DNA from: a virus
IMG/VR virus record: IMGVR_UViG_3300035701_000105
Location: 1-39,659 of that record
Length of the DNA: 39,659 nt
Reading direction: 5' to 3' (one strand)
Made by a program: the position numbers and the translations under genes. Under the pieces are notes generated by a model. The model saw only the letters and a list, made by a program, of their open reading frames with translations, had not been told where the DNA came from and made no database searches. Shown here piece after piece: positions 1 through 39,659 of this stretch. Within the stretch, counting starts at the first letter, position 1, and each line of letters begins with the position of its first letter.

Positions 1-127
1 TATCCTCTTGAGTCGGCCGTCAAAAAGGCGCTCTCGGTCCTCGGGGCGTCGATTACAAATATCGACATTGAGGAGACTCGCGTCATTGAGTCTCAAGACG
101 GCCGCGATTTTCCGGTCGTTTATTTTA
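1..127. repeat. Terminal direct repeat, left copy (circular overlap)
   Basis: Bases 1-127 are identical to 39533-39659. The repeat lies inside a coding frame that continues perfectly across the junction. I infer that it is the overlap left when a circular contig is written linearly, because 127 is a common assembler k-mer length. A true 127-bp terminal redundancy is possible but less likely. Confidence 0.93.
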
Positions 128-693
128 CGGCTTTCGGCGACGTTATCTTTAATGGTCGCTCGGTCCAGGCGGTCGGAACGTCCTCGACGAAAGATCCCTT
201 TTTCGCAGAGCGATGGAAACCGGCCCTCAATACGGACGGCTCCGTCAAGCTCGACGAGAACAAACGCGAGATCAAGGTCAAGGTCTTGCTCCCCTTGCAA
301 GAGGTCGAGGTCCAGAACGTCAAGAAAAAGGCCGTAACAAATCTTTATAAGCGGGGCCTCGATTTGATTTTCAAGCTCAATCCGACGGCCGAGTTTCTCA
401 AGTCGAAAGGGATCGAGCCTAAATCCTTTTCTTACGGGAAAGGGAGCTCCGGCGGATCGACGGACACGGCCGAGGAGAAAGAGCTCCGGACAAAGCTCAA
501 GACTTTGCTCGCGAAAGTCGCGGCCGAGACCGGCCAGAGCCAGGCGGCGATCCTCAAGGCGAAAACGGCCTTTAACAATTTCCAGGGCTACACGGAGCCG
601 GACCGGGTCTCCTCGAAAATGCTTAAACGGACTATTTCGGATCTCGAGGAGATGCTCAAGGGCGGCGGCCAGGACCAGGGAGATGGCCGGTAA
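1..693 (+). CDS. Probable single-strand annealing/recombination protein, 3' part (230 codons of 327)
   Basis: This is the C-terminal part of a gene that starts at 39242. After removing the 127-base overlap, the joined product is 327 aa. The frame is open from base 1. It has a mixed beta/alpha core, a motif containing GTSSTKDPFF, and a basic segment EVQNVKKKAVTNLYKRGLDL. That pattern (an N(V/I)KKKAxTN helix after a beta core) is what I associate with phage Rad52/Erf-like annealing proteins. The C-terminal 80 residues are a charged tail. The next genes are a RecF-like ATPase and a Cas4-like nuclease, which supports a role in phage recombination. The family call is inference; reality as a gene is near certain. 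Confidence 0.6.
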   Translation, partial: YPLESAVKKALSVLGASITNIDIEETRVIESQDGRDFPVVYFTAFGDVIFNGRSVQAVGTSSTKDPFFAERWKPALNTDGSVKLDENKREIKVKVLLPLQEVEVQNVKKKAVTNLYKRGLDLIFKLNPTAEFLKSKGIEPKSFSYGKGSSGGSTDTAEEKELRTKLKTLLAKVAAETGQSQAAILKAKTAFNNFQGYTEPDRVSSKMLKRTISDLEEMLKGGGQDQGDGR

Positions 694-760
694 AGCGATC
701 GCCGGGGACCAGGGGCCCCGGCGGTTTGATTTCAAACCATAAACCGAAAGGGAAAAGACG

Positions 761-1999
761 ATGCATATTATCAAATTTTCGGCCGAGAATTTCAAGAAAT
801 TGACGGCCGTCGAGCTCTCTCCGAAAGGTAACGTCGTTACATTGACGGGGAAAAACGGGGCCGGAAAGACGAGCGTCCTCGACGCGATCGCGGCGGCTCT
901 TTGCGGCGGAGACGCGAAAAAGCTCTTACGCAAGGGAGAGAAAAAGGGAAAGGTCTCGCTCGACCTCGGCGAGTTTACGGTAACGCGGACCTTTACGAAA
1001 GAGGCCGATTATCTCAAGGTCGAGACGAAAGACGGTTTCGAGCGGAAATCTCCTCAAAAATTCCTGGACGAGATCGTCGGCCGGATCGCTTTCGATCCGA
1101 TGAATTTCATAAACGCCGACTCGAAAGAGCAAAGGCGGATCCTCGTTGAGCTCGCCGGCGTCGACCTGGACCGCGTCGACAAGAAAATCAAGGAAACCTA
1201 CGAGACGCGGACTATCGAGGCCCGTTATCTCAAAGAGGCCGAGGCGAAAATCAAGGGCCTCTCGTTTGATCCGGATATCCCGGAGACCGAAATCTCGGCC
1301 GCCGATCTCCTCGGCAAGCTCGACCAGGCTCGCCGGCAAAATGACAAACGGGACCGCAAGGTCCGCGAGCTCGACCCGGCGAAACGCGAGCTTTCCGATC
1401 TCGCCGGCAAGCTCAAGGCGGCCGAGGAACTCGTCGAGGTCCTCAAGAAAAACATTAACGACGCGGAGCTTTTCGAGCATCATATCCGGGTCGACCTTGA
1501 CTCGCCGGCTTTCGCGGTCGCCGAGACGGAGAAAATCGCCGAGGAGCTCAATCGATGCGAGGCGGTAAACGCCGAGGTCCGATCAAACCGGGATTACAAA
1601 GAGAAAGAGGCCGAGGTAATCAAGCGAAAGGGCAAGGTCGAAAACCTCGGGAAAATTCTCGACGATCTCCGGACCGAAAAAGAGGTCGCTCTCAAGGCGG
1701 GGAAATTCCCGGTCGAGGGCCTTTCGTTTAACGAGGACGGCGTCCTCTTTAACGAGCTCCCTCTCGACCAGGTCTCGGCCGCCGAGCGGGTCCGCGTCGC
1801 CCTGGCCATCTCAATGGCTCTCAATCCGAAACTCCGCGTATTACGGATAACGGACGGCTCTCTCCTCGACTCCGTCTCCTGGAAAATCATTACGGAGATG
1901 GCGGAGAAAAACGATTTCCAGGTCTGGATCGAAAAGGTCGACGAGGCCGGCGGGATCGGTTTCTATTTCGAGGACGGCTCCCTCAAGGGAGCGGAATAA
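761..1999 (+). CDS. RecF/SMC-like ATPase of the recombination module
   Basis: The 412-aa product opens like RecF/Rad50/SMC ATPases: a short beta strand, the segment ENFKKLTAVEL, and Walker A GKNGAGKTS at residues 30-38. The centre (about 180-300) is charged, heptad-like and probably coiled coil. The C-terminal part has a signature-like SAAERVRVALAISMALNPK and a degenerate Walker B in LRVLRITDGSLLD. Proteins of this size and layout occur in many phages beside exonucleases and annealing proteins, where they are annotated as DNA-repair ATPases. It probably acts on phage DNA ends with the nuclease at 2189. The ATG follows the recurring AAACCGAAAGG element. The product is much shorter than true SMC proteins, so the coiled coil is short. 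Confidence 0.85.
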   Translation: MHIIKFSAENFKKLTAVELSPKGNVVTLTGKNGAGKTSVLDAIAAALCGGDAKKLLRKGEKKGKVSLDLGEFTVTRTFTKEADYLKVETKDGFERKSPQKFLDEIVGRIAFDPMNFINADSKEQRRILVELAGVDLDRVDKKIKETYETRTIEARYLKEAEAKIKGLSFDPDIPETEISAADLLGKLDQARRQNDKRDRKVRELDPAKRELSDLAGKLKAAEELVEVLKKNINDAELFEHHIRVDLDSPAFAVAETEKIAEELNRCEAVNAEVRSNRDYKEKEAEVIKRKGKVENLGKILDDLRTEKEVALKAGKFPVEGLSFNEDGVLFNELPLDQVSAAERVRVALAISMALNPKLRVLRITDGSLLDSVSWKIITEMAEKNDFQVWIEKVDEAGGIGFYFEDGSLKGAE

Positions 2000-2154
2000 T
2001 GAAATATTTGATCATGGACGGCCGATATCGTTTCGACGAGGATCGGGCGGTTTGCATGGACACGGCCGACACGCTCGACGAGGCGCGATCGGCCGTGAAA
2101 GTTCAAGGCGACGCCGTCGTCGTCGACGCGGAAACCGGAGAGATCGTCGAATAA
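1999..2154 (+). CDS. Small hypothetical acidic protein (51 aa)
   Basis: This small ORF starts in a TAATG overlap with the ATPase stop, so translation is probably coupled. The 51-aa product begins MKYLIMDGRYRFDEDRA and ends DAETGEIVE, and is rich in Asp, Glu and Val. Codon choice (GTC, GAG and ACG-rich) matches the neighbours. I do not recognise a family. Its position between the ATPase and the nuclease suggests a small accessory of the recombination module, which is inference from context only. Confidence 0.7.
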   Translation: MKYLIMDGRYRFDEDRAVCMDTADTLDEARSAVKVQGDAVVVDAETGEIVE

Positions 2155-2188
2155 TTATTTATACCTTAAAACGAAAGGATTTTTAATC

Positions 2189-3238
2189 ATGCCAGAAAAA
2201 ATTAATTTCCCGGACCTCGAGGCGGTTTTGTATCGACACCACGAAAGGAATATTAAAATCTCGCCATCGCCTAATAACCGGGCCTCGTCGATCGGCTCGG
2301 AATGTCTCCGGATGCTCGTCTATAATCGGATCTCCTGGAAAGAAAAGGAAAAGCCGTCGATCGATCTTCAATTCATTTTTGACGAGGGCCGGTTACACGA
2401 AAGGCAAATCATTATTGAATTGCAAGAGGAGAGGCTCGAGGTCGTCGAGCAACAAGTCTCCGGCTTTGACGACGAGACGGGGCTCTCCTGGCATCTCGAC
2501 GCCGTCATCCATACGGACGCCGGCCGTTATCCTCTCGAGGTCAAATCTTGCGCGGGACACATTTTCGACGCCCTCTCGAAATACGGCCGCGACGAGTTTA
2601 AAAAAGCGATGGACGAGCTCGGCGTCTTTTATCCCTGGCTCCGGAATTACCTCGCTCAAATCTTGACGTATCTAAACGGCCGCAAGCTCGAGGCGGGGAT
2701 CGTATTATTCAAGGGAAAGCAAAACGGCCGGCCAAAACAGTTTAATGTTATCGCGAGCGAGCACTCGGCATTTTTCGCCGACGTCGTCTCAAAGTCGAAA
2801 AAGATCGACGGCCTGGTCCGCGAGCTCGGGGAAAAGAAGCTCGATGCGACGGCGGCCGATAAAGCCGGCCTCTTGCCGGAGCGGGTCGCGGATCCGGACC
2901 TTTGCCGGAAATGCGATTTCCGTTTTATATGTCTCCCGGACGTCGATTTCGGAAAGCCGCTCTCTCTCTTGACGGACAAGCTCCTCGAGAAAAAAATCGA
3001 TCGATGGTATAAATACCAACTGATCGCTAAAGAGTTCGCCGATCTGAACGAGGAGATCAATCTCGCGGTAAAGGGAAAGGCAAACGCGATCGTCGGACGT
3101 TTCCACGTCGACGGCAAGGCCGACAAGCGGGGGACATGGAGAAAAGATATTACGGTCATAACGGACGAGGACCGGGTCAAGCTCGAGGAAGAAAGTCGCC
3201 GGCTCGTCGCGGTTTTGAACGGAAAGGAGAAAAAATAA
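2189..3238 (+). CDS. Cas4/AddB/RecB-like PD-(D/E)XK exonuclease with Fe-S cluster cysteines
   Basis: The 349-aa product carries the PD-(D/E)XK nuclease signature: Asp104 in WHLDAVI, then Glu117 and Lys119 in LEVKS. A RecB-type QxxxY motif follows at Gln157-Tyr161 (AQILTYLNG). Four cysteines are placed as in Cas4 and AddB [4Fe-4S] nucleases: Cys39 (SECLRMLVYNR) before the nuclease core, and Cys239, Cys242 and Cys248 (CxxCx5C) after it. Such proteins resect DNA ends to give single strands for an annealing protein, and the candidate partner genes lie directly upstream. The ATG follows AAAACGAAAGG. The length is typical of stand-alone phage Cas4-like nucleases that carry extra C-terminal sequence. 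Confidence in the fold is high; polarity of digestion is unknown. Confidence 0.9.
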   Translation: MPEKINFPDLEAVLYRHHERNIKISPSPNNRASSIGSECLRMLVYNRISWKEKEKPSIDLQFIFDEGRLHERQIIIELQEERLEVVEQQVSGFDDETGLSWHLDAVIHTDAGRYPLEVKSCAGHIFDALSKYGRDEFKKAMDELGVFYPWLRNYLAQILTYLNGRKLEAGIVLFKGKQNGRPKQFNVIASEHSAFFADVVSKSKKIDGLVRELGEKKLDATAADKAGLLPERVADPDLCRKCDFRFICLPDVDFGKPLSLLTDKLLEKKIDRWYKYQLIAKEFADLNEEINLAVKGKANAIVGRFHVDGKADKRGTWRKDITVITDEDRVKLEEESRRLVAVLNGKEKK

Positions 3239-3240
3239 AA

Positions 3241-3498
3241 ATGCCTCGATCAATCGAAACCTCGACCGGCCTCAAGTTTTTTAAGACGAGAGCCGAGACC
3301 GGCCAGGTCTACAAACGATGGCGGACCGCGAAAGGATTAACGAAATCGGCTTTCGCCGGCCATCTCGGACTCTCTCCAAACGCCTATTTTTACATTGAGA
3401 GCGGAAAGTATTATCCGAATTACCAAACGATCGCCCTCTCCCGTCAACTCGGGCTCGACGTTTCGGATCTTTTCGATCTCAAGAAAGGCGGGGAATGA
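3241..3498 (+). CDS. XRE/Cro-type helix-turn-helix protein
   Basis: The 85-aa product has a single XRE HTH at about residues 22-72: a helix with WRTAKGLTKSAFAGHLGLS, then NAYFYIESGKYYPN, then LGLDVSDLFDL. The ATG was chosen because GGAAAGGAG lies just upstream; a longer in-frame start inside the nuclease gene has no such site. The stop overlaps the next ATG by 4 bases. It is co-directional with the early operon, and no divergent promoter or repressor/Cro pair is seen. It is more likely a regulator of early genes or of replication than a classical lysogeny switch (inference). Confidence 0.9.
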   Translation: MPRSIETSTGLKFFKTRAETGQVYKRWRTAKGLTKSAFAGHLGLSPNAYFYIESGKYYPNYQTIALSRQLGLDVSDLFDLKKGGE

Positions 3499-4268
3499 GC
3501 ATATTTTTCCCGCATGATAACGACGCGCGGCACGATCCGAGGATCCTTTCTATTGAGCGTCTTTATTCAAACGGATATGCTCTCTTTTTTAAGACCGTCG
3601 AATATATGGATCAAAACGACGGCGAGCTCGAGGTCAATCGTTTCCTTTACAGTAATCTCAAAGATCAGATCAAGGCGAAAGACGAGGACGAGGTCCGGCA
3701 ATTTATTGAGGAATGTCTCTCGGAAGATATCGGCCTTTTTTATACGGCCGAAAAATCCGGACGAAAATTTCTCCGATCGCATCGCCTGGACCGGACGATA
3801 AAGGAGAGGCTCGCGAAATCAAACCAGGCGAGCGAGGCCGCGAGATTACGATGGGAGAGGCAGGGAAATAAGCTCGATCCAAAAAAGAAAGAGAGCAAGA
3901 CGCCGGCGGTCTTTCCGCCGGGATCCGCCGAGGTCCGCCTCGCCCGGCTTTTTTACGACCTGGTCGTAAAGGCGAGCGGGGCGGCGGAGCCGGATTTTCA
4001 AAGATGGGCCGAGGCTTTCGAGAAAATGATCCGCCTGGACAAGAGGGCCCCGGAATATATCGAGGAGACGATCCGGGCGGTCGCGGCTCACGTCGGATCC
4101 GGAGATTTTCGATGGGGAAAGGTCGTAATGTCCCCGGAAAAACTCCGGCTCCGGATCCGCGAGGGAAAGATTAATCCGGATCTCAATAAGAAAGGGGCCT
4201 CGAGGTCCGTCAAGGGCGCGAGCTCGCCGGCGGATTACGACCAGGTCCAGGAGAGGCGGAGATCATGA
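3495..4268 (+). CDS. Replication initiator-like protein with DUF4373 (Lin1244/Lin1753) N-terminus
   Basis: The 257-aa product starts with a DUF4373-type segment (FFPHDNDARHDPRI, then GYALFFKTVEYM, about residues 4-110), a winged-helix domain common in phage replication proteins. A Lys/Glu linker follows at about 115-145. The C-terminal part (about 150-235) is helical and resembles the region by which O/DnaD-like proteins bind DNA or the helicase loader. The gene overlaps the HTH gene by 4 bases and the DnaC-like loader by 4 bases (ATGA), an O-P style pair. It probably recognises the phage origin and recruits the loader; this role comes from family and context. Confidence 0.82.
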   Translation: MSIFFPHDNDARHDPRILSIERLYSNGYALFFKTVEYMDQNDGELEVNRFLYSNLKDQIKAKDEDEVRQFIEECLSEDIGLFYTAEKSGRKFLRSHRLDRTIKERLAKSNQASEAARLRWERQGNKLDPKKKESKTPAVFPPGSAEVRLARLFYDLVVKASGAAEPDFQRWAEAFEKMIRLDKRAPEYIEETIRAVAAHVGSGDFRWGKVVMSPEKLRLRIREGKINPDLNKKGASRSVKGASSPADYDQVQERRRS

Positions 4269-4906
4269 TTAACGCCGATGCGGTCGTTAAAGCCGCTCTC
4301 GACCGTTACGTCGAGAAAACCGAAACCGAGCCGGCCAGGGCCGAGGACCTCAAGGGCCGGATCGACGTCTACCGAAAGACGGTCCTCGCCGATATCCCTC
4401 GCCGTTACCGGCCGTTTATGGACGAGCCGATCCAGGAGACGGACCTCGAGATGCTTTCTCGAGGGAATATTTTAACGGTCCTCGGGGACGTCGGAGTCGG
4501 TAAAACCGTTTTCGCTTTTCGGCTCGCGTTTTGTTTTATTCTAAAAACATTTATCGAAAGGGGGCTCGATTATAAAAAGGTCCGTTACAATCTCGCGACG
4601 GCGGACGATTATATTTTCAAGATGCGCGAGGCTTACGAGTCAAACGACGCCGGCTATTTGCGCGAGGAGTTTAAAAAATCGTCGATCCTTTTGCTCGACG
4701 ATCTTTTCGCGTCTATGATTACCGACTCGGTTCACTCGGAGATCCTCAATCTGATCGATTACCGCTCCGCCTGGCTCGGGCCGACAATTATCACAACAAA
4801 CAAGGGATTAAACGATCTCAAGGCGATCGACGCGAGGATCCCGTCGCGGCTCGTCGCCGGCCATGTTATCAAATTTGACGGAGCCGACAAGCGGCTCGCG
4901 TCTTAA
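4265..4906 (+). CDS. DnaC/IstB-like AAA+ helicase loader
   Basis: The 213-aa product has an AAA+ core: Walker A GDVGVGKT at residues 74-81, Walker B ILLLDD at 141-146, sensor-1 TIITTN at 174-179, and RIPSRL with a probable arginine finger at 191-196. The N-terminal 60 residues are helical and would contact the helicase or the initiator. Family members load host DnaB on phage origins. No phage DnaB-like helicase or polymerase is encoded here, so the host replisome is probably used. Start ATG overlaps the upstream stop as ATGA, so the two proteins are probably made in a fixed ratio. Confidence 0.9.
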   Translation: MINADAVVKAALDRYVEKTETEPARAEDLKGRIDVYRKTVLADIPRRYRPFMDEPIQETDLEMLSRGNILTVLGDVGVGKTVFAFRLAFCFILKTFIERGLDYKKVRYNLATADDYIFKMREAYESNDAGYLREEFKKSSILLLDDLFASMITDSVHSEILNLIDYRSAWLGPTIITTNKGLNDLKAIDARIPSRLVAGHVIKFDGADKRLAS

Positions 4907-4937
4907 AATGTTCAATCTTAAAAAAGGAGTTAAAAAA

Positions 4938-5330
4938 ATGTCATTGAACACGCCGAAACTCGCAGTTTACCAATTCGAGGTAAACCCGGAGCTCAAGGTC
5001 GCCGGGACGATCAACGTCCGGGGGACAAACCAGGGCGTCGAGGTCTCTCTCACGGTCCCGATCAAGCTCGTCTCGGCTCCCGAGGGCTCGGCCGCGAAAA
5101 CGTCCGAGGCGGCCGGATCCGCCGGCCAGGGCGACCAGGGCAAGGGCAAGAGCCAGGATCTCGAGGCTTTCAAGGCAAACCTCGCGGTCGGCCGCGAGTA
5201 CACCATCGACGACAAGGTTTTCGTCGTCGACAAGGTAACGAAAAAGGGCGTCGTCGAATTGCATAACGCGGATGACGACACGGACGAGATCGAGCTCAAG
5301 GTCGAGGACCTTTTCAAAAAGGCCGTATAA
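4938..5330 (+). CDS. Hypothetical early protein, possible ssDNA-binding role
   Basis: The 130-aa product has a beta-rich N-terminal half (residues 1-50, YQFEVNPELKVAGTI...), a flexible Gly/Ala/Lys/Gln linker (about 55-78), and an acidic C-terminal half with a short beta domain and DDDTDEIELKVEDLF. The start at 4938 has AAAAAGGAG at an ideal distance; an in-frame ATG at 4908 lies upstream but has no site. The stop abuts the RusA start. I do not recognise a family. A beta-rich domain plus acidic tail among replication genes would fit a single-strand binding protein, but no OB-fold signature is certain. Confidence 0.8.
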   Translation: MSLNTPKLAVYQFEVNPELKVAGTINVRGTNQGVEVSLTVPIKLVSAPEGSAAKTSEAAGSAGQGDQGKGKSQDLEAFKANLAVGREYTIDDKVFVVDKVTKKGVVELHNADDDTDEIELKVEDLFKKAV

Positions 5331-5759
5331 ATGGAAAGGCGGATTATAGATTTTACGGTCCGATCGATCCCGATCTCTATTAATAAGGTCTATCGATCCG
5401 CCATTTCCAGGTCCGGCCGGCCCTTTGCGTTTATGGTCAAAGAGGGAGTCGATTTTAAAAACCAGGTCGGATGGATTGCAAAGAAAGCGATGCAAGACGC
5501 CGGCGTCGGTTTAATCTCGACTCCCTTTTCTCTCGTCGTAAATTATTTCTTTGATCCGAGACGCGAGGGAGACGTTACCAATTACGAGAAAGCATTAATC
5601 GACGGCATGAAAGGGATCGTTTTCAAAGACGACCGGCTCCTCGGCCGAAACAAGGATCCCGAGTTTCTCGACCAGGGGATTTTATTCGAGGCGGTCTTTC
5701 GGAAATTCTTTGATAAATCAAATCCTCGGATCGAGGTAATGATCGTTTTCTATACTTAA
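5331..5759 (+). CDS. rusA: RusA-family Holliday junction resolvase
   Basis: The 142-aa product matches RusA in size and in motif order: an N-terminal strand SIPISINKVYR, then the acidic catalytic set Asp81 (GDVTNYEKALIDGM), Asp91 and Asp100-Asp101 (VFKDDRLL). RusA dimers cut Holliday junctions made during phage recombination and replication. The ATG follows the previous stop directly with no gap. Presence beside a nuclease, a RecF-like ATPase and a probable annealing protein completes a resection, annealing and resolution pathway. Confidence 0.93.
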   Translation: MERRIIDFTVRSIPISINKVYRSAISRSGRPFAFMVKEGVDFKNQVGWIAKKAMQDAGVGLISTPFSLVVNYFFDPRREGDVTNYEKALIDGMKGIVFKDDRLLGRNKDPEFLDQGILFEAVFRKFFDKSNPRIEVMIVFYT

Positions 5760-5775
5760 ACCGAAAGGGGATTTT

Positions 5776-6105
5776 ATGACAACAATCGCGATGGTAAAAT
5801 CGATGGGGTACATTAAAGAGGCGATTATCGCTTTCGAGTCGAGCTCGCGGGAGCTCCTCAAGCTCGGCGGGATCCAGGCGGTTGCGGACCGGATCGTCGA
5901 GTCTCCGGAAGCGGCGACGAGCAAGACGATCGAGCGTCGGCCGAAACTCGTTATCTCGGACGGGGTCGACGAGATCGAGATTTCGATCGACGAGTTTCCG
6001 GACCTGGTCAAAAAGACGATCGATCAATGTGTTAAAATCGTCTCGGCGGACCTCGATAACGCTCGCCGGGAGCTTGACCGGAAAATGAAAGAGATCGAAT
6101 TATGA
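5776..6105 (+). CDS. Hypothetical helical protein (109 aa)
   Basis: The 109-aa product is mostly helical and charged, with acidic patches (DGVDEIEISIDEF) and a Lys/Glu-rich C-terminus. I do not recognise a family. The ATG lies 5 bases after ACCGAAAGGGG. The stop overlaps the next ATG by 4 bases, so it is co-translated with the zinc-binding protein downstream. Confidence 0.8.
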   Translation: MTTIAMVKSMGYIKEAIIAFESSSRELLKLGGIQAVADRIVESPEAATSKTIERRPKLVISDGVDEIEISIDEFPDLVKKTIDQCVKIVSADLDNARRELDRKMKEIEL

Positions 6106-6344
6106 TCACGGCTTGCCGAGCTTGCGGACGCTCAATTTTTTTCGGCATAACGCCGGCCGGAAAAAAGATCCCGCTCAATGCGAAACCGATAACGGCGTTT
6201 GTCGTCGAGCCGGATTCCCTGGTCTCCGGGGCCCCGCTCGCGAAAACCGTCTCCGTCTATACGACTCATTTCGCCGATTGCCCATCGGCGGAGCAATTCA
6301 GAAACTCAAAACCGAAAGGACAAAGCGATGAAAACAAAGGTTAA
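6102..6344 (+). CDS. Small zinc-ribbon-like phage protein
   Basis: The 80-aa product has Cys5-x2-Cys8 (CRACGR) at the N-terminus and His56 with Cys60 (HFADCP) near the C-terminus, a spacing that can bind one zinc ion. The middle has an ITPAGKKIPLNAKP segment. Small proteins with this CxxC, TPAGKxxPL and HFxxCPxA order are common hypothetical proteins in phage early regions. Function is unknown. Start overlaps the previous gene by 4 bases. The C-terminal tail overlaps the start of the next gene by 17 bases. Confidence 0.78.
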   Translation: MITACRACGRSIFFGITPAGKKIPLNAKPITAFVVEPDSLVSGAPLAKTVSVYTTHFADCPSAEQFRNSKPKGQSDENKG

Positions 6345-7203
6345 GAAAATCTCATTCAAGGCCCTGGTCACCCGAAAGAGCGAGGAGTTTCTCCTCGACG
6401 GGATCCCGGAGCCGGTCCGGATCCGGGAAATCAAAAACGGCCAGGTCTATTTTTCCGGAAAGGACAAGGCCGGCAAGGTCAAGGATCACAAGATGGCGAC
6501 CGTCGACTTTCTGAAATTCGTAAACGACCGGCTCGTTAAAGACGCCCTCAAGGTCGACCAGGCCCCGGAGCCGACTCCGCCGGCGGATATCACGGCCGAG
6601 ATACTCTCAAAGGGTTTTAGGTGGTGCGAGAAACTCGGAGGCCCGGAAAAGGAAATCTCGAAATTTTCTCTCGAGGCCGTTACTTACGCGACGCTTTCGG
6701 ACCTCGAGGATCCGGTCAAGTCGAAAGAGCCGGGCGTTTATACGACGCTCAAGATGGCCGAATTTCTCTTATATATTAACGAGGTTACTCGGTCCGTCTA
6801 TAAAGAGAGCCTCAAAAAGCCGCCGGTCAAATCCGCGAAAGAGATCCAGAAAACGATCACGACGAAAAACTCCTCGGAGTCTCTCGCGGTTATCTTGAGC
6901 GAGGACGAGCGAAACAAGGCGGCCAGGCGATCGGCCGATCTTCAAAAGGAAATCGAGGACAAAGAGGGCGCGAAAAAGGCTTACGTTTCGCAGATCGGCG
7001 GCGAGATAAAAGAGCTCAAGGCCAGGCTCGCGACCTTGACGACGAAAGTCGTCTCCGGGAAAGAATTTTGCGACGTCCAGATCAAGATCATTTATCGATG
7101 GAAAGAAAACCGGAAAATCGTTACGCGGCTCGATACGGGCGAAATCTTGCGCGAGTCGGCGATCCCGGTCCATGAATTACAAAATACTTTTTTAAGGGAG
7201 TAA
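6328..7203 (+). CDS. Hypothetical phage protein with coiled coil and conserved C-terminal domain
   Basis: The 291-aa product has a small N-terminal beta domain (1-75), a helical middle (85-170), a charged coiled-coil stretch (about 190-235), and a compact C-terminal domain (about 240-291) ending RLDTGEILRESAIPVHELQ. A VxxGKEFxxV...DTGEI...ExQ pattern like this C-terminus occurs at the ends of several uncharacterised phage early proteins. The start at 6328 is chosen because AAACCGAAAGGA precedes it; upstream in-frame starts lie inside the previous gene. Function unknown; the coiled coil suggests oligomerisation. Confidence 0.78.
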   Translation: MKTKVKKISFKALVTRKSEEFLLDGIPEPVRIREIKNGQVYFSGKDKAGKVKDHKMATVDFLKFVNDRLVKDALKVDQAPEPTPPADITAEILSKGFRWCEKLGGPEKEISKFSLEAVTYATLSDLEDPVKSKEPGVYTTLKMAEFLLYINEVTRSVYKESLKKPPVKSAKEIQKTITTKNSSESLAVILSEDERNKAARRSADLQKEIEDKEGAKKAYVSQIGGEIKELKARLATLTTKVVSGKEFCDVQIKIIYRWKENRKIVTRLDTGEILRESAIPVHELQNTFLRE

Positions 7204-7211
7204 CGAAAAAG

Positions 7212-7238
7212 AAAGGGCCGGCGGGGAGCCGGCCCTTT
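7212..7238. terminator. Strong hairpin, possible terminator or RNA processing structure
   Basis: An 11-bp perfect stem (AAAGGGCCGGC at 7212-7222 with its complement at 7228-7238) closes a 5-base loop, 8 bases after a stop codon. No T tract follows on the + strand. An A-rich run precedes it, so the T tract would serve minus-strand transcription. Since nothing convincing is transcribed leftward here, it may be a weak terminator, an RNA stabiliser or a bidirectional element. Confidence 0.6.
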
Positions 7239-7294
7239 GAGGATGCGAAGAAACGGGACGAAATCAAAATAGCTTAATGAAAGGAAAAAATCAA

Positions 7295-7729
7295 ATGATC
7301 GCCTTTGAAAAATACACGTCGGAGATGGCGGCCTTTAAGGAGTCGCGGCTCTTTAAAAAATATTACGACGCCCTGGTCGTTTATCTCCGGAGCCATTGTC
7401 CGGGCCGGCGTTTCGCGATGACGGCTCCGGATATTTGCCGGGACCTCGGGATCCGGACCGAGGAGCTCCGGGCCCTGGTCTCTTACGCTCGCCGGCGGAC
7501 GCTCCCGATCGCGTCCGAGGGGACCGGCTATTTTTACGCGACCTCTTTCGAGGAGCTCGGGCCGACGATCGATCATTTAACGGAGAGGCGCGACTCCCTG
7601 ACCTTTACGGTCCAGGGCCTCAAGAGAGCTTTTCCGGACCAGGCTCAAGCGGATCTCTTTGATCAGGTCGGCCAGGGGACCAGGGCCCCGGCCGAGAACC
7701 TGGCTCCGGCCGGCGGGGGGGAGCGATGA
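7295..7729 (+). CDS. Winged-helix-like hypothetical protein
   Basis: The 144-aa product contains a probable winged helix at about residues 40-90: FAMTAPDICRDLGIRTEELRALVSYARRR, followed by a beta wing with GTGYFYATSFEEL. A second short helical region and a Pro/Ala/Gly-rich tail follow. The start at 7295 has AAAGGA at good distance; an in-frame ATG at 7277 lies too near that site to use it. The stop overlaps the exonuclease start by 4 bases. It may be a DNA-binding regulator; no family is assigned. Confidence 0.8.
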   Translation: MIAFEKYTSEMAAFKESRLFKKYYDALVVYLRSHCPGRRFAMTAPDICRDLGIRTEELRALVSYARRRTLPIASEGTGYFYATSFEELGPTIDHLTERRDSLTFTVQGLKRAFPDQAQADLFDQVGQGTRAPAENLAPAGGGER

Positions 7730-8298
7730 GCAAGCTCCTTTATCTCGATACGGAGACGACGGGCCTCGACGCGGTCCGTAATGACTTGATCGAGGTTTCC
7801 TTTATCGTCGAGATCGACGGCGTCGTCAAGGCCGAGGAAAAAATCCGGAGTCAACCTTTTGATTACGACGCGATCGATCCGGCCGCTCTCTTGACGACCG
7901 GGCTCAAGGTCCAGGATATAAAGGCTTTTCCGACGCCGGCCGACGCTTACGACGCGATCATTTTGCTCTTTGAGGCTTTCGTCGATCGTTTTGATAAAGA
8001 GGACAAGTTTCTCCCGGCCGGTTATAATACGGTTTTCGATTTGAATTTCCTCGCCGGCTTTTTCCGGAAAGCAAATCCCGAGGATCGTTTCGGGATCGGA
8101 TCCTTTATTAAATGGCAACCTTTCGATCTCCTGGCTCACTTGCGAAACAAGGCTTTCGCGAAAGGAACCGACTTTAAAAATTTCAAGCTCGAGACGGTCG
8201 CGGCCGCTCACGGTCTCGAGATCAAGGCTCACGACTCGGCGAGCGACGTAAAGGTTTGCCGGGACCTGGTCAAAATCTACTTACACGAATTTTTTTAG
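7726..8298 (+). CDS. DnaQ-like DEDDh 3'-5' exonuclease
   Basis: The 190-aa product shows all three Exo motifs of the DnaQ superfamily: Asp8 and Glu10 in YLDTETTGLD, Asp105 in YNTVFDLNFL, and His169 with Asp174 in AHDSASDVK, the DEDDh subtype. A two-metal ion site would remove 3'-terminal nucleotides from DNA or RNA. With no phage polymerase present, it is not an obvious proofreading subunit. It may act in recombination, nucleotide salvage or degradation of host nucleic acid (inference). It overlaps the upstream gene by 4 bases and ends with one of the few TAG stops in the genome. Confidence 0.92.
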   Translation: MSKLLYLDTETTGLDAVRNDLIEVSFIVEIDGVVKAEEKIRSQPFDYDAIDPAALLTTGLKVQDIKAFPTPADAYDAIILLFEAFVDRFDKEDKFLPAGYNTVFDLNFLAGFFRKANPEDRFGIGSFIKWQPFDLLAHLRNKAFAKGTDFKNFKLETVAAAHGLEIKAHDSASDVKVCRDLVKIYLHEFF

Positions 8299-8313
8299 AA
8301 AGGAGTTTTAAAA

Positions 8314-8544
8314 ATGGTAAACGGGGACAATGGAAAACGGCCGGGGATTTTCAGCGAGACACAGAGGATCCAATTAATCGGAATGAAAATGAAAGAGCTC
8401 GCCGGCTTAATGAATAACGACGAGGCTTTCGCCGGCCGGTTTCCGGTTTCGGATATCGCCGACGCTCGCGGAGCGGTCCGGACGCGGATCGTTACGGTTA
8501 ATTGTCCGAGTCAATTTATCCAACTTGACGGGGTCGGTAATTGA
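8314..8544 (+). CDS. Hypothetical protein (76 aa) upstream of the methyltransferase
   Basis: The 76-aa product has an N-terminal helix region (IQLIGMKMKELAGLM) and a short beta C-terminus. I do not recognise a family. An AAAGGAG site precedes the ATG. The stop TGA overlaps the TTG start of the methyltransferase, so it is probably translationally coupled to that gene. Confidence 0.8.
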   Translation: MVNGDNGKRPGIFSETQRIQLIGMKMKELAGLMNNDEAFAGRFPVSDIADARGAVRTRIVTVNCPSQFIQLDGVGN

Positions 8545-9146
8545 AAAAGTATAAAATCATTTACGCGGATCCCCCCTGGAAATATCGCGACAAGCTCCGG
8601 ACACAAGGCGGCGGAGCGGAGCGAAAATATCCGACGATGATGGTCGAGGAAATCGCGGCTCTCCCTATCTCAAAGCTCGCGGCCGACGACGCGGTCCTCT
8701 TTTTATGGGTTACCTGGCCGCATCTCTTTTCGGCCGAGACCGTTATCCGAGGATGGGGTTTCAAATACAAGACGCTCGGCTTTGTTTGGATTAAGCTCAA
8801 TCAAAAACAAAATCCGGATCAATCCTCGCTCTTTATCGAGAGCCTTTTCGTCGATGATTTTCTCGGGATGGGAACGCTTACAAGGAGCAATTCCGAGGTC
8901 TGTCTCCTCGCGACCAGGGGAAAGCCGGTCCGGGTTTCTCCGGCGGTCCGTCAAACGATATTCTCGCCGGTCCTCGAGCACTCGAGAAAGCCGGACGAGG
9001 TCGGCCGGCGGATCGTCGAGCTCCTCGGTCCGCTCCCTCGCGTCGAGCTTTTCGCGAGGGCCAGGCGTCCAGGATGGGACGTTTTCGGAAACCAGGTCGA
9101 GGGATCTATCCAATTACCGAAAGGGGTATCTCACGGAAAAGAATAA
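8541..9146 (+). CDS. MT-A70-family DNA adenine N6-methyltransferase
   Basis: The 201-aa product has catalytic motif IV DPPW at residues 10-13, close to the N-terminus as in MT-A70 proteins, followed by a Tyr-Arg segment and LFLWVTWPHL. The C-terminal part has ETVIRGWGF, SNSEVCLLATRGK, and the SAM-side motif RVELFARARRPGWDVFGNQ. Phage members methylate adenine in DNA, often to block host restriction. The recognition sequence cannot be read from the protein. The start is TTG in a TTGA overlap with the previous stop; no in-frame ATG gives a full motif IV. Confidence 0.93.
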   Translation: MKKYKIIYADPPWKYRDKLRTQGGGAERKYPTMMVEEIAALPISKLAADDAVLFLWVTWPHLFSAETVIRGWGFKYKTLGFVWIKLNQKQNPDQSSLFIESLFVDDFLGMGTLTRSNSEVCLLATRGKPVRVSPAVRQTIFSPVLEHSRKPDEVGRRIVELLGPLPRVELFARARRPGWDVFGNQVEGSIQLPKGVSHGKE

Positions 9147-9438
9147 ACCAGGCTCTTTTGGCGGGGCCCGGCCGGGATCCCCGATCCCGAGGTCCTCGGC
9201 GGCCGCCGGCTCCGGGCTCCCGGATCAGATCCACGAAATCGCGATCGGTTATCGAGCTCCGGGATATCCGCTCGACTCCCTGGCTCGGGACGCGATCAAT
9301 TATCTCACTCAATCCGACGTTTTTTTCTATTGCCGGAATAAATTTAAAAAGAGATTTTCGGGCGATCTCGGATTTATTTTAACGGAAAAGGATTTTAAAC
9401 GGATCCAGATCGAGATCCGGATCCGCGAGGTCGAATAA
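9133..9438 (+). CDS. Hypothetical protein with apparent ACG start
   Basis: A coding frame of about 101 codons (9133-9438) shows the genome's usual codon habits and a plausible protein (a Pro/Ser/Gly-rich start, then LPDQIHEIAIGYRAPGYPL, then a helical, basic C-terminus). It has no ATG, GTG or TTG start after the end of the methyltransferase. The recurring AAACCGAAAGG-type element occurs as ACCGAAAGGGG at 9116-9126, and 6 bases later ACG at 9133 is in frame. I infer ACG initiation. The alternatives are a +1 frameshift from the methyltransferase or a C-for-T base error. The stop overlaps the next ATG (TAATG). No family recognised. Confidence 0.62.
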   Translation, partial: TEKNKPGSFGGARPGSPIPRSSAAAGSGLPDQIHEIAIGYRAPGYPLDSLARDAINYLTQSDVFFYCRNKFKKRFSGDLGFILTEKDFKRIQIEIRIREVE

Positions 9439-9647
9439 TGGTCGAGACTTTAAACGGGAAAATAGACGGGGGGTGTTTACATGATCAAAGCGATCTCACG
9501 AAAGGCGACTTTATTATCTGCTATTGCAAAAGGATTAACGGTCCGGGTCGCCCTCTTTTTCCGGTCTCGGCGGATCCGGAAAGCGCGAGGTATATTTTTA
9601 AAATATGTCCTCTCGGCGGCAAATGTCCGAAAAGAAAGAGAGATTAA
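9438..9647 (+). CDS. Small Cys-containing protein (69 aa)
   Basis: The 69-aa product carries Cys13, Cys28, Cys30, Cys57 and Cys62, with a CYC pair and a terminal CPLGGKCPKRKR motif. This may bind a metal ion, and the tail is strongly basic, which would suit nucleic acid binding. It starts in a TAATG overlap with the preceding gene. An overlapping frame at 9481-9651 lacks an independent start signal and is rejected. Function unknown. Confidence 0.68.
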   Translation: MVETLNGKIDGGCLHDQSDLTKGDFIICYCKRINGPGRPLFPVSADPESARYIFKICPLGGKCPKRKRD

Positions 9648-9651
9648 TCCG

Positions 9652-9909
9652 ATGGTCCACGATCTCAAATCATGGCCGATCTATTTTAACGCGGTCATCT
9701 CCGGTATCAAGACTTTCGAGACCAGGCTCGACGACGGCCGGGGTTTCGCGGCCGGCGACTCGCTCCGGCTCAAGGAATGGGATCCTGTCCTCGAGATCTA
9801 CACCGGCCGCGAGCTCCGGGTCCTCGTAAAATACGCGATGGAGCTCGACCTCGCGAAAATCGGCGTCGTTTCCTGGCCGATCGTAACGATGTCAATCGAA
9901 AGGATTTAA
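9652..9909 (+). CDS. DUF3850 (ASCH/PUA-like) protein
   Basis: The 85-aa product shows the DUF3850 pattern: HDLKSWPIYFNAVISGIKTFE at the start, RGFAAGDSLRLKEWDP in the middle and YTGR before a final strand. The fold belongs to the PUA/ASCH superfamily, which binds RNA or modified bases. Phage copies are common, with no settled function. The ATG at 9652 is chosen over an upstream in-frame start because the family begins here and AAAGAGAG precedes it. Confidence 0.85.
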   Translation: MVHDLKSWPIYFNAVISGIKTFETRLDDGRGFAAGDSLRLKEWDPVLEIYTGRELRVLVKYAMELDLAKIGVVSWPIVTMSIERI

Positions 9910-9911
9910 AA

Positions 9912-10265
9912 ATGAATAACGACGAAATCAAGCGGGACGTCGATCGGCTCCGTTACGAGCTCTCCGGAAAAGCAAGCGACGAGGATCTCCGCCGGCTTAA
10001 ATCAATGCAAAGAGAGGATCAAGGCCGAGTTGCTTATCTCGAGACGGAGATCCGGGAGCTCCGGATCAAGTTCGACGACCTGGTCGGCGTCGGCGGGATC
10101 GAGCGATCGCGGCTCCTCGAGGAAATCCGGGACGAGCTCAAGGCGGAGCTCGCGGCCGAGGCAAAGCTCGAGTCTTGCGGAAATTGCTCCGGGACCGGAA
10201 AGATAAACGGCGGCCTCGGCGAGCTCGTCTCTTGCGGCTTATGTAACGGAAAGGGGCGGAGATAA
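9912..10265 (+). CDS. Coiled-coil protein with DnaJ-type CxxCxGxG zinc finger
   Basis: The 117-aa product has a charged helical or coiled-coil N-terminal two thirds (residues 3-85) and ends with two DnaJ-type repeats: CGNCSGTG (Cys89, Cys92) and CGLCNGKG (Cys108, Cys111). Four cysteines would bind one zinc ion. No J domain is present, so it is not a co-chaperone. Small phage proteins with this lone finger probably bind protein or nucleic acid. The start is right after the previous stop; the stop overlaps the next ATG. Confidence 0.82.
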   Translation: MNNDEIKRDVDRLRYELSGKASDEDLRRLKSMQREDQGRVAYLETEIRELRIKFDDLVGVGGIERSRLLEEIRDELKAELAAEAKLESCGNCSGTGKINGGLGELVSCGLCNGKGRR

Positions 10266-10480
10266 TGGATATTTACCAGGCTCTCGTATATTTGAATTTA
10301 ATCGCGAGGATCCGCGATCTGGACCAGGGGACCGAGGAGCTCTCGATTACTCTTTATGACAATATCGGCGGAGAAGTTAATTACGACGGGCCCGGCGGCC
10401 GCGAGTGCTTATTTGAGTTTCGGGATCCCGAGGACCTGGCCGAGAAACTCAAGGCGGAGCTCCGAAAGGAGCGGGGTTGA
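10265..10480 (+). CDS. Hypothetical acidic protein (71 aa)
   Basis: The 71-aa product has a helical start (IYQALVYLNLIARIRDL), a beta middle and an acidic helical end with FEFRDPEDLAEKLKAEL. I do not recognise a family. It starts in a TAATG overlap with the zinc-finger gene and ends in a TTGA overlap with the membrane protein downstream, so it sits inside a coupled four-gene run. Confidence 0.78.
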   Translation: MDIYQALVYLNLIARIRDLDQGTEELSITLYDNIGGEVNYDGPGGRECLFEFRDPEDLAEKLKAELRKERG

Positions 10481-10728
10481 AACGCCTCGATCTTTATTTG
10501 CTCCGGGCCCTCTGGATCCTCGTCGCCCTGGTCCTCGGCTCGACGCCGGTCGCCCTGGCTCTCCTCGTCCGCGAGCTCCGGACGATCCGGATCGTCATAC
10601 TCGCGGATCACGCGGTCAATGTCGCGGCAAACGAGATCCTCGTCGACCAGGTAGACCAGGCGGCCGGTTACGTCGTCGCGACCTCGAAACTCGACTCGGC
10701 CGTCCAGGTCGATTTAAAAAACTGGTAG
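10477..10728 (+). CDS. Small single-pass membrane protein
   Basis: The 83-aa product has one hydrophobic segment at about residues 5-28 (LLRALWILVALVLGSTPVAL) followed by a polar helical tail of 55 residues. It would sit in the inner membrane with a mostly soluble C-terminus. Start is TTG, preceded by GAAAGGAGCGGGG and overlapping the previous stop. Function is unknown; its position in the early region argues against a holin, though this cannot be excluded. Confidence 0.72.
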   Translation: MKRLDLYLLRALWILVALVLGSTPVALALLVRELRTIRIVILADHAVNVAANEILVDQVDQAAGYVVATSKLDSAVQVDLKNW

Positions 10729-10801
10729 AAATTCACGCGCCACAAAAAACAAATCCGAGAATATTCTCAATGGCTCAAAATACAAACCGAAAGGGGGAGA
10801 C

Positions 10802-10873
10802 GTGAAAATCAGGCTCAAGGGGATCCACGAAACGAACGACAAACGGATGAAAGAAACATTAAACATTAATTAA
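10802..10873 (+). CDS. Tiny ORF (23 aa, GTG start)
   Basis: A 24-codon ORF starts with GTG 5 bases after AAACCGAAAGGGGGA, the same element that precedes larger genes here. The peptide is basic (starts MKIRLKGIHETND). The strong initiation site is the only support. It could be a real microprotein, a leader peptide coupled to the gene at 10890, or the remnant of a lost gene. Confidence 0.45.
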   Translation: MKIRLKGIHETNDKRMKETLNIN

Positions 10874-10889
10874 GAAAGGATTTTTTAAA

Positions 10890-11171
10890 ATGAAACACGA
10901 CGAGATCGTCAAGAAAATCATCGACCGGGCCGAGTTATTCAAGGCCGACACGGTCGCGGCTTACGGGCGGAATTTCGGGAGCTCCTCGTTTCCGAGAAAG
11001 GCTATCGACGCGGTCAACCGGATCGTCGAGCTCGCGGCGGATCTGGCTCCGGCGAAAATTCTCGAAACGAGCGAGGCCCTGATCGTTCTTACGGCCGAGC
11101 TTGAGCGGCGGCATGAAAGCCGGAAAATCATAAACCGGATCAAGGCTTTTTTCGGACGGAGGAAAAAATGA
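10890..11171 (+). CDS. Hypothetical helical basic protein (93 aa)
   Basis: The 93-aa product is nearly all helix and ends in a basic tail (RIKAFFGRRKK). I do not recognise a family. AAGAAAGGATTTTTT precedes the ATG. The stop overlaps the next ATG by 4 bases. Confidence 0.78.
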   Translation: MKHDEIVKKIIDRAELFKADTVAAYGRNFGSSSFPRKAIDAVNRIVELAADLAPAKILETSEALIVLTAELERRHESRKIINRIKAFFGRRKK

Positions 11172-11767
11172 GAATTGATCCTAAATCCGCCGAGGCGTTT
11201 AACTTGTCTGTCCCCGGCGCAAACAACGGCAAGCCGTTTCACTCCGCGACCGTCGCCGGCCCGGAAAGGATCCCGGCGGACCAGGTCGCCGGCATCGACA
11301 AGCTCCTCGACCGGCTCGAGCGAGCGATCGGCCGGCCGGCGGTCTCCCCGGTCGACCAGGTCCCCGCATTTAAGGCCTTGGTCTCCGTTTTTATCGCGGC
11401 TCCTTACTCCGGGGATGGCAAGCTCGACGGCCCGGCGGTCCTCGAGGCTCGCGGGACACCGGCGGCCGAGGCTTTAAACGCTCGGGTCGCCGAGTCGATC
11501 CGCGTCTCCGAGGAGCTTATCTCCGCCGGGTTTTGTCCGATCAATCCTCTCTTTTTCCATTTTCAAAACCTTTGCTTTCCTCGCGGCCGCTCGACCTGGC
11601 TCCGCCTCTCCCTCGAGCTCGTCCGGCGGTCCGACGCCGTTCTCCGGCTCCCTGGACCGTCGGCCGGGGCGGACAAGGAAATCGAATACGCCCATCAAGC
11701 GGGGATCCCGGTCGTTTATTCCCTGGACGAGCTCCGCCGTCTCAATTTCATGGAACGCACAATTTAA
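11168..11767 (+). CDS. Nucleoside 2-deoxyribosyltransferase-like (DUF4406-type) protein
   Basis: The 199-aa product has a C-terminal Rossmann-like domain (about 72-190): IAAPYSG at 76-82, then SEELISAGFCPINPLFFHF, and LRLPGPSAGADKEIEYA at 159-175, followed by GIPVVYSLDEL. This order is that of the nucleoside deoxyribosyltransferase/DUF4406 group, which acts on or binds nucleotides. The N-terminal 70 residues are a separate segment of unknown type. Phage members may take part in nucleotide salvage or interfere with nucleotide signals of host defence; the latter is speculation. It is the last clear gene before the probable early-operon terminator. Confidence 0.8.
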   Translation: MRIDPKSAEAFNLSVPGANNGKPFHSATVAGPERIPADQVAGIDKLLDRLERAIGRPAVSPVDQVPAFKALVSVFIAAPYSGDGKLDGPAVLEARGTPAAEALNARVAESIRVSEELISAGFCPINPLFFHFQNLCFPRGRSTWLRLSLELVRRSDAVLRLPGPSAGADKEIEYAHQAGIPVVYSLDELRRLNFMERTI

Positions 11768-11792
11768 CGAAAAAACGACGGATCCTCAAATT

Positions 11793-11981
11793 ATGCAAAA
11801 AATCGAGGATTTTAGATACCAGGTCTCCCGGCTCGGCGAGCTCCTCGGACTCCGGGCCGGGCGCCTCTTTTCCCGCTCCCTGGTCCGCCTCTTTCCGCGT
11901 ATAAGCGAGGCCAGGAGCCGGAGCCGACGTCCAGGTCAAGATCCGGCCGGTCCCCGTAAAACGCATTTAAAACGCGATTGA
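11793..11981 (+). CDS. Possible small basic protein (62 aa), uncertain
   Basis: A 62-codon ORF with codon use like its neighbours encodes a very basic peptide (start MQKIEDFRYQVSRLGELLGL, end rich in Arg, Ser and Pro). No good ribosome binding site precedes the ATG and no family is recognised. It fills most of the space between the deoxyribosyltransferase-like gene and the terminase. An overlapping minus-strand frame looks less protein-like. Confidence 0.35.
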   Translation: MQKIEDFRYQVSRLGELLGLRAGRLFSRSLVRLFPRISEARSRSRRPGQDPAGPRKTHLKRD

Positions 11982-12000
11982 GCTATTTCGTAAAATCCAT

Positions 12001-12078
12001 AAAATAAGGACCTCGGGACCAGGCTCCCGGACCAGGCGACCAGGCCGCAGGATCCCGGACCTGGTTTCCTTTATTTTT
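12001..12078 (+). terminator. Probable terminator of the early operon, CCAGG-rich
   Basis: Outer arms AAAATAAGGA (12001-12010) and TCCTTTATTTT (12067-12077) pair with one bulge. Inside them ACCAGG (12018-12023) pairs with CCTGGT (12060-12065). The 3' arm is a T-rich run, as in an intrinsic terminator. The apical loop of about 36 bases holds further CCAGG copies. Lying directly before the small terminase gene, the same stretch could also hold a packaging site (inference). Confidence 0.45.
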
Positions 12079-12105
12079 GCAAAATGAGACGAATTTTTAT
12101 ATTTT
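12077..12105 (+). promoter_or_regulatory. Weak candidate late promoter before the terminase
   Basis: TTGCAA at 12077-12082 is followed after 17 bases by TATTTT (12100-12105), or after 15 bases by TATATT (12098-12103), in an AT-rich stretch just after the early terminator. A start point at about 12110-12113 would fall on the terminase ATG, giving a leaderless or nearly leaderless mRNA. No Shine-Dalgarno sequence is visible there. Support is positional only. Confidence 0.3.
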
Positions 12106-12112
12106 TACAATT

Positions 12113-12694
12113 ATGAGGACACGCGGGACCAAGAAAAAGAAAAGCTCTCAAAAGGTATCAAGGCCGGTGGCCGCTCTGGTCCAGGGCCCCGGCCGGCGGC
12201 GATCCGCGAGCTCCGAGGGGCTCTTTGAGGTCCCGGCTCCGCTCCCTCTCAAGAAAGGCGAGCGGACCGATTGGCATCGAAACCATGAATTGATTTTATA
12301 CGCGACGGCCATTTATATCAAAGAACATTTACGGTTTCCCTCGGCGAGAATAGTCTCCGAGCAAACCGGGCTTTCGCGCGAGGCCGTCGGTAAACATTGG
12401 CGGACTTACGACCAGGAGCGGAGAAAAAAGAAATATCAAATCGCCTTGGACCTGGTCGTCGCGAAAGTCGTACGGGAATATCTCAAGAGCGGGGACGCGA
12501 GAAACGCGGAGCTCTTGTTTAAATACGTCGGTAATTGGAGAGATCCTATTTCCCTTGAGCACTCGGGCCGGGTCGATTTCCGGTCCGCGATGGACAAAGT
12601 CGATGACAGTAAAGACAATGCCGAGCGAGTTAAAGCCTTTGTCAACGTCTTACAACTACAAAACGATCGACGGCAACTTATCGGCCCGAATTGA
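12113..12694 (+). CDS. Terminase small subunit-like protein
   Basis: The 193-aa product has a Lys/Arg/Ser-rich N-terminus and then a helix-turn-helix (FPSARIVSEQTGLSREAVGKHWRTY, about residues 75-105). A helical oligomerisation region follows (DLVVAKVVREYLKSGDARNAELLFKYVGNW). HTH plus helical oligomer layout, and position just before the large subunit, mark it as the DNA-recognition subunit of the packaging motor. ATG at 12113 is preferred; an in-frame TTG at 12077 also exists, and neither has a ribosome binding site. It overlaps the start of the large subunit gene. Confidence 0.8.
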   Translation: MRTRGTKKKKSSQKVSRPVAALVQGPGRRRSASSEGLFEVPAPLPLKKGERTDWHRNHELILYATAIYIKEHLRFPSARIVSEQTGLSREAVGKHWRTYDQERRKKKYQIALDLVVAKVVREYLKSGDARNAELLFKYVGNWRDPISLEHSGRVDFRSAMDKVDDSKDNAERVKAFVNVLQLQNDRRQLIGPN

Positions 12695-14402
12695 CATTAT
12701 CAAACAGGCTCAAAATAATTTCTTATTGCAAAAGGAATTATACGAAAAGAGTCGCGATGACATTTTATTTTTTATTAATTATTTTGTTTGGGTATTTAAT
12801 CCGAAAAAAGAGCCGAGACATTTTCCGTTTAGTCTTTATCCGGTCCAGGAAAAGATCGCCCTCGCTCTCCTCGACGAAATAAAAAACTCTCGCTCCTCGC
12901 TCTCGGAAAAGTCTCGAGAGACCGGGATGACCTTTCTCCATCTCGCCGTCTATCTCCATCAATGGTTGTTTTCAAACGGTTTCGAGGCCCTGGTCGGCTC
13001 GCTCAAGGGAGAGGACGTCGACGATTGGACGCCCTCGAGCTTAATCGGCAAGGTCCGATATATGTATTATCGGCTCCCCTATTGGATCACGCCGTTAAAA
13101 TTTATCCCTCGATTACATGATACATTTCGGAGATTTTTTAATCCGGATAACGGGTCGAGTATTACCGGCCGAGCGACGACCGAGGATTTCGGCCGAGGCG
13201 GTCGAAAGAGCGTCGTCCTCGTCGACGAACACGCCTCGATCGGCTCTCGGATCGTCCAGGGGATGGAGCGAGCTCTCCCCGAGTGCACAAATACGATCCA
13301 TCGCGTCTCGACGCCGAAAGGGATCAACACGTTTAAATTAATCCGCGACCGGAAACTTTGTGATATTCACACAATTCATTGGAGCCAGTTTCCGGATAAG
13401 AGCGAGGGCCTTTATTATATCGACGAAAACGGAAACCGGGTCGATTGTCCGGATCTCCCTCTCGAGGCCCGGTCCCCTTACGGTTATTATATCAAGCGTA
13501 ACGGGAAAATCTCAAAGTATAAACTCCGATCGGCATGGTATGATTTAAAACACAGGGAATATTTAAGCGAGCGGGACCTCGCTCAAGAGCTTGATATCAA
13601 TTACCAGGGCTCCGGGTTTTGTCGTTTCAATGGAGATATGCTCGAGAAAGGATCCGCTCAATGCCTGGACGGCAAACGAGGCTTTCTCGTCCAGGCGGGG
13701 ACGCCGGCGGATCCTGATATCCGTTTCCAGGAAACGCCGCCGGGGGCTCCTTACGAGCTCGAGGTCTGGAAATTTCCGATGCCGGTCCTTTATAATAATC
13801 GCTCTTTTATCGGAGCGGACGTCGCCGAGGGCCTGGTCAAAGGCGATTACTCGTCCGCCGACGTTATCCTCAAGACCGAGGACGGTCTCGCCGGTTTCCT
13901 GGCCGCCTCGTTACACGGCCATTTCGAGCCGGACGTTTTCGCGGATAAGCTCTTTACTCTCGGGATGTGGTTTGATAACGGAGCTCTCCTCGCGGTCGAG
14001 CGTAATAAAGACGGTTTCGGGGTCCTCTTGCGTTTACAAAACGTCCTCGGATATCGCCGGCTTTATACGGAGATGGTCCAGGGGGACGCCGGCGGAGCCA
14101 AGTCGACGGATCGCCTCGGCTTTCTTACGAGCTCGACTAATAAGAAATTTCTCGTAACGGCCGATGTCGACCAGGCTTTAAGGGACGGCGAGCTCCTGGT
14201 CCGCTCTCATGCTCACTATACGGAGATGTCGACCTTTGAAAATTCCGAGGGAAAGCTCGGGGCGACGGGCGAGAATTTCGACGATCGCGTTATATCTCTC
14301 TCGATCGCCTGGCATATCGCGAGACAAGGCGGCCGGCCGACTCTGGTCAAAGGCGGCGGGGCCCGGAGAAAAATAAAAAGATTTGATACGAGTCGTTATT
14401 AA
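12618..14402 (+). CDS. Terminase large subunit (Mu gp28-like)
   Basis: The product is about 594 aa. The ATPase part has the variant Walker A SEKSRETGMT near residue 96-105, typical of Mu gp28-like terminases, Walker B VVLVDEHA at about 199-206, and the coupling motif STPKG near 231-235. The nuclease part has SFIGADVAEG with a catalytic Asp near 401, and a late acidic motif GENFDDRVISL near 550-560. It cuts and pumps phage DNA into proheads. The start is uncertain because the gene overlaps the small subunit; in-frame ATGs at 12555, 12603 and 12618 are possible and none has a clear ribosome site. Confidence 0.93.
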   Translation: MPSELKPLSTSYNYKTIDGNLSARIDIIKQAQNNFLLQKELYEKSRDDILFFINYFVWVFNPKKEPRHFPFSLYPVQEKIALALLDEIKNSRSSLSEKSRETGMTFLHLAVYLHQWLFSNGFEALVGSLKGEDVDDWTPSSLIGKVRYMYYRLPYWITPLKFIPRLHDTFRRFFNPDNGSSITGRATTEDFGRGGRKSVVLVDEHASIGSRIVQGMERALPECTNTIHRVSTPKGINTFKLIRDRKLCDIHTIHWSQFPDKSEGLYYIDENGNRVDCPDLPLEARSPYGYYIKRNGKISKYKLRSAWYDLKHREYLSERDLAQELDINYQGSGFCRFNGDMLEKGSAQCLDGKRGFLVQAGTPADPDIRFQETPPGAPYELEVWKFPMPVLYNNRSFIGADVAEGLVKGDYSSADVILKTEDGLAGFLAASLHGHFEPDVFADKLFTLGMWFDNGALLAVERNKDGFGVLLRLQNVLGYRRLYTEMVQGDAGGAKSTDRLGFLTSSTNKKFLVTADVDQALRDGELLVRSHAHYTEMSTFENSEGKLGATGENFDDRVISLSIAWHIARQGGRPTLVKGGGARRKIKRFDTSRY

Positions 14403-14432
14403 TGTAATTTCTTATAAACGAAAGGACCTCCG

Positions 14433-16148
14433 ATGAAATCTCCATTAAATTTCGCCGACTCCCTGGTCGATTTCTATAACCGGATCCGGGGCCGAGCCGG
14501 GACCGATATCGCCCGAGCGGACCGCCGGACCTTGAAACACGTCGCCGACGTCCGGGATTTTGATACTTTCGTCGAGACGCTTTTCGGCTTAATGCCGGAT
14601 CCGGACGAGGTCCTCAAGAAAGCAGGGATGACGCCGACGGTTTATCGCGATACATTGACGGACGCTCACGTCGCCGGCTCTTTAATGCAAAGAAAGAGCC
14701 GAGTCAAACGGATGGAGATCCAGATCCTCGCCGGCGACGCCGACGATCCTCGCTCCGTCTTTGTCCGGGATCTCATCGAGGACCAGGTCAAAGGGATCTC
14801 GAGGATGGAAAACGTAATCAATGAAATTCTCGACGCCCCCTTTTTCGGCGCAACGTATCTTGAGCTATTTTGGAATAGAGAGACGATAACGACCGAGAAA
14901 CCAAACGGAGAGATCATCCTTGAGAATATTATCGGAAAGCCTTTCGAGTGGTTTGTTTGGGACCTGGACGGAAATCTTATGATCCGGACCGATATGCTTT
15001 CGATGACTCCGACGTCCGCGAAATATATCCCGCCTTTTAAAATTTTTCCCGTCGTCAAAGACGGGACGTATTTAAACCCTTACGGCGACCGGGCCGTCAA
15101 GCGGGTTTACTGGCCGTATACGTTTAAAAAGGGCGGTCTCCGTTTCTGGACCGAGTTTCTCGAGAAATACGGGATGCCTTTTATTTTCGGGAAACCGGAT
15201 CCCTCGAAAAATCAAGACGAGGTCGACGAGTTTTTTAACGCCCTGGTCGATATGGTCCGAAACGGCGTCGTCGTTTCGCAAACAGGGAGCCAGAAAGACG
15301 AAATCAACGTAATCGAGACGGCAAACAAGAGCGGCTCGACCGATGCTTACAAGGTCTATAAAAACGCGATGAATATCGAAATCTCAAAGGCGATCCTCGG
15401 GGAGACGCTCACGATCGAAAACTCGGAGAGCGGGAGCCAGGCGGCGACGGAGACACATCTCGAGGTCCTCGAGTCGTTACAAGACGAGGACAAATCGATG
15501 GTCGAGTCGGCTCTCTCCGGAATATTCAAGATCATTTCAAAGTTAAACGTCGGCCCGGACACGGATCCGCCGGTCGCTCAATTAGTGGATCCGAAAGAGC
15601 TCTCGTTAAAACAGGCGGAGCGGGACGGGATCCTCGTCGAAAAGATCGGCGTCAAATTCAAGAAATCGTATATCGCGACGACTTACAAGATTAACGAGGA
15701 CGATTTCGAGGTCGGTCCGCTCCCGGTCGCCGGCGGAGGAGAGCCGGGGGATCGGGGAGTCGTCGAGGACCAGGTCCGGGCCCCGGCCGCCGGCGGAAAG
15801 CCGTCTCTCTCGACGAAAAAAACCGAGGAGTCGGTCCAGGCTCCGGAGAAAGAGACGGGGGAAACTCCGGAGGCTTCTTTCGCCGAGGCCGGCGAGAGTT
15901 TCGCGGTTCGGTCCGCTCTCGACTCTTACATTGAGGACGCTCTCGCCCGTTACGATAAATTGACGGCTCCGCTCAAGGTCCAAATCGCGGAGATCGTCAA
16001 GACGAGCCAGGATTTCGGGGAGTTTACGGTCCGGATGTCAACATTGAGAAATCGGATTGATCAAAGCCTTTTTTCCGACGTCTTTCGAGAGGCCCTCGCG
16101 ATCGCGGAGCTCGCGGGGGAATGGTCCGTCGTTAATAATAGAACGTAA
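14433..16148 (+). CDS. Portal protein (DUF935, Mu gp29-like)
   Basis: The 571-aa product fits the DUF935 portal family: an N-terminal DTLTDAHVAGSLMQRKSRV segment, LDAPFFGATYLELFWN, the wing region with GDRAVKRVYWPYTFKKGG, and WTEFLEKYGMPFIFGK. These are followed by SKAILGETLTIENSESGSQAATETH near residue 315-340. The portal forms the dodecameric ring at the head vertex and docks terminase and neck. The C-terminal 140 residues hold a Pro/Glu/Ala-rich linker and a helical tail. AAACGAAAGGA precedes the ATG. The next gene, gpF-like, follows after 11 bases as in Mu. Confidence 0.93.
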   Translation: MKSPLNFADSLVDFYNRIRGRAGTDIARADRRTLKHVADVRDFDTFVETLFGLMPDPDEVLKKAGMTPTVYRDTLTDAHVAGSLMQRKSRVKRMEIQILAGDADDPRSVFVRDLIEDQVKGISRMENVINEILDAPFFGATYLELFWNRETITTEKPNGEIILENIIGKPFEWFVWDLDGNLMIRTDMLSMTPTSAKYIPPFKIFPVVKDGTYLNPYGDRAVKRVYWPYTFKKGGLRFWTEFLEKYGMPFIFGKPDPSKNQDEVDEFFNALVDMVRNGVVVSQTGSQKDEINVIETANKSGSTDAYKVYKNAMNIEISKAILGETLTIENSESGSQAATETHLEVLESLQDEDKSMVESALSGIFKIISKLNVGPDTDPPVAQLVDPKELSLKQAERDGILVEKIGVKFKKSYIATTYKINEDDFEVGPLPVAGGGEPGDRGVVEDQVRAPAAGGKPSLSTKKTEESVQAPEKETGETPEASFAEAGESFAVRSALDSYIEDALARYDKLTAPLKVQIAEIVKTSQDFGEFTVRMSTLRNRIDQSLFSDVFREALAIAELAGEWSVVNNRT

Positions 16149-16159
16149 AGGGGAGCTCG

Positions 16160-17764
16160 ATGCCTTTGCCGGCGACGACCTTTCGGACCGGCCAGGTTTC
16201 GGGACCTCTCAAAGAGGCCCTCTCCTGGTCCCGGTCTAAACAAGTAATGTCAAGGTCGACTTTTGACCAGGTCGATTTTAGAACAAAGCTCGAGAGTTTC
16301 ACGGTCGCCGGCAATCTCACGAATAACGCGATCGCCTCAATTCAGAACAAGGCGATCAATGCAATCGAGGCCGGTCAATCCTATAAAGATTTTACATCCG
16401 CTCTCTCTCCCGAGGTCCTCTCGAATATTACGAGCCCGTCCGTCGTCTATCAAAACGCGATCAATAATGCTTACGGCCGGGCCCGTTTCGAGACTCAAAA
16501 CGATATCCGGGGAGTAAAACCGTTTTTAAAATACGTTACTTTCGGAGACGAAAAGGTCCGGCCAAATCATGCAATTTTAAACGGCCGCGTCGCTCGAGCC
16601 GATGATGATTTCTGGCTCGTCAATTATCCGCCAAACGGCCATAATTGCCGATGCGTCGCTCGAGCCTTAACCGAGGCGGACGTCCGTCGGAAAGGATTAC
16701 AACCTCGGACGATGGCGCAAATTGAGCAAGACGCGGCCAGGGAGCAAGCGGACCAGGGAATCCCGGTCGCGGACCGCGTCCGGCCGCTTGCGGATCCAGG
16801 ATGGCGGGGATCCTTTGAGGTCGGAAAGCCTTTCTCTGACTCATTAATGAAACGACTCGAGAAATATAACGCTCCAGGTTACGAGAGTTTCTTTACTCCG
16901 GATCCGGTCCCTCCGGCCATTTTCAAAGAGCCGCCGGTAATGAAAAAAAACGAGTCTTTCGTCGCGACGACAAAAGGCGATGCGGAGAATTACGCGAGAG
17001 AGAATTTCGGGACCGAGACGATGCGAGTCGACTATACGGGGATCTCGGTCGACTCGATGAACGTCATTAATAAGGCGCTCCTCGAGGTAAAACAAAAATA
17101 TAATTTACAAGAGGTCCGCGTCGTCGAGGCCCGGACGATGAAATCAACATGGGGAGCGTTTGTCCAGGGGAAAGGGCTCTATTTAAACCGCTCCCATTGT
17201 TTCGACGAGGCGGCCGGCCGGAAATTCTTTACGAGCGGATCCGGTCGTTATGCCGAGTCGGCGGTAAAGGCTAATCTTAAAAATGCCGAGGACCGGATCG
17301 TTTTCTTACAAAAGAAACTCGACGAGATAAAAGCCGCAAATCCGGAGACATGGTCAAAATTAACCGAGGCTCAATCAATCCGGAAATATATTAAAGGTTA
17401 CGAGCTCGACATCGTAAAATATTCTAATTGGTGGAAACGGCATAACGTCGGAGACGACTTAAAGGATCTTGTCGTTCACGAAACCGGGCATCTCCTGGTC
17501 AATCAAAAGGCTCCGACGGTCGGAATGTATGGACATTATAAGCGAGTTCCGGAATTTGTTTTCGAGGGGACAAAATTTCAGAAATATGGATTTAAGCGAT
17601 GGATGGTCTCCGACGAGCATCGTCAATTCCGCCGGAAACATCTCTCGGAATATTCTGAAAAAAATTTAAACGAATATATCGCGGAGAGTTTCGCCTCTTA
17701 TGCTCGAGGCGGGGCCGTCCATCCAGAGGTCAAGGAATTTATCGAGGAGATATTAATAAAATGA
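16160..17764 (+). CDS. MuF-type minor head protein fused to an HExxH metallopeptidase-like domain
   Basis: The 534-aa product joins two parts. Residues 1-180 are a Mu gpF/SPP1 gp7 head morphogenesis domain: AGQSYKDF, RARFETQNDIRG, KVRPNHAILNGRVA and the end motif NYPPNGHNCRCVARAL. Residues 280-534 form a second domain with AFVQGKGLYLNRSHCFDEA, a zincin motif VHETGH at 439-444 (His440, Glu441, His444), and NEYIAESFASY where Glu509 could be the third zinc ligand. MuF proteins with C-terminal toxin domains are a known class; this looks like a peptidase member carried in the virion and perhaps injected with DNA. A self-maturation role in the head is the alternative. The stop overlaps the next gene by 4 bases. 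Confidence 0.87.
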   Translation: MPLPATTFRTGQVSGPLKEALSWSRSKQVMSRSTFDQVDFRTKLESFTVAGNLTNNAIASIQNKAINAIEAGQSYKDFTSALSPEVLSNITSPSVVYQNAINNAYGRARFETQNDIRGVKPFLKYVTFGDEKVRPNHAILNGRVARADDDFWLVNYPPNGHNCRCVARALTEADVRRKGLQPRTMAQIEQDAAREQADQGIPVADRVRPLADPGWRGSFEVGKPFSDSLMKRLEKYNAPGYESFFTPDPVPPAIFKEPPVMKKNESFVATTKGDAENYARENFGTETMRVDYTGISVDSMNVINKALLEVKQKYNLQEVRVVEARTMKSTWGAFVQGKGLYLNRSHCFDEAAGRKFFTSGSGRYAESAVKANLKNAEDRIVFLQKKLDEIKAANPETWSKLTEAQSIRKYIKGYELDIVKYSNWWKRHNVGDDLKDLVVHETGHLLVNQKAPTVGMYGHYKRVPEFVFEGTKFQKYGFKRWMVSDEHRQFRRKHLSEYSEKNLNEYIAESFASYARGGAVHPEVKEFIEEILIK

Positions 17765-18441
17765 GCGTCTCTTTACAATGCCTTAATTGTCTTTTATACC
17801 AGGACCTCGAGAGCGATAAAAAAGGTTTCCCGGTTTGCGATGCTTTCCCGGCCGGGATCCCGCCGGAGATACTCGACGGCGTACACGATCACTTATTTCA
17901 TTTTGTCGGAGACAATGGGATCGTCCGGGTCCCGATCCGTTACGGGAGCGGGGGATCGGTCCATATTGTAACGCCCGAGGCGGAGCGAAAGGCGGTCGAC
18001 GAGCCGCTCAATCTTTCGGCGGTCCGCGACGACTCAATCAAAGCGGTTTTTGATTACCTGGTCGACTACCAGGCTCGGCGGAAAGCGATCCCGATCGCCC
18101 CGAAAGACTCGAGCGATTTCGGAGATTGGAATTACTATACGATCGCCGGCGGCCGGCGGATCATCGTTACTCGCGAGCTCACTCGGCGGATCAATTACGT
18201 CGTTACGGGGCTCAAAAATCCGGTAATGGTTTTTCGCGACGTCCAGGCTCAAAAGACGACCGGCCAGAAATATACGGTCGAATTTTTTATCGCCCGTTTT
18301 CTGGACCAGGGGGGGTTATATTTTGCAAACGTCCGCGTCGTTTCGGACGTCGCTCACGCGGTTTTTATCGCCCGGACCGAGGCCGAGCTCCCCGGCATTT
18401 TGAAAGAAATCTCGGGCGTTGAGATTTTTAGAGATTTTTAA
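17761..18441 (+). CDS. Cys-motif protein overlapping the MuF-peptidase gene; possible partner
   Basis: The 226-aa product begins with CLNCLLYQ (Cys7, Cys10) and PVCDAFPAGIPPEILDG with Cys26, then DH at 43-44. This CxxC...CDAFPxGIP pattern recurs in small proteins near MuF-type genes of other mobile elements. The rest (100-226) is an alpha/beta domain I do not recognise, with a segment like a barwin or MuF-associated fold (KNPVMVFRDVQAQKTTGQKYTVEFFIARF). The ATGA overlap with the upstream peptidase fusion suggests that the two are made together. It could be an immunity protein or chaperone for the peptidase domain; that is inference. Confidence 0.78.
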   Translation: MSVSLQCLNCLLYQDLESDKKGFPVCDAFPAGIPPEILDGVHDHLFHFVGDNGIVRVPIRYGSGGSVHIVTPEAERKAVDEPLNLSAVRDDSIKAVFDYLVDYQARRKAIPIAPKDSSDFGDWNYYTIAGGRRIIVTRELTRRINYVVTGLKNPVMVFRDVQAQKTTGQKYTVEFFIARFLDQGGLYFANVRVVSDVAHAVFIARTEAELPGILKEISGVEIFRDF

Positions 18442-18467
18442 AAAAGGAGCGAGATGCGGTCGAAATG

Positions 18468-18481
18468 CGTCCGCAATGCGG
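18468..18481. repeat. 14-base direct repeat, copy 1
   Basis: The word CGTCCGCAATGCGG occurs here and again at 18645-18658. It contains a short CCGC-AAT-GCGG inverted repeat. Two copies flanking the poly-G hairpins may be binding sites for a regulator. Confidence 0.6.
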
Positions 18482-18516
18482 GATCCGGAGCGTCCGGATC
18501 CGAGGGCCTCGAGGCC

Positions 18517-18566
18517 ATTTCGGAGGGGGGGGGTCCGAAATTTCGGAGGGGGGGTCCGAAATTTCG
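18517..18566. repeat. Tandem inverted repeats with G9 and G7 loops
   Basis: TTTCGGA, nine G, TCCGAAA (18518-18540) is followed at once by TTTCGGA, seven G, TCCGAAA (18541-18561). The second stem extends to 12 bp (18536-18547 with 18555-18566). The loops are pure G. No T tract follows, so this is not a normal intrinsic terminator. Confidence 0.8.
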
Positions 18567-18644
18567 AGGAGAGACAAGGGGCCTTTAATTATTATGAAAA
18601 ATGTTTTATAACCCATTGAAAAGATCGGAAGCTCCGAAAATATC

Positions 18645-18658
18645 CGTCCGCAATGCGG
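18645..18658. repeat. 14-base direct repeat, copy 2
   Basis: Second exact copy of CGTCCGCAATGCGG, 164 bases after the first poly-G-side copy at 18468-18481. Confidence 0.6.
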
Positions 18659-18690
18659 CCGCAATACGCCGGCTTTGCGTCCGTTATGCT

Positions 18691-18718
18691 AAACAAACAA
18701 ACAAACAAACAAACAAAC
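18691..18718. repeat. (AAAC)7 simple sequence repeat
   Basis: Seven uninterrupted AAAC units lie about 97 bases upstream of the protease/scaffold ATG. Such runs change length by strand slippage, so spacing between upstream elements and the promoter could vary. It does not lie in a gene. Confidence 0.85.
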
Positions 18719-18780
18719 ATAGATCCCCCATCTCGGGTCCGATATCGCAATTTCTCGAAATATTTTTAGTTGGTAATTAT

Positions 18781-18788
18781 TATAAAAT
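18781..18788 (+). promoter_or_regulatory. Candidate -10 element before the head protease gene
   Basis: TATAAAAT lies in an AT-rich stretch after the non-coding region and before AAGAAAGGAG and the ATG at 18816. No good -35 box is seen at the proper distance, so if real the promoter may need an activator. Confidence 0.3.
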
Positions 18789-18815
18789 AATTGTAATTTA
18801 AGAAAGGAGATAACG

Positions 18816-20147
18816 ATGCCCTACACAAACGAACACGCGGCCAGGCTACACGATCCGGACGGTTACGAGCGTTTCCGCCGGATGATAAACCAGGGCGGAG
18901 CCGGGATCGACTTTATCATCGGCTTTAAACGCGGCGGCGGATCCGAGGTCCAGGCGATCCGGTTTGCAAAATCAAAATTTACGGCGGCCGAGGCGAAAAA
19001 ATGGCTCGCCGATCACGATCACAAGGCGATCTCTTTCGAGCCGGCGGCCGAGGGCTCGAATAACTCCGAGCTCGATTTCGAGGCCGTCTCTCCGGACCTG
19101 GCTCAAGGGTCCGCGATCGAGGGCGAGGTCGAAATCGCGGTCGCGGGAAAATATCCTCAAGGCGATTTGACGCCGGAGATATTCGACGAGCTCGTCGCGA
19201 CGTTTAATCCGGCCGTACATGAACCGCCTCACGTTATCGGCCATATAACGCCGGAACATAACGACCGGCCGGCTTACGGATGGATCGCGGGGCTCCGTCG
19301 TGTCGGCGACCGGCTCCTCGCGAAATCGAAACAGATCGCGAAAGATCTCGACGACCTGGTCCGCTCCGGACGTTTTAAGAAAAGGTCGATCGGGATCCGG
19401 GTCCTCGAGGACGGGCGGAGATACTTGCACCATCTCGCCTGGCTCGGCTCAATGGTCCCGGCTTGCAAGGGATTGAAAGACGTTTATCTTGATTACCTCG
19501 ACGCCGGGCGTCAAGAGGATTTCGAGATAGAAATTGATAACTCAAATTCAAACAAAGGAGATCTCTCGATGAAAACTTACACAGAGGAAGAAATGAGAAA
19601 CGAGACCGCTCGGATCGAGCGGGAGACTCGCGACAAGGTCAAGGCCGAGCTCGAGACCGATTTCGCGGATCGCCTCAAGACGGCGGAGACGGCGGCCAGG
19701 GCCGACGAGCGGAAAAAGGTCGAAAAGGAATTTTCGGACGCCTCGGTCGAAACGACCAGGGCGGCCAATTATCGCCGGGACGTCGACTCGCTCCTCAAGA
19801 AAGCGATCGACGAAAAGAAAATCGTTTCCGCTCAAGTCGAGCCTCTCCGGGCGATCTTGTACGCGATGGACAAGACGGCCGAGCTCGTCTATTCCGAGGG
19901 CGAGGGCGACAAGAAAGTCGAGCGCAAGGAAAAGGCCCTCGACGCGGCAAAGAGGATCATCGAAAGCTATACGGATAAGCTCGGCGGTAACGTCGAAGAT
20001 CCCGCAAATGCCGGGGCCAGGGGCGGCCAGGATGCCAATTACGCCGAGGACAAGGCGGCGGCCTGGAAACTCTCGAAAGACGAGGGGATCACTTTCGGCC
20101 AGGCTTTGAAAAAGGTCCAGGCGAAACGCGCGGGCGCGAGCAAGTAA
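18816..20147 (+). CDS. Head maturation protease-scaffold fusion (Mu I-like)
   Basis: The 443-aa product has an N-terminal small domain (FKRGGGSEVQAIRFAKSKFT, about 37-70) and a protease domain (84-235) with HVIGHITPEHNDRPAYGW and GRFKKRSIGIRV; His143 and Ser191 are plausible catalytic residues. A charged, helical scaffold part follows from 252 to the end. Phage proteases of this kind cut the scaffold from the prohead. The ATG follows AAGAAAGGAG. An internal ribosome site and ATG at 19569 divide the two parts (separate entry). Decoration protein and major capsid follow, the usual order. Confidence 0.85.
   Translation: MPYTNEHAARLHDPDGYERFRRMINQGGAGIDFIIGFKRGGGSEVQAIRFAKSKFTAAEAKKWLADHDHKAISFEPAAEGSNNSELDFEAVSPDLAQGSAIEGEVEIAVAGKYPQGDLTPEIFDELVATFNPAVHEPPHVIGHITPEHNDRPAYGWIAGLRRVGDRLLAKSKQIAKDLDDLVRSGRFKKRSIGIRVLEDGRRYLHHLAWLGSMVPACKGLKDVYLDYLDAGRQEDFEIEIDNSNSNKGDLSMKTYTEEEMRNETARIERETRDKVKAELETDFADRLKTAETAARADERKKVEKEFSDASVETTRAANYRRDVDSLLKKAIDEKKIVSAQVEPLRAILYAMDKTAELVYSEGEGDKKVERKEKALDAAKRIIESYTDKLGGNVEDPANAGARGGQDANYAEDKAAAWKLSKDEGITFGQALKKVQAKRAGASK
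19569..20147 (+). CDS. Nested in-frame scaffold protein (internal start)
   Basis: Within the protease-scaffold gene, AAAGGAG at 19554-19560 stands 8 bases before an in-frame ATG at 19569 (residue 252). This would yield a 192-aa protein that is highly charged, helical (RIERETRDKVKAELETD...) and ends in a basic patch, as scaffold proteins do. The same nested layout is known for lambda C/Nu3 and Mu I/Z. That the start lies exactly at the boundary between the protease and scaffold parts supports real use. Confidence 0.75.
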   Translation: MKTYTEEEMRNETARIERETRDKVKAELETDFADRLKTAETAARADERKKVEKEFSDASVETTRAANYRRDVDSLLKKAIDEKKIVSAQVEPLRAILYAMDKTAELVYSEGEGDKKVERKEKALDAAKRIIESYTDKLGGNVEDPANAGARGGQDANYAEDKAAAWKLSKDEGITFGQALKKVQAKRAGASK

Positions 20148-20218
20148 CGCGGCCAGGGAAAAAAGCGGAGAAAAAAAAAGGAAATCTCAATCTTTAACTT
20201 TTAAAAGGAGTTTCTAAA

Positions 20219-20593
20219 ATGAGAAACAATATCACCGGCATCGTCGAGACGGCCGCGATCGACGTCGGCATCGCCGTCAAGAAAGGCTCGGCGGCAAACG
20301 GGATCGTAAAATGCGGAGCGGGAGAAAAGTCTCTCGGCCTGGTCGACGCGACGGATTTCAATCACTCGGTCGCCGTCGGCGAGCAAGCGTCCATTTCTGT
20401 CGACGGGCTCGGCCTGGCCGTCGTCGGAGTCTCGGTCGTCGCGATGGGGACAAACGTCGAAAGCGACACAAACGGCAAGGTAAAGCCGATCGCCGGGTCC
20501 GGCAAGCATCAGAGAGTCGGCGAAACGCTCGAGCCGGGAAATCCGGGAGACCTGGTCAAAATACGGATCACGCTTGACGAGGTCAACGTCTAA
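20219..20593 (+). CDS. Head decoration/DUF2190-like protein
   Basis: The 124-aa product is beta-rich, with repeated Gly/Val strands (AVKKGSAANGIVKCGAGEKSLGLVDATD; VAVGEQASISVDGLGLAVVG) and an end KIRITLDEV. Small proteins of this size and pattern between scaffold and major capsid genes are capsid-stabilising decoration or cement proteins. AAAAGGAG lies just before the ATG, suggesting high expression. Confidence 0.78.
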   Translation: MRNNITGIVETAAIDVGIAVKKGSAANGIVKCGAGEKSLGLVDATDFNHSVAVGEQASISVDGLGLAVVGVSVVAMGTNVESDTNGKVKPIAGSGKHQRVGETLEPGNPGDLVKIRITLDEVNV

Positions 20594-20657
20594 AAAAAAG
20601 ACCGAGGACCTCGAGGAGAATAAAAACGATCATTCAACCTTAAAAGGAGCTTATCAA

Positions 20658-21575
20658 ATGGCCGAGACAAAAGCCGGACACGTCGACCAACGCTTGACCG
20701 ACGTCTCCATCAATTATCCGCAGAAAGAATACGCGGCGTCCGTCCTCTTTCCGGAAACCCCGGTAATGAAAGGCGCGGACGAGTTCACGATCTACAACAA
20801 GATCAACCTCTTTCAAAACCCTGACGACAACATCGGAAAATACTCCGAAGCAAACGAGCTCAAGATCGGGAGCTCGACGGACACCTATTCCGTCCGAAAC
20901 CGGGCCCTCAAGGGTTTCGTTGCCGAGGAAGATCGCGACAACTACGATCAGCCTCTCGATCCCGAGATCGACGAGGTCGAGGCCCTCACGGCCGCGATCC
21001 TCAATAACCGCGAGATCCGGGCTCACGCCCTCGCCGCCACAATTTCGCAAACCGCCTCTCCCTCGACGAAATGGTCCGCCGGCGGGACGCCGATCGCGGA
21101 TATCGAGGCGGCCGCTCAAGCGATGTTTATGCGGCCAAACGTCGCCGTCATTTCAGAGCCGGTCTGGAATGTCCTAAAAAATCACTCCGATATTATCGCC
21201 CGTTTCGGCGGCGGTTTTACCGCGACGAAAGTCGTAACGGCGGAAATGGTCGCCTCGATTTTCGAGCTCGAAAGGATCGTCGTCGCTCGAGCCCGTTACT
21301 CGACGGCCAGGCCGAAAAACACGGCCGCTCTCGCGTATATTTGGGGTAAGGATATGATCCTCGCCTACGTCGAGCCGAGTCTCGGCCGCAAACGTCCGAC
21401 TTTCGGCCGGCTTTTCGCGCAGAAACTCGCCGGCGGTCCGACTTTCCGCGTCCGCAAGTGGATGGACGAAAACAAAGGCGTCGGCGGGGCGACCGTGATC
21501 CAGGTCGAGCATCGGTCGATCGAAAAGGTCATCGCCGAGGCTTTCGGTTACGCCCTTACGGCTTGCATCGCCTAA
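20658..21575 (+). CDS. Major capsid protein
   Basis: The 305-aa product begins MAETKAGHVDQRLTDVSINY and has the strand/loop NPDDNIGKYSEANELKIG. It also has an alpha-rich P-domain stretch with VDEVEALTAAILNN-like helices (near 95-115) and MRPNVAVISEPVWNVLKNH, typical of Mu T-like HK97-fold capsids. Length is near that of Mu gpT. The start at 20658 follows CCTTAAAAGGAG; an in-frame upstream start overlaps the previous gene without a site. A strong terminator follows 21 bases after the stop. Confidence 0.88.
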   Translation: MAETKAGHVDQRLTDVSINYPQKEYAASVLFPETPVMKGADEFTIYNKINLFQNPDDNIGKYSEANELKIGSSTDTYSVRNRALKGFVAEEDRDNYDQPLDPEIDEVEALTAAILNNREIRAHALAATISQTASPSTKWSAGGTPIADIEAAAQAMFMRPNVAVISEPVWNVLKNHSDIIARFGGGFTATKVVTAEMVASIFELERIVVARARYSTARPKNTAALAYIWGKDMILAYVEPSLGRKRPTFGRLFAQKLAGGPTFRVRKWMDENKGVGGATVIQVEHRSIEKVIAEAFGYALTACIA

Positions 21576-21596
21576 AAAAACCAGGCGATCGGGCGA

Positions 21597-21631
21597 GCCG
21601 GGGCCTTGACGGGCTCCGGCCGCCTTTTTTT
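21597..21631 (+). terminator. Intrinsic terminator after the major capsid gene
   Basis: GCCGGGGCC (21597-21605) pairs with GGCTCCGGC (21612-21620) as a 9-bp stem with one G-U pair and a 6-base loop. Four bases later comes a run of seven T (21625-21631). It would reduce reading from the capsid gene into the neck genes. Confidence 0.85.
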
Positions 21632-21648
21632 AACCGGGAGCTCGGACA

Positions 21649-22107
21649 ATGGGAAGCGATAACAAATACGCGAGCGTCGATGACGTTGAATCTCGTTACG
21701 CGACTGATTTTTTAATCCGTATAACGAATTTTACGGACGAGGACGAGGGGACGGAGATAAACGAGGACCGGATAACGACGGCCCTCGAGGACGCGAGCGA
21801 TTTAATCGACGGCTATTTACAGGGCCGTTATGCGATCCCCGTCTCTCCATTTCCCGAGTTTTTTATCCCGGACACGGTCAAGCTCGCGATCAAGCTCCTG
21901 GTCGAGCGTAAGGGTTACGAGCCGAAATCTCCGGACGAGGCTCACGTTACGGCCGGAAACGAGGTCCTTAAAAAATACATGGCGATCGCCGACGGGTCGA
22001 TTTCCATTTCGATCCCTGACTCCGGAGGGAGCTCGGTCCCTCCGACGAAAGTCTTGACGAGTTCACCGGGCGCGATCTTTGACAAAGAAACTCTCGACAA
22101 GTATTAA
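21649..22107 (+). CDS. DUF1320 head-tail joining protein (Mu gp36-like)
   Basis: The 152-aa product has the DUF1320 pattern: YASVDDVESRYATDFLIRIT at the start, DRITTALEDASDLIDGYLQGRYAIP in the middle, then KLAIKLLVERKG. Known family members are neck or head-completion proteins. A GGGAG site precedes the ATG. The stop is 2 bases before the next gene. Confidence 0.88.
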   Translation: MGSDNKYASVDDVESRYATDFLIRITNFTDEDEGTEINEDRITTALEDASDLIDGYLQGRYAIPVSPFPEFFIPDTVKLAIKLLVERKGYEPKSPDEAHVTAGNEVLKKYMAIADGSISISIPDSGGSSVPPTKVLTSSPGAIFDKETLDKY

Positions 22108-22109
22108 AA

Positions 22110-22592
22110 ATGATTTCGGGAGCCATCGATTATAGCAAGGTCGAGCGATTTCTCGACGACCTGGACGGCCTTAATCTCCTCGAGTTACATAAAAACCTTG
22201 GAGATACTGGCCGGACGATCATCGAGGAGCGTTTCGACACGTCGACGGATCCAAAGGGCCGGACCTGGAAACCGCTCAAGCGGACATACGTCCGATATCA
22301 GAAAAAGGGAAAGGGCGGGGCGATGACGAAAGTCATTCGATTAAAATCCTCTCCGCCTCTCAAGTTTCGGGACCTTTACAAATCATTTTCTTACGATGCG
22401 TCGGAGAAAGAGGTCCGGATCGGGACGCCGAAAGATTACGCGAAATATCACTCGAATTTCCCGAGCAATAACGGAGGCCCTCGTCGAGTAATGCCTCTCC
22501 GGGAGTTTCTCGGTTTTGAGTCGGCGACCGATCAAGCGGCTCTTTTGGACACGGTCCTCGACTTTATCGACGCGAAAACGCAAAAGGAATAA
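22110..22592 (+). CDS. Phage virion morphogenesis protein (Mu gpG/P2 S-like)
   Basis: The 160-aa product carries the tail-completion motif set: GRTIIEERFDTSTDPKGRTW near residue 34-54, LKSSPPLKFRDLYKSF near 80-95, YAKYHSNF, and MPLREFLGF near 130. Proteins of this family act at the head-tail joint. TAA is followed at once by the next ATG. Confidence 0.9.
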   Translation: MISGAIDYSKVERFLDDLDGLNLLELHKNLGDTGRTIIEERFDTSTDPKGRTWKPLKRTYVRYQKKGKGGAMTKVIRLKSSPPLKFRDLYKSFSYDASEKEVRIGTPKDYAKYHSNFPSNNGGPRRVMPLREFLGFESATDQAALLDTVLDFIDAKTQKE

Positions 22593-23210
22593 ATGTTTTT
22601 AATTTGTAAAGGGTATTTGATTACGCTCCTCAAGGACACGATCGGGATCCCGAAAGTCGAGACGACCAGGTCTCCAAATATCGGAAACCGAGAGGCGCGA
22701 GTTTATTCCATGCCGGAGAGGGGCCGGATCGAGTTTACACTCAATAATCAGGAGAGGGCGGTCCGCATTTGGGACGATTGGAAAGACAGGGCGAAAATAG
22801 ATCCCGAGGACGAGCTCGAGATCGGATATCCGAAACGAAAAAAGCGGATCGAGGTCGCCCGTCAATTTATTACTTTTGTCGTCGAGCTAACAGCAAAAAC
22901 GCCCGAGCTTTTAAACGATGATTTTAATGCTTTTTTCCGGAATCTTGCTCAATTCGTTTATGACGGCCAGGTCGCGAATTACATCGAGGAAACGACGGGA
23001 GCACAAAAGACGGACACGAAAGGCAATAAAATAAAGGTAACGCCGGGAGCTTATGATTTTAACGATAACAAGTTTTACGGGGATATCGTCTCGCGATGCT
23101 TTATCGAGATCGAATTTGAGGGCGGGGTTTACCTGGTCCCGGATCCGGTCGAGGGGCGAGTCGTTTTCCCGGCGGAATTTGTAACACCTATACCGGCGAT
23201 TATTCCGTAA
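22593..23210 (+). CDS. Hypothetical neck/tail terminator protein
   Basis: The 205-aa product sits where Mu gp37 and tail terminator proteins are found, between gpG-like and tail sheath. It has an N-terminal ARVYSMPERGRIEFTLNN segment and a beta-rich C-terminus (FYGDIVSRCFIEIEFEGG, then VYLVPDP). I cannot assign a family by motif; the tail terminator role is inferred from position. AAAAGGAATAA precedes the ATG. Confidence 0.72.
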   Translation: MFLICKGYLITLLKDTIGIPKVETTRSPNIGNREARVYSMPERGRIEFTLNNQERAVRIWDDWKDRAKIDPEDELEIGYPKRKKRIEVARQFITFVVELTAKTPELLNDDFNAFFRNLAQFVYDGQVANYIEETTGAQKTDTKGNKIKVTPGAYDFNDNKFYGDIVSRCFIEIEFEGGVYLVPDPVEGRVVFPAEFVTPIPAIIP

Positions 23211-23223
23211 AAAAGGGGATCCC

Positions 23224-23586
23224 ATGACGGCGAAAAAGAAAACAAAGACGCCGGCCGAAAAGCCGGAAAGCCGATCGGACGGCCGAGCGGAGCCGGACAC
23301 GGTCCAGGCCCCGGATCCGGGACCTGGTCCCGGACCAGGCGAGGACCAGGGATCCGAGTCTCCGCCGGCGTCCAGGGCTCCGGAGGGGGCCCCGGAGAGG
23401 TCTCCGGACCAGGATCCGCCGGTTCCCCGGCGGAAATACATCGATTGGGCCCGGTCGAAAGGGCTCGAGTCTACGGCCCTCGGCGCGGCGGTCCAGGCAG
23501 GGATCCGGATCGACGGCATGATCAAGGAAATCGATTTTATGATTATAATCGGACGTTATCAAAACTCGAAATCTTTTCAACCTTAA
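23224..23586 (+). CDS. Pro/Gly/Glu-rich linker protein before the tail sheath
   Basis: The 120-aa product has a low-complexity first part (residues 1-68) rich in Pro, Gly, Glu and Asp with GPGPGPG, and then a conserved-looking end: RRKYIDWARSKG and GIRIDGMIKEIDFMI. Short proteins with this end are often seen between the tail terminator and sheath in Mu-like phages. The DNA of the first part is dense in CCAGG/CCTGG and contains the 17-base inverted repeat CCGGGACCTGGTCCCGG (23317-23333). Function unknown. Confidence 0.75.
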   Translation: MTAKKKTKTPAEKPESRSDGRAEPDTVQAPDPGPGPGPGEDQGSESPPASRAPEGAPERSPDQDPPVPRRKYIDWARSKGLESTALGAAVQAGIRIDGMIKEIDFMIIIGRYQNSKSFQP

Positions 23587-23598
23587 AAGGAGTAAACG

Positions 23599-25029
23599 AT
23601 GAGCAATAAACCAGTTTTACCAAACGCTTACGTCGACATCGAGACGAGAAACCTCGGGCTCTCTCCGACGTCTCCCTCTGGCATTTTCGGATTTATCGGC
23701 TTTAAAGAGGGCGGGACCTCTCCGGCCGGCGCGATCGTCGCGATCGGCTCTCCAAACGAGGCAAAGGACAAGCTCGGAGCCGGCGAGCTCGTCGACGAGA
23801 TCCTTAATCACATGGCAAACGGCGGGAAAAAGGTTTACGCGGTCCCCGTCGCGATATCGACCGAGTCAACAATCTCGGCCGTCGCGGCCGTCCGCGTCGG
23901 CACGTCCGACGGGACGCTCGCTCTCGTAAAGGACACAGGGAAAAAGGTTACAAACAATTTCAACCTGAAAATCGAGATCACGAAAACCGGAAAATCGGCG
24001 ACCGGGACCGGAAAATTTCGCGTTTCGACGGACGGCGGCGTCAATTTCTCGCCATCGGTCGTTATGACGGCGACCTATATCATTCCAGGGACGAACATCA
24101 AGATCACCTTTACCGACGGCGTCAACGGATTTGACGACGGCGATTATTTCACAGCGACGACGACAAAACCGGCAATCTCAAAGGCCGAGATCGAGACGGC
24201 GGCGGACCTCTTGATTACGAGCGACCTCTCTTTCGACGGCGTCGTTATCGCGAGCGACGCGGACGCGGCTCTCATAACGAGCCTCAAGTCAAAGACGACA
24301 ACCGCCGAGGCGTCGCCTAATTTCCGTTACTTTTATTTCCTGGTCAAACCGGCCCTCTCCGGCTCGGCGGCCCTGGCCATCTCTCAAGCGGCCGCGATCG
24401 TTTCGACGGTCGTCGGCGACCGGATCCAGATCGTAACGGGCGAGGCCGTAACGCTCCGGCCAAACCATAACGACCAGGCGGAGCGGTCCGTTATCGGATG
24501 TCTCTCCGGCCGCCGGTCCTCGCTCGGGATCTCCGAGGACCTCGGGCTCTTTTCGGGCGGGACCTTGTCGAACATCCTCGAGCTCCGGACCGGATGGACC
24601 GACTCGACGATTGAGGAGCTCGACGCTCTCCGGACCATTACGATCCGGAATTTCAAGGGGACGGCCGGCTTTCGGCCGACAAACGGATGGATGTCCGATC
24701 CTTTCTCCGACGTCAAAAAGGACGCTTGGCGTCTCGTTCTCGACAAGGGAGCCAGGCGGACCAGGCTCGCGGCTCTCGGTTTCGTCAAGGTCAAGGTCAA
24801 CCCGGCCGACGTCCAGGGCTCGACGCGAGCTCTCCGCGAGGCAATGCAAGGCGAGCTCAATATCATGGCCGGAAGCGAGGAGATCGTCGACGGAAACGTC
24901 TCGATCCCGGACGGCCAGGATATTTTGACGACCGAGGAGATCCTCGCCGATGTCGAGATCACTCCTTACGGACACGCCTCGTATATTGGGATCCGGATCG
25001 GTTTCGTCAATCCGCTCCGGCAGGGCTAA
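23599..25029 (+). CDS. Contractile tail sheath protein (DUF2586-like)
   Basis: The 476-aa product starts PNAYVDIETRNLGL and has PSGIFGFIGFKEGGTSPAG, typical of sheath N-termini. A variable middle domain with beta segments follows (120-190). The conserved C-terminal part has ERSVIGCLSGRRSSLGISEDLG, NGWMSDPFSDVKKDAWRLVLDKG and a final PYGHASYIGIRIGFVNP. It shows that the phage is a myovirus. CCTTAAAAGGAG precedes the ATG, matching high expression. Confidence 0.92.
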   Translation: MSNKPVLPNAYVDIETRNLGLSPTSPSGIFGFIGFKEGGTSPAGAIVAIGSPNEAKDKLGAGELVDEILNHMANGGKKVYAVPVAISTESTISAVAAVRVGTSDGTLALVKDTGKKVTNNFNLKIEITKTGKSATGTGKFRVSTDGGVNFSPSVVMTATYIIPGTNIKITFTDGVNGFDDGDYFTATTTKPAISKAEIETAADLLITSDLSFDGVVIASDADAALITSLKSKTTTAEASPNFRYFYFLVKPALSGSAALAISQAAAIVSTVVGDRIQIVTGEAVTLRPNHNDQAERSVIGCLSGRRSSLGISEDLGLFSGGTLSNILELRTGWTDSTIEELDALRTITIRNFKGTAGFRPTNGWMSDPFSDVKKDAWRLVLDKGARRTRLAALGFVKVKVNPADVQGSTRALREAMQGELNIMAGSEEIVDGNVSIPDGQDILTTEEILADVEITPYGHASYIGIRIGFVNPLRQG

Positions 25030-25078
25030 AAAAAAACGGAGAAAACAAAAGGAAATTTAAAAGAGAAAGGATCTAAAC

Positions 25079-25510
25079 ATGATTAACGGACGCGCTTTCG
25101 ATTGGGAATCGATCAAGATCCGGGCGATTTGGGGAGCCAATATCGAGATTACAAACATCTCGTATAGCTCCGAGGCTCCGGTCGAGGCGGTTTTCGGTCG
25201 AGGAAATACGCCGAGAGCTTACGGCGTCGGCAATCTTGCTCAAGAGGGATCTCTTGATATCCCTCATAACTCATTTCAGGCTTTACAGATTTACGCGGCG
25301 ACTCAAGGCGGTCTCTTGCGCATCCGGCCTTTCGACATCATTGTCGAATATTCAAACGAGGACCAGATCCCGCAGATCGATATTTTACCGGCCGTTAAAA
25401 TCTCGAAAGTCGAAACCGAGGCGAGCCAGGGGGACACGGAGATCGGGATGCGGACAATTTCCTTTACGGTCCTCAATCCGATCCTTTTGAACGGGGTCCC
25501 GGTCATATAA
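25079..25510 (+). CDS. Tail tube protein
   Basis: The 143-aa product is beta-rich, with a tube-like sequence NISYSSEAPVEAVFGRGNTPRAY, SLDIPHNSFQAL and VKISKVETEASQGDTEIGMRT before a final strand set. Size and position (directly after sheath, before the chaperones) fit the inner tube of contractile tails. Confidence 0.9.
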   Translation: MINGRAFDWESIKIRAIWGANIEITNISYSSEAPVEAVFGRGNTPRAYGVGNLAQEGSLDIPHNSFQALQIYAATQGGLLRIRPFDIIVEYSNEDQIPQIDILPAVKISKVETEASQGDTEIGMRTISFTVLNPILLNGVPVI

Positions 25511-25540
25511 AAACCTTAAACCGAAAGGGAGATCTCTCTT

Positions 25541-25909
25541 ATGGAAAACATGATTTTTGAAATTACGGACGCGATGGTCAAAGAGGTCAAGGAAAAATAT
25601 CCGGACCTCAAGATCGAGCTTTTGTCTCTCACTCTCGACGACGAGCGACTTTTCGAGTGCATCGTCCGGAAACCGAGTAACGCCTCGACCGCTCGTTATG
25701 TCTCGGCCCTTGGAGCGGCAAACCGCGAGAAAAAGGATTTGCAGAGGATCCATCTACAATTTTGTTTCGACAATATCCTCGCTCCCTCGGCCGAGCGTCT
25801 CGCGGAGATTATCGAAAAGACGGAGCTCCCTCTCTTGTCCGTTTCGATTGCAAACGAGCTTATCCAAGGGACGGGGATGTCCGTCTCGAGTAAAAAAAAA
25901 TCGTTATAA
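25541..25909 (+). CDS. Tail assembly chaperone, short form (before frameshift)
   Basis: The 122-aa product (MENMIFEITDAMVKEVKEK... ) is the zero-frame form of the tail assembly chaperone. It has the alpha/beta pattern usual for gp41-like proteins (FECIVRKPSNASTARYV, then HLQFCFDNIL). It ends shortly after a run of nine A. The recurring AAACCGAAAGGGA element precedes the ATG at a rather long distance. Chaperones of this type hold the tape measure during tail assembly. Confidence 0.88.
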   Translation: MENMIFEITDAMVKEVKEKYPDLKIELLSLTLDDERLFECIVRKPSNASTARYVSALGAANREKKDLQRIHLQFCFDNILAPSAERLAEIIEKTELPLLSVSIANELIQGTGMSVSSKKKSL

Positions 25910-26124
25910 AGCTCGAGGGGTTTTCGGGAGAGATCGACGATGTTCTTTTATACGTCGAGAATTACGTCGGCCGGGCGGAGCTCGACGAGGCCCTCGCCCT
26001 GGCCGACGACTTTGTTTCCGTTTACGACCTGGTCGAGAGGTCAAACCGGATCAAAGAAATAAAAGTCGACGAGATCGCCCGAGGAGTTTACAAGGCTCTC
26101 GAAAAGGCTTTTAAAAAGAGGTAG
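25541..26124 (+). CDS. Tail assembly chaperone, long form by -1 frameshift
   Basis: Reading 120 codons to 25900 and slipping back one base on A AAA AAA (within A9 at 25892-25900) joins a second frame of 74 codons that ends with TAG at 26122-26124, for a 194-aa fusion. The second frame (KLEGFSGEIDDVLLYVENY..., ending KAFKKR) has coding character and no start codon of its own. The organisation equals lambda G/GT and Mu gp41/42. The tape measure gene follows 5 bases later. Confidence 0.88.
25892..25900 (+). other. Slippery A9 tract of programmed -1 frameshift
   Basis: Nine consecutive A give the slippery heptamer A AAA AAA in the zero frame, 7 bases before the zero-frame stop at 25907-25909. 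The direction is -1, because downstream codons begin at 25900 rather than 25901. Confidence 0.87.
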
Positions 26125-26129
26125 ACCGG

Positions 26130-28202
26130 ATGGGCCGCAAGTTTTCTGTCGAAATTCCAATTATCGCGAAAAATCTCACGAAAGAGGCGACGGCTCAAGT
26201 TTTAACAAACCTCGAGCGTATCGAGGACCGCGTCAAAAAATTGAACGAAGTCGGCGGAAAATTCCAGGCTGTCGGATCGGCCTTTCAATCCGCCGGCATG
26301 AAGATGGGGATCGCCGGGGCCGCGATCGGGGCCGGCCTCGGGATCGCGGGAAAACAGGCGATTGACGAGGAAACGAATTTTCTCAAAATAGCAAACACGA
26401 TCGGGACGACGGTCCCGAAAGCAATCGACGACTATTCTCAAGGGCTTCAAACCATTTCCATACAAACGGCTAACTCGATGGACGATATGACGGCCGCCTT
26501 TACTCGGGCGAAAGTCGCCGGAATTTCGGATGCCGAGATAATGGATTATATGGGCGTCGCATCAAAGACAGCGACCGGATCTTTTGCGACAACGACAGAG
26601 GTCGTCGCGGGTCTCTCTAAAATAATGGGTTCTTTCAATATTGCAACGTCGGATGCAATGAAAACGGCGGAGAAAATAGCAATTGCAAACAGGATCTCCG
26701 GAGCGACTTTTCAAGAATTTGCCGACGTCATCGGCCCTGTCTCTATAATGGCAAACGATTTTGGGGCTGGTTTTGAGGACTCCGTCGCGGCTTTATCAGT
26801 AATGAGAAAGGTAACGGGAGACGCATCGATGGCGGTCTCTCAATTTCAAAATATATTAAACGCGATCGCGAATCCGTCGGAAAATACGGCAAAAGTTCTT
26901 GACATAATAAACGAGGGTTTGTCCGGAAAAGACAAGTTAATATTTTCCGTCGAGGAGCTCGAGAAAGTCGGCCTCGCGGGATGGCTCGATAAATTAAGGA
27001 CCGCGACGGGCGGTAGCGCGACCGCGATAAATGCCTTGTTTGGATCTAATAAGAGAGCGAAACTCGGAGTAATGGAGTTAATGTCAAAATACGATCTTTA
27101 CACCGGGACGCTTGGCAAAATGAATAAGGCTACAAATCAGGGAGCGGTAATCGAGGACAATTTCGCAAACGCGACCAGGACCGCCGGCTTTTCTTTTAAA
27201 CAATTAAAAATCGAAATTGAAGAACTATTACAATCGATCGGCGGTCCGCTCCTCGAAAGCATTAAATCAGTTATCAATTTTATTAATCGTGGCGTCCTCG
27301 CCTTGATTGAATTTGCAAAAGAGCATAAAACGTTGACAAAGGCTCTCGTATTTGCGGCGGCCGCGTTCTCGGTCTTTCTTGTTATCGGCGGATCTCTCCT
27401 CGCCTTTGTCGGGACCTTGATCGGTTGGATCGGCGGGATCATCGTCGCCTGGGGGACCTGGATGACGGCGACAGCGGCTATAATGCCGATACTTTCGGTG
27501 GTCGGATCGGCGATCGCGGGATTAATCGGATTTTTCGGATGGTGGGCGGTCGCGATCGCGGCGGCGGCCGTCGTCGTCGCGGATTTTGTCTCCGGATTTG
27601 TTTATGGTTTCTTACGCGGGATCATGCCGGTCTTAAAAGTCGTCGGCGGAGCGATCTCGACCTTTTTCGGCATGGTTTGGGGATGGATTAAACAACTTAT
27701 AGGCGCGATTGGATGGTTTTTTAAAAAGGTTTTCGAGATCGGAGAAAAGCTCGGTTACGCTCTCGGATCCGGAATTACCGACGCCCTCGGCCTGGCTCCG
27801 GCGGCCGCCGAAAAAGCGGCAAATAAGACGGCCGAGGTCGACGCGAAAGCTCAAGATAAAATAACGAATAATAGAGCGGCCGAGCTTGATGAACGTCTCT
27901 CTGATTTCATGGCCGCGAAAAATAAGGCGAAAAAGATTGTCGAGGCGGTCAATATTTTTTCAGGAGCGGACGTCGGATCCTTTATAACCGAGAACGTCGC
28001 CGGCTCCGGGATCGGCGGACCGACGGCCTCGTCCGGTTTCGCGACCGAGAAAATCGCAGAGGCGACGGCGGCCGCCGGGCCCCGTATCATCGATAACAAG
28101 AAATCGATCCACATCGCCAGGCTCGAATTGCCAAGCGTAACGGATCCGAGCTCGTTTATTTTTGAGCTCGAAAAACTTTCAACGCAAGGCGGGATCGCGT
28201 AA
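26130..28202 (+). CDS. Tail tape measure protein
   Basis: The 690-aa product has an N-terminal helical region with coiled coil (LTNLERIEDRVKKLNEVGGKF), a TP901-type tape measure core (about 70-330: ADIMDYMGVASKT-like segments, AVSQFQNILNAIANP, SKYDLYTGTLGKM). Several hydrophobic segments follow at about 395-520 (SLLAFVGTLIGWIGGIIVAWG and others), and a helical C-terminus closes it. It sets tail length and probably passes the inner membrane during injection. At about 690 residues the tail would be near 100 nm by the usual 1.5 angstrom per residue rule. The stop overlaps the next ATG. Confidence 0.92.
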   Translation: MGRKFSVEIPIIAKNLTKEATAQVLTNLERIEDRVKKLNEVGGKFQAVGSAFQSAGMKMGIAGAAIGAGLGIAGKQAIDEETNFLKIANTIGTTVPKAIDDYSQGLQTISIQTANSMDDMTAAFTRAKVAGISDAEIMDYMGVASKTATGSFATTTEVVAGLSKIMGSFNIATSDAMKTAEKIAIANRISGATFQEFADVIGPVSIMANDFGAGFEDSVAALSVMRKVTGDASMAVSQFQNILNAIANPSENTAKVLDIINEGLSGKDKLIFSVEELEKVGLAGWLDKLRTATGGSATAINALFGSNKRAKLGVMELMSKYDLYTGTLGKMNKATNQGAVIEDNFANATRTAGFSFKQLKIEIEELLQSIGGPLLESIKSVINFINRGVLALIEFAKEHKTLTKALVFAAAAFSVFLVIGGSLLAFVGTLIGWIGGIIVAWGTWMTATAAIMPILSVVGSAIAGLIGFFGWWAVAIAAAAVVVADFVSGFVYGFLRGIMPVLKVVGGAISTFFGMVWGWIKQLIGAIGWFFKKVFEIGEKLGYALGSGITDALGLAPAAAEKAANKTAEVDAKAQDKITNNRAAELDERLSDFMAAKNKAKKIVEAVNIFSGADVGSFITENVAGSGIGGPTASSGFATEKIAEATAAAGPRIIDNKKSIHIARLELPSVTDPSSFIFELEKLSTQGGIA

Positions 28203-29050
28203 TGCCGAAAGATTGGGTAAATCAACGTAACGACGATTTTTCCGGGAAACGGATCTCGGAAAGAAAATACGGGACGTCGGACCTCGAGAAAGACGCGATC
28301 GAGGGGTTCACCGGCGGGACGCTCCGAGGCGAGTTCAATCGTTTTATAAAATCAGTAGTCCCCGCAAATCCGATCACAAAAAAGAGCTTGCTTTCTCCGC
28401 CGTCTCTCGGGACCGAGTTTTCGGAGCTCGTCCGGAAATCAATTGCCCTCGAGACGGCAATAAACGACGCGCGAAACGCCGAGGGGGATGTTTATATTAG
28501 CGGCCGCCTGGTCCCCGGCATTTTTCAGGGCTTCCGGATCGCCGGCGGCGTCGTCGTCGAGAAATTCGATCAACAAAAATATAGAGACAAGCTCGTCAAT
28601 CTCCCGAAAGACTCTCAATTATTCCAGATCGACAAGGGAGTAAAGCCTTTCTCTGGCTCGGCGAAATTTGTCCTTTTAGATGATCCCTGGTCGACCGCCT
28701 TGCAAAAGGCGAGGGAGTTTATCCGGATCATGACTTTTTACAAAGACGGGGCCGATACCTCGCTCTCGAAATTGACTCGCGTCTTTCGGATCGAGTCGTT
28801 TCTCGTCGGAGCGGACCGGCCTTTCAATTTCTCGACAATAAAAATTATTGATTACTCTTGCGAAATGGGGACGGCGATCGAGGGCCAGATCGACGCCTCT
28901 TTTGATTTCGAGCAATTCGAGGTATTTACGGGAGAGGCTCAAATCCGGGAGCCGGAGAGCCGGCCGAACAAATCAGACTCGGGAGTTAATATAAACGAGC
29001 TCACGATCGACGAAAATCCGCTCGTCGACGAGCCGATCACAGTACCTTAA
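28202..29050 (+). CDS. Baseplate/tail protein of unknown family, after tape measure
   Basis: The 282-aa product follows the tape measure with a TAATG overlap, the place of Mu gp43 (DNA circularisation protein-like) and of DUF6046-type proteins. Its middle is beta-rich (GTEFSELVRKSIAL; VPGIFQGFRIAGGVVVEKFD; PFSGSAKFVLLDDPWSTAL), ending with FEVFTGEAQIREPESR. I cannot name a family with confidence. It probably links tube and baseplate hub. Confidence 0.75.
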   Translation: MPKDWVNQRNDDFSGKRISERKYGTSDLEKDAIEGFTGGTLRGEFNRFIKSVVPANPITKKSLLSPPSLGTEFSELVRKSIALETAINDARNAEGDVYISGRLVPGIFQGFRIAGGVVVEKFDQQKYRDKLVNLPKDSQLFQIDKGVKPFSGSAKFVLLDDPWSTALQKAREFIRIMTFYKDGADTSLSKLTRVFRIESFLVGADRPFNFSTIKIIDYSCEMGTAIEGQIDASFDFEQFEVFTGEAQIREPESRPNKSDSGVNINELTIDENPLVDEPITVP

Positions 29051-29131
29051 AAAAGCCGGGGCGCGAGGTGGGTTTACCGGGTCTCCTGGCTCGGTCCCTT
29101 TCGGGCCTCACGTTCCCGGCCCTTTTTAAAT
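29051..29131. terminator. Structured gap with weak terminator-like arms
   Basis: AAAAGCCGGG (29051-29060) can pair with CCCGGC then CCTTTTT (29115-29127), one bulged base, around a 54-base interior. The 3' side is a T5 run. This could end or attenuate transcription in front of the hub gene, which starts 5 bases later and has no visible ribosome binding site. Confidence 0.4.
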
Positions 29132-29881
29132 ATGGAATTGAAAAAGAAAATAGAAACCGGGTCCCTGGTCCTCGAGGATGGAGCCGATCGGCCTTTACGG
29201 GTCCGCCTGGTCGATATTACTTTGACAAACGGGATCGTCTCTTTCGGAGAGCTCCGCGTCGACAATAGCGACGGATCCTTTTCCGGGAAATTCGTCCAGG
29301 ACGCGGATATCAAGGTTTCGATCTCCCTGGCCGCCTCGGGAGACGAGGTCCCTCGCCTGTTTTTTACGGGAATAATTGAAAAGGTCGTCGACGATACTTT
29401 GATCCTTTTGACGCTCAAGGGCTCCGGGATCAAGCTCTTGAGGAAAAAAATAAAGCTCTCGTTAAACGCGATCGACTCGGTCCGCGTTATTAATGATATC
29501 CTGAAAAACTCCTCTCTCTCTTACGAGCTCGGAAAGCTCTCCCGTTTCGATCTTCATTCGTATATTATGAGAGAGGCGACGGTTTCCGATCAATTATTCC
29601 GGGCGATCGAGTTTCTCGGCCTCGATTTCGAGCCTTACGTCGACCGGGCGGGGATCCTCAAGGTAAAGACAAGGGCGGAAAATACAAAAACGACGGACGT
29701 CTCTTTCGCCCTGGACGAGCTAAAGAAATTCGAGTCAATGATGGTCGAGACGATCCTCGATACGGAAATTGACATTTTTAATAAAGTTAAGGTCGGAGAC
29801 GCCGACTATTTAGTTTCAACGCATCGGATCTATTGCGATGAGCATAAGTCAAAAAGTTTTATCTCCCTGGACGAGATTTGA
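29132..29881 (+). CDS. Baseplate hub protein (Mu gpP/late control D-like)
   Basis: The 249-aa product has the hub fold signature in two halves: LRVRLVDITLTNGIVSFGELRVD with FTGIIEKV (N-terminal beta barrel), and YIMREATVSDQLFRAIEFLGLDFEPYVDRAGILKV, a LysM-like to second barrel part. At 249 aa it is shorter than usual hub proteins (about 350 aa). It overlaps the spike gene by 44 bases. No Shine-Dalgarno sequence is visible before the ATG. Confidence 0.8.
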   Translation: MELKKKIETGSLVLEDGADRPLRVRLVDITLTNGIVSFGELRVDNSDGSFSGKFVQDADIKVSISLAASGDEVPRLFFTGIIEKVVDDTLILLTLKGSGIKLLRKKIKLSLNAIDSVRVINDILKNSSLSYELGKLSRFDLHSYIMREATVSDQLFRAIEFLGLDFEPYVDRAGILKVKTRAENTKTTDVSFALDELKKFESMMVETILDTEIDIFNKVKVGDADYLVSTHRIYCDEHKSKSFISLDEI

Positions 29882-30449
29882 AAGCGTCATCCGCCGGGTA
29901 TTGAGAAAGCTCAATCCGGGGCTCGGCCTTTTCGACTCGCCCGTTTACGCTCGCGTTATAAAGGCGAGGTTTGACGGCGGAAAGGTCGATGCCAGGGCGA
30001 AAGGGATCTCCGTCGACGTCCAGGTCCTCAAGATGGACCTCTCCGACGATCCGACGTTTTCTCCGATAATGGATATACCTCTCGATCCGGCGACTTTCGG
30101 AGACGGCGGCGTCGTCTATTCAATCCCGAAAAAAGACTCGATCGTCCGCGTCGGTTTCATGTATTCAAATCCGGCCGCTCCGTTTGTCCTCTCAATTACC
30201 GGGGAGCGACAAGAGCTCCCGGCCGGAGCCGCCGACGAATATCGGATCGAGACGGGCGATGGCGTTATCGTCCAGATCAAGGGCGACCAGGTCCGGATCA
30301 AAACGAAAATTTATAATTTCGACCTCGAGACAATTATCGAAAAATTATTATCACATACACATCTCGGAAATCTCGGGTCTCCGACATCGCCGGCGACGGG
30401 CTCGGTCCCGCCTCTTTTGCCGGCGGATTTCCAGGCGGGGGGGTTATAA
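29838..30449 (+). CDS. Baseplate spike protein (gpV/Mu gp45-like)
   Basis: The 203-aa product has an OB-like N-terminal region (VYARVIKARFDGGKVDARAKGISVDVQVL), a GVVYSIPKKDSIVRVGFMY strand pair, a beta helix segment DGVIVQIKGDQVRIKTK, and a C-terminal apex with HTH (His173, His175) in LSHTHLGNLG. Spike tips of P2 and Mu hold an iron ion with such histidines. It is the membrane-piercing needle of contractile tails. The start lies inside the hub gene. Confidence 0.88.
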   Translation: MSISQKVLSPWTRFESVIRRVLRKLNPGLGLFDSPVYARVIKARFDGGKVDARAKGISVDVQVLKMDLSDDPTFSPIMDIPLDPATFGDGGVVYSIPKKDSIVRVGFMYSNPAAPFVLSITGERQELPAGAADEYRIETGDGVIVQIKGDQVRIKTKIYNFDLETIIEKLLSHTHLGNLGSPTSPATGSVPPLLPADFQAGGL

Positions 30450-30787
30450 TGGCTCTTGTCGTCTCCGGCCAGATCGACGCCCTGGTCGAAAAAATTGTCC
30501 CGGCTCTCCCGGTCTCTCCCTCGGCCGAGCAAACGGCCGCTCGCGCGGCCGCCGTTACGCAAACGACAACTCTTATTACGGAGCTCTTGACATATATCAT
30601 CGACGAGCTCGAAATCAAATCTTTGAAAACTACGCTCGACACCTCTTTAAACTCCGTATTTTCCGCCGGGGCCCCGGTCACCGGCGATGGCGGGGCGGCC
30701 TTACAAATTGCCTGGAAAGCGGCGACGGCGGCGGGAGCGGCTGATGACGCGACTCAAAACAATGACGGGAAAGGGCTCGTATTATGA
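30449..30787 (+). CDS. Hypothetical Ala/Thr-rich protein (112 aa)
   Basis: The 112-aa product is Ala, Thr and Ser-rich with helix near the start and no recognisable motif. It sits between spike and baseplate W, overlapping both neighbours (TAATG at the start, 4 bases at the end). A small baseplate component is likely from position only. Confidence 0.72.
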   Translation: MALVVSGQIDALVEKIVPALPVSPSAEQTAARAAAVTQTTTLITELLTYIIDELEIKSLKTTLDTSLNSVFSAGAPVTGDGGAALQIAWKAATAAGAADDATQNNDGKGLVL

Positions 30788-31176
30788 GCGATCTTTCGGT
30801 CCTCTCCGATATCCGGATCGACTTTGAGACCGGCCGGCCGTTTGTGGACCAGGCGACGCGGGACATTGAATTAATTTACGGAGCCGACGTCGCGATACAA
30901 AACCTCGGGATCCGCCTTAATACTCAAATTGGGACCGTCAAGCGGCAAGGGGTCGACGGTTTCGGATGGGATAAACGCGGCCGTATAAAAGAAAAAATAT
31001 CGATCCGTAATATCGCGACGATAACAAATAAGTTGACCGCCGTCGCCCTCGAGGATCCAAACGTGAAAGACGCGACGGTCGACTCCGGAGATAATACCGG
31101 CGACGACGAGCTTATTTTTATTGTCAATGTTTTATTGATAGATGGAAATTGGTATCAAATCCCCGTTAAAGTTTAA
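30784..31176 (+). CDS. Baseplate wedge protein W (gp25/Mu gp46-like)
   Basis: The 130-aa product matches the gp25-like baseplate family in size and order: an N-terminal DLSVLSDIRIDFETGRPF, then IQNLGIRLNTQIG, and late ATVDSGDNTGDDELIFIVNVLLID. It forms the inner wedge together with J. A 12-base gap with AAAGGAG leads to baseplate J. Confidence 0.88.
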   Translation: MSDLSVLSDIRIDFETGRPFVDQATRDIELIYGADVAIQNLGIRLNTQIGTVKRQGVDGFGWDKRGRIKEKISIRNIATITNKLTAVALEDPNVKDATVDSGDNTGDDELIFIVNVLLIDGNWYQIPVKV

Positions 31177-31187
31177 AGGAGTTCAAG

Positions 31188-32444
31188 ATGCCAGGATTAC
31201 CGATAAAAACCTTTGACGAGATCGTCTCGGAGTTTAACGCAAAGCTCGACGATTTCGGCTCTCAAATAACAAACCGGCAAAGCGGCGGAGCTTATGACCT
31301 GGTAATCCGCGTTTTTTCTTTAATGCTTTCCGATTGCTATACTCTCCTCGAAAATTCAATCGGCCAGGGTTTCACCGGGACCGCGACGGGCGACTTTCTG
31401 GATCTCAAGGCGGCCGAGGTCGGTTTGACCAGGCTCGGGGCGACAAAGGCAATAAAAGAATTTAAACTTACTCGGACAAATACCTCGGGCGTCCTCTTGA
31501 TTAATATCGGCGACGCGATCAAGACTCCGATTTTGCCAAACCGGGGAAAATTGAGATGGTTTACAATCGAGAGCGACGATCCGGCTCTGGTCGGTTTCGC
31601 GGGACAATTCGACGACGGCGTCGGCGAGATTACGATCCCTTTCGAGGCGGACGAGGCCGGCTCCGAGTTTAATAATATGGAGGAATTACTCGGGCGGACA
31701 GGCGAGGAAATAACGATGGAGATCGAGGCCGGCCTCTCCGGCGTCGACGCGGTCCTTTCGACCGGCGACGATATGGATCCGGGGACCGACGCCGAGACGG
31801 ACGAGCAACTCCGAGCCAGGATTATAGCGAGATGGTCCGAGCTCGCCCTCGGAGCAACCAGGCTCTCGTATATCAATTTCGCAAAGGGAGCGGATCCGAA
31901 AATCGTCCAGGCAAACGCATTTAAAGGGGCCGGGCCGACGGACGTCCGGATTATCCTTTCCGGCTCTCCGGGCGATCGGGACCTTTCCGGAGCAATAGGG
32001 CTCAAGGTTTATCCGGACGATAATTTCGACTCGCTTTATACGGATGACGGGACGCCGGGCGGCGACGAGAGGGCCCTCGGGATCACGGTCCATCAATACG
32101 TCCGGGACCGGGCTCCCCTGACCGATTTTATAATACTTTCGTCGGTAACGGAGATCCCGTCTAATATTACGGTCCGGATCTCTCCGGCCGACGGTTACGT
32201 TTACGCGGACCTCGAGGACCTGGTCGAGACCAGGCTCCGAGCCCTTTTCCTGGTTGAGAAATCCGTTACGGACGTTACGCCGCTCGATGTCGGCCAGGCT
32301 TTGAGGTTTTCGGAAATAACGCGGATCTTGAATGAAACGCCCGGAATTGAAGATTTTAAAATTGATACGCCGGATCAAAACGGGATCCCTTGCAATGCGG
32401 ACCAGGCGTTAAGCCTCGGAGTTATTACAATAACGGAATTATAA
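31188..32444 (+). CDS. Baseplate wedge protein J (Mu gp47-like)
   Basis: The 418-aa product has the baseplate J layout: KTFDEIVSEFNAKLDDFG at the start, GQGFTGTATGDFLDLKAAEVGLTR near residue 65, MDPGTDAETDEQLRARIIARW near 200, and DVRIILSGSPGDRDL. It ends with DVGQALRFSEITRILNETPGIEDFKI. This protein forms the wedge arm that transmits contraction. The usual next gene (gp48-like) is displaced by about 4.5 kb to 36925. Confidence 0.9.
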   Translation: MPGLPIKTFDEIVSEFNAKLDDFGSQITNRQSGGAYDLVIRVFSLMLSDCYTLLENSIGQGFTGTATGDFLDLKAAEVGLTRLGATKAIKEFKLTRTNTSGVLLINIGDAIKTPILPNRGKLRWFTIESDDPALVGFAGQFDDGVGEITIPFEADEAGSEFNNMEELLGRTGEEITMEIEAGLSGVDAVLSTGDDMDPGTDAETDEQLRARIIARWSELALGATRLSYINFAKGADPKIVQANAFKGAGPTDVRIILSGSPGDRDLSGAIGLKVYPDDNFDSLYTDDGTPGGDERALGITVHQYVRDRAPLTDFIILSSVTEIPSNITVRISPADGYVYADLEDLVETRLRALFLVEKSVTDVTPLDVGQALRFSEITRILNETPGIEDFKIDTPDQNGIPCNADQALSLGVITITEL

Positions 32445-32468
32445 GTTATATTATAGGGAGAGAGCGCG

Positions 32469-32741
32469 ATGACCGAGAAAGACGAGGGAAAATTAATAGC
32501 AACACTTGAGACGATCGCCGGGACGCTCTCCGAGGTCAAGGGAGACGTTAAAGGGATCTTGAGATGCCAGGCAAAAACGGAGGAAAGATTATCTCACGGA
32601 GTCGGACATTTTTCCAGGGTTGACGGAAAACTTGACGAGCACGATAAAGCGATCAATAAAATGCCAAGCGGAAAAGTCGTTTATACTGTTCTCGGTTTGG
32701 GGTTTACGATACTTGGTTTATTGGTCGCGGTTTTGAGGTAA
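32469..32741 (+). CDS. Small protein with C-terminal membrane anchor (XhlA-like layout)
   Basis: The 90-aa product has a helical, charged first part (residues 1-60) with KTEERLSHGVGHFSRVDGKL and one hydrophobic C-terminal segment (about 69-90, KVVYTVLGLGFTILGLLVAVL). This is the layout of XhlA-type lysis accessory proteins. It lies directly after baseplate J and not next to the endolysin, so a structural role is also possible. Confidence 0.65.
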   Translation: MTEKDEGKLIATLETIAGTLSEVKGDVKGILRCQAKTEERLSHGVGHFSRVDGKLDEHDKAINKMPSGKVVYTVLGLGFTILGLLVAVLR

Positions 32742-32744
32742 AAA

Positions 32745-33074
32745 ATGATCGGTATTTTAATAAGAGCGATCGATACAATTAGCCTTGTTTCCGCTTCCAT
32801 TGATGATAAATGCTGGAAAAAAGGTTATCCGGTAAATATAATCCCTAACGGGGAATTTAGCGGAGATATGCGGCCGCCGAGATTTTGCATGATAAGAATT
32901 TCCAATAAATCCATTGCGGACATTGAGGAGTTAAGGCCCTTACTGGAAATGGGCACAACGAAAAGAAGAAAATACCGTTATAATGCGACCGCCATTGATA
33001 ACGCACTATTAATGAATAATGGATATATTGACGTAACGGTCGTAGCCTTTTTATCTAACATGATACTGGTTTAA
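32745..33074 (+). CDS. Hypothetical protein (109 aa) with AT-shifted codons
   Basis: The 109-aa product has no motif that I recognise. It contains RFCMIRISNKSIADIEELR and ends with a hydrophobic stretch (VAFLSNMILV). Codons are clearly richer in A and T than the flanking genes, as for much of the fibre cassette up to about 36,450. It may be a fibre-associated or acquired gene. Confidence 0.65.
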   Translation: MIGILIRAIDTISLVSASIDDKCWKKGYPVNIIPNGEFSGDMRPPRFCMIRISNKSIADIEELRPLLEMGTTKRRKYRYNATAIDNALLMNNGYIDVTVVAFLSNMILV

Positions 33075-33077
33075 TCT

Positions 33078-34280
33078 ATGCCGACGAGAAAAGCGTATAG
33101 CGTAACTTATACGGGTTTCACAAATCCAATTGATAGCGGAGCGTCCGGCTTAACGACCGGCGGAACGGGAAACCGGACGCTTACTCTTTCGGGCGATACT
33201 TTTTCGAGTCGCATCGGACGAGGGGATAAGTTTACTATCGACGTAAACGGAACGCCCGAGGTCGTTTATATCGAGTCGCGAAACTCCGATACTCAATTAA
33301 CGGCGCAAAGTTGGCAATCGGTCGGAGCTCACTCAAATCAGGACTGGAAAGCCGAGAGATGTTACAAGGGGTTATCGACGGCCGAGGCGGCAACGGATAA
33401 CGATCTTGTTAGCGCGGACGAGATCGTCGAGCTCGTCGCTTATGACGACGGGGATTTTGGAGAGGGCGAGGTAATAATCGCCGGAGCGACTGTTGACGCG
33501 ACTCGTTATAGGGTTTGGACGGTCGCCGTCGGGGAGCGTCATCAAGGAAAATATAACGCCTCGGTCGGCGTATTATATACTCCCTGGGGGAACGGGATCG
33601 CTTATGCGGAGAATTACGGGATCCTTGAATGGTTCCAAATGTATAGGGCTACTGAATGGGCGATAAATCTCGACTCGGACGGCGGAAAACACGTCATCGT
33701 AAGAAACAATATTGTAAAGGGTTTCTCGGACGGCGGCATCCGATCTTTTGCGTCCGGCGGATCGGGATATATCGCTAATAATATTATTTTTGATAGCACC
33801 GGCAACGGGATATATTCTCAAGAAAGCACAGAAAAAATCTATAATAATACGGTCCATAATTGCGGTTACGGAATAAGGGCGGGGAGCGGCTCTCCAATAG
33901 CTAAAAACAATATCGCGATGGATTGCGCGACGGCCTGTTATAGTGGTACTTTCGGAACGTCAAGCAACAATATGAGTAGTGATACCTCGGCTCCTGGGAC
34001 GAGTGCTCAAAAAAGCAAAGTTAGTACAAATCAATTTGTAAATACGGCGGGGGATGATTTTCATTTAAAGGCCGGAGCCGACGCGATTAATAACGGGACA
34101 AGTCTTACGGGCGAAAGTACGGGTTATCCGGACAATGTTGACATTGACATCGATGCGTATAATAGAAATACGGGCGGAGTCGTTTGGGATATCGGGGCGC
34201 ATGAATATTTATCAGCGGTAACCGCCAAGGTTACTTGTATGGATAATGATTATCGGCGGCAAAGAATATATTATAAATAG
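33078..34280 (+). CDS. Parallel beta-helix tail spike/fibre protein
   Basis: The 400-aa product has beta-helix repeats from about residue 185 (VRNNIVKGFSDGGI, YIANNIIFDSTGNGIY, IYNNTVHNCGYGI, AKNNIAMDC). After them comes a terminal module with DDFHLKAGADAINNGT and WDIGAHEY, as in pectate-lyase-like and choice-of-anchor Q proteins. Phage proteins of this type bind or cut surface sugars. The first 180 residues would attach it to the baseplate. No strong ribosome site precedes the ATG. It ends with TAG. Confidence 0.82.
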   Translation: MPTRKAYSVTYTGFTNPIDSGASGLTTGGTGNRTLTLSGDTFSSRIGRGDKFTIDVNGTPEVVYIESRNSDTQLTAQSWQSVGAHSNQDWKAERCYKGLSTAEAATDNDLVSADEIVELVAYDDGDFGEGEVIIAGATVDATRYRVWTVAVGERHQGKYNASVGVLYTPWGNGIAYAENYGILEWFQMYRATEWAINLDSDGGKHVIVRNNIVKGFSDGGIRSFASGGSGYIANNIIFDSTGNGIYSQESTEKIYNNTVHNCGYGIRAGSGSPIAKNNIAMDCATACYSGTFGTSSNNMSSDTSAPGTSAQKSKVSTNQFVNTAGDDFHLKAGADAINNGTSLTGESTGYPDNVDIDIDAYNRNTGGVVWDIGAHEYLSAVTAKVTCMDNDYRRQRIYYK

Positions 34281-34288
34281 GAGTAATT

Positions 34289-36757
34289 ATGTTTCTCAAG
34301 CAATCGACGGCGGCGACAATCGTACTCGGCCCGTTTCTTAACGATACCGATGGAAAAACGGCGGAGACGGGTTTGACGATTGCTCAAGCGGATGTTAGGC
34401 TTTCAAAAAATGCCGGCGCGTTTGCTCAAAAAGGCGATGCGTCGTCTTGTACTCACATGGAAAACGGGTTTTATTCTTGTCCAATGAATACGACGGATAC
34501 GGGAACGCTCGGAAAATTAGATGTCGCCGTAAGTAAATCGGGCGCTTTGCCTGTTTTCTTGACCTTTGAAATTGTCCCCGCGATGGTCTACGACTCACTT
34601 ATTAGCGGATCCGATAAGCTCGATGTCTCTGTCGTCGAATGGCTCGGGACCGCTCCAAACGCATTACAGAGCGGCCGCGTCGACTCTTACACCGGAGCGA
34701 TGGCGGCAAACGTGATCACGGCCTCGGCGATAAATGCGGCCGCGATTACTCTCGCGAAATTCGGGGCCGGCGCGATCGACGCGACGGTCCTCGCCGATGC
34801 TTGCTTAACGGCGGCAAAGTTAGCAACGGGCGCGATTACAAACGCAAAATTTGCGGCGGGAGCGATTGACGCGGCTTCAATCGCGTCAAACGCTATCGCG
34901 GCGGCGAAAATAGCAAACGATGCTATTACGGCGGCAAAGATAGCGGACGGGGCGATTGACAAGGCGACGCTTGCGGCGGATTTGAAAACAGGGGACTATA
35001 TAAACGCACAAGTTAAGGGCCAGGATAATATAGACCTCGGGGCCTTGCAAAAAGCAAGCGTCAACGCAGAGGTTGACACGGCTCTCGCGGACATTGACCT
35101 CAATAAAATGAGTAAAGTCGGAACGGCTCCGGCCCCCGCTACCGATTCCTATCTTGACAAGATAATGAATAAAAATGTATCAAAAACTTTTGACAAGTCG
35201 ACCGATTCCCTCGAGGCGATCGCCGACGCGGAAGCAAGCGGACTATCGGCGCAACAGGTTCGGGACGCAATGAAGCTCGCGCCTTCTGGCGGCGCTCCGG
35301 CGGCGGGTTCCGTTGATATCCATCTCGACGACCTGCTCAATAATCTCGCAACAATCGACGCGGTGGTTGATACAATTCAATCACAGACAGACCGGATGAT
35401 TTTTGAGGAAGGCGGCGGGATTAACGCTAATGTGATCGGCTTTGACGGAGTAACGATTGGAGATGCTGTACTAAATGCAAACCTCGTTTCCATCAATTCT
35501 GAAAACGCACCCATAAATAATTTACAGGATGATTATGACGGAACGGGATATAATAAAGTCGGTAAGTTTGAGGATGGGATAGTTCATGTAGATACCAGTA
35601 GTGGATTTTCAGGGACTTCATTCCCTAATGGAACAGCTAAAAAACCAGTTGATAATGGAGATGATGCTATAACAATAGCTCTTGCAAACAAGTTATTTAG
35701 AATTATGATTAGAGCGAAGAAAGGTTGTTATTATTTTGCCAGTGTGTCTGCATTAAGTTTTGAAGGATACAGTAACTACATTAATAAAGATAATGTAAAT
35801 ACGCCCCTTCTTGGCATACCAGGAAATACGGAATATTGTATGTTCAAGAATCTTGCAATTGCTCATGGCGGTACTGGAAATATTAAAAACTCAATATTCC
35901 AGTTTTGCGATTTTCTTATGGAGGATGTGATACAAAACATTTATAATTGTCTATTTGAAAATTGCCATTTTACGGGTTCCACTACTCATGTAGATTTGTC
36001 TTTCTTGAGTGACAGTAAAAATCGTTGTATTTTCAGAAACTCGTATTTTGAAGAATTAAAAATTATGTGTACTTACGGGGGCAACGTACTTGACGGGAAA
36101 GTATTTTTCGATAACTGTACAGGCCGTTTAAAGATAACCGACTTGGTTGACGAGAGCGTAAGCACAATAGACGTTAATGGTTTTAAGGGAAAAATAATTA
36201 TTGATTCATCTTGTGTCGGTGGAACTGTTACAATTCGCGGGTTGGACGGAGAGCTTGAAGACAATTCTGCCGGAACAACTGTAACCCTTAAAGACGTTCC
36301 CGGTTCAAAGACTTACCGCACCGGAACGAACAATTCCGATGGAGATATTCAACAGGACGAAACCACGGGCGATTTCAATACGGCGCAGTTGCTTAACTTT
36401 GACGGTCTTGCAACGATAGGCGCGGATGTCATCGAATTGCAAGCGTCGATTTCGTCCGTTATTTCAAACACGGTTGAAATTAAGGACCAACTCGACACGA
36501 TCGACGATCAACTTGACGAGGTCCAGGAGCGGACGGATCGGCTCCCGGACGCTCCGGCGGACGAGGAGACGGTCGCGGAAAGGCTTTCCGAGGCCGTCTT
36601 TAAAGACTCGTATAATAAAGAGGTCCTCGCGCGATCCGGGCCCGAGCCAATTCAATACGCAATCGGGACCGGCGGAAATACGGAAACGATAAACGTCGAT
36701 TATGAAACAATCGGATCGGTAAAGAAAGTCAAAAAGGAGACCGTCGCGGGATCATGA
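34289..36757 (+). CDS. Large tail fibre with repeat shaft and AT-rich receptor-binding domain
   Basis: The 822-aa product has an N-terminal beta domain (1-110), and a shaft of short repeats of type AAAKIANDAITAAKIADGAI (about 145-232). A linker and a beta-helix-like region follow at about 390-715 with several Cys (CMFKNLAIAHGG, SIFQFCDFLMED, CLFENCHF). A C-terminal part with coiled coil (LDTIDDQLDEVQERTDRL) closes it. The beta-helix part lies in DNA visibly richer in AT than both ends, which suggests domain replacement. It probably binds the host receptor. TAGGAG precedes the ATG. The stop overlaps the next small ORF. Confidence 0.85.
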   Translation: MFLKQSTAATIVLGPFLNDTDGKTAETGLTIAQADVRLSKNAGAFAQKGDASSCTHMENGFYSCPMNTTDTGTLGKLDVAVSKSGALPVFLTFEIVPAMVYDSLISGSDKLDVSVVEWLGTAPNALQSGRVDSYTGAMAANVITASAINAAAITLAKFGAGAIDATVLADACLTAAKLATGAITNAKFAAGAIDAASIASNAIAAAKIANDAITAAKIADGAIDKATLAADLKTGDYINAQVKGQDNIDLGALQKASVNAEVDTALADIDLNKMSKVGTAPAPATDSYLDKIMNKNVSKTFDKSTDSLEAIADAEASGLSAQQVRDAMKLAPSGGAPAAGSVDIHLDDLLNNLATIDAVVDTIQSQTDRMIFEEGGGINANVIGFDGVTIGDAVLNANLVSINSENAPINNLQDDYDGTGYNKVGKFEDGIVHVDTSSGFSGTSFPNGTAKKPVDNGDDAITIALANKLFRIMIRAKKGCYYFASVSALSFEGYSNYINKDNVNTPLLGIPGNTEYCMFKNLAIAHGGTGNIKNSIFQFCDFLMEDVIQNIYNCLFENCHFTGSTTHVDLSFLSDSKNRCIFRNSYFEELKIMCTYGGNVLDGKVFFDNCTGRLKITDLVDESVSTIDVNGFKGKIIIDSSCVGGTVTIRGLDGELEDNSAGTTVTLKDVPGSKTYRTGTNNSDGDIQQDETTGDFNTAQLLNFDGLATIGADVIELQASISSVISNTVEIKDQLDTIDDQLDEVQERTDRLPDAPADEETVAERLSEAVFKDSYNKEVLARSGPEPIQYAIGTGGNTETINVDYETIGSVKKVKKETVAGS

Positions 36758-36921
36758 TTAATACTCCGATCGTCGTCGCCTCGGTTTGGGGCGAGGATCT
36801 TATCATTCCGGATATATGGCTCGAGGGCGTCGGCGGTCCGACGCCGGATGACGTCTCCGGCCGCATGGCAAATTATTATTTAAAACAAATGAATTTTCTC
36901 GGAAACAATTTCGAGGTTTAA
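36754..36921 (+). CDS. Small hypothetical fibre-linked protein (55 aa)
   Basis: A 55-codon ORF starts in an ATGA overlap with the fibre gene and ends 3 bases before the next ATG. The peptide (MINTPIVVASVWGEDLIIPD..., ending NFLGNNFEV) has codon use like the conserved genes. No family recognised. Coupling to the fibre suggests an assembly or tip role. Confidence 0.72.
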   Translation: MINTPIVVASVWGEDLIIPDIWLEGVGGPTPDDVSGRMANYYLKQMNFLGNNFEV

Positions 36922-36924
36922 CCG

Positions 36925-37476
36925 ATGCCGTCAAATATTGAAACGGACGAAACTCAAAATATTATCAAGGCCGGATCTTACGCTCTTTTCTATTATAAAG
37001 ACGCCATAAATCAGGCAATATTAAATTTTTTCCCTCAATTTGCCGGCGACGCTTATCTCGAGCAAATCGGACGCGATCGAAACGCTCCGCGTTATGCCGG
37101 CGAGGACCTGGACGAATACCGGGCCCGAGTCGTCGACGCTTTCAATTTCAACCGGGGGATCGGAAAGGCCGAGGATATTATCCGGGCGATGCGGTCGATC
37201 GGTTATTCTTTCAATTCCTTTGATCCCGGAGACACGTCCGGCGGACCAGGCTCTTTTAATCTCCTGGTCCATTCGACCGGGACGGCGAAATACGACGGGA
37301 CGTATATCCATGCCGGGAGCATTGATTTTAGTGCGGCAAACGAAAACGATATTATTATCGAGCTTGTCCAGGTCTCGACGCCCTCTCCCGGCCAGGTCGA
37401 GGCGATCCTCGAGGCCCTGGCTCCCGTAATCCGGGCGAGCTCGATCATTTTGGCCGTTACAAACGTCTCGCCTTAA
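36925..37476 (+). CDS. Tail protein I/Mu gp48-like (DUF2313) baseplate protein
   Basis: The 183-aa product has GDAYLEQIGRDRNAPRYAGEDLDEYRARVVDAF near residue 40-70 and GIGKAEDIIRAMRSIGYSF, the pattern of P2 I and Mu gp48 proteins that link the wedge to the fibres. It normally follows baseplate J directly; here the fibre cassette separates them. The C-terminal part ends with a small helix-strand domain. Little sign of a ribosome site before the ATG. Confidence 0.8.
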   Translation: MPSNIETDETQNIIKAGSYALFYYKDAINQAILNFFPQFAGDAYLEQIGRDRNAPRYAGEDLDEYRARVVDAFNFNRGIGKAEDIIRAMRSIGYSFNSFDPGDTSGGPGSFNLLVHSTGTAKYDGTYIHAGSIDFSAANENDIIIELVQVSTPSPGQVEAILEALAPVIRASSIILAVTNVSP

Positions 37477-37488
37477 AAGGAGAAAACG

Positions 37489-38181
37489 ATGGAATATTTA
37501 ACGCTCGGACCGTCTTTTGACGCGCAGGTCCCCTCAATCGGAATTAACGATCCGGTCCAAGGCGCGACGCCCGGAAATCCAAACCAGGGGATCGTTAATG
37601 ATCCTCATGTTAAACTTGGAAACCGGACCGCCTATTTAAAAAGCGATCTCGATACTTTTAAGACGGATAATACAAATCAGGTCGGATCGGCGATCGACAA
37701 CGCCTATTATTATATCTCGAAAACGGCGGGGCAATTTTATAAACAAATCGCGATCCCGGTCTACGTCTCCTCTCCGCCCGTTCTCAATGTCCGGACGCTT
37801 GAAAATAACGGTTATCAAACCTTTCCGGATGGAGCCGGATATCGGATCATGGGCGGCGTCCTCGAAATCCGAAAACCGCGCGCACATAACCGCGTAAATT
37901 GGGAAGTTACGTTTGATAGCTCCGAGTCTCACGTCGACAACAAGGCCCGGATCGTCGTCGGATATCACTTGCCGGGGACCTCTCCCTATCTCTGGCAAAT
38001 CTTTGATCAGTTATACGACGGAAATCCGATGGGGCACAAAACCGGAAACGCGATTTTCGAGCCGGACGTTACCGAGGCGATGTCCGTAAAATTATACACC
38101 TCGGTTTTACTCCGGACCGGATGCGTTAATGGGACGTACATTTTAATAAATAACGTCCGGCTCTGGACCGATCACTCGTAA
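37489..38181 (+). CDS. Second tail fibre/receptor-binding protein
   Basis: The 230-aa product has an N-terminal helical-linker part (LGNRTAYLKSDLDTFKTDN) and a beta-rich C-terminal domain (about 95-228: YRIMGGVLEIRKPRAHNRVNW, ARIVVGYHLPGTSPYLWQ, GTYILINNVRLW) that looks like a carbohydrate-binding jelly roll. The position after the gp48-like gene is that of Mu gp49/gpS fibres. CCTTAAAAGGAG precedes the ATG, so expression should be strong. Confidence 0.75.
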   Translation: MEYLTLGPSFDAQVPSIGINDPVQGATPGNPNQGIVNDPHVKLGNRTAYLKSDLDTFKTDNTNQVGSAIDNAYYYISKTAGQFYKQIAIPVYVSSPPVLNVRTLENNGYQTFPDGAGYRIMGGVLEIRKPRAHNRVNWEVTFDSSESHVDNKARIVVGYHLPGTSPYLWQIFDQLYDGNPMGHKTGNAIFEPDVTEAMSVKLYTSVLLRTGCVNGTYILINNVRLWTDHS

Positions 38182-38195
38182 ACCAGGGGGGCGAA

Positions 38196-38669
38196 ATGCC
38201 TTTTCGTTTCGGAAAAAAATCCGAGGCCGCTCTCGTTACTTGCGATCCGGATATTCAAGTCGTCTTGAGAGAGGGGATCAAGACTTACGACTTTACGGTC
38301 CTCGGAGGTTTCCGGTCTCCGGCGGAGCAATTCCGGATCTTCAAAGTCGGCCGCGAGCTCGTCCGGGGAAAATGGATCGTCCGGGACAAGGGCAAAATTC
38401 TAACCTGGCTCGATGGTTTCGAGAAAATCTCCGAGCACAATATAGAGCCGGCCGAGGCTGTCGACGTCGCTCCCTATCCGATCGATTGGAAAAAACTCGA
38501 AAGGTTTGTTTTCCTGGCCGGCTTTCTCGTCGGCCTTTCCCGCCGGCTCAAGGCCGAGGGGCGGATCGGCCGGGCCCTCGGATGGGGCGGAGATTTCGAT
38601 CGGGACCTTGACCTCGACGACCAGGAGCTCAAAGATTACGATCATTTATTTTTAATCAAGGGGGAGTAA
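38196..38669 (+). CDS. Endolysin, M15/VanY-type peptidase
   Basis: The 157-aa product has the M15C layout of L-alanyl-D-glutamate peptidases: TVLGGFRSPAEQ near residue 34-45, zinc ligands His81 (SEHNIEP) and Asp90 (AVDVAPYP), a GWGGDFD motif at 129-135, and a late His150 (DYDHLFL). It cuts the peptide bridge of peptidoglycan at lysis. The His81 to Asp90 spacing is two residues longer than the HxxxxxxD usual in the family. No signal peptide, so export needs a holin or equivalent. The stop overlaps the next start. Confidence 0.88.
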   Translation: MPFRFGKKSEAALVTCDPDIQVVLREGIKTYDFTVLGGFRSPAEQFRIFKVGRELVRGKWIVRDKGKILTWLDGFEKISEHNIEPAEAVDVAPYPIDWKKLERFVFLAGFLVGLSRRLKAEGRIGRALGWGGDFDRDLDLDDQELKDYDHLFLIKGE

Positions 38670-38836
38670 TGAAAAAACTTTTCAAGTCGCGCACATTTTG
38701 GGGCGGCCTCGTTTACGCCGTTACCGTCGTCCTCGAGAGCGTCGGAGTAATCGACAACGCGACGGCCGAAACGATAAAGACCGTCGGCGTCGGCGTCGGT
38801 TTATGGGGAGCCAGAAACGCGAGGCCGGCTCAATAG
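38669..38836 (+). CDS. Small membrane protein after endolysin (holin candidate, 55 aa)
   Basis: A 55-codon ORF starts in a TAATG overlap with the endolysin; GGGGGAG precedes it. The peptide has basic N-terminal residues (MKKLFKSRTF), one hydrophobic segment (about 11-30), then a Gly/Val-rich segment (KTVGVGVGLWGARN). Size and place fit a small holin or lysis accessory. It ends with TAG, before a strong terminator. Confidence 0.7.
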   Translation: MKKLFKSRTFWGGLVYAVTVVLESVGVIDNATAETIKTVGVGVGLWGARNARPAQ

Positions 38837-38862
38837 CTTGAAAAATCCGTTTCATTTCAATT

Positions 38863-38890
38863 AAGGCCGGCCAGGTCGCCGGCCTTTTTT
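38863..38890 (+). terminator. Strong intrinsic terminator at the end of the late operon
   Basis: AAGGCCGGC (38863-38871) pairs perfectly with GCCGGCCTT (38878-38886) around a 6-base loop, and a run of six T begins within the stem end (38885-38890). It separates late transcription from the early promoter. Confidence 0.92.
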
Positions 38891-38972
38891 GTATCTCGAG
38901 AGCCTCAAGATTCGCGAAATTTAAGCGAAAAACGGCTTTAAAAACATCTTTCATTATAATTAATTATTTTTG

Positions 38973-39000
38973 TTGACAAATATTTCGTTATAAATATACC
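38973..39000 (+). promoter_or_regulatory. Early promoter, sigma70-like
   Basis: A perfect TTGACA (38973-38978) is followed after 16 bases by TATACC (38995-39000) in AT-rich DNA; TATAAT at 38955-38960 may be a second -10. This is the most promoter-like site in the genome. It stands in the only gap between the late terminator and the first early gene (ATG at 39052). Confidence 0.7.
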
Positions 39001-39051
39001 TTTGATAATGAGATGCCGGAGAAACCGAAACCTTAAACCGAAAGGGGGACG

Positions 39052-39267
39052 ATGAAAATTACGGCCTTTGATTTCAATGTTTTCCACGTCGAGATCGCCG
39101 GCGGGGAAATGCTTTCAATTTCAGCGATCGACCAGGGCGTCAAAATCAAAACCGGGACCTCGGAAATTATTATCGAGAAACGTAAAATCTCGGACTATAT
39201 TCTCGAGGGAAAAACCATTATCAAGAAAGGGGACGTTTTAAATGACCACGAAAAAAGCGGAACATGA
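39052..39267 (+). CDS. First early gene, hypothetical protein (71 aa)
   Basis: The 71-aa product is beta-rich (MKITAFDFNVFHVEIAGGEML, IKTGTSEIIIEKRKI), with no motif that I recognise. AAACCGAAAGGGGGA precedes the ATG and the promoter lies just upstream, so it should be among the first products. Early phage products of this size are often host take-over or anti-defence factors (inference). It overlaps the next gene by 26 bases. Confidence 0.82.
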   Translation: MKITAFDFNVFHVEIAGGEMLSISAIDQGVKIKTGTSEIIIEKRKISDYILEGKTIIKKGDVLNDHEKSGT

Positions 39268-39659
39268 CCAGGAGCCGGACCAGGCCGATTTGTTTGACGG
39301 CGTCGACGTCGAGCGGATCCCGGCCAGAGTCAAAGAGGCAATCTCGCCGACGGAAATCGCTCGCTCCCATCCGGGACGAGCCGCTCTTATGGCGATGGAG
39401 AGGATCACTCGGGCAAATCTCGCGACCGTTATCGAAAACGCCGAGGCCCTGGTCGATTTCTTGAATAAGGCCGAGGAGCTTATCATCAAGAGGACCAGGT
39501 CGGAAGATTGGATCATAATGGGCGAGGTCCCATATCCTCTTGAGTCGGCCGTCAAAAAGGCGCTCTCGGTCCTCGGGGCGTCGATTACAAATATCGACAT
39601 TGAGGAGACTCGCGTCATTGAGTCTCAAGACGGCCGCGATTTTCCGGTCGTTTATTTTA
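39242..39659 (+). CDS. Probable single-strand annealing/recombination protein, 5' part (97 unique codons)
   Basis: This is the N-terminal part of the gene continued at 1-693; after the 127-base overlap the frame joins exactly (39533 equals base 1). The N-terminus (MTTKKAEHDQEPDQADLF) is acidic and flexible, then helices AALMAMERITRANLATVIENAEAL and a KRTRSEDWIIMGEVPYP segment. AAAGGGGACG precedes the ATG. See the entry at 1-693 for function. Confidence 0.8.
   Translation, partial: MTTKKAEHDQEPDQADLFDGVDVERIPARVKEAISPTEIARSHPGRAALMAMERITRANLATVIENAEALVDFLNKAEELIIKRTRSEDWIIMGEVPYPLESAVKKALSVLGASITNIDIEETRVIESQDGRDFPVVYF
39533..39659. repeat. Terminal direct repeat, right copy (circular overlap)
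   Basis: Exact copy of bases 1-127; the circular genome is 39,532 bp if one copy is removed. Confidence 0.93.

Follow-up and report, generated by a model that had tools for sequence, protein, structure and literature searches.

An uncultured phage carries, between its MuF pair and its protease operon, two adjacent hairpins whose loops consist purely of G, and the question they raise is whether such a structure serves as a control signal shared with related phages or came about in a more ordinary way. The window, i.e., the whole stretch of DNA that was analysed, is a 39,659-base IMG/VR virus record with a Mu-type head module, whose genes encode a terminase, portal, MuF, protease, scaffold-like protein, major head protein, adaptors, and tail sheath; its early region also carries a gene for an MT-A70-type adenine methyltransferase (8541-9146). 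The large terminase gene lies about 4 kb upstream of the hairpins, which are found in a gap that is the longest within the structural gene block and, with the window ends excluded, the second-longest between called genes in the window, behind 38670-39051 (382 nt). An earlier note on this DNA had described loops of nine and seven G and a second stem of 12 bp at this place, and its coordinates, stems, loops, and placement between the MuF pair and the protease operon all proved correct (Table 1).

Table 1. Positions of the hairpins, the surrounding repeats, and the genes and sites discussed in the text (window coordinates unless marked).
Feature	Position	Strand	Details
Tandem repeat forming both G-loop hairpins	18517-18566	+	2.3 copies; unit ATTTCGGA-G7/9-TCCGAA
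Hairpin 1	18517-18541	+	8-bp stem ATTTCGGA (18517-18524)/TCCGAAAT (18534-18541); loop G9 (18525-18533)
Hairpin 2	18536-18566	+	12-bp stem CGAAATTTCGGA (18536-18547)/TCCGAAATTTCG (18555-18566); loop G7 (18548-18554)
Possible 44-codon ORF enclosing the hairpins	18454-18588	+	AAGGAG at 18444-18449, spacing 4
Nine other AAGGAG sites	protease; 19569 (within protease frame); 20219; 20658 (major head protein); 23599 (sheath); 31188; 37489; 8314; 4938		
Gap between gene 17761-18441 and head protease	18442-18815		374 nt; comparable gap 77 nt in L016, 45 nt in L015
CCGCAATGCGG, left copy	18471-18481		11-nt odd palindrome within 11-bp repeats
Palindrome GGATCCGGA-gcg-TCCGGATCC	18481-18501		5' of the hairpins
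Perfect palindrome GGCCTCGAGGCC	18505-18516		abuts hairpin 1 upstream; read from the sequence
CCGCAATGCGG, right copy	18648-18658		177 bp from left copy
(AAAC)7 microsatellite	18691-18719		inside the gap
AT-rich stretch	18755-18815	+	weak promoter-like match, no better than shuffles; protease ribosome-binding site
Gene after MuF	17761-18441	+	in L016, each half corresponds to a reading frame of its own
Head maturation protease	18816-20147	+	phrog_976, E 9e-39
Large terminase gene	12555-14402		
Replication-initiator-like Lin1244_N gene	3495-4268		
255-aa gene of G001	L025 3668-4435	-	no Pfam family match

The architecture of the sequence itself is that of a tandem repeat. Positions 18517-18566 read ATTTCGGA-G9-TCCGAA, then ATTTCGGA-G7-TCCGAA, then ATTTCG, i.e., head-to-tail near-identical units differing by small indels, and TRF reported the stretch as one tandem repeat with a unit of 21-23 bp, 93% matches, and 6% indels, which correspond to the two additional G in the first run. 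The joint between units, TCCGAAATTTCGGA, is itself palindromic, with the right arm TCCGAA abutting the next left arm ATTTCGGA, and the incomplete third copy supplies the rest of the second stem, which reaches its 12 bp because the duplication joins TCCGAA to ATTTCGG. Since the length of hairpin 2 follows from the duplication, the two hairpins are not independent evidence; what is present is one hairpin, duplicated. The two full stems also share bases 18536-18541 and thus cannot both form completely. A poly-G sequencing artefact is an unlikely source of this arrangement, as trailing false G would not yield a stem-G-stem order.

Hairpins with homopolymer loops (loop of at least 5, stem of at least 6) numbered two in the window, as compared to a mean of 0.1 and a maximum of 1 in 60 dinucleotide shuffles of it, and there was one stem of at least 12 bp with a loop of 3-10 against a mean of 0.05 in dinucleotide shuffles. 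Long G runs by themselves were not in excess (5 runs of at least seven G, with 7.0 expected). No loops made of G or C runs (at least 6) on stems of at least 5 were present in 428 kb of other fetched loci. The hairpin exceeds chance expectation, and it does so as one hairpin.

The remainder of the gap is also rich in repeats. CCGCAATGCGG has exactly two exact copies in the window, which flank the hairpins and possibly form an operator pair, and several degenerate 11-bp repeats surround them. The clustering of simple repeats in the gap suggests that the region may be slippage-prone. At its far end, the AT-rich stretch is where the start of the protease operon would be expected by position. We considered an insertion with target duplication on account of TTTAARAAAGGAG, found at 18437 and 18797, and set it aside as weak, AAAGGAG being common at the gene starts of this phage. 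A replication origin in the gap was likewise considered, for the 11-bp repeats, the AT-rich DNA, and the initiator-like gene that one relative carries in this slot, and was rejected because the Lin1244_N gene, with 10-bp repeats of its own, is the likelier origin. Those repeats, at 3914-3939 within the gene, are a possible phage replication origin. The positions of the initiator-like and terminase genes do not point to the packaging or replication signal that had been suggested for the hairpins. As a separate observation, the gap at 7204-7276 holds an 11-bp stem, AAAGGGCCGGC/GCCGGCCCTTT, with the loop GGGGA (7212-7238).

Relatives were found by portal, protease, and head-protein searches of IMG/VR, and three of them reach the locus: L010/L016 (one record), L015, and G001/L013/L025, with 35-58% protein identity over the head genes (44-47% for the L016 protease and 35-37% for that of L015, as amino acid identity to the window). 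Hairpins and G runs are absent from the comparable gaps of L016 and L015, and in G001 a non-homologous gene sits ahead of the protease, following the gene after MuF; it encodes a 255-aa protein which, by eye, resembles a replication initiator. A lack of stem conservation, which the earlier note had named as refuting its reading, is thus what the two relatives with a directly comparable gap show, G001 having unrelated sequence there, and no stems kept by paired changes in relatives were found at the hairpins. Judging from these comparisons, the hairpins are most likely not a conserved or shared control signal.

In IMG/VR as a whole, neither the exact pattern TTTCGGA-G6-N0-6-TCCGAAA nor the repeat junction had a match, and the idea of a dispersed element was dropped, there being no copies in IMG/VR. 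A looser hairpin pattern matched 29 genome loci once each (about 17 matches are expected by chance on a rough uniform-base estimate), but in none of them did a pure-G loop exceed 5; GGGGGGC in L047 came nearest. About a dozen of these matches are terminator-like hairpins, mainly from Clostridia, and most of the others have mixed loops. At the DNA level, relatives of the gap in phages and plasmids were limited to weak matches, mostly to the AT-rich half (best E 0.002), and the IMG/VR protein scans and one of the genome collection returned 29-62% identity or nothing, i.e., no close relatives. The same comparisons yielded an observation on the protease, whose N-terminus (window 18816-19060; the first 80-100 residues, MPYTNEHAARL...FEPA) has 47-62% identity to the N-termini of otherwise different proteins. 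The matches are in L004-L007 and in proteins of Synechococcus S-CBS1/3 and Roseobacter CRP phages that carry a major capsid protein annotation. The segment is missing from the G001 protease, has no Pfam family, and gives the impression of a mobile N-terminal module.

We consider it probable, at roughly 0.6, that the hairpins are a tandem duplication made by slippage in a variable slot and have no conserved function. One small palindrome with a central G run would have been duplicated in tandem, recently, and the duplication together with the unequal G lengths (9 and 7) would fit replication slippage. The slot, in this phage group the place where the gene after MuF gives way to the protease operon, would be a fast-changing one between two head-gene groups, and the repeat possibly falls in the latter half of a short orphan frame. 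At most, the hairpins would contribute some local RNA structure where the upstream transcript ends. We counted in favor of this duplication the 2.3-copy repeat with its G-run indels, the (AAAC)7 and degenerate 11-bp repeats in the same gap, the relatives' gaps without hairpins, the lack of an IMG/VR copy, of a T-tract, and of an Rfam match, and an SD-ATG-ORF with coding-like codons. Against taking the locus as a duplication only, we counted that the three relatives are so distant that non-coding signals can turn over, that the structure lies above shuffles and homopolymer-loop hairpins exceed chance, and that a phage which retains 374 nt of non-conserved DNA might be making use of it.

Alternatively, the hairpins might serve as an RNA structure at an operon boundary, protecting or defining the 3' end of the portal-MuF transcript or insulating it from the protease operon about 250 nt downstream. 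Their position between two gene groups agrees with this, as does the predicted RNA fold of 18480-18600, which at -51.9 kcal/mol is more stable than that of shuffles (z -3.15), mostly because of the second stem and the nearby palindromes. In all three relatives (L015, L016, L025), the corresponding gap contains promoter-like hexamers (TTGACA/TTGACA/TTGCCG-N17-CATTTT/TATTTT/TAAATT) that stop 8-9 nt short of the protease ATG, so that the messages would be nearly leaderless; the scan was post hoc and had no shuffle control and is thus a lead only. The window has only weak promoter matches at the corresponding protease site. Phage Mu has four late promoters that depend on C, and the I promoter is among them (PMC4461284). 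The hairpins, however, do not recur in the relatives' comparable gaps, and an intrinsic (Rho-independent) terminator was rejected: the stem is followed by AGGAGAGACAAGG with no T tract, and the terminator scan reported nothing at the hairpins. No Rfam family matches them, and no tRNA does either. We regard such a boundary role as unlikely. Of the earlier proposal that the hairpins control late gene expression, the link to the locus stays plausible given the relatives' promoter-like sequence, but the hairpins themselves are neither conserved nor followed by a T-tract; the locus may be regulatory, though not through the hairpins.

The earlier note had taken the hairpins as non-coding and did not consider the possible ORF that runs over them. 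This frame starts 12 nt past the upstream gene's stop codon and crosses both hairpins, and a ribosome-binding motif precedes it. The arrangement AAGGAG-N3-9-ATG occurs at 10 sites on the plus strand and none on the minus strand, with 0.7 expected per strand in shuffles, and 9 of the 10 sites precede plausible gene-sized frame starts. One of the nine, a strong AAGGAG-N8-ATG inside the protease frame (19569-20147), suggests an internal start for a scaffold protein, scaffold-type starts being the analogy. The codon score of the possible ORF is 0.28 bits per codon in frame and 0.02 and -0.03 in the other two frames, where 44-codon reference windows give 0.43 (sd 0.19) for genes and -0.06 (sd 0.16) off-frame. 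We put its translation at about even odds.

A translated ORF also fits the duplication explanation, and the stronger claim would be that coding is the purpose of the repeat, i.e., that the array lies in a translated 44-aa peptide (repeat GGPKFR) whose C-terminus is altered by G-run slippage, as in contingency loci. All three frames are indeed open, and a first G run of 7 to 11 would give peptides of 44-55 aa. Nevertheless, no frame ends early, so slippage would not be an on/off switch; the spacing of 4 differs from the 6 or 8 at the other nine sites, the ORF has no homologue, its codon score is just about 2 sd above off-frame, and the repeat is known from one record. We find a coding repeat rather improbable.

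A G-quadruplex, which the earlier note had also raised, is possible on paper. The hairpin region is the record's top G4Hunter window (1.76), and once quadruplexes are allowed, ViennaRNA places a two-tetrad quadruplex within the first G run next to the 12-bp hairpin, giving 18517-18566 an energy of -33.4 rather than -16.1 kcal/mol, although two-tetrad energies are poorly calibrated. With the two G runs 14 nt apart, however, the canonical motif (four G tracts of at least 3, loops of 1-7) does not span both, a quadruplex could form here only in a two-tetrad form or with one long loop, and the sequence is not conserved. We think a quadruplex or quadruplex-hairpin switch, in DNA or RNA, highly improbable, and that the paired hairpins form a slippage-tunable one balancing the portal-MuF and protease-capsid operons seems more far-fetched still.

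With the alternatives weighed, we judge the feature to be ordinary, a slippage-prone repeat in a variable slot. It carries the caution that a striking hairpin pair can be a single duplicated palindrome in a variable spacer, and any follow-up of the locus would best turn to the possible small ORF and to the promoter-like sequence that the relatives have ahead of the protease.

Among known structures, clostridial hairpins of the form AAAGtC-TTTCGGA-GGGGGAT-TCCGAAA-GaCTTT, which look like bidirectional terminators, have the 7-bp core stem and a G-rich loop in common with the hairpins described here. The clostridial stems extend outward through AAAGtC/GaCTTT into A/T-rich flanks, some with a T run, whereas those of the window do not, and the window's hairpins are in tandem and have pure G loops. 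The likeness to the Mu late promoter PI is one of position, namely that in a Mu-type head module a late start falls at the protease gene (gene I in Mu), but no C-like activator or site was identified here, and PI does not include the hairpins. Long G runs, possibly within a reading frame, are shared with phase-variable poly-G contingency loci, as exemplified by Campylobacter; in contrast to them, slippage here would truncate no frame, and the G lengths come from one record. Simple-sequence tandem repeats are also found in phage genomes, as described for mycobacteriophages (PMC6426759). The repeat described here resembles these in its short head-to-tail units and homopolymer runs and differs from them in that its unit is palindromic, so that the repeat reads as hairpins too.
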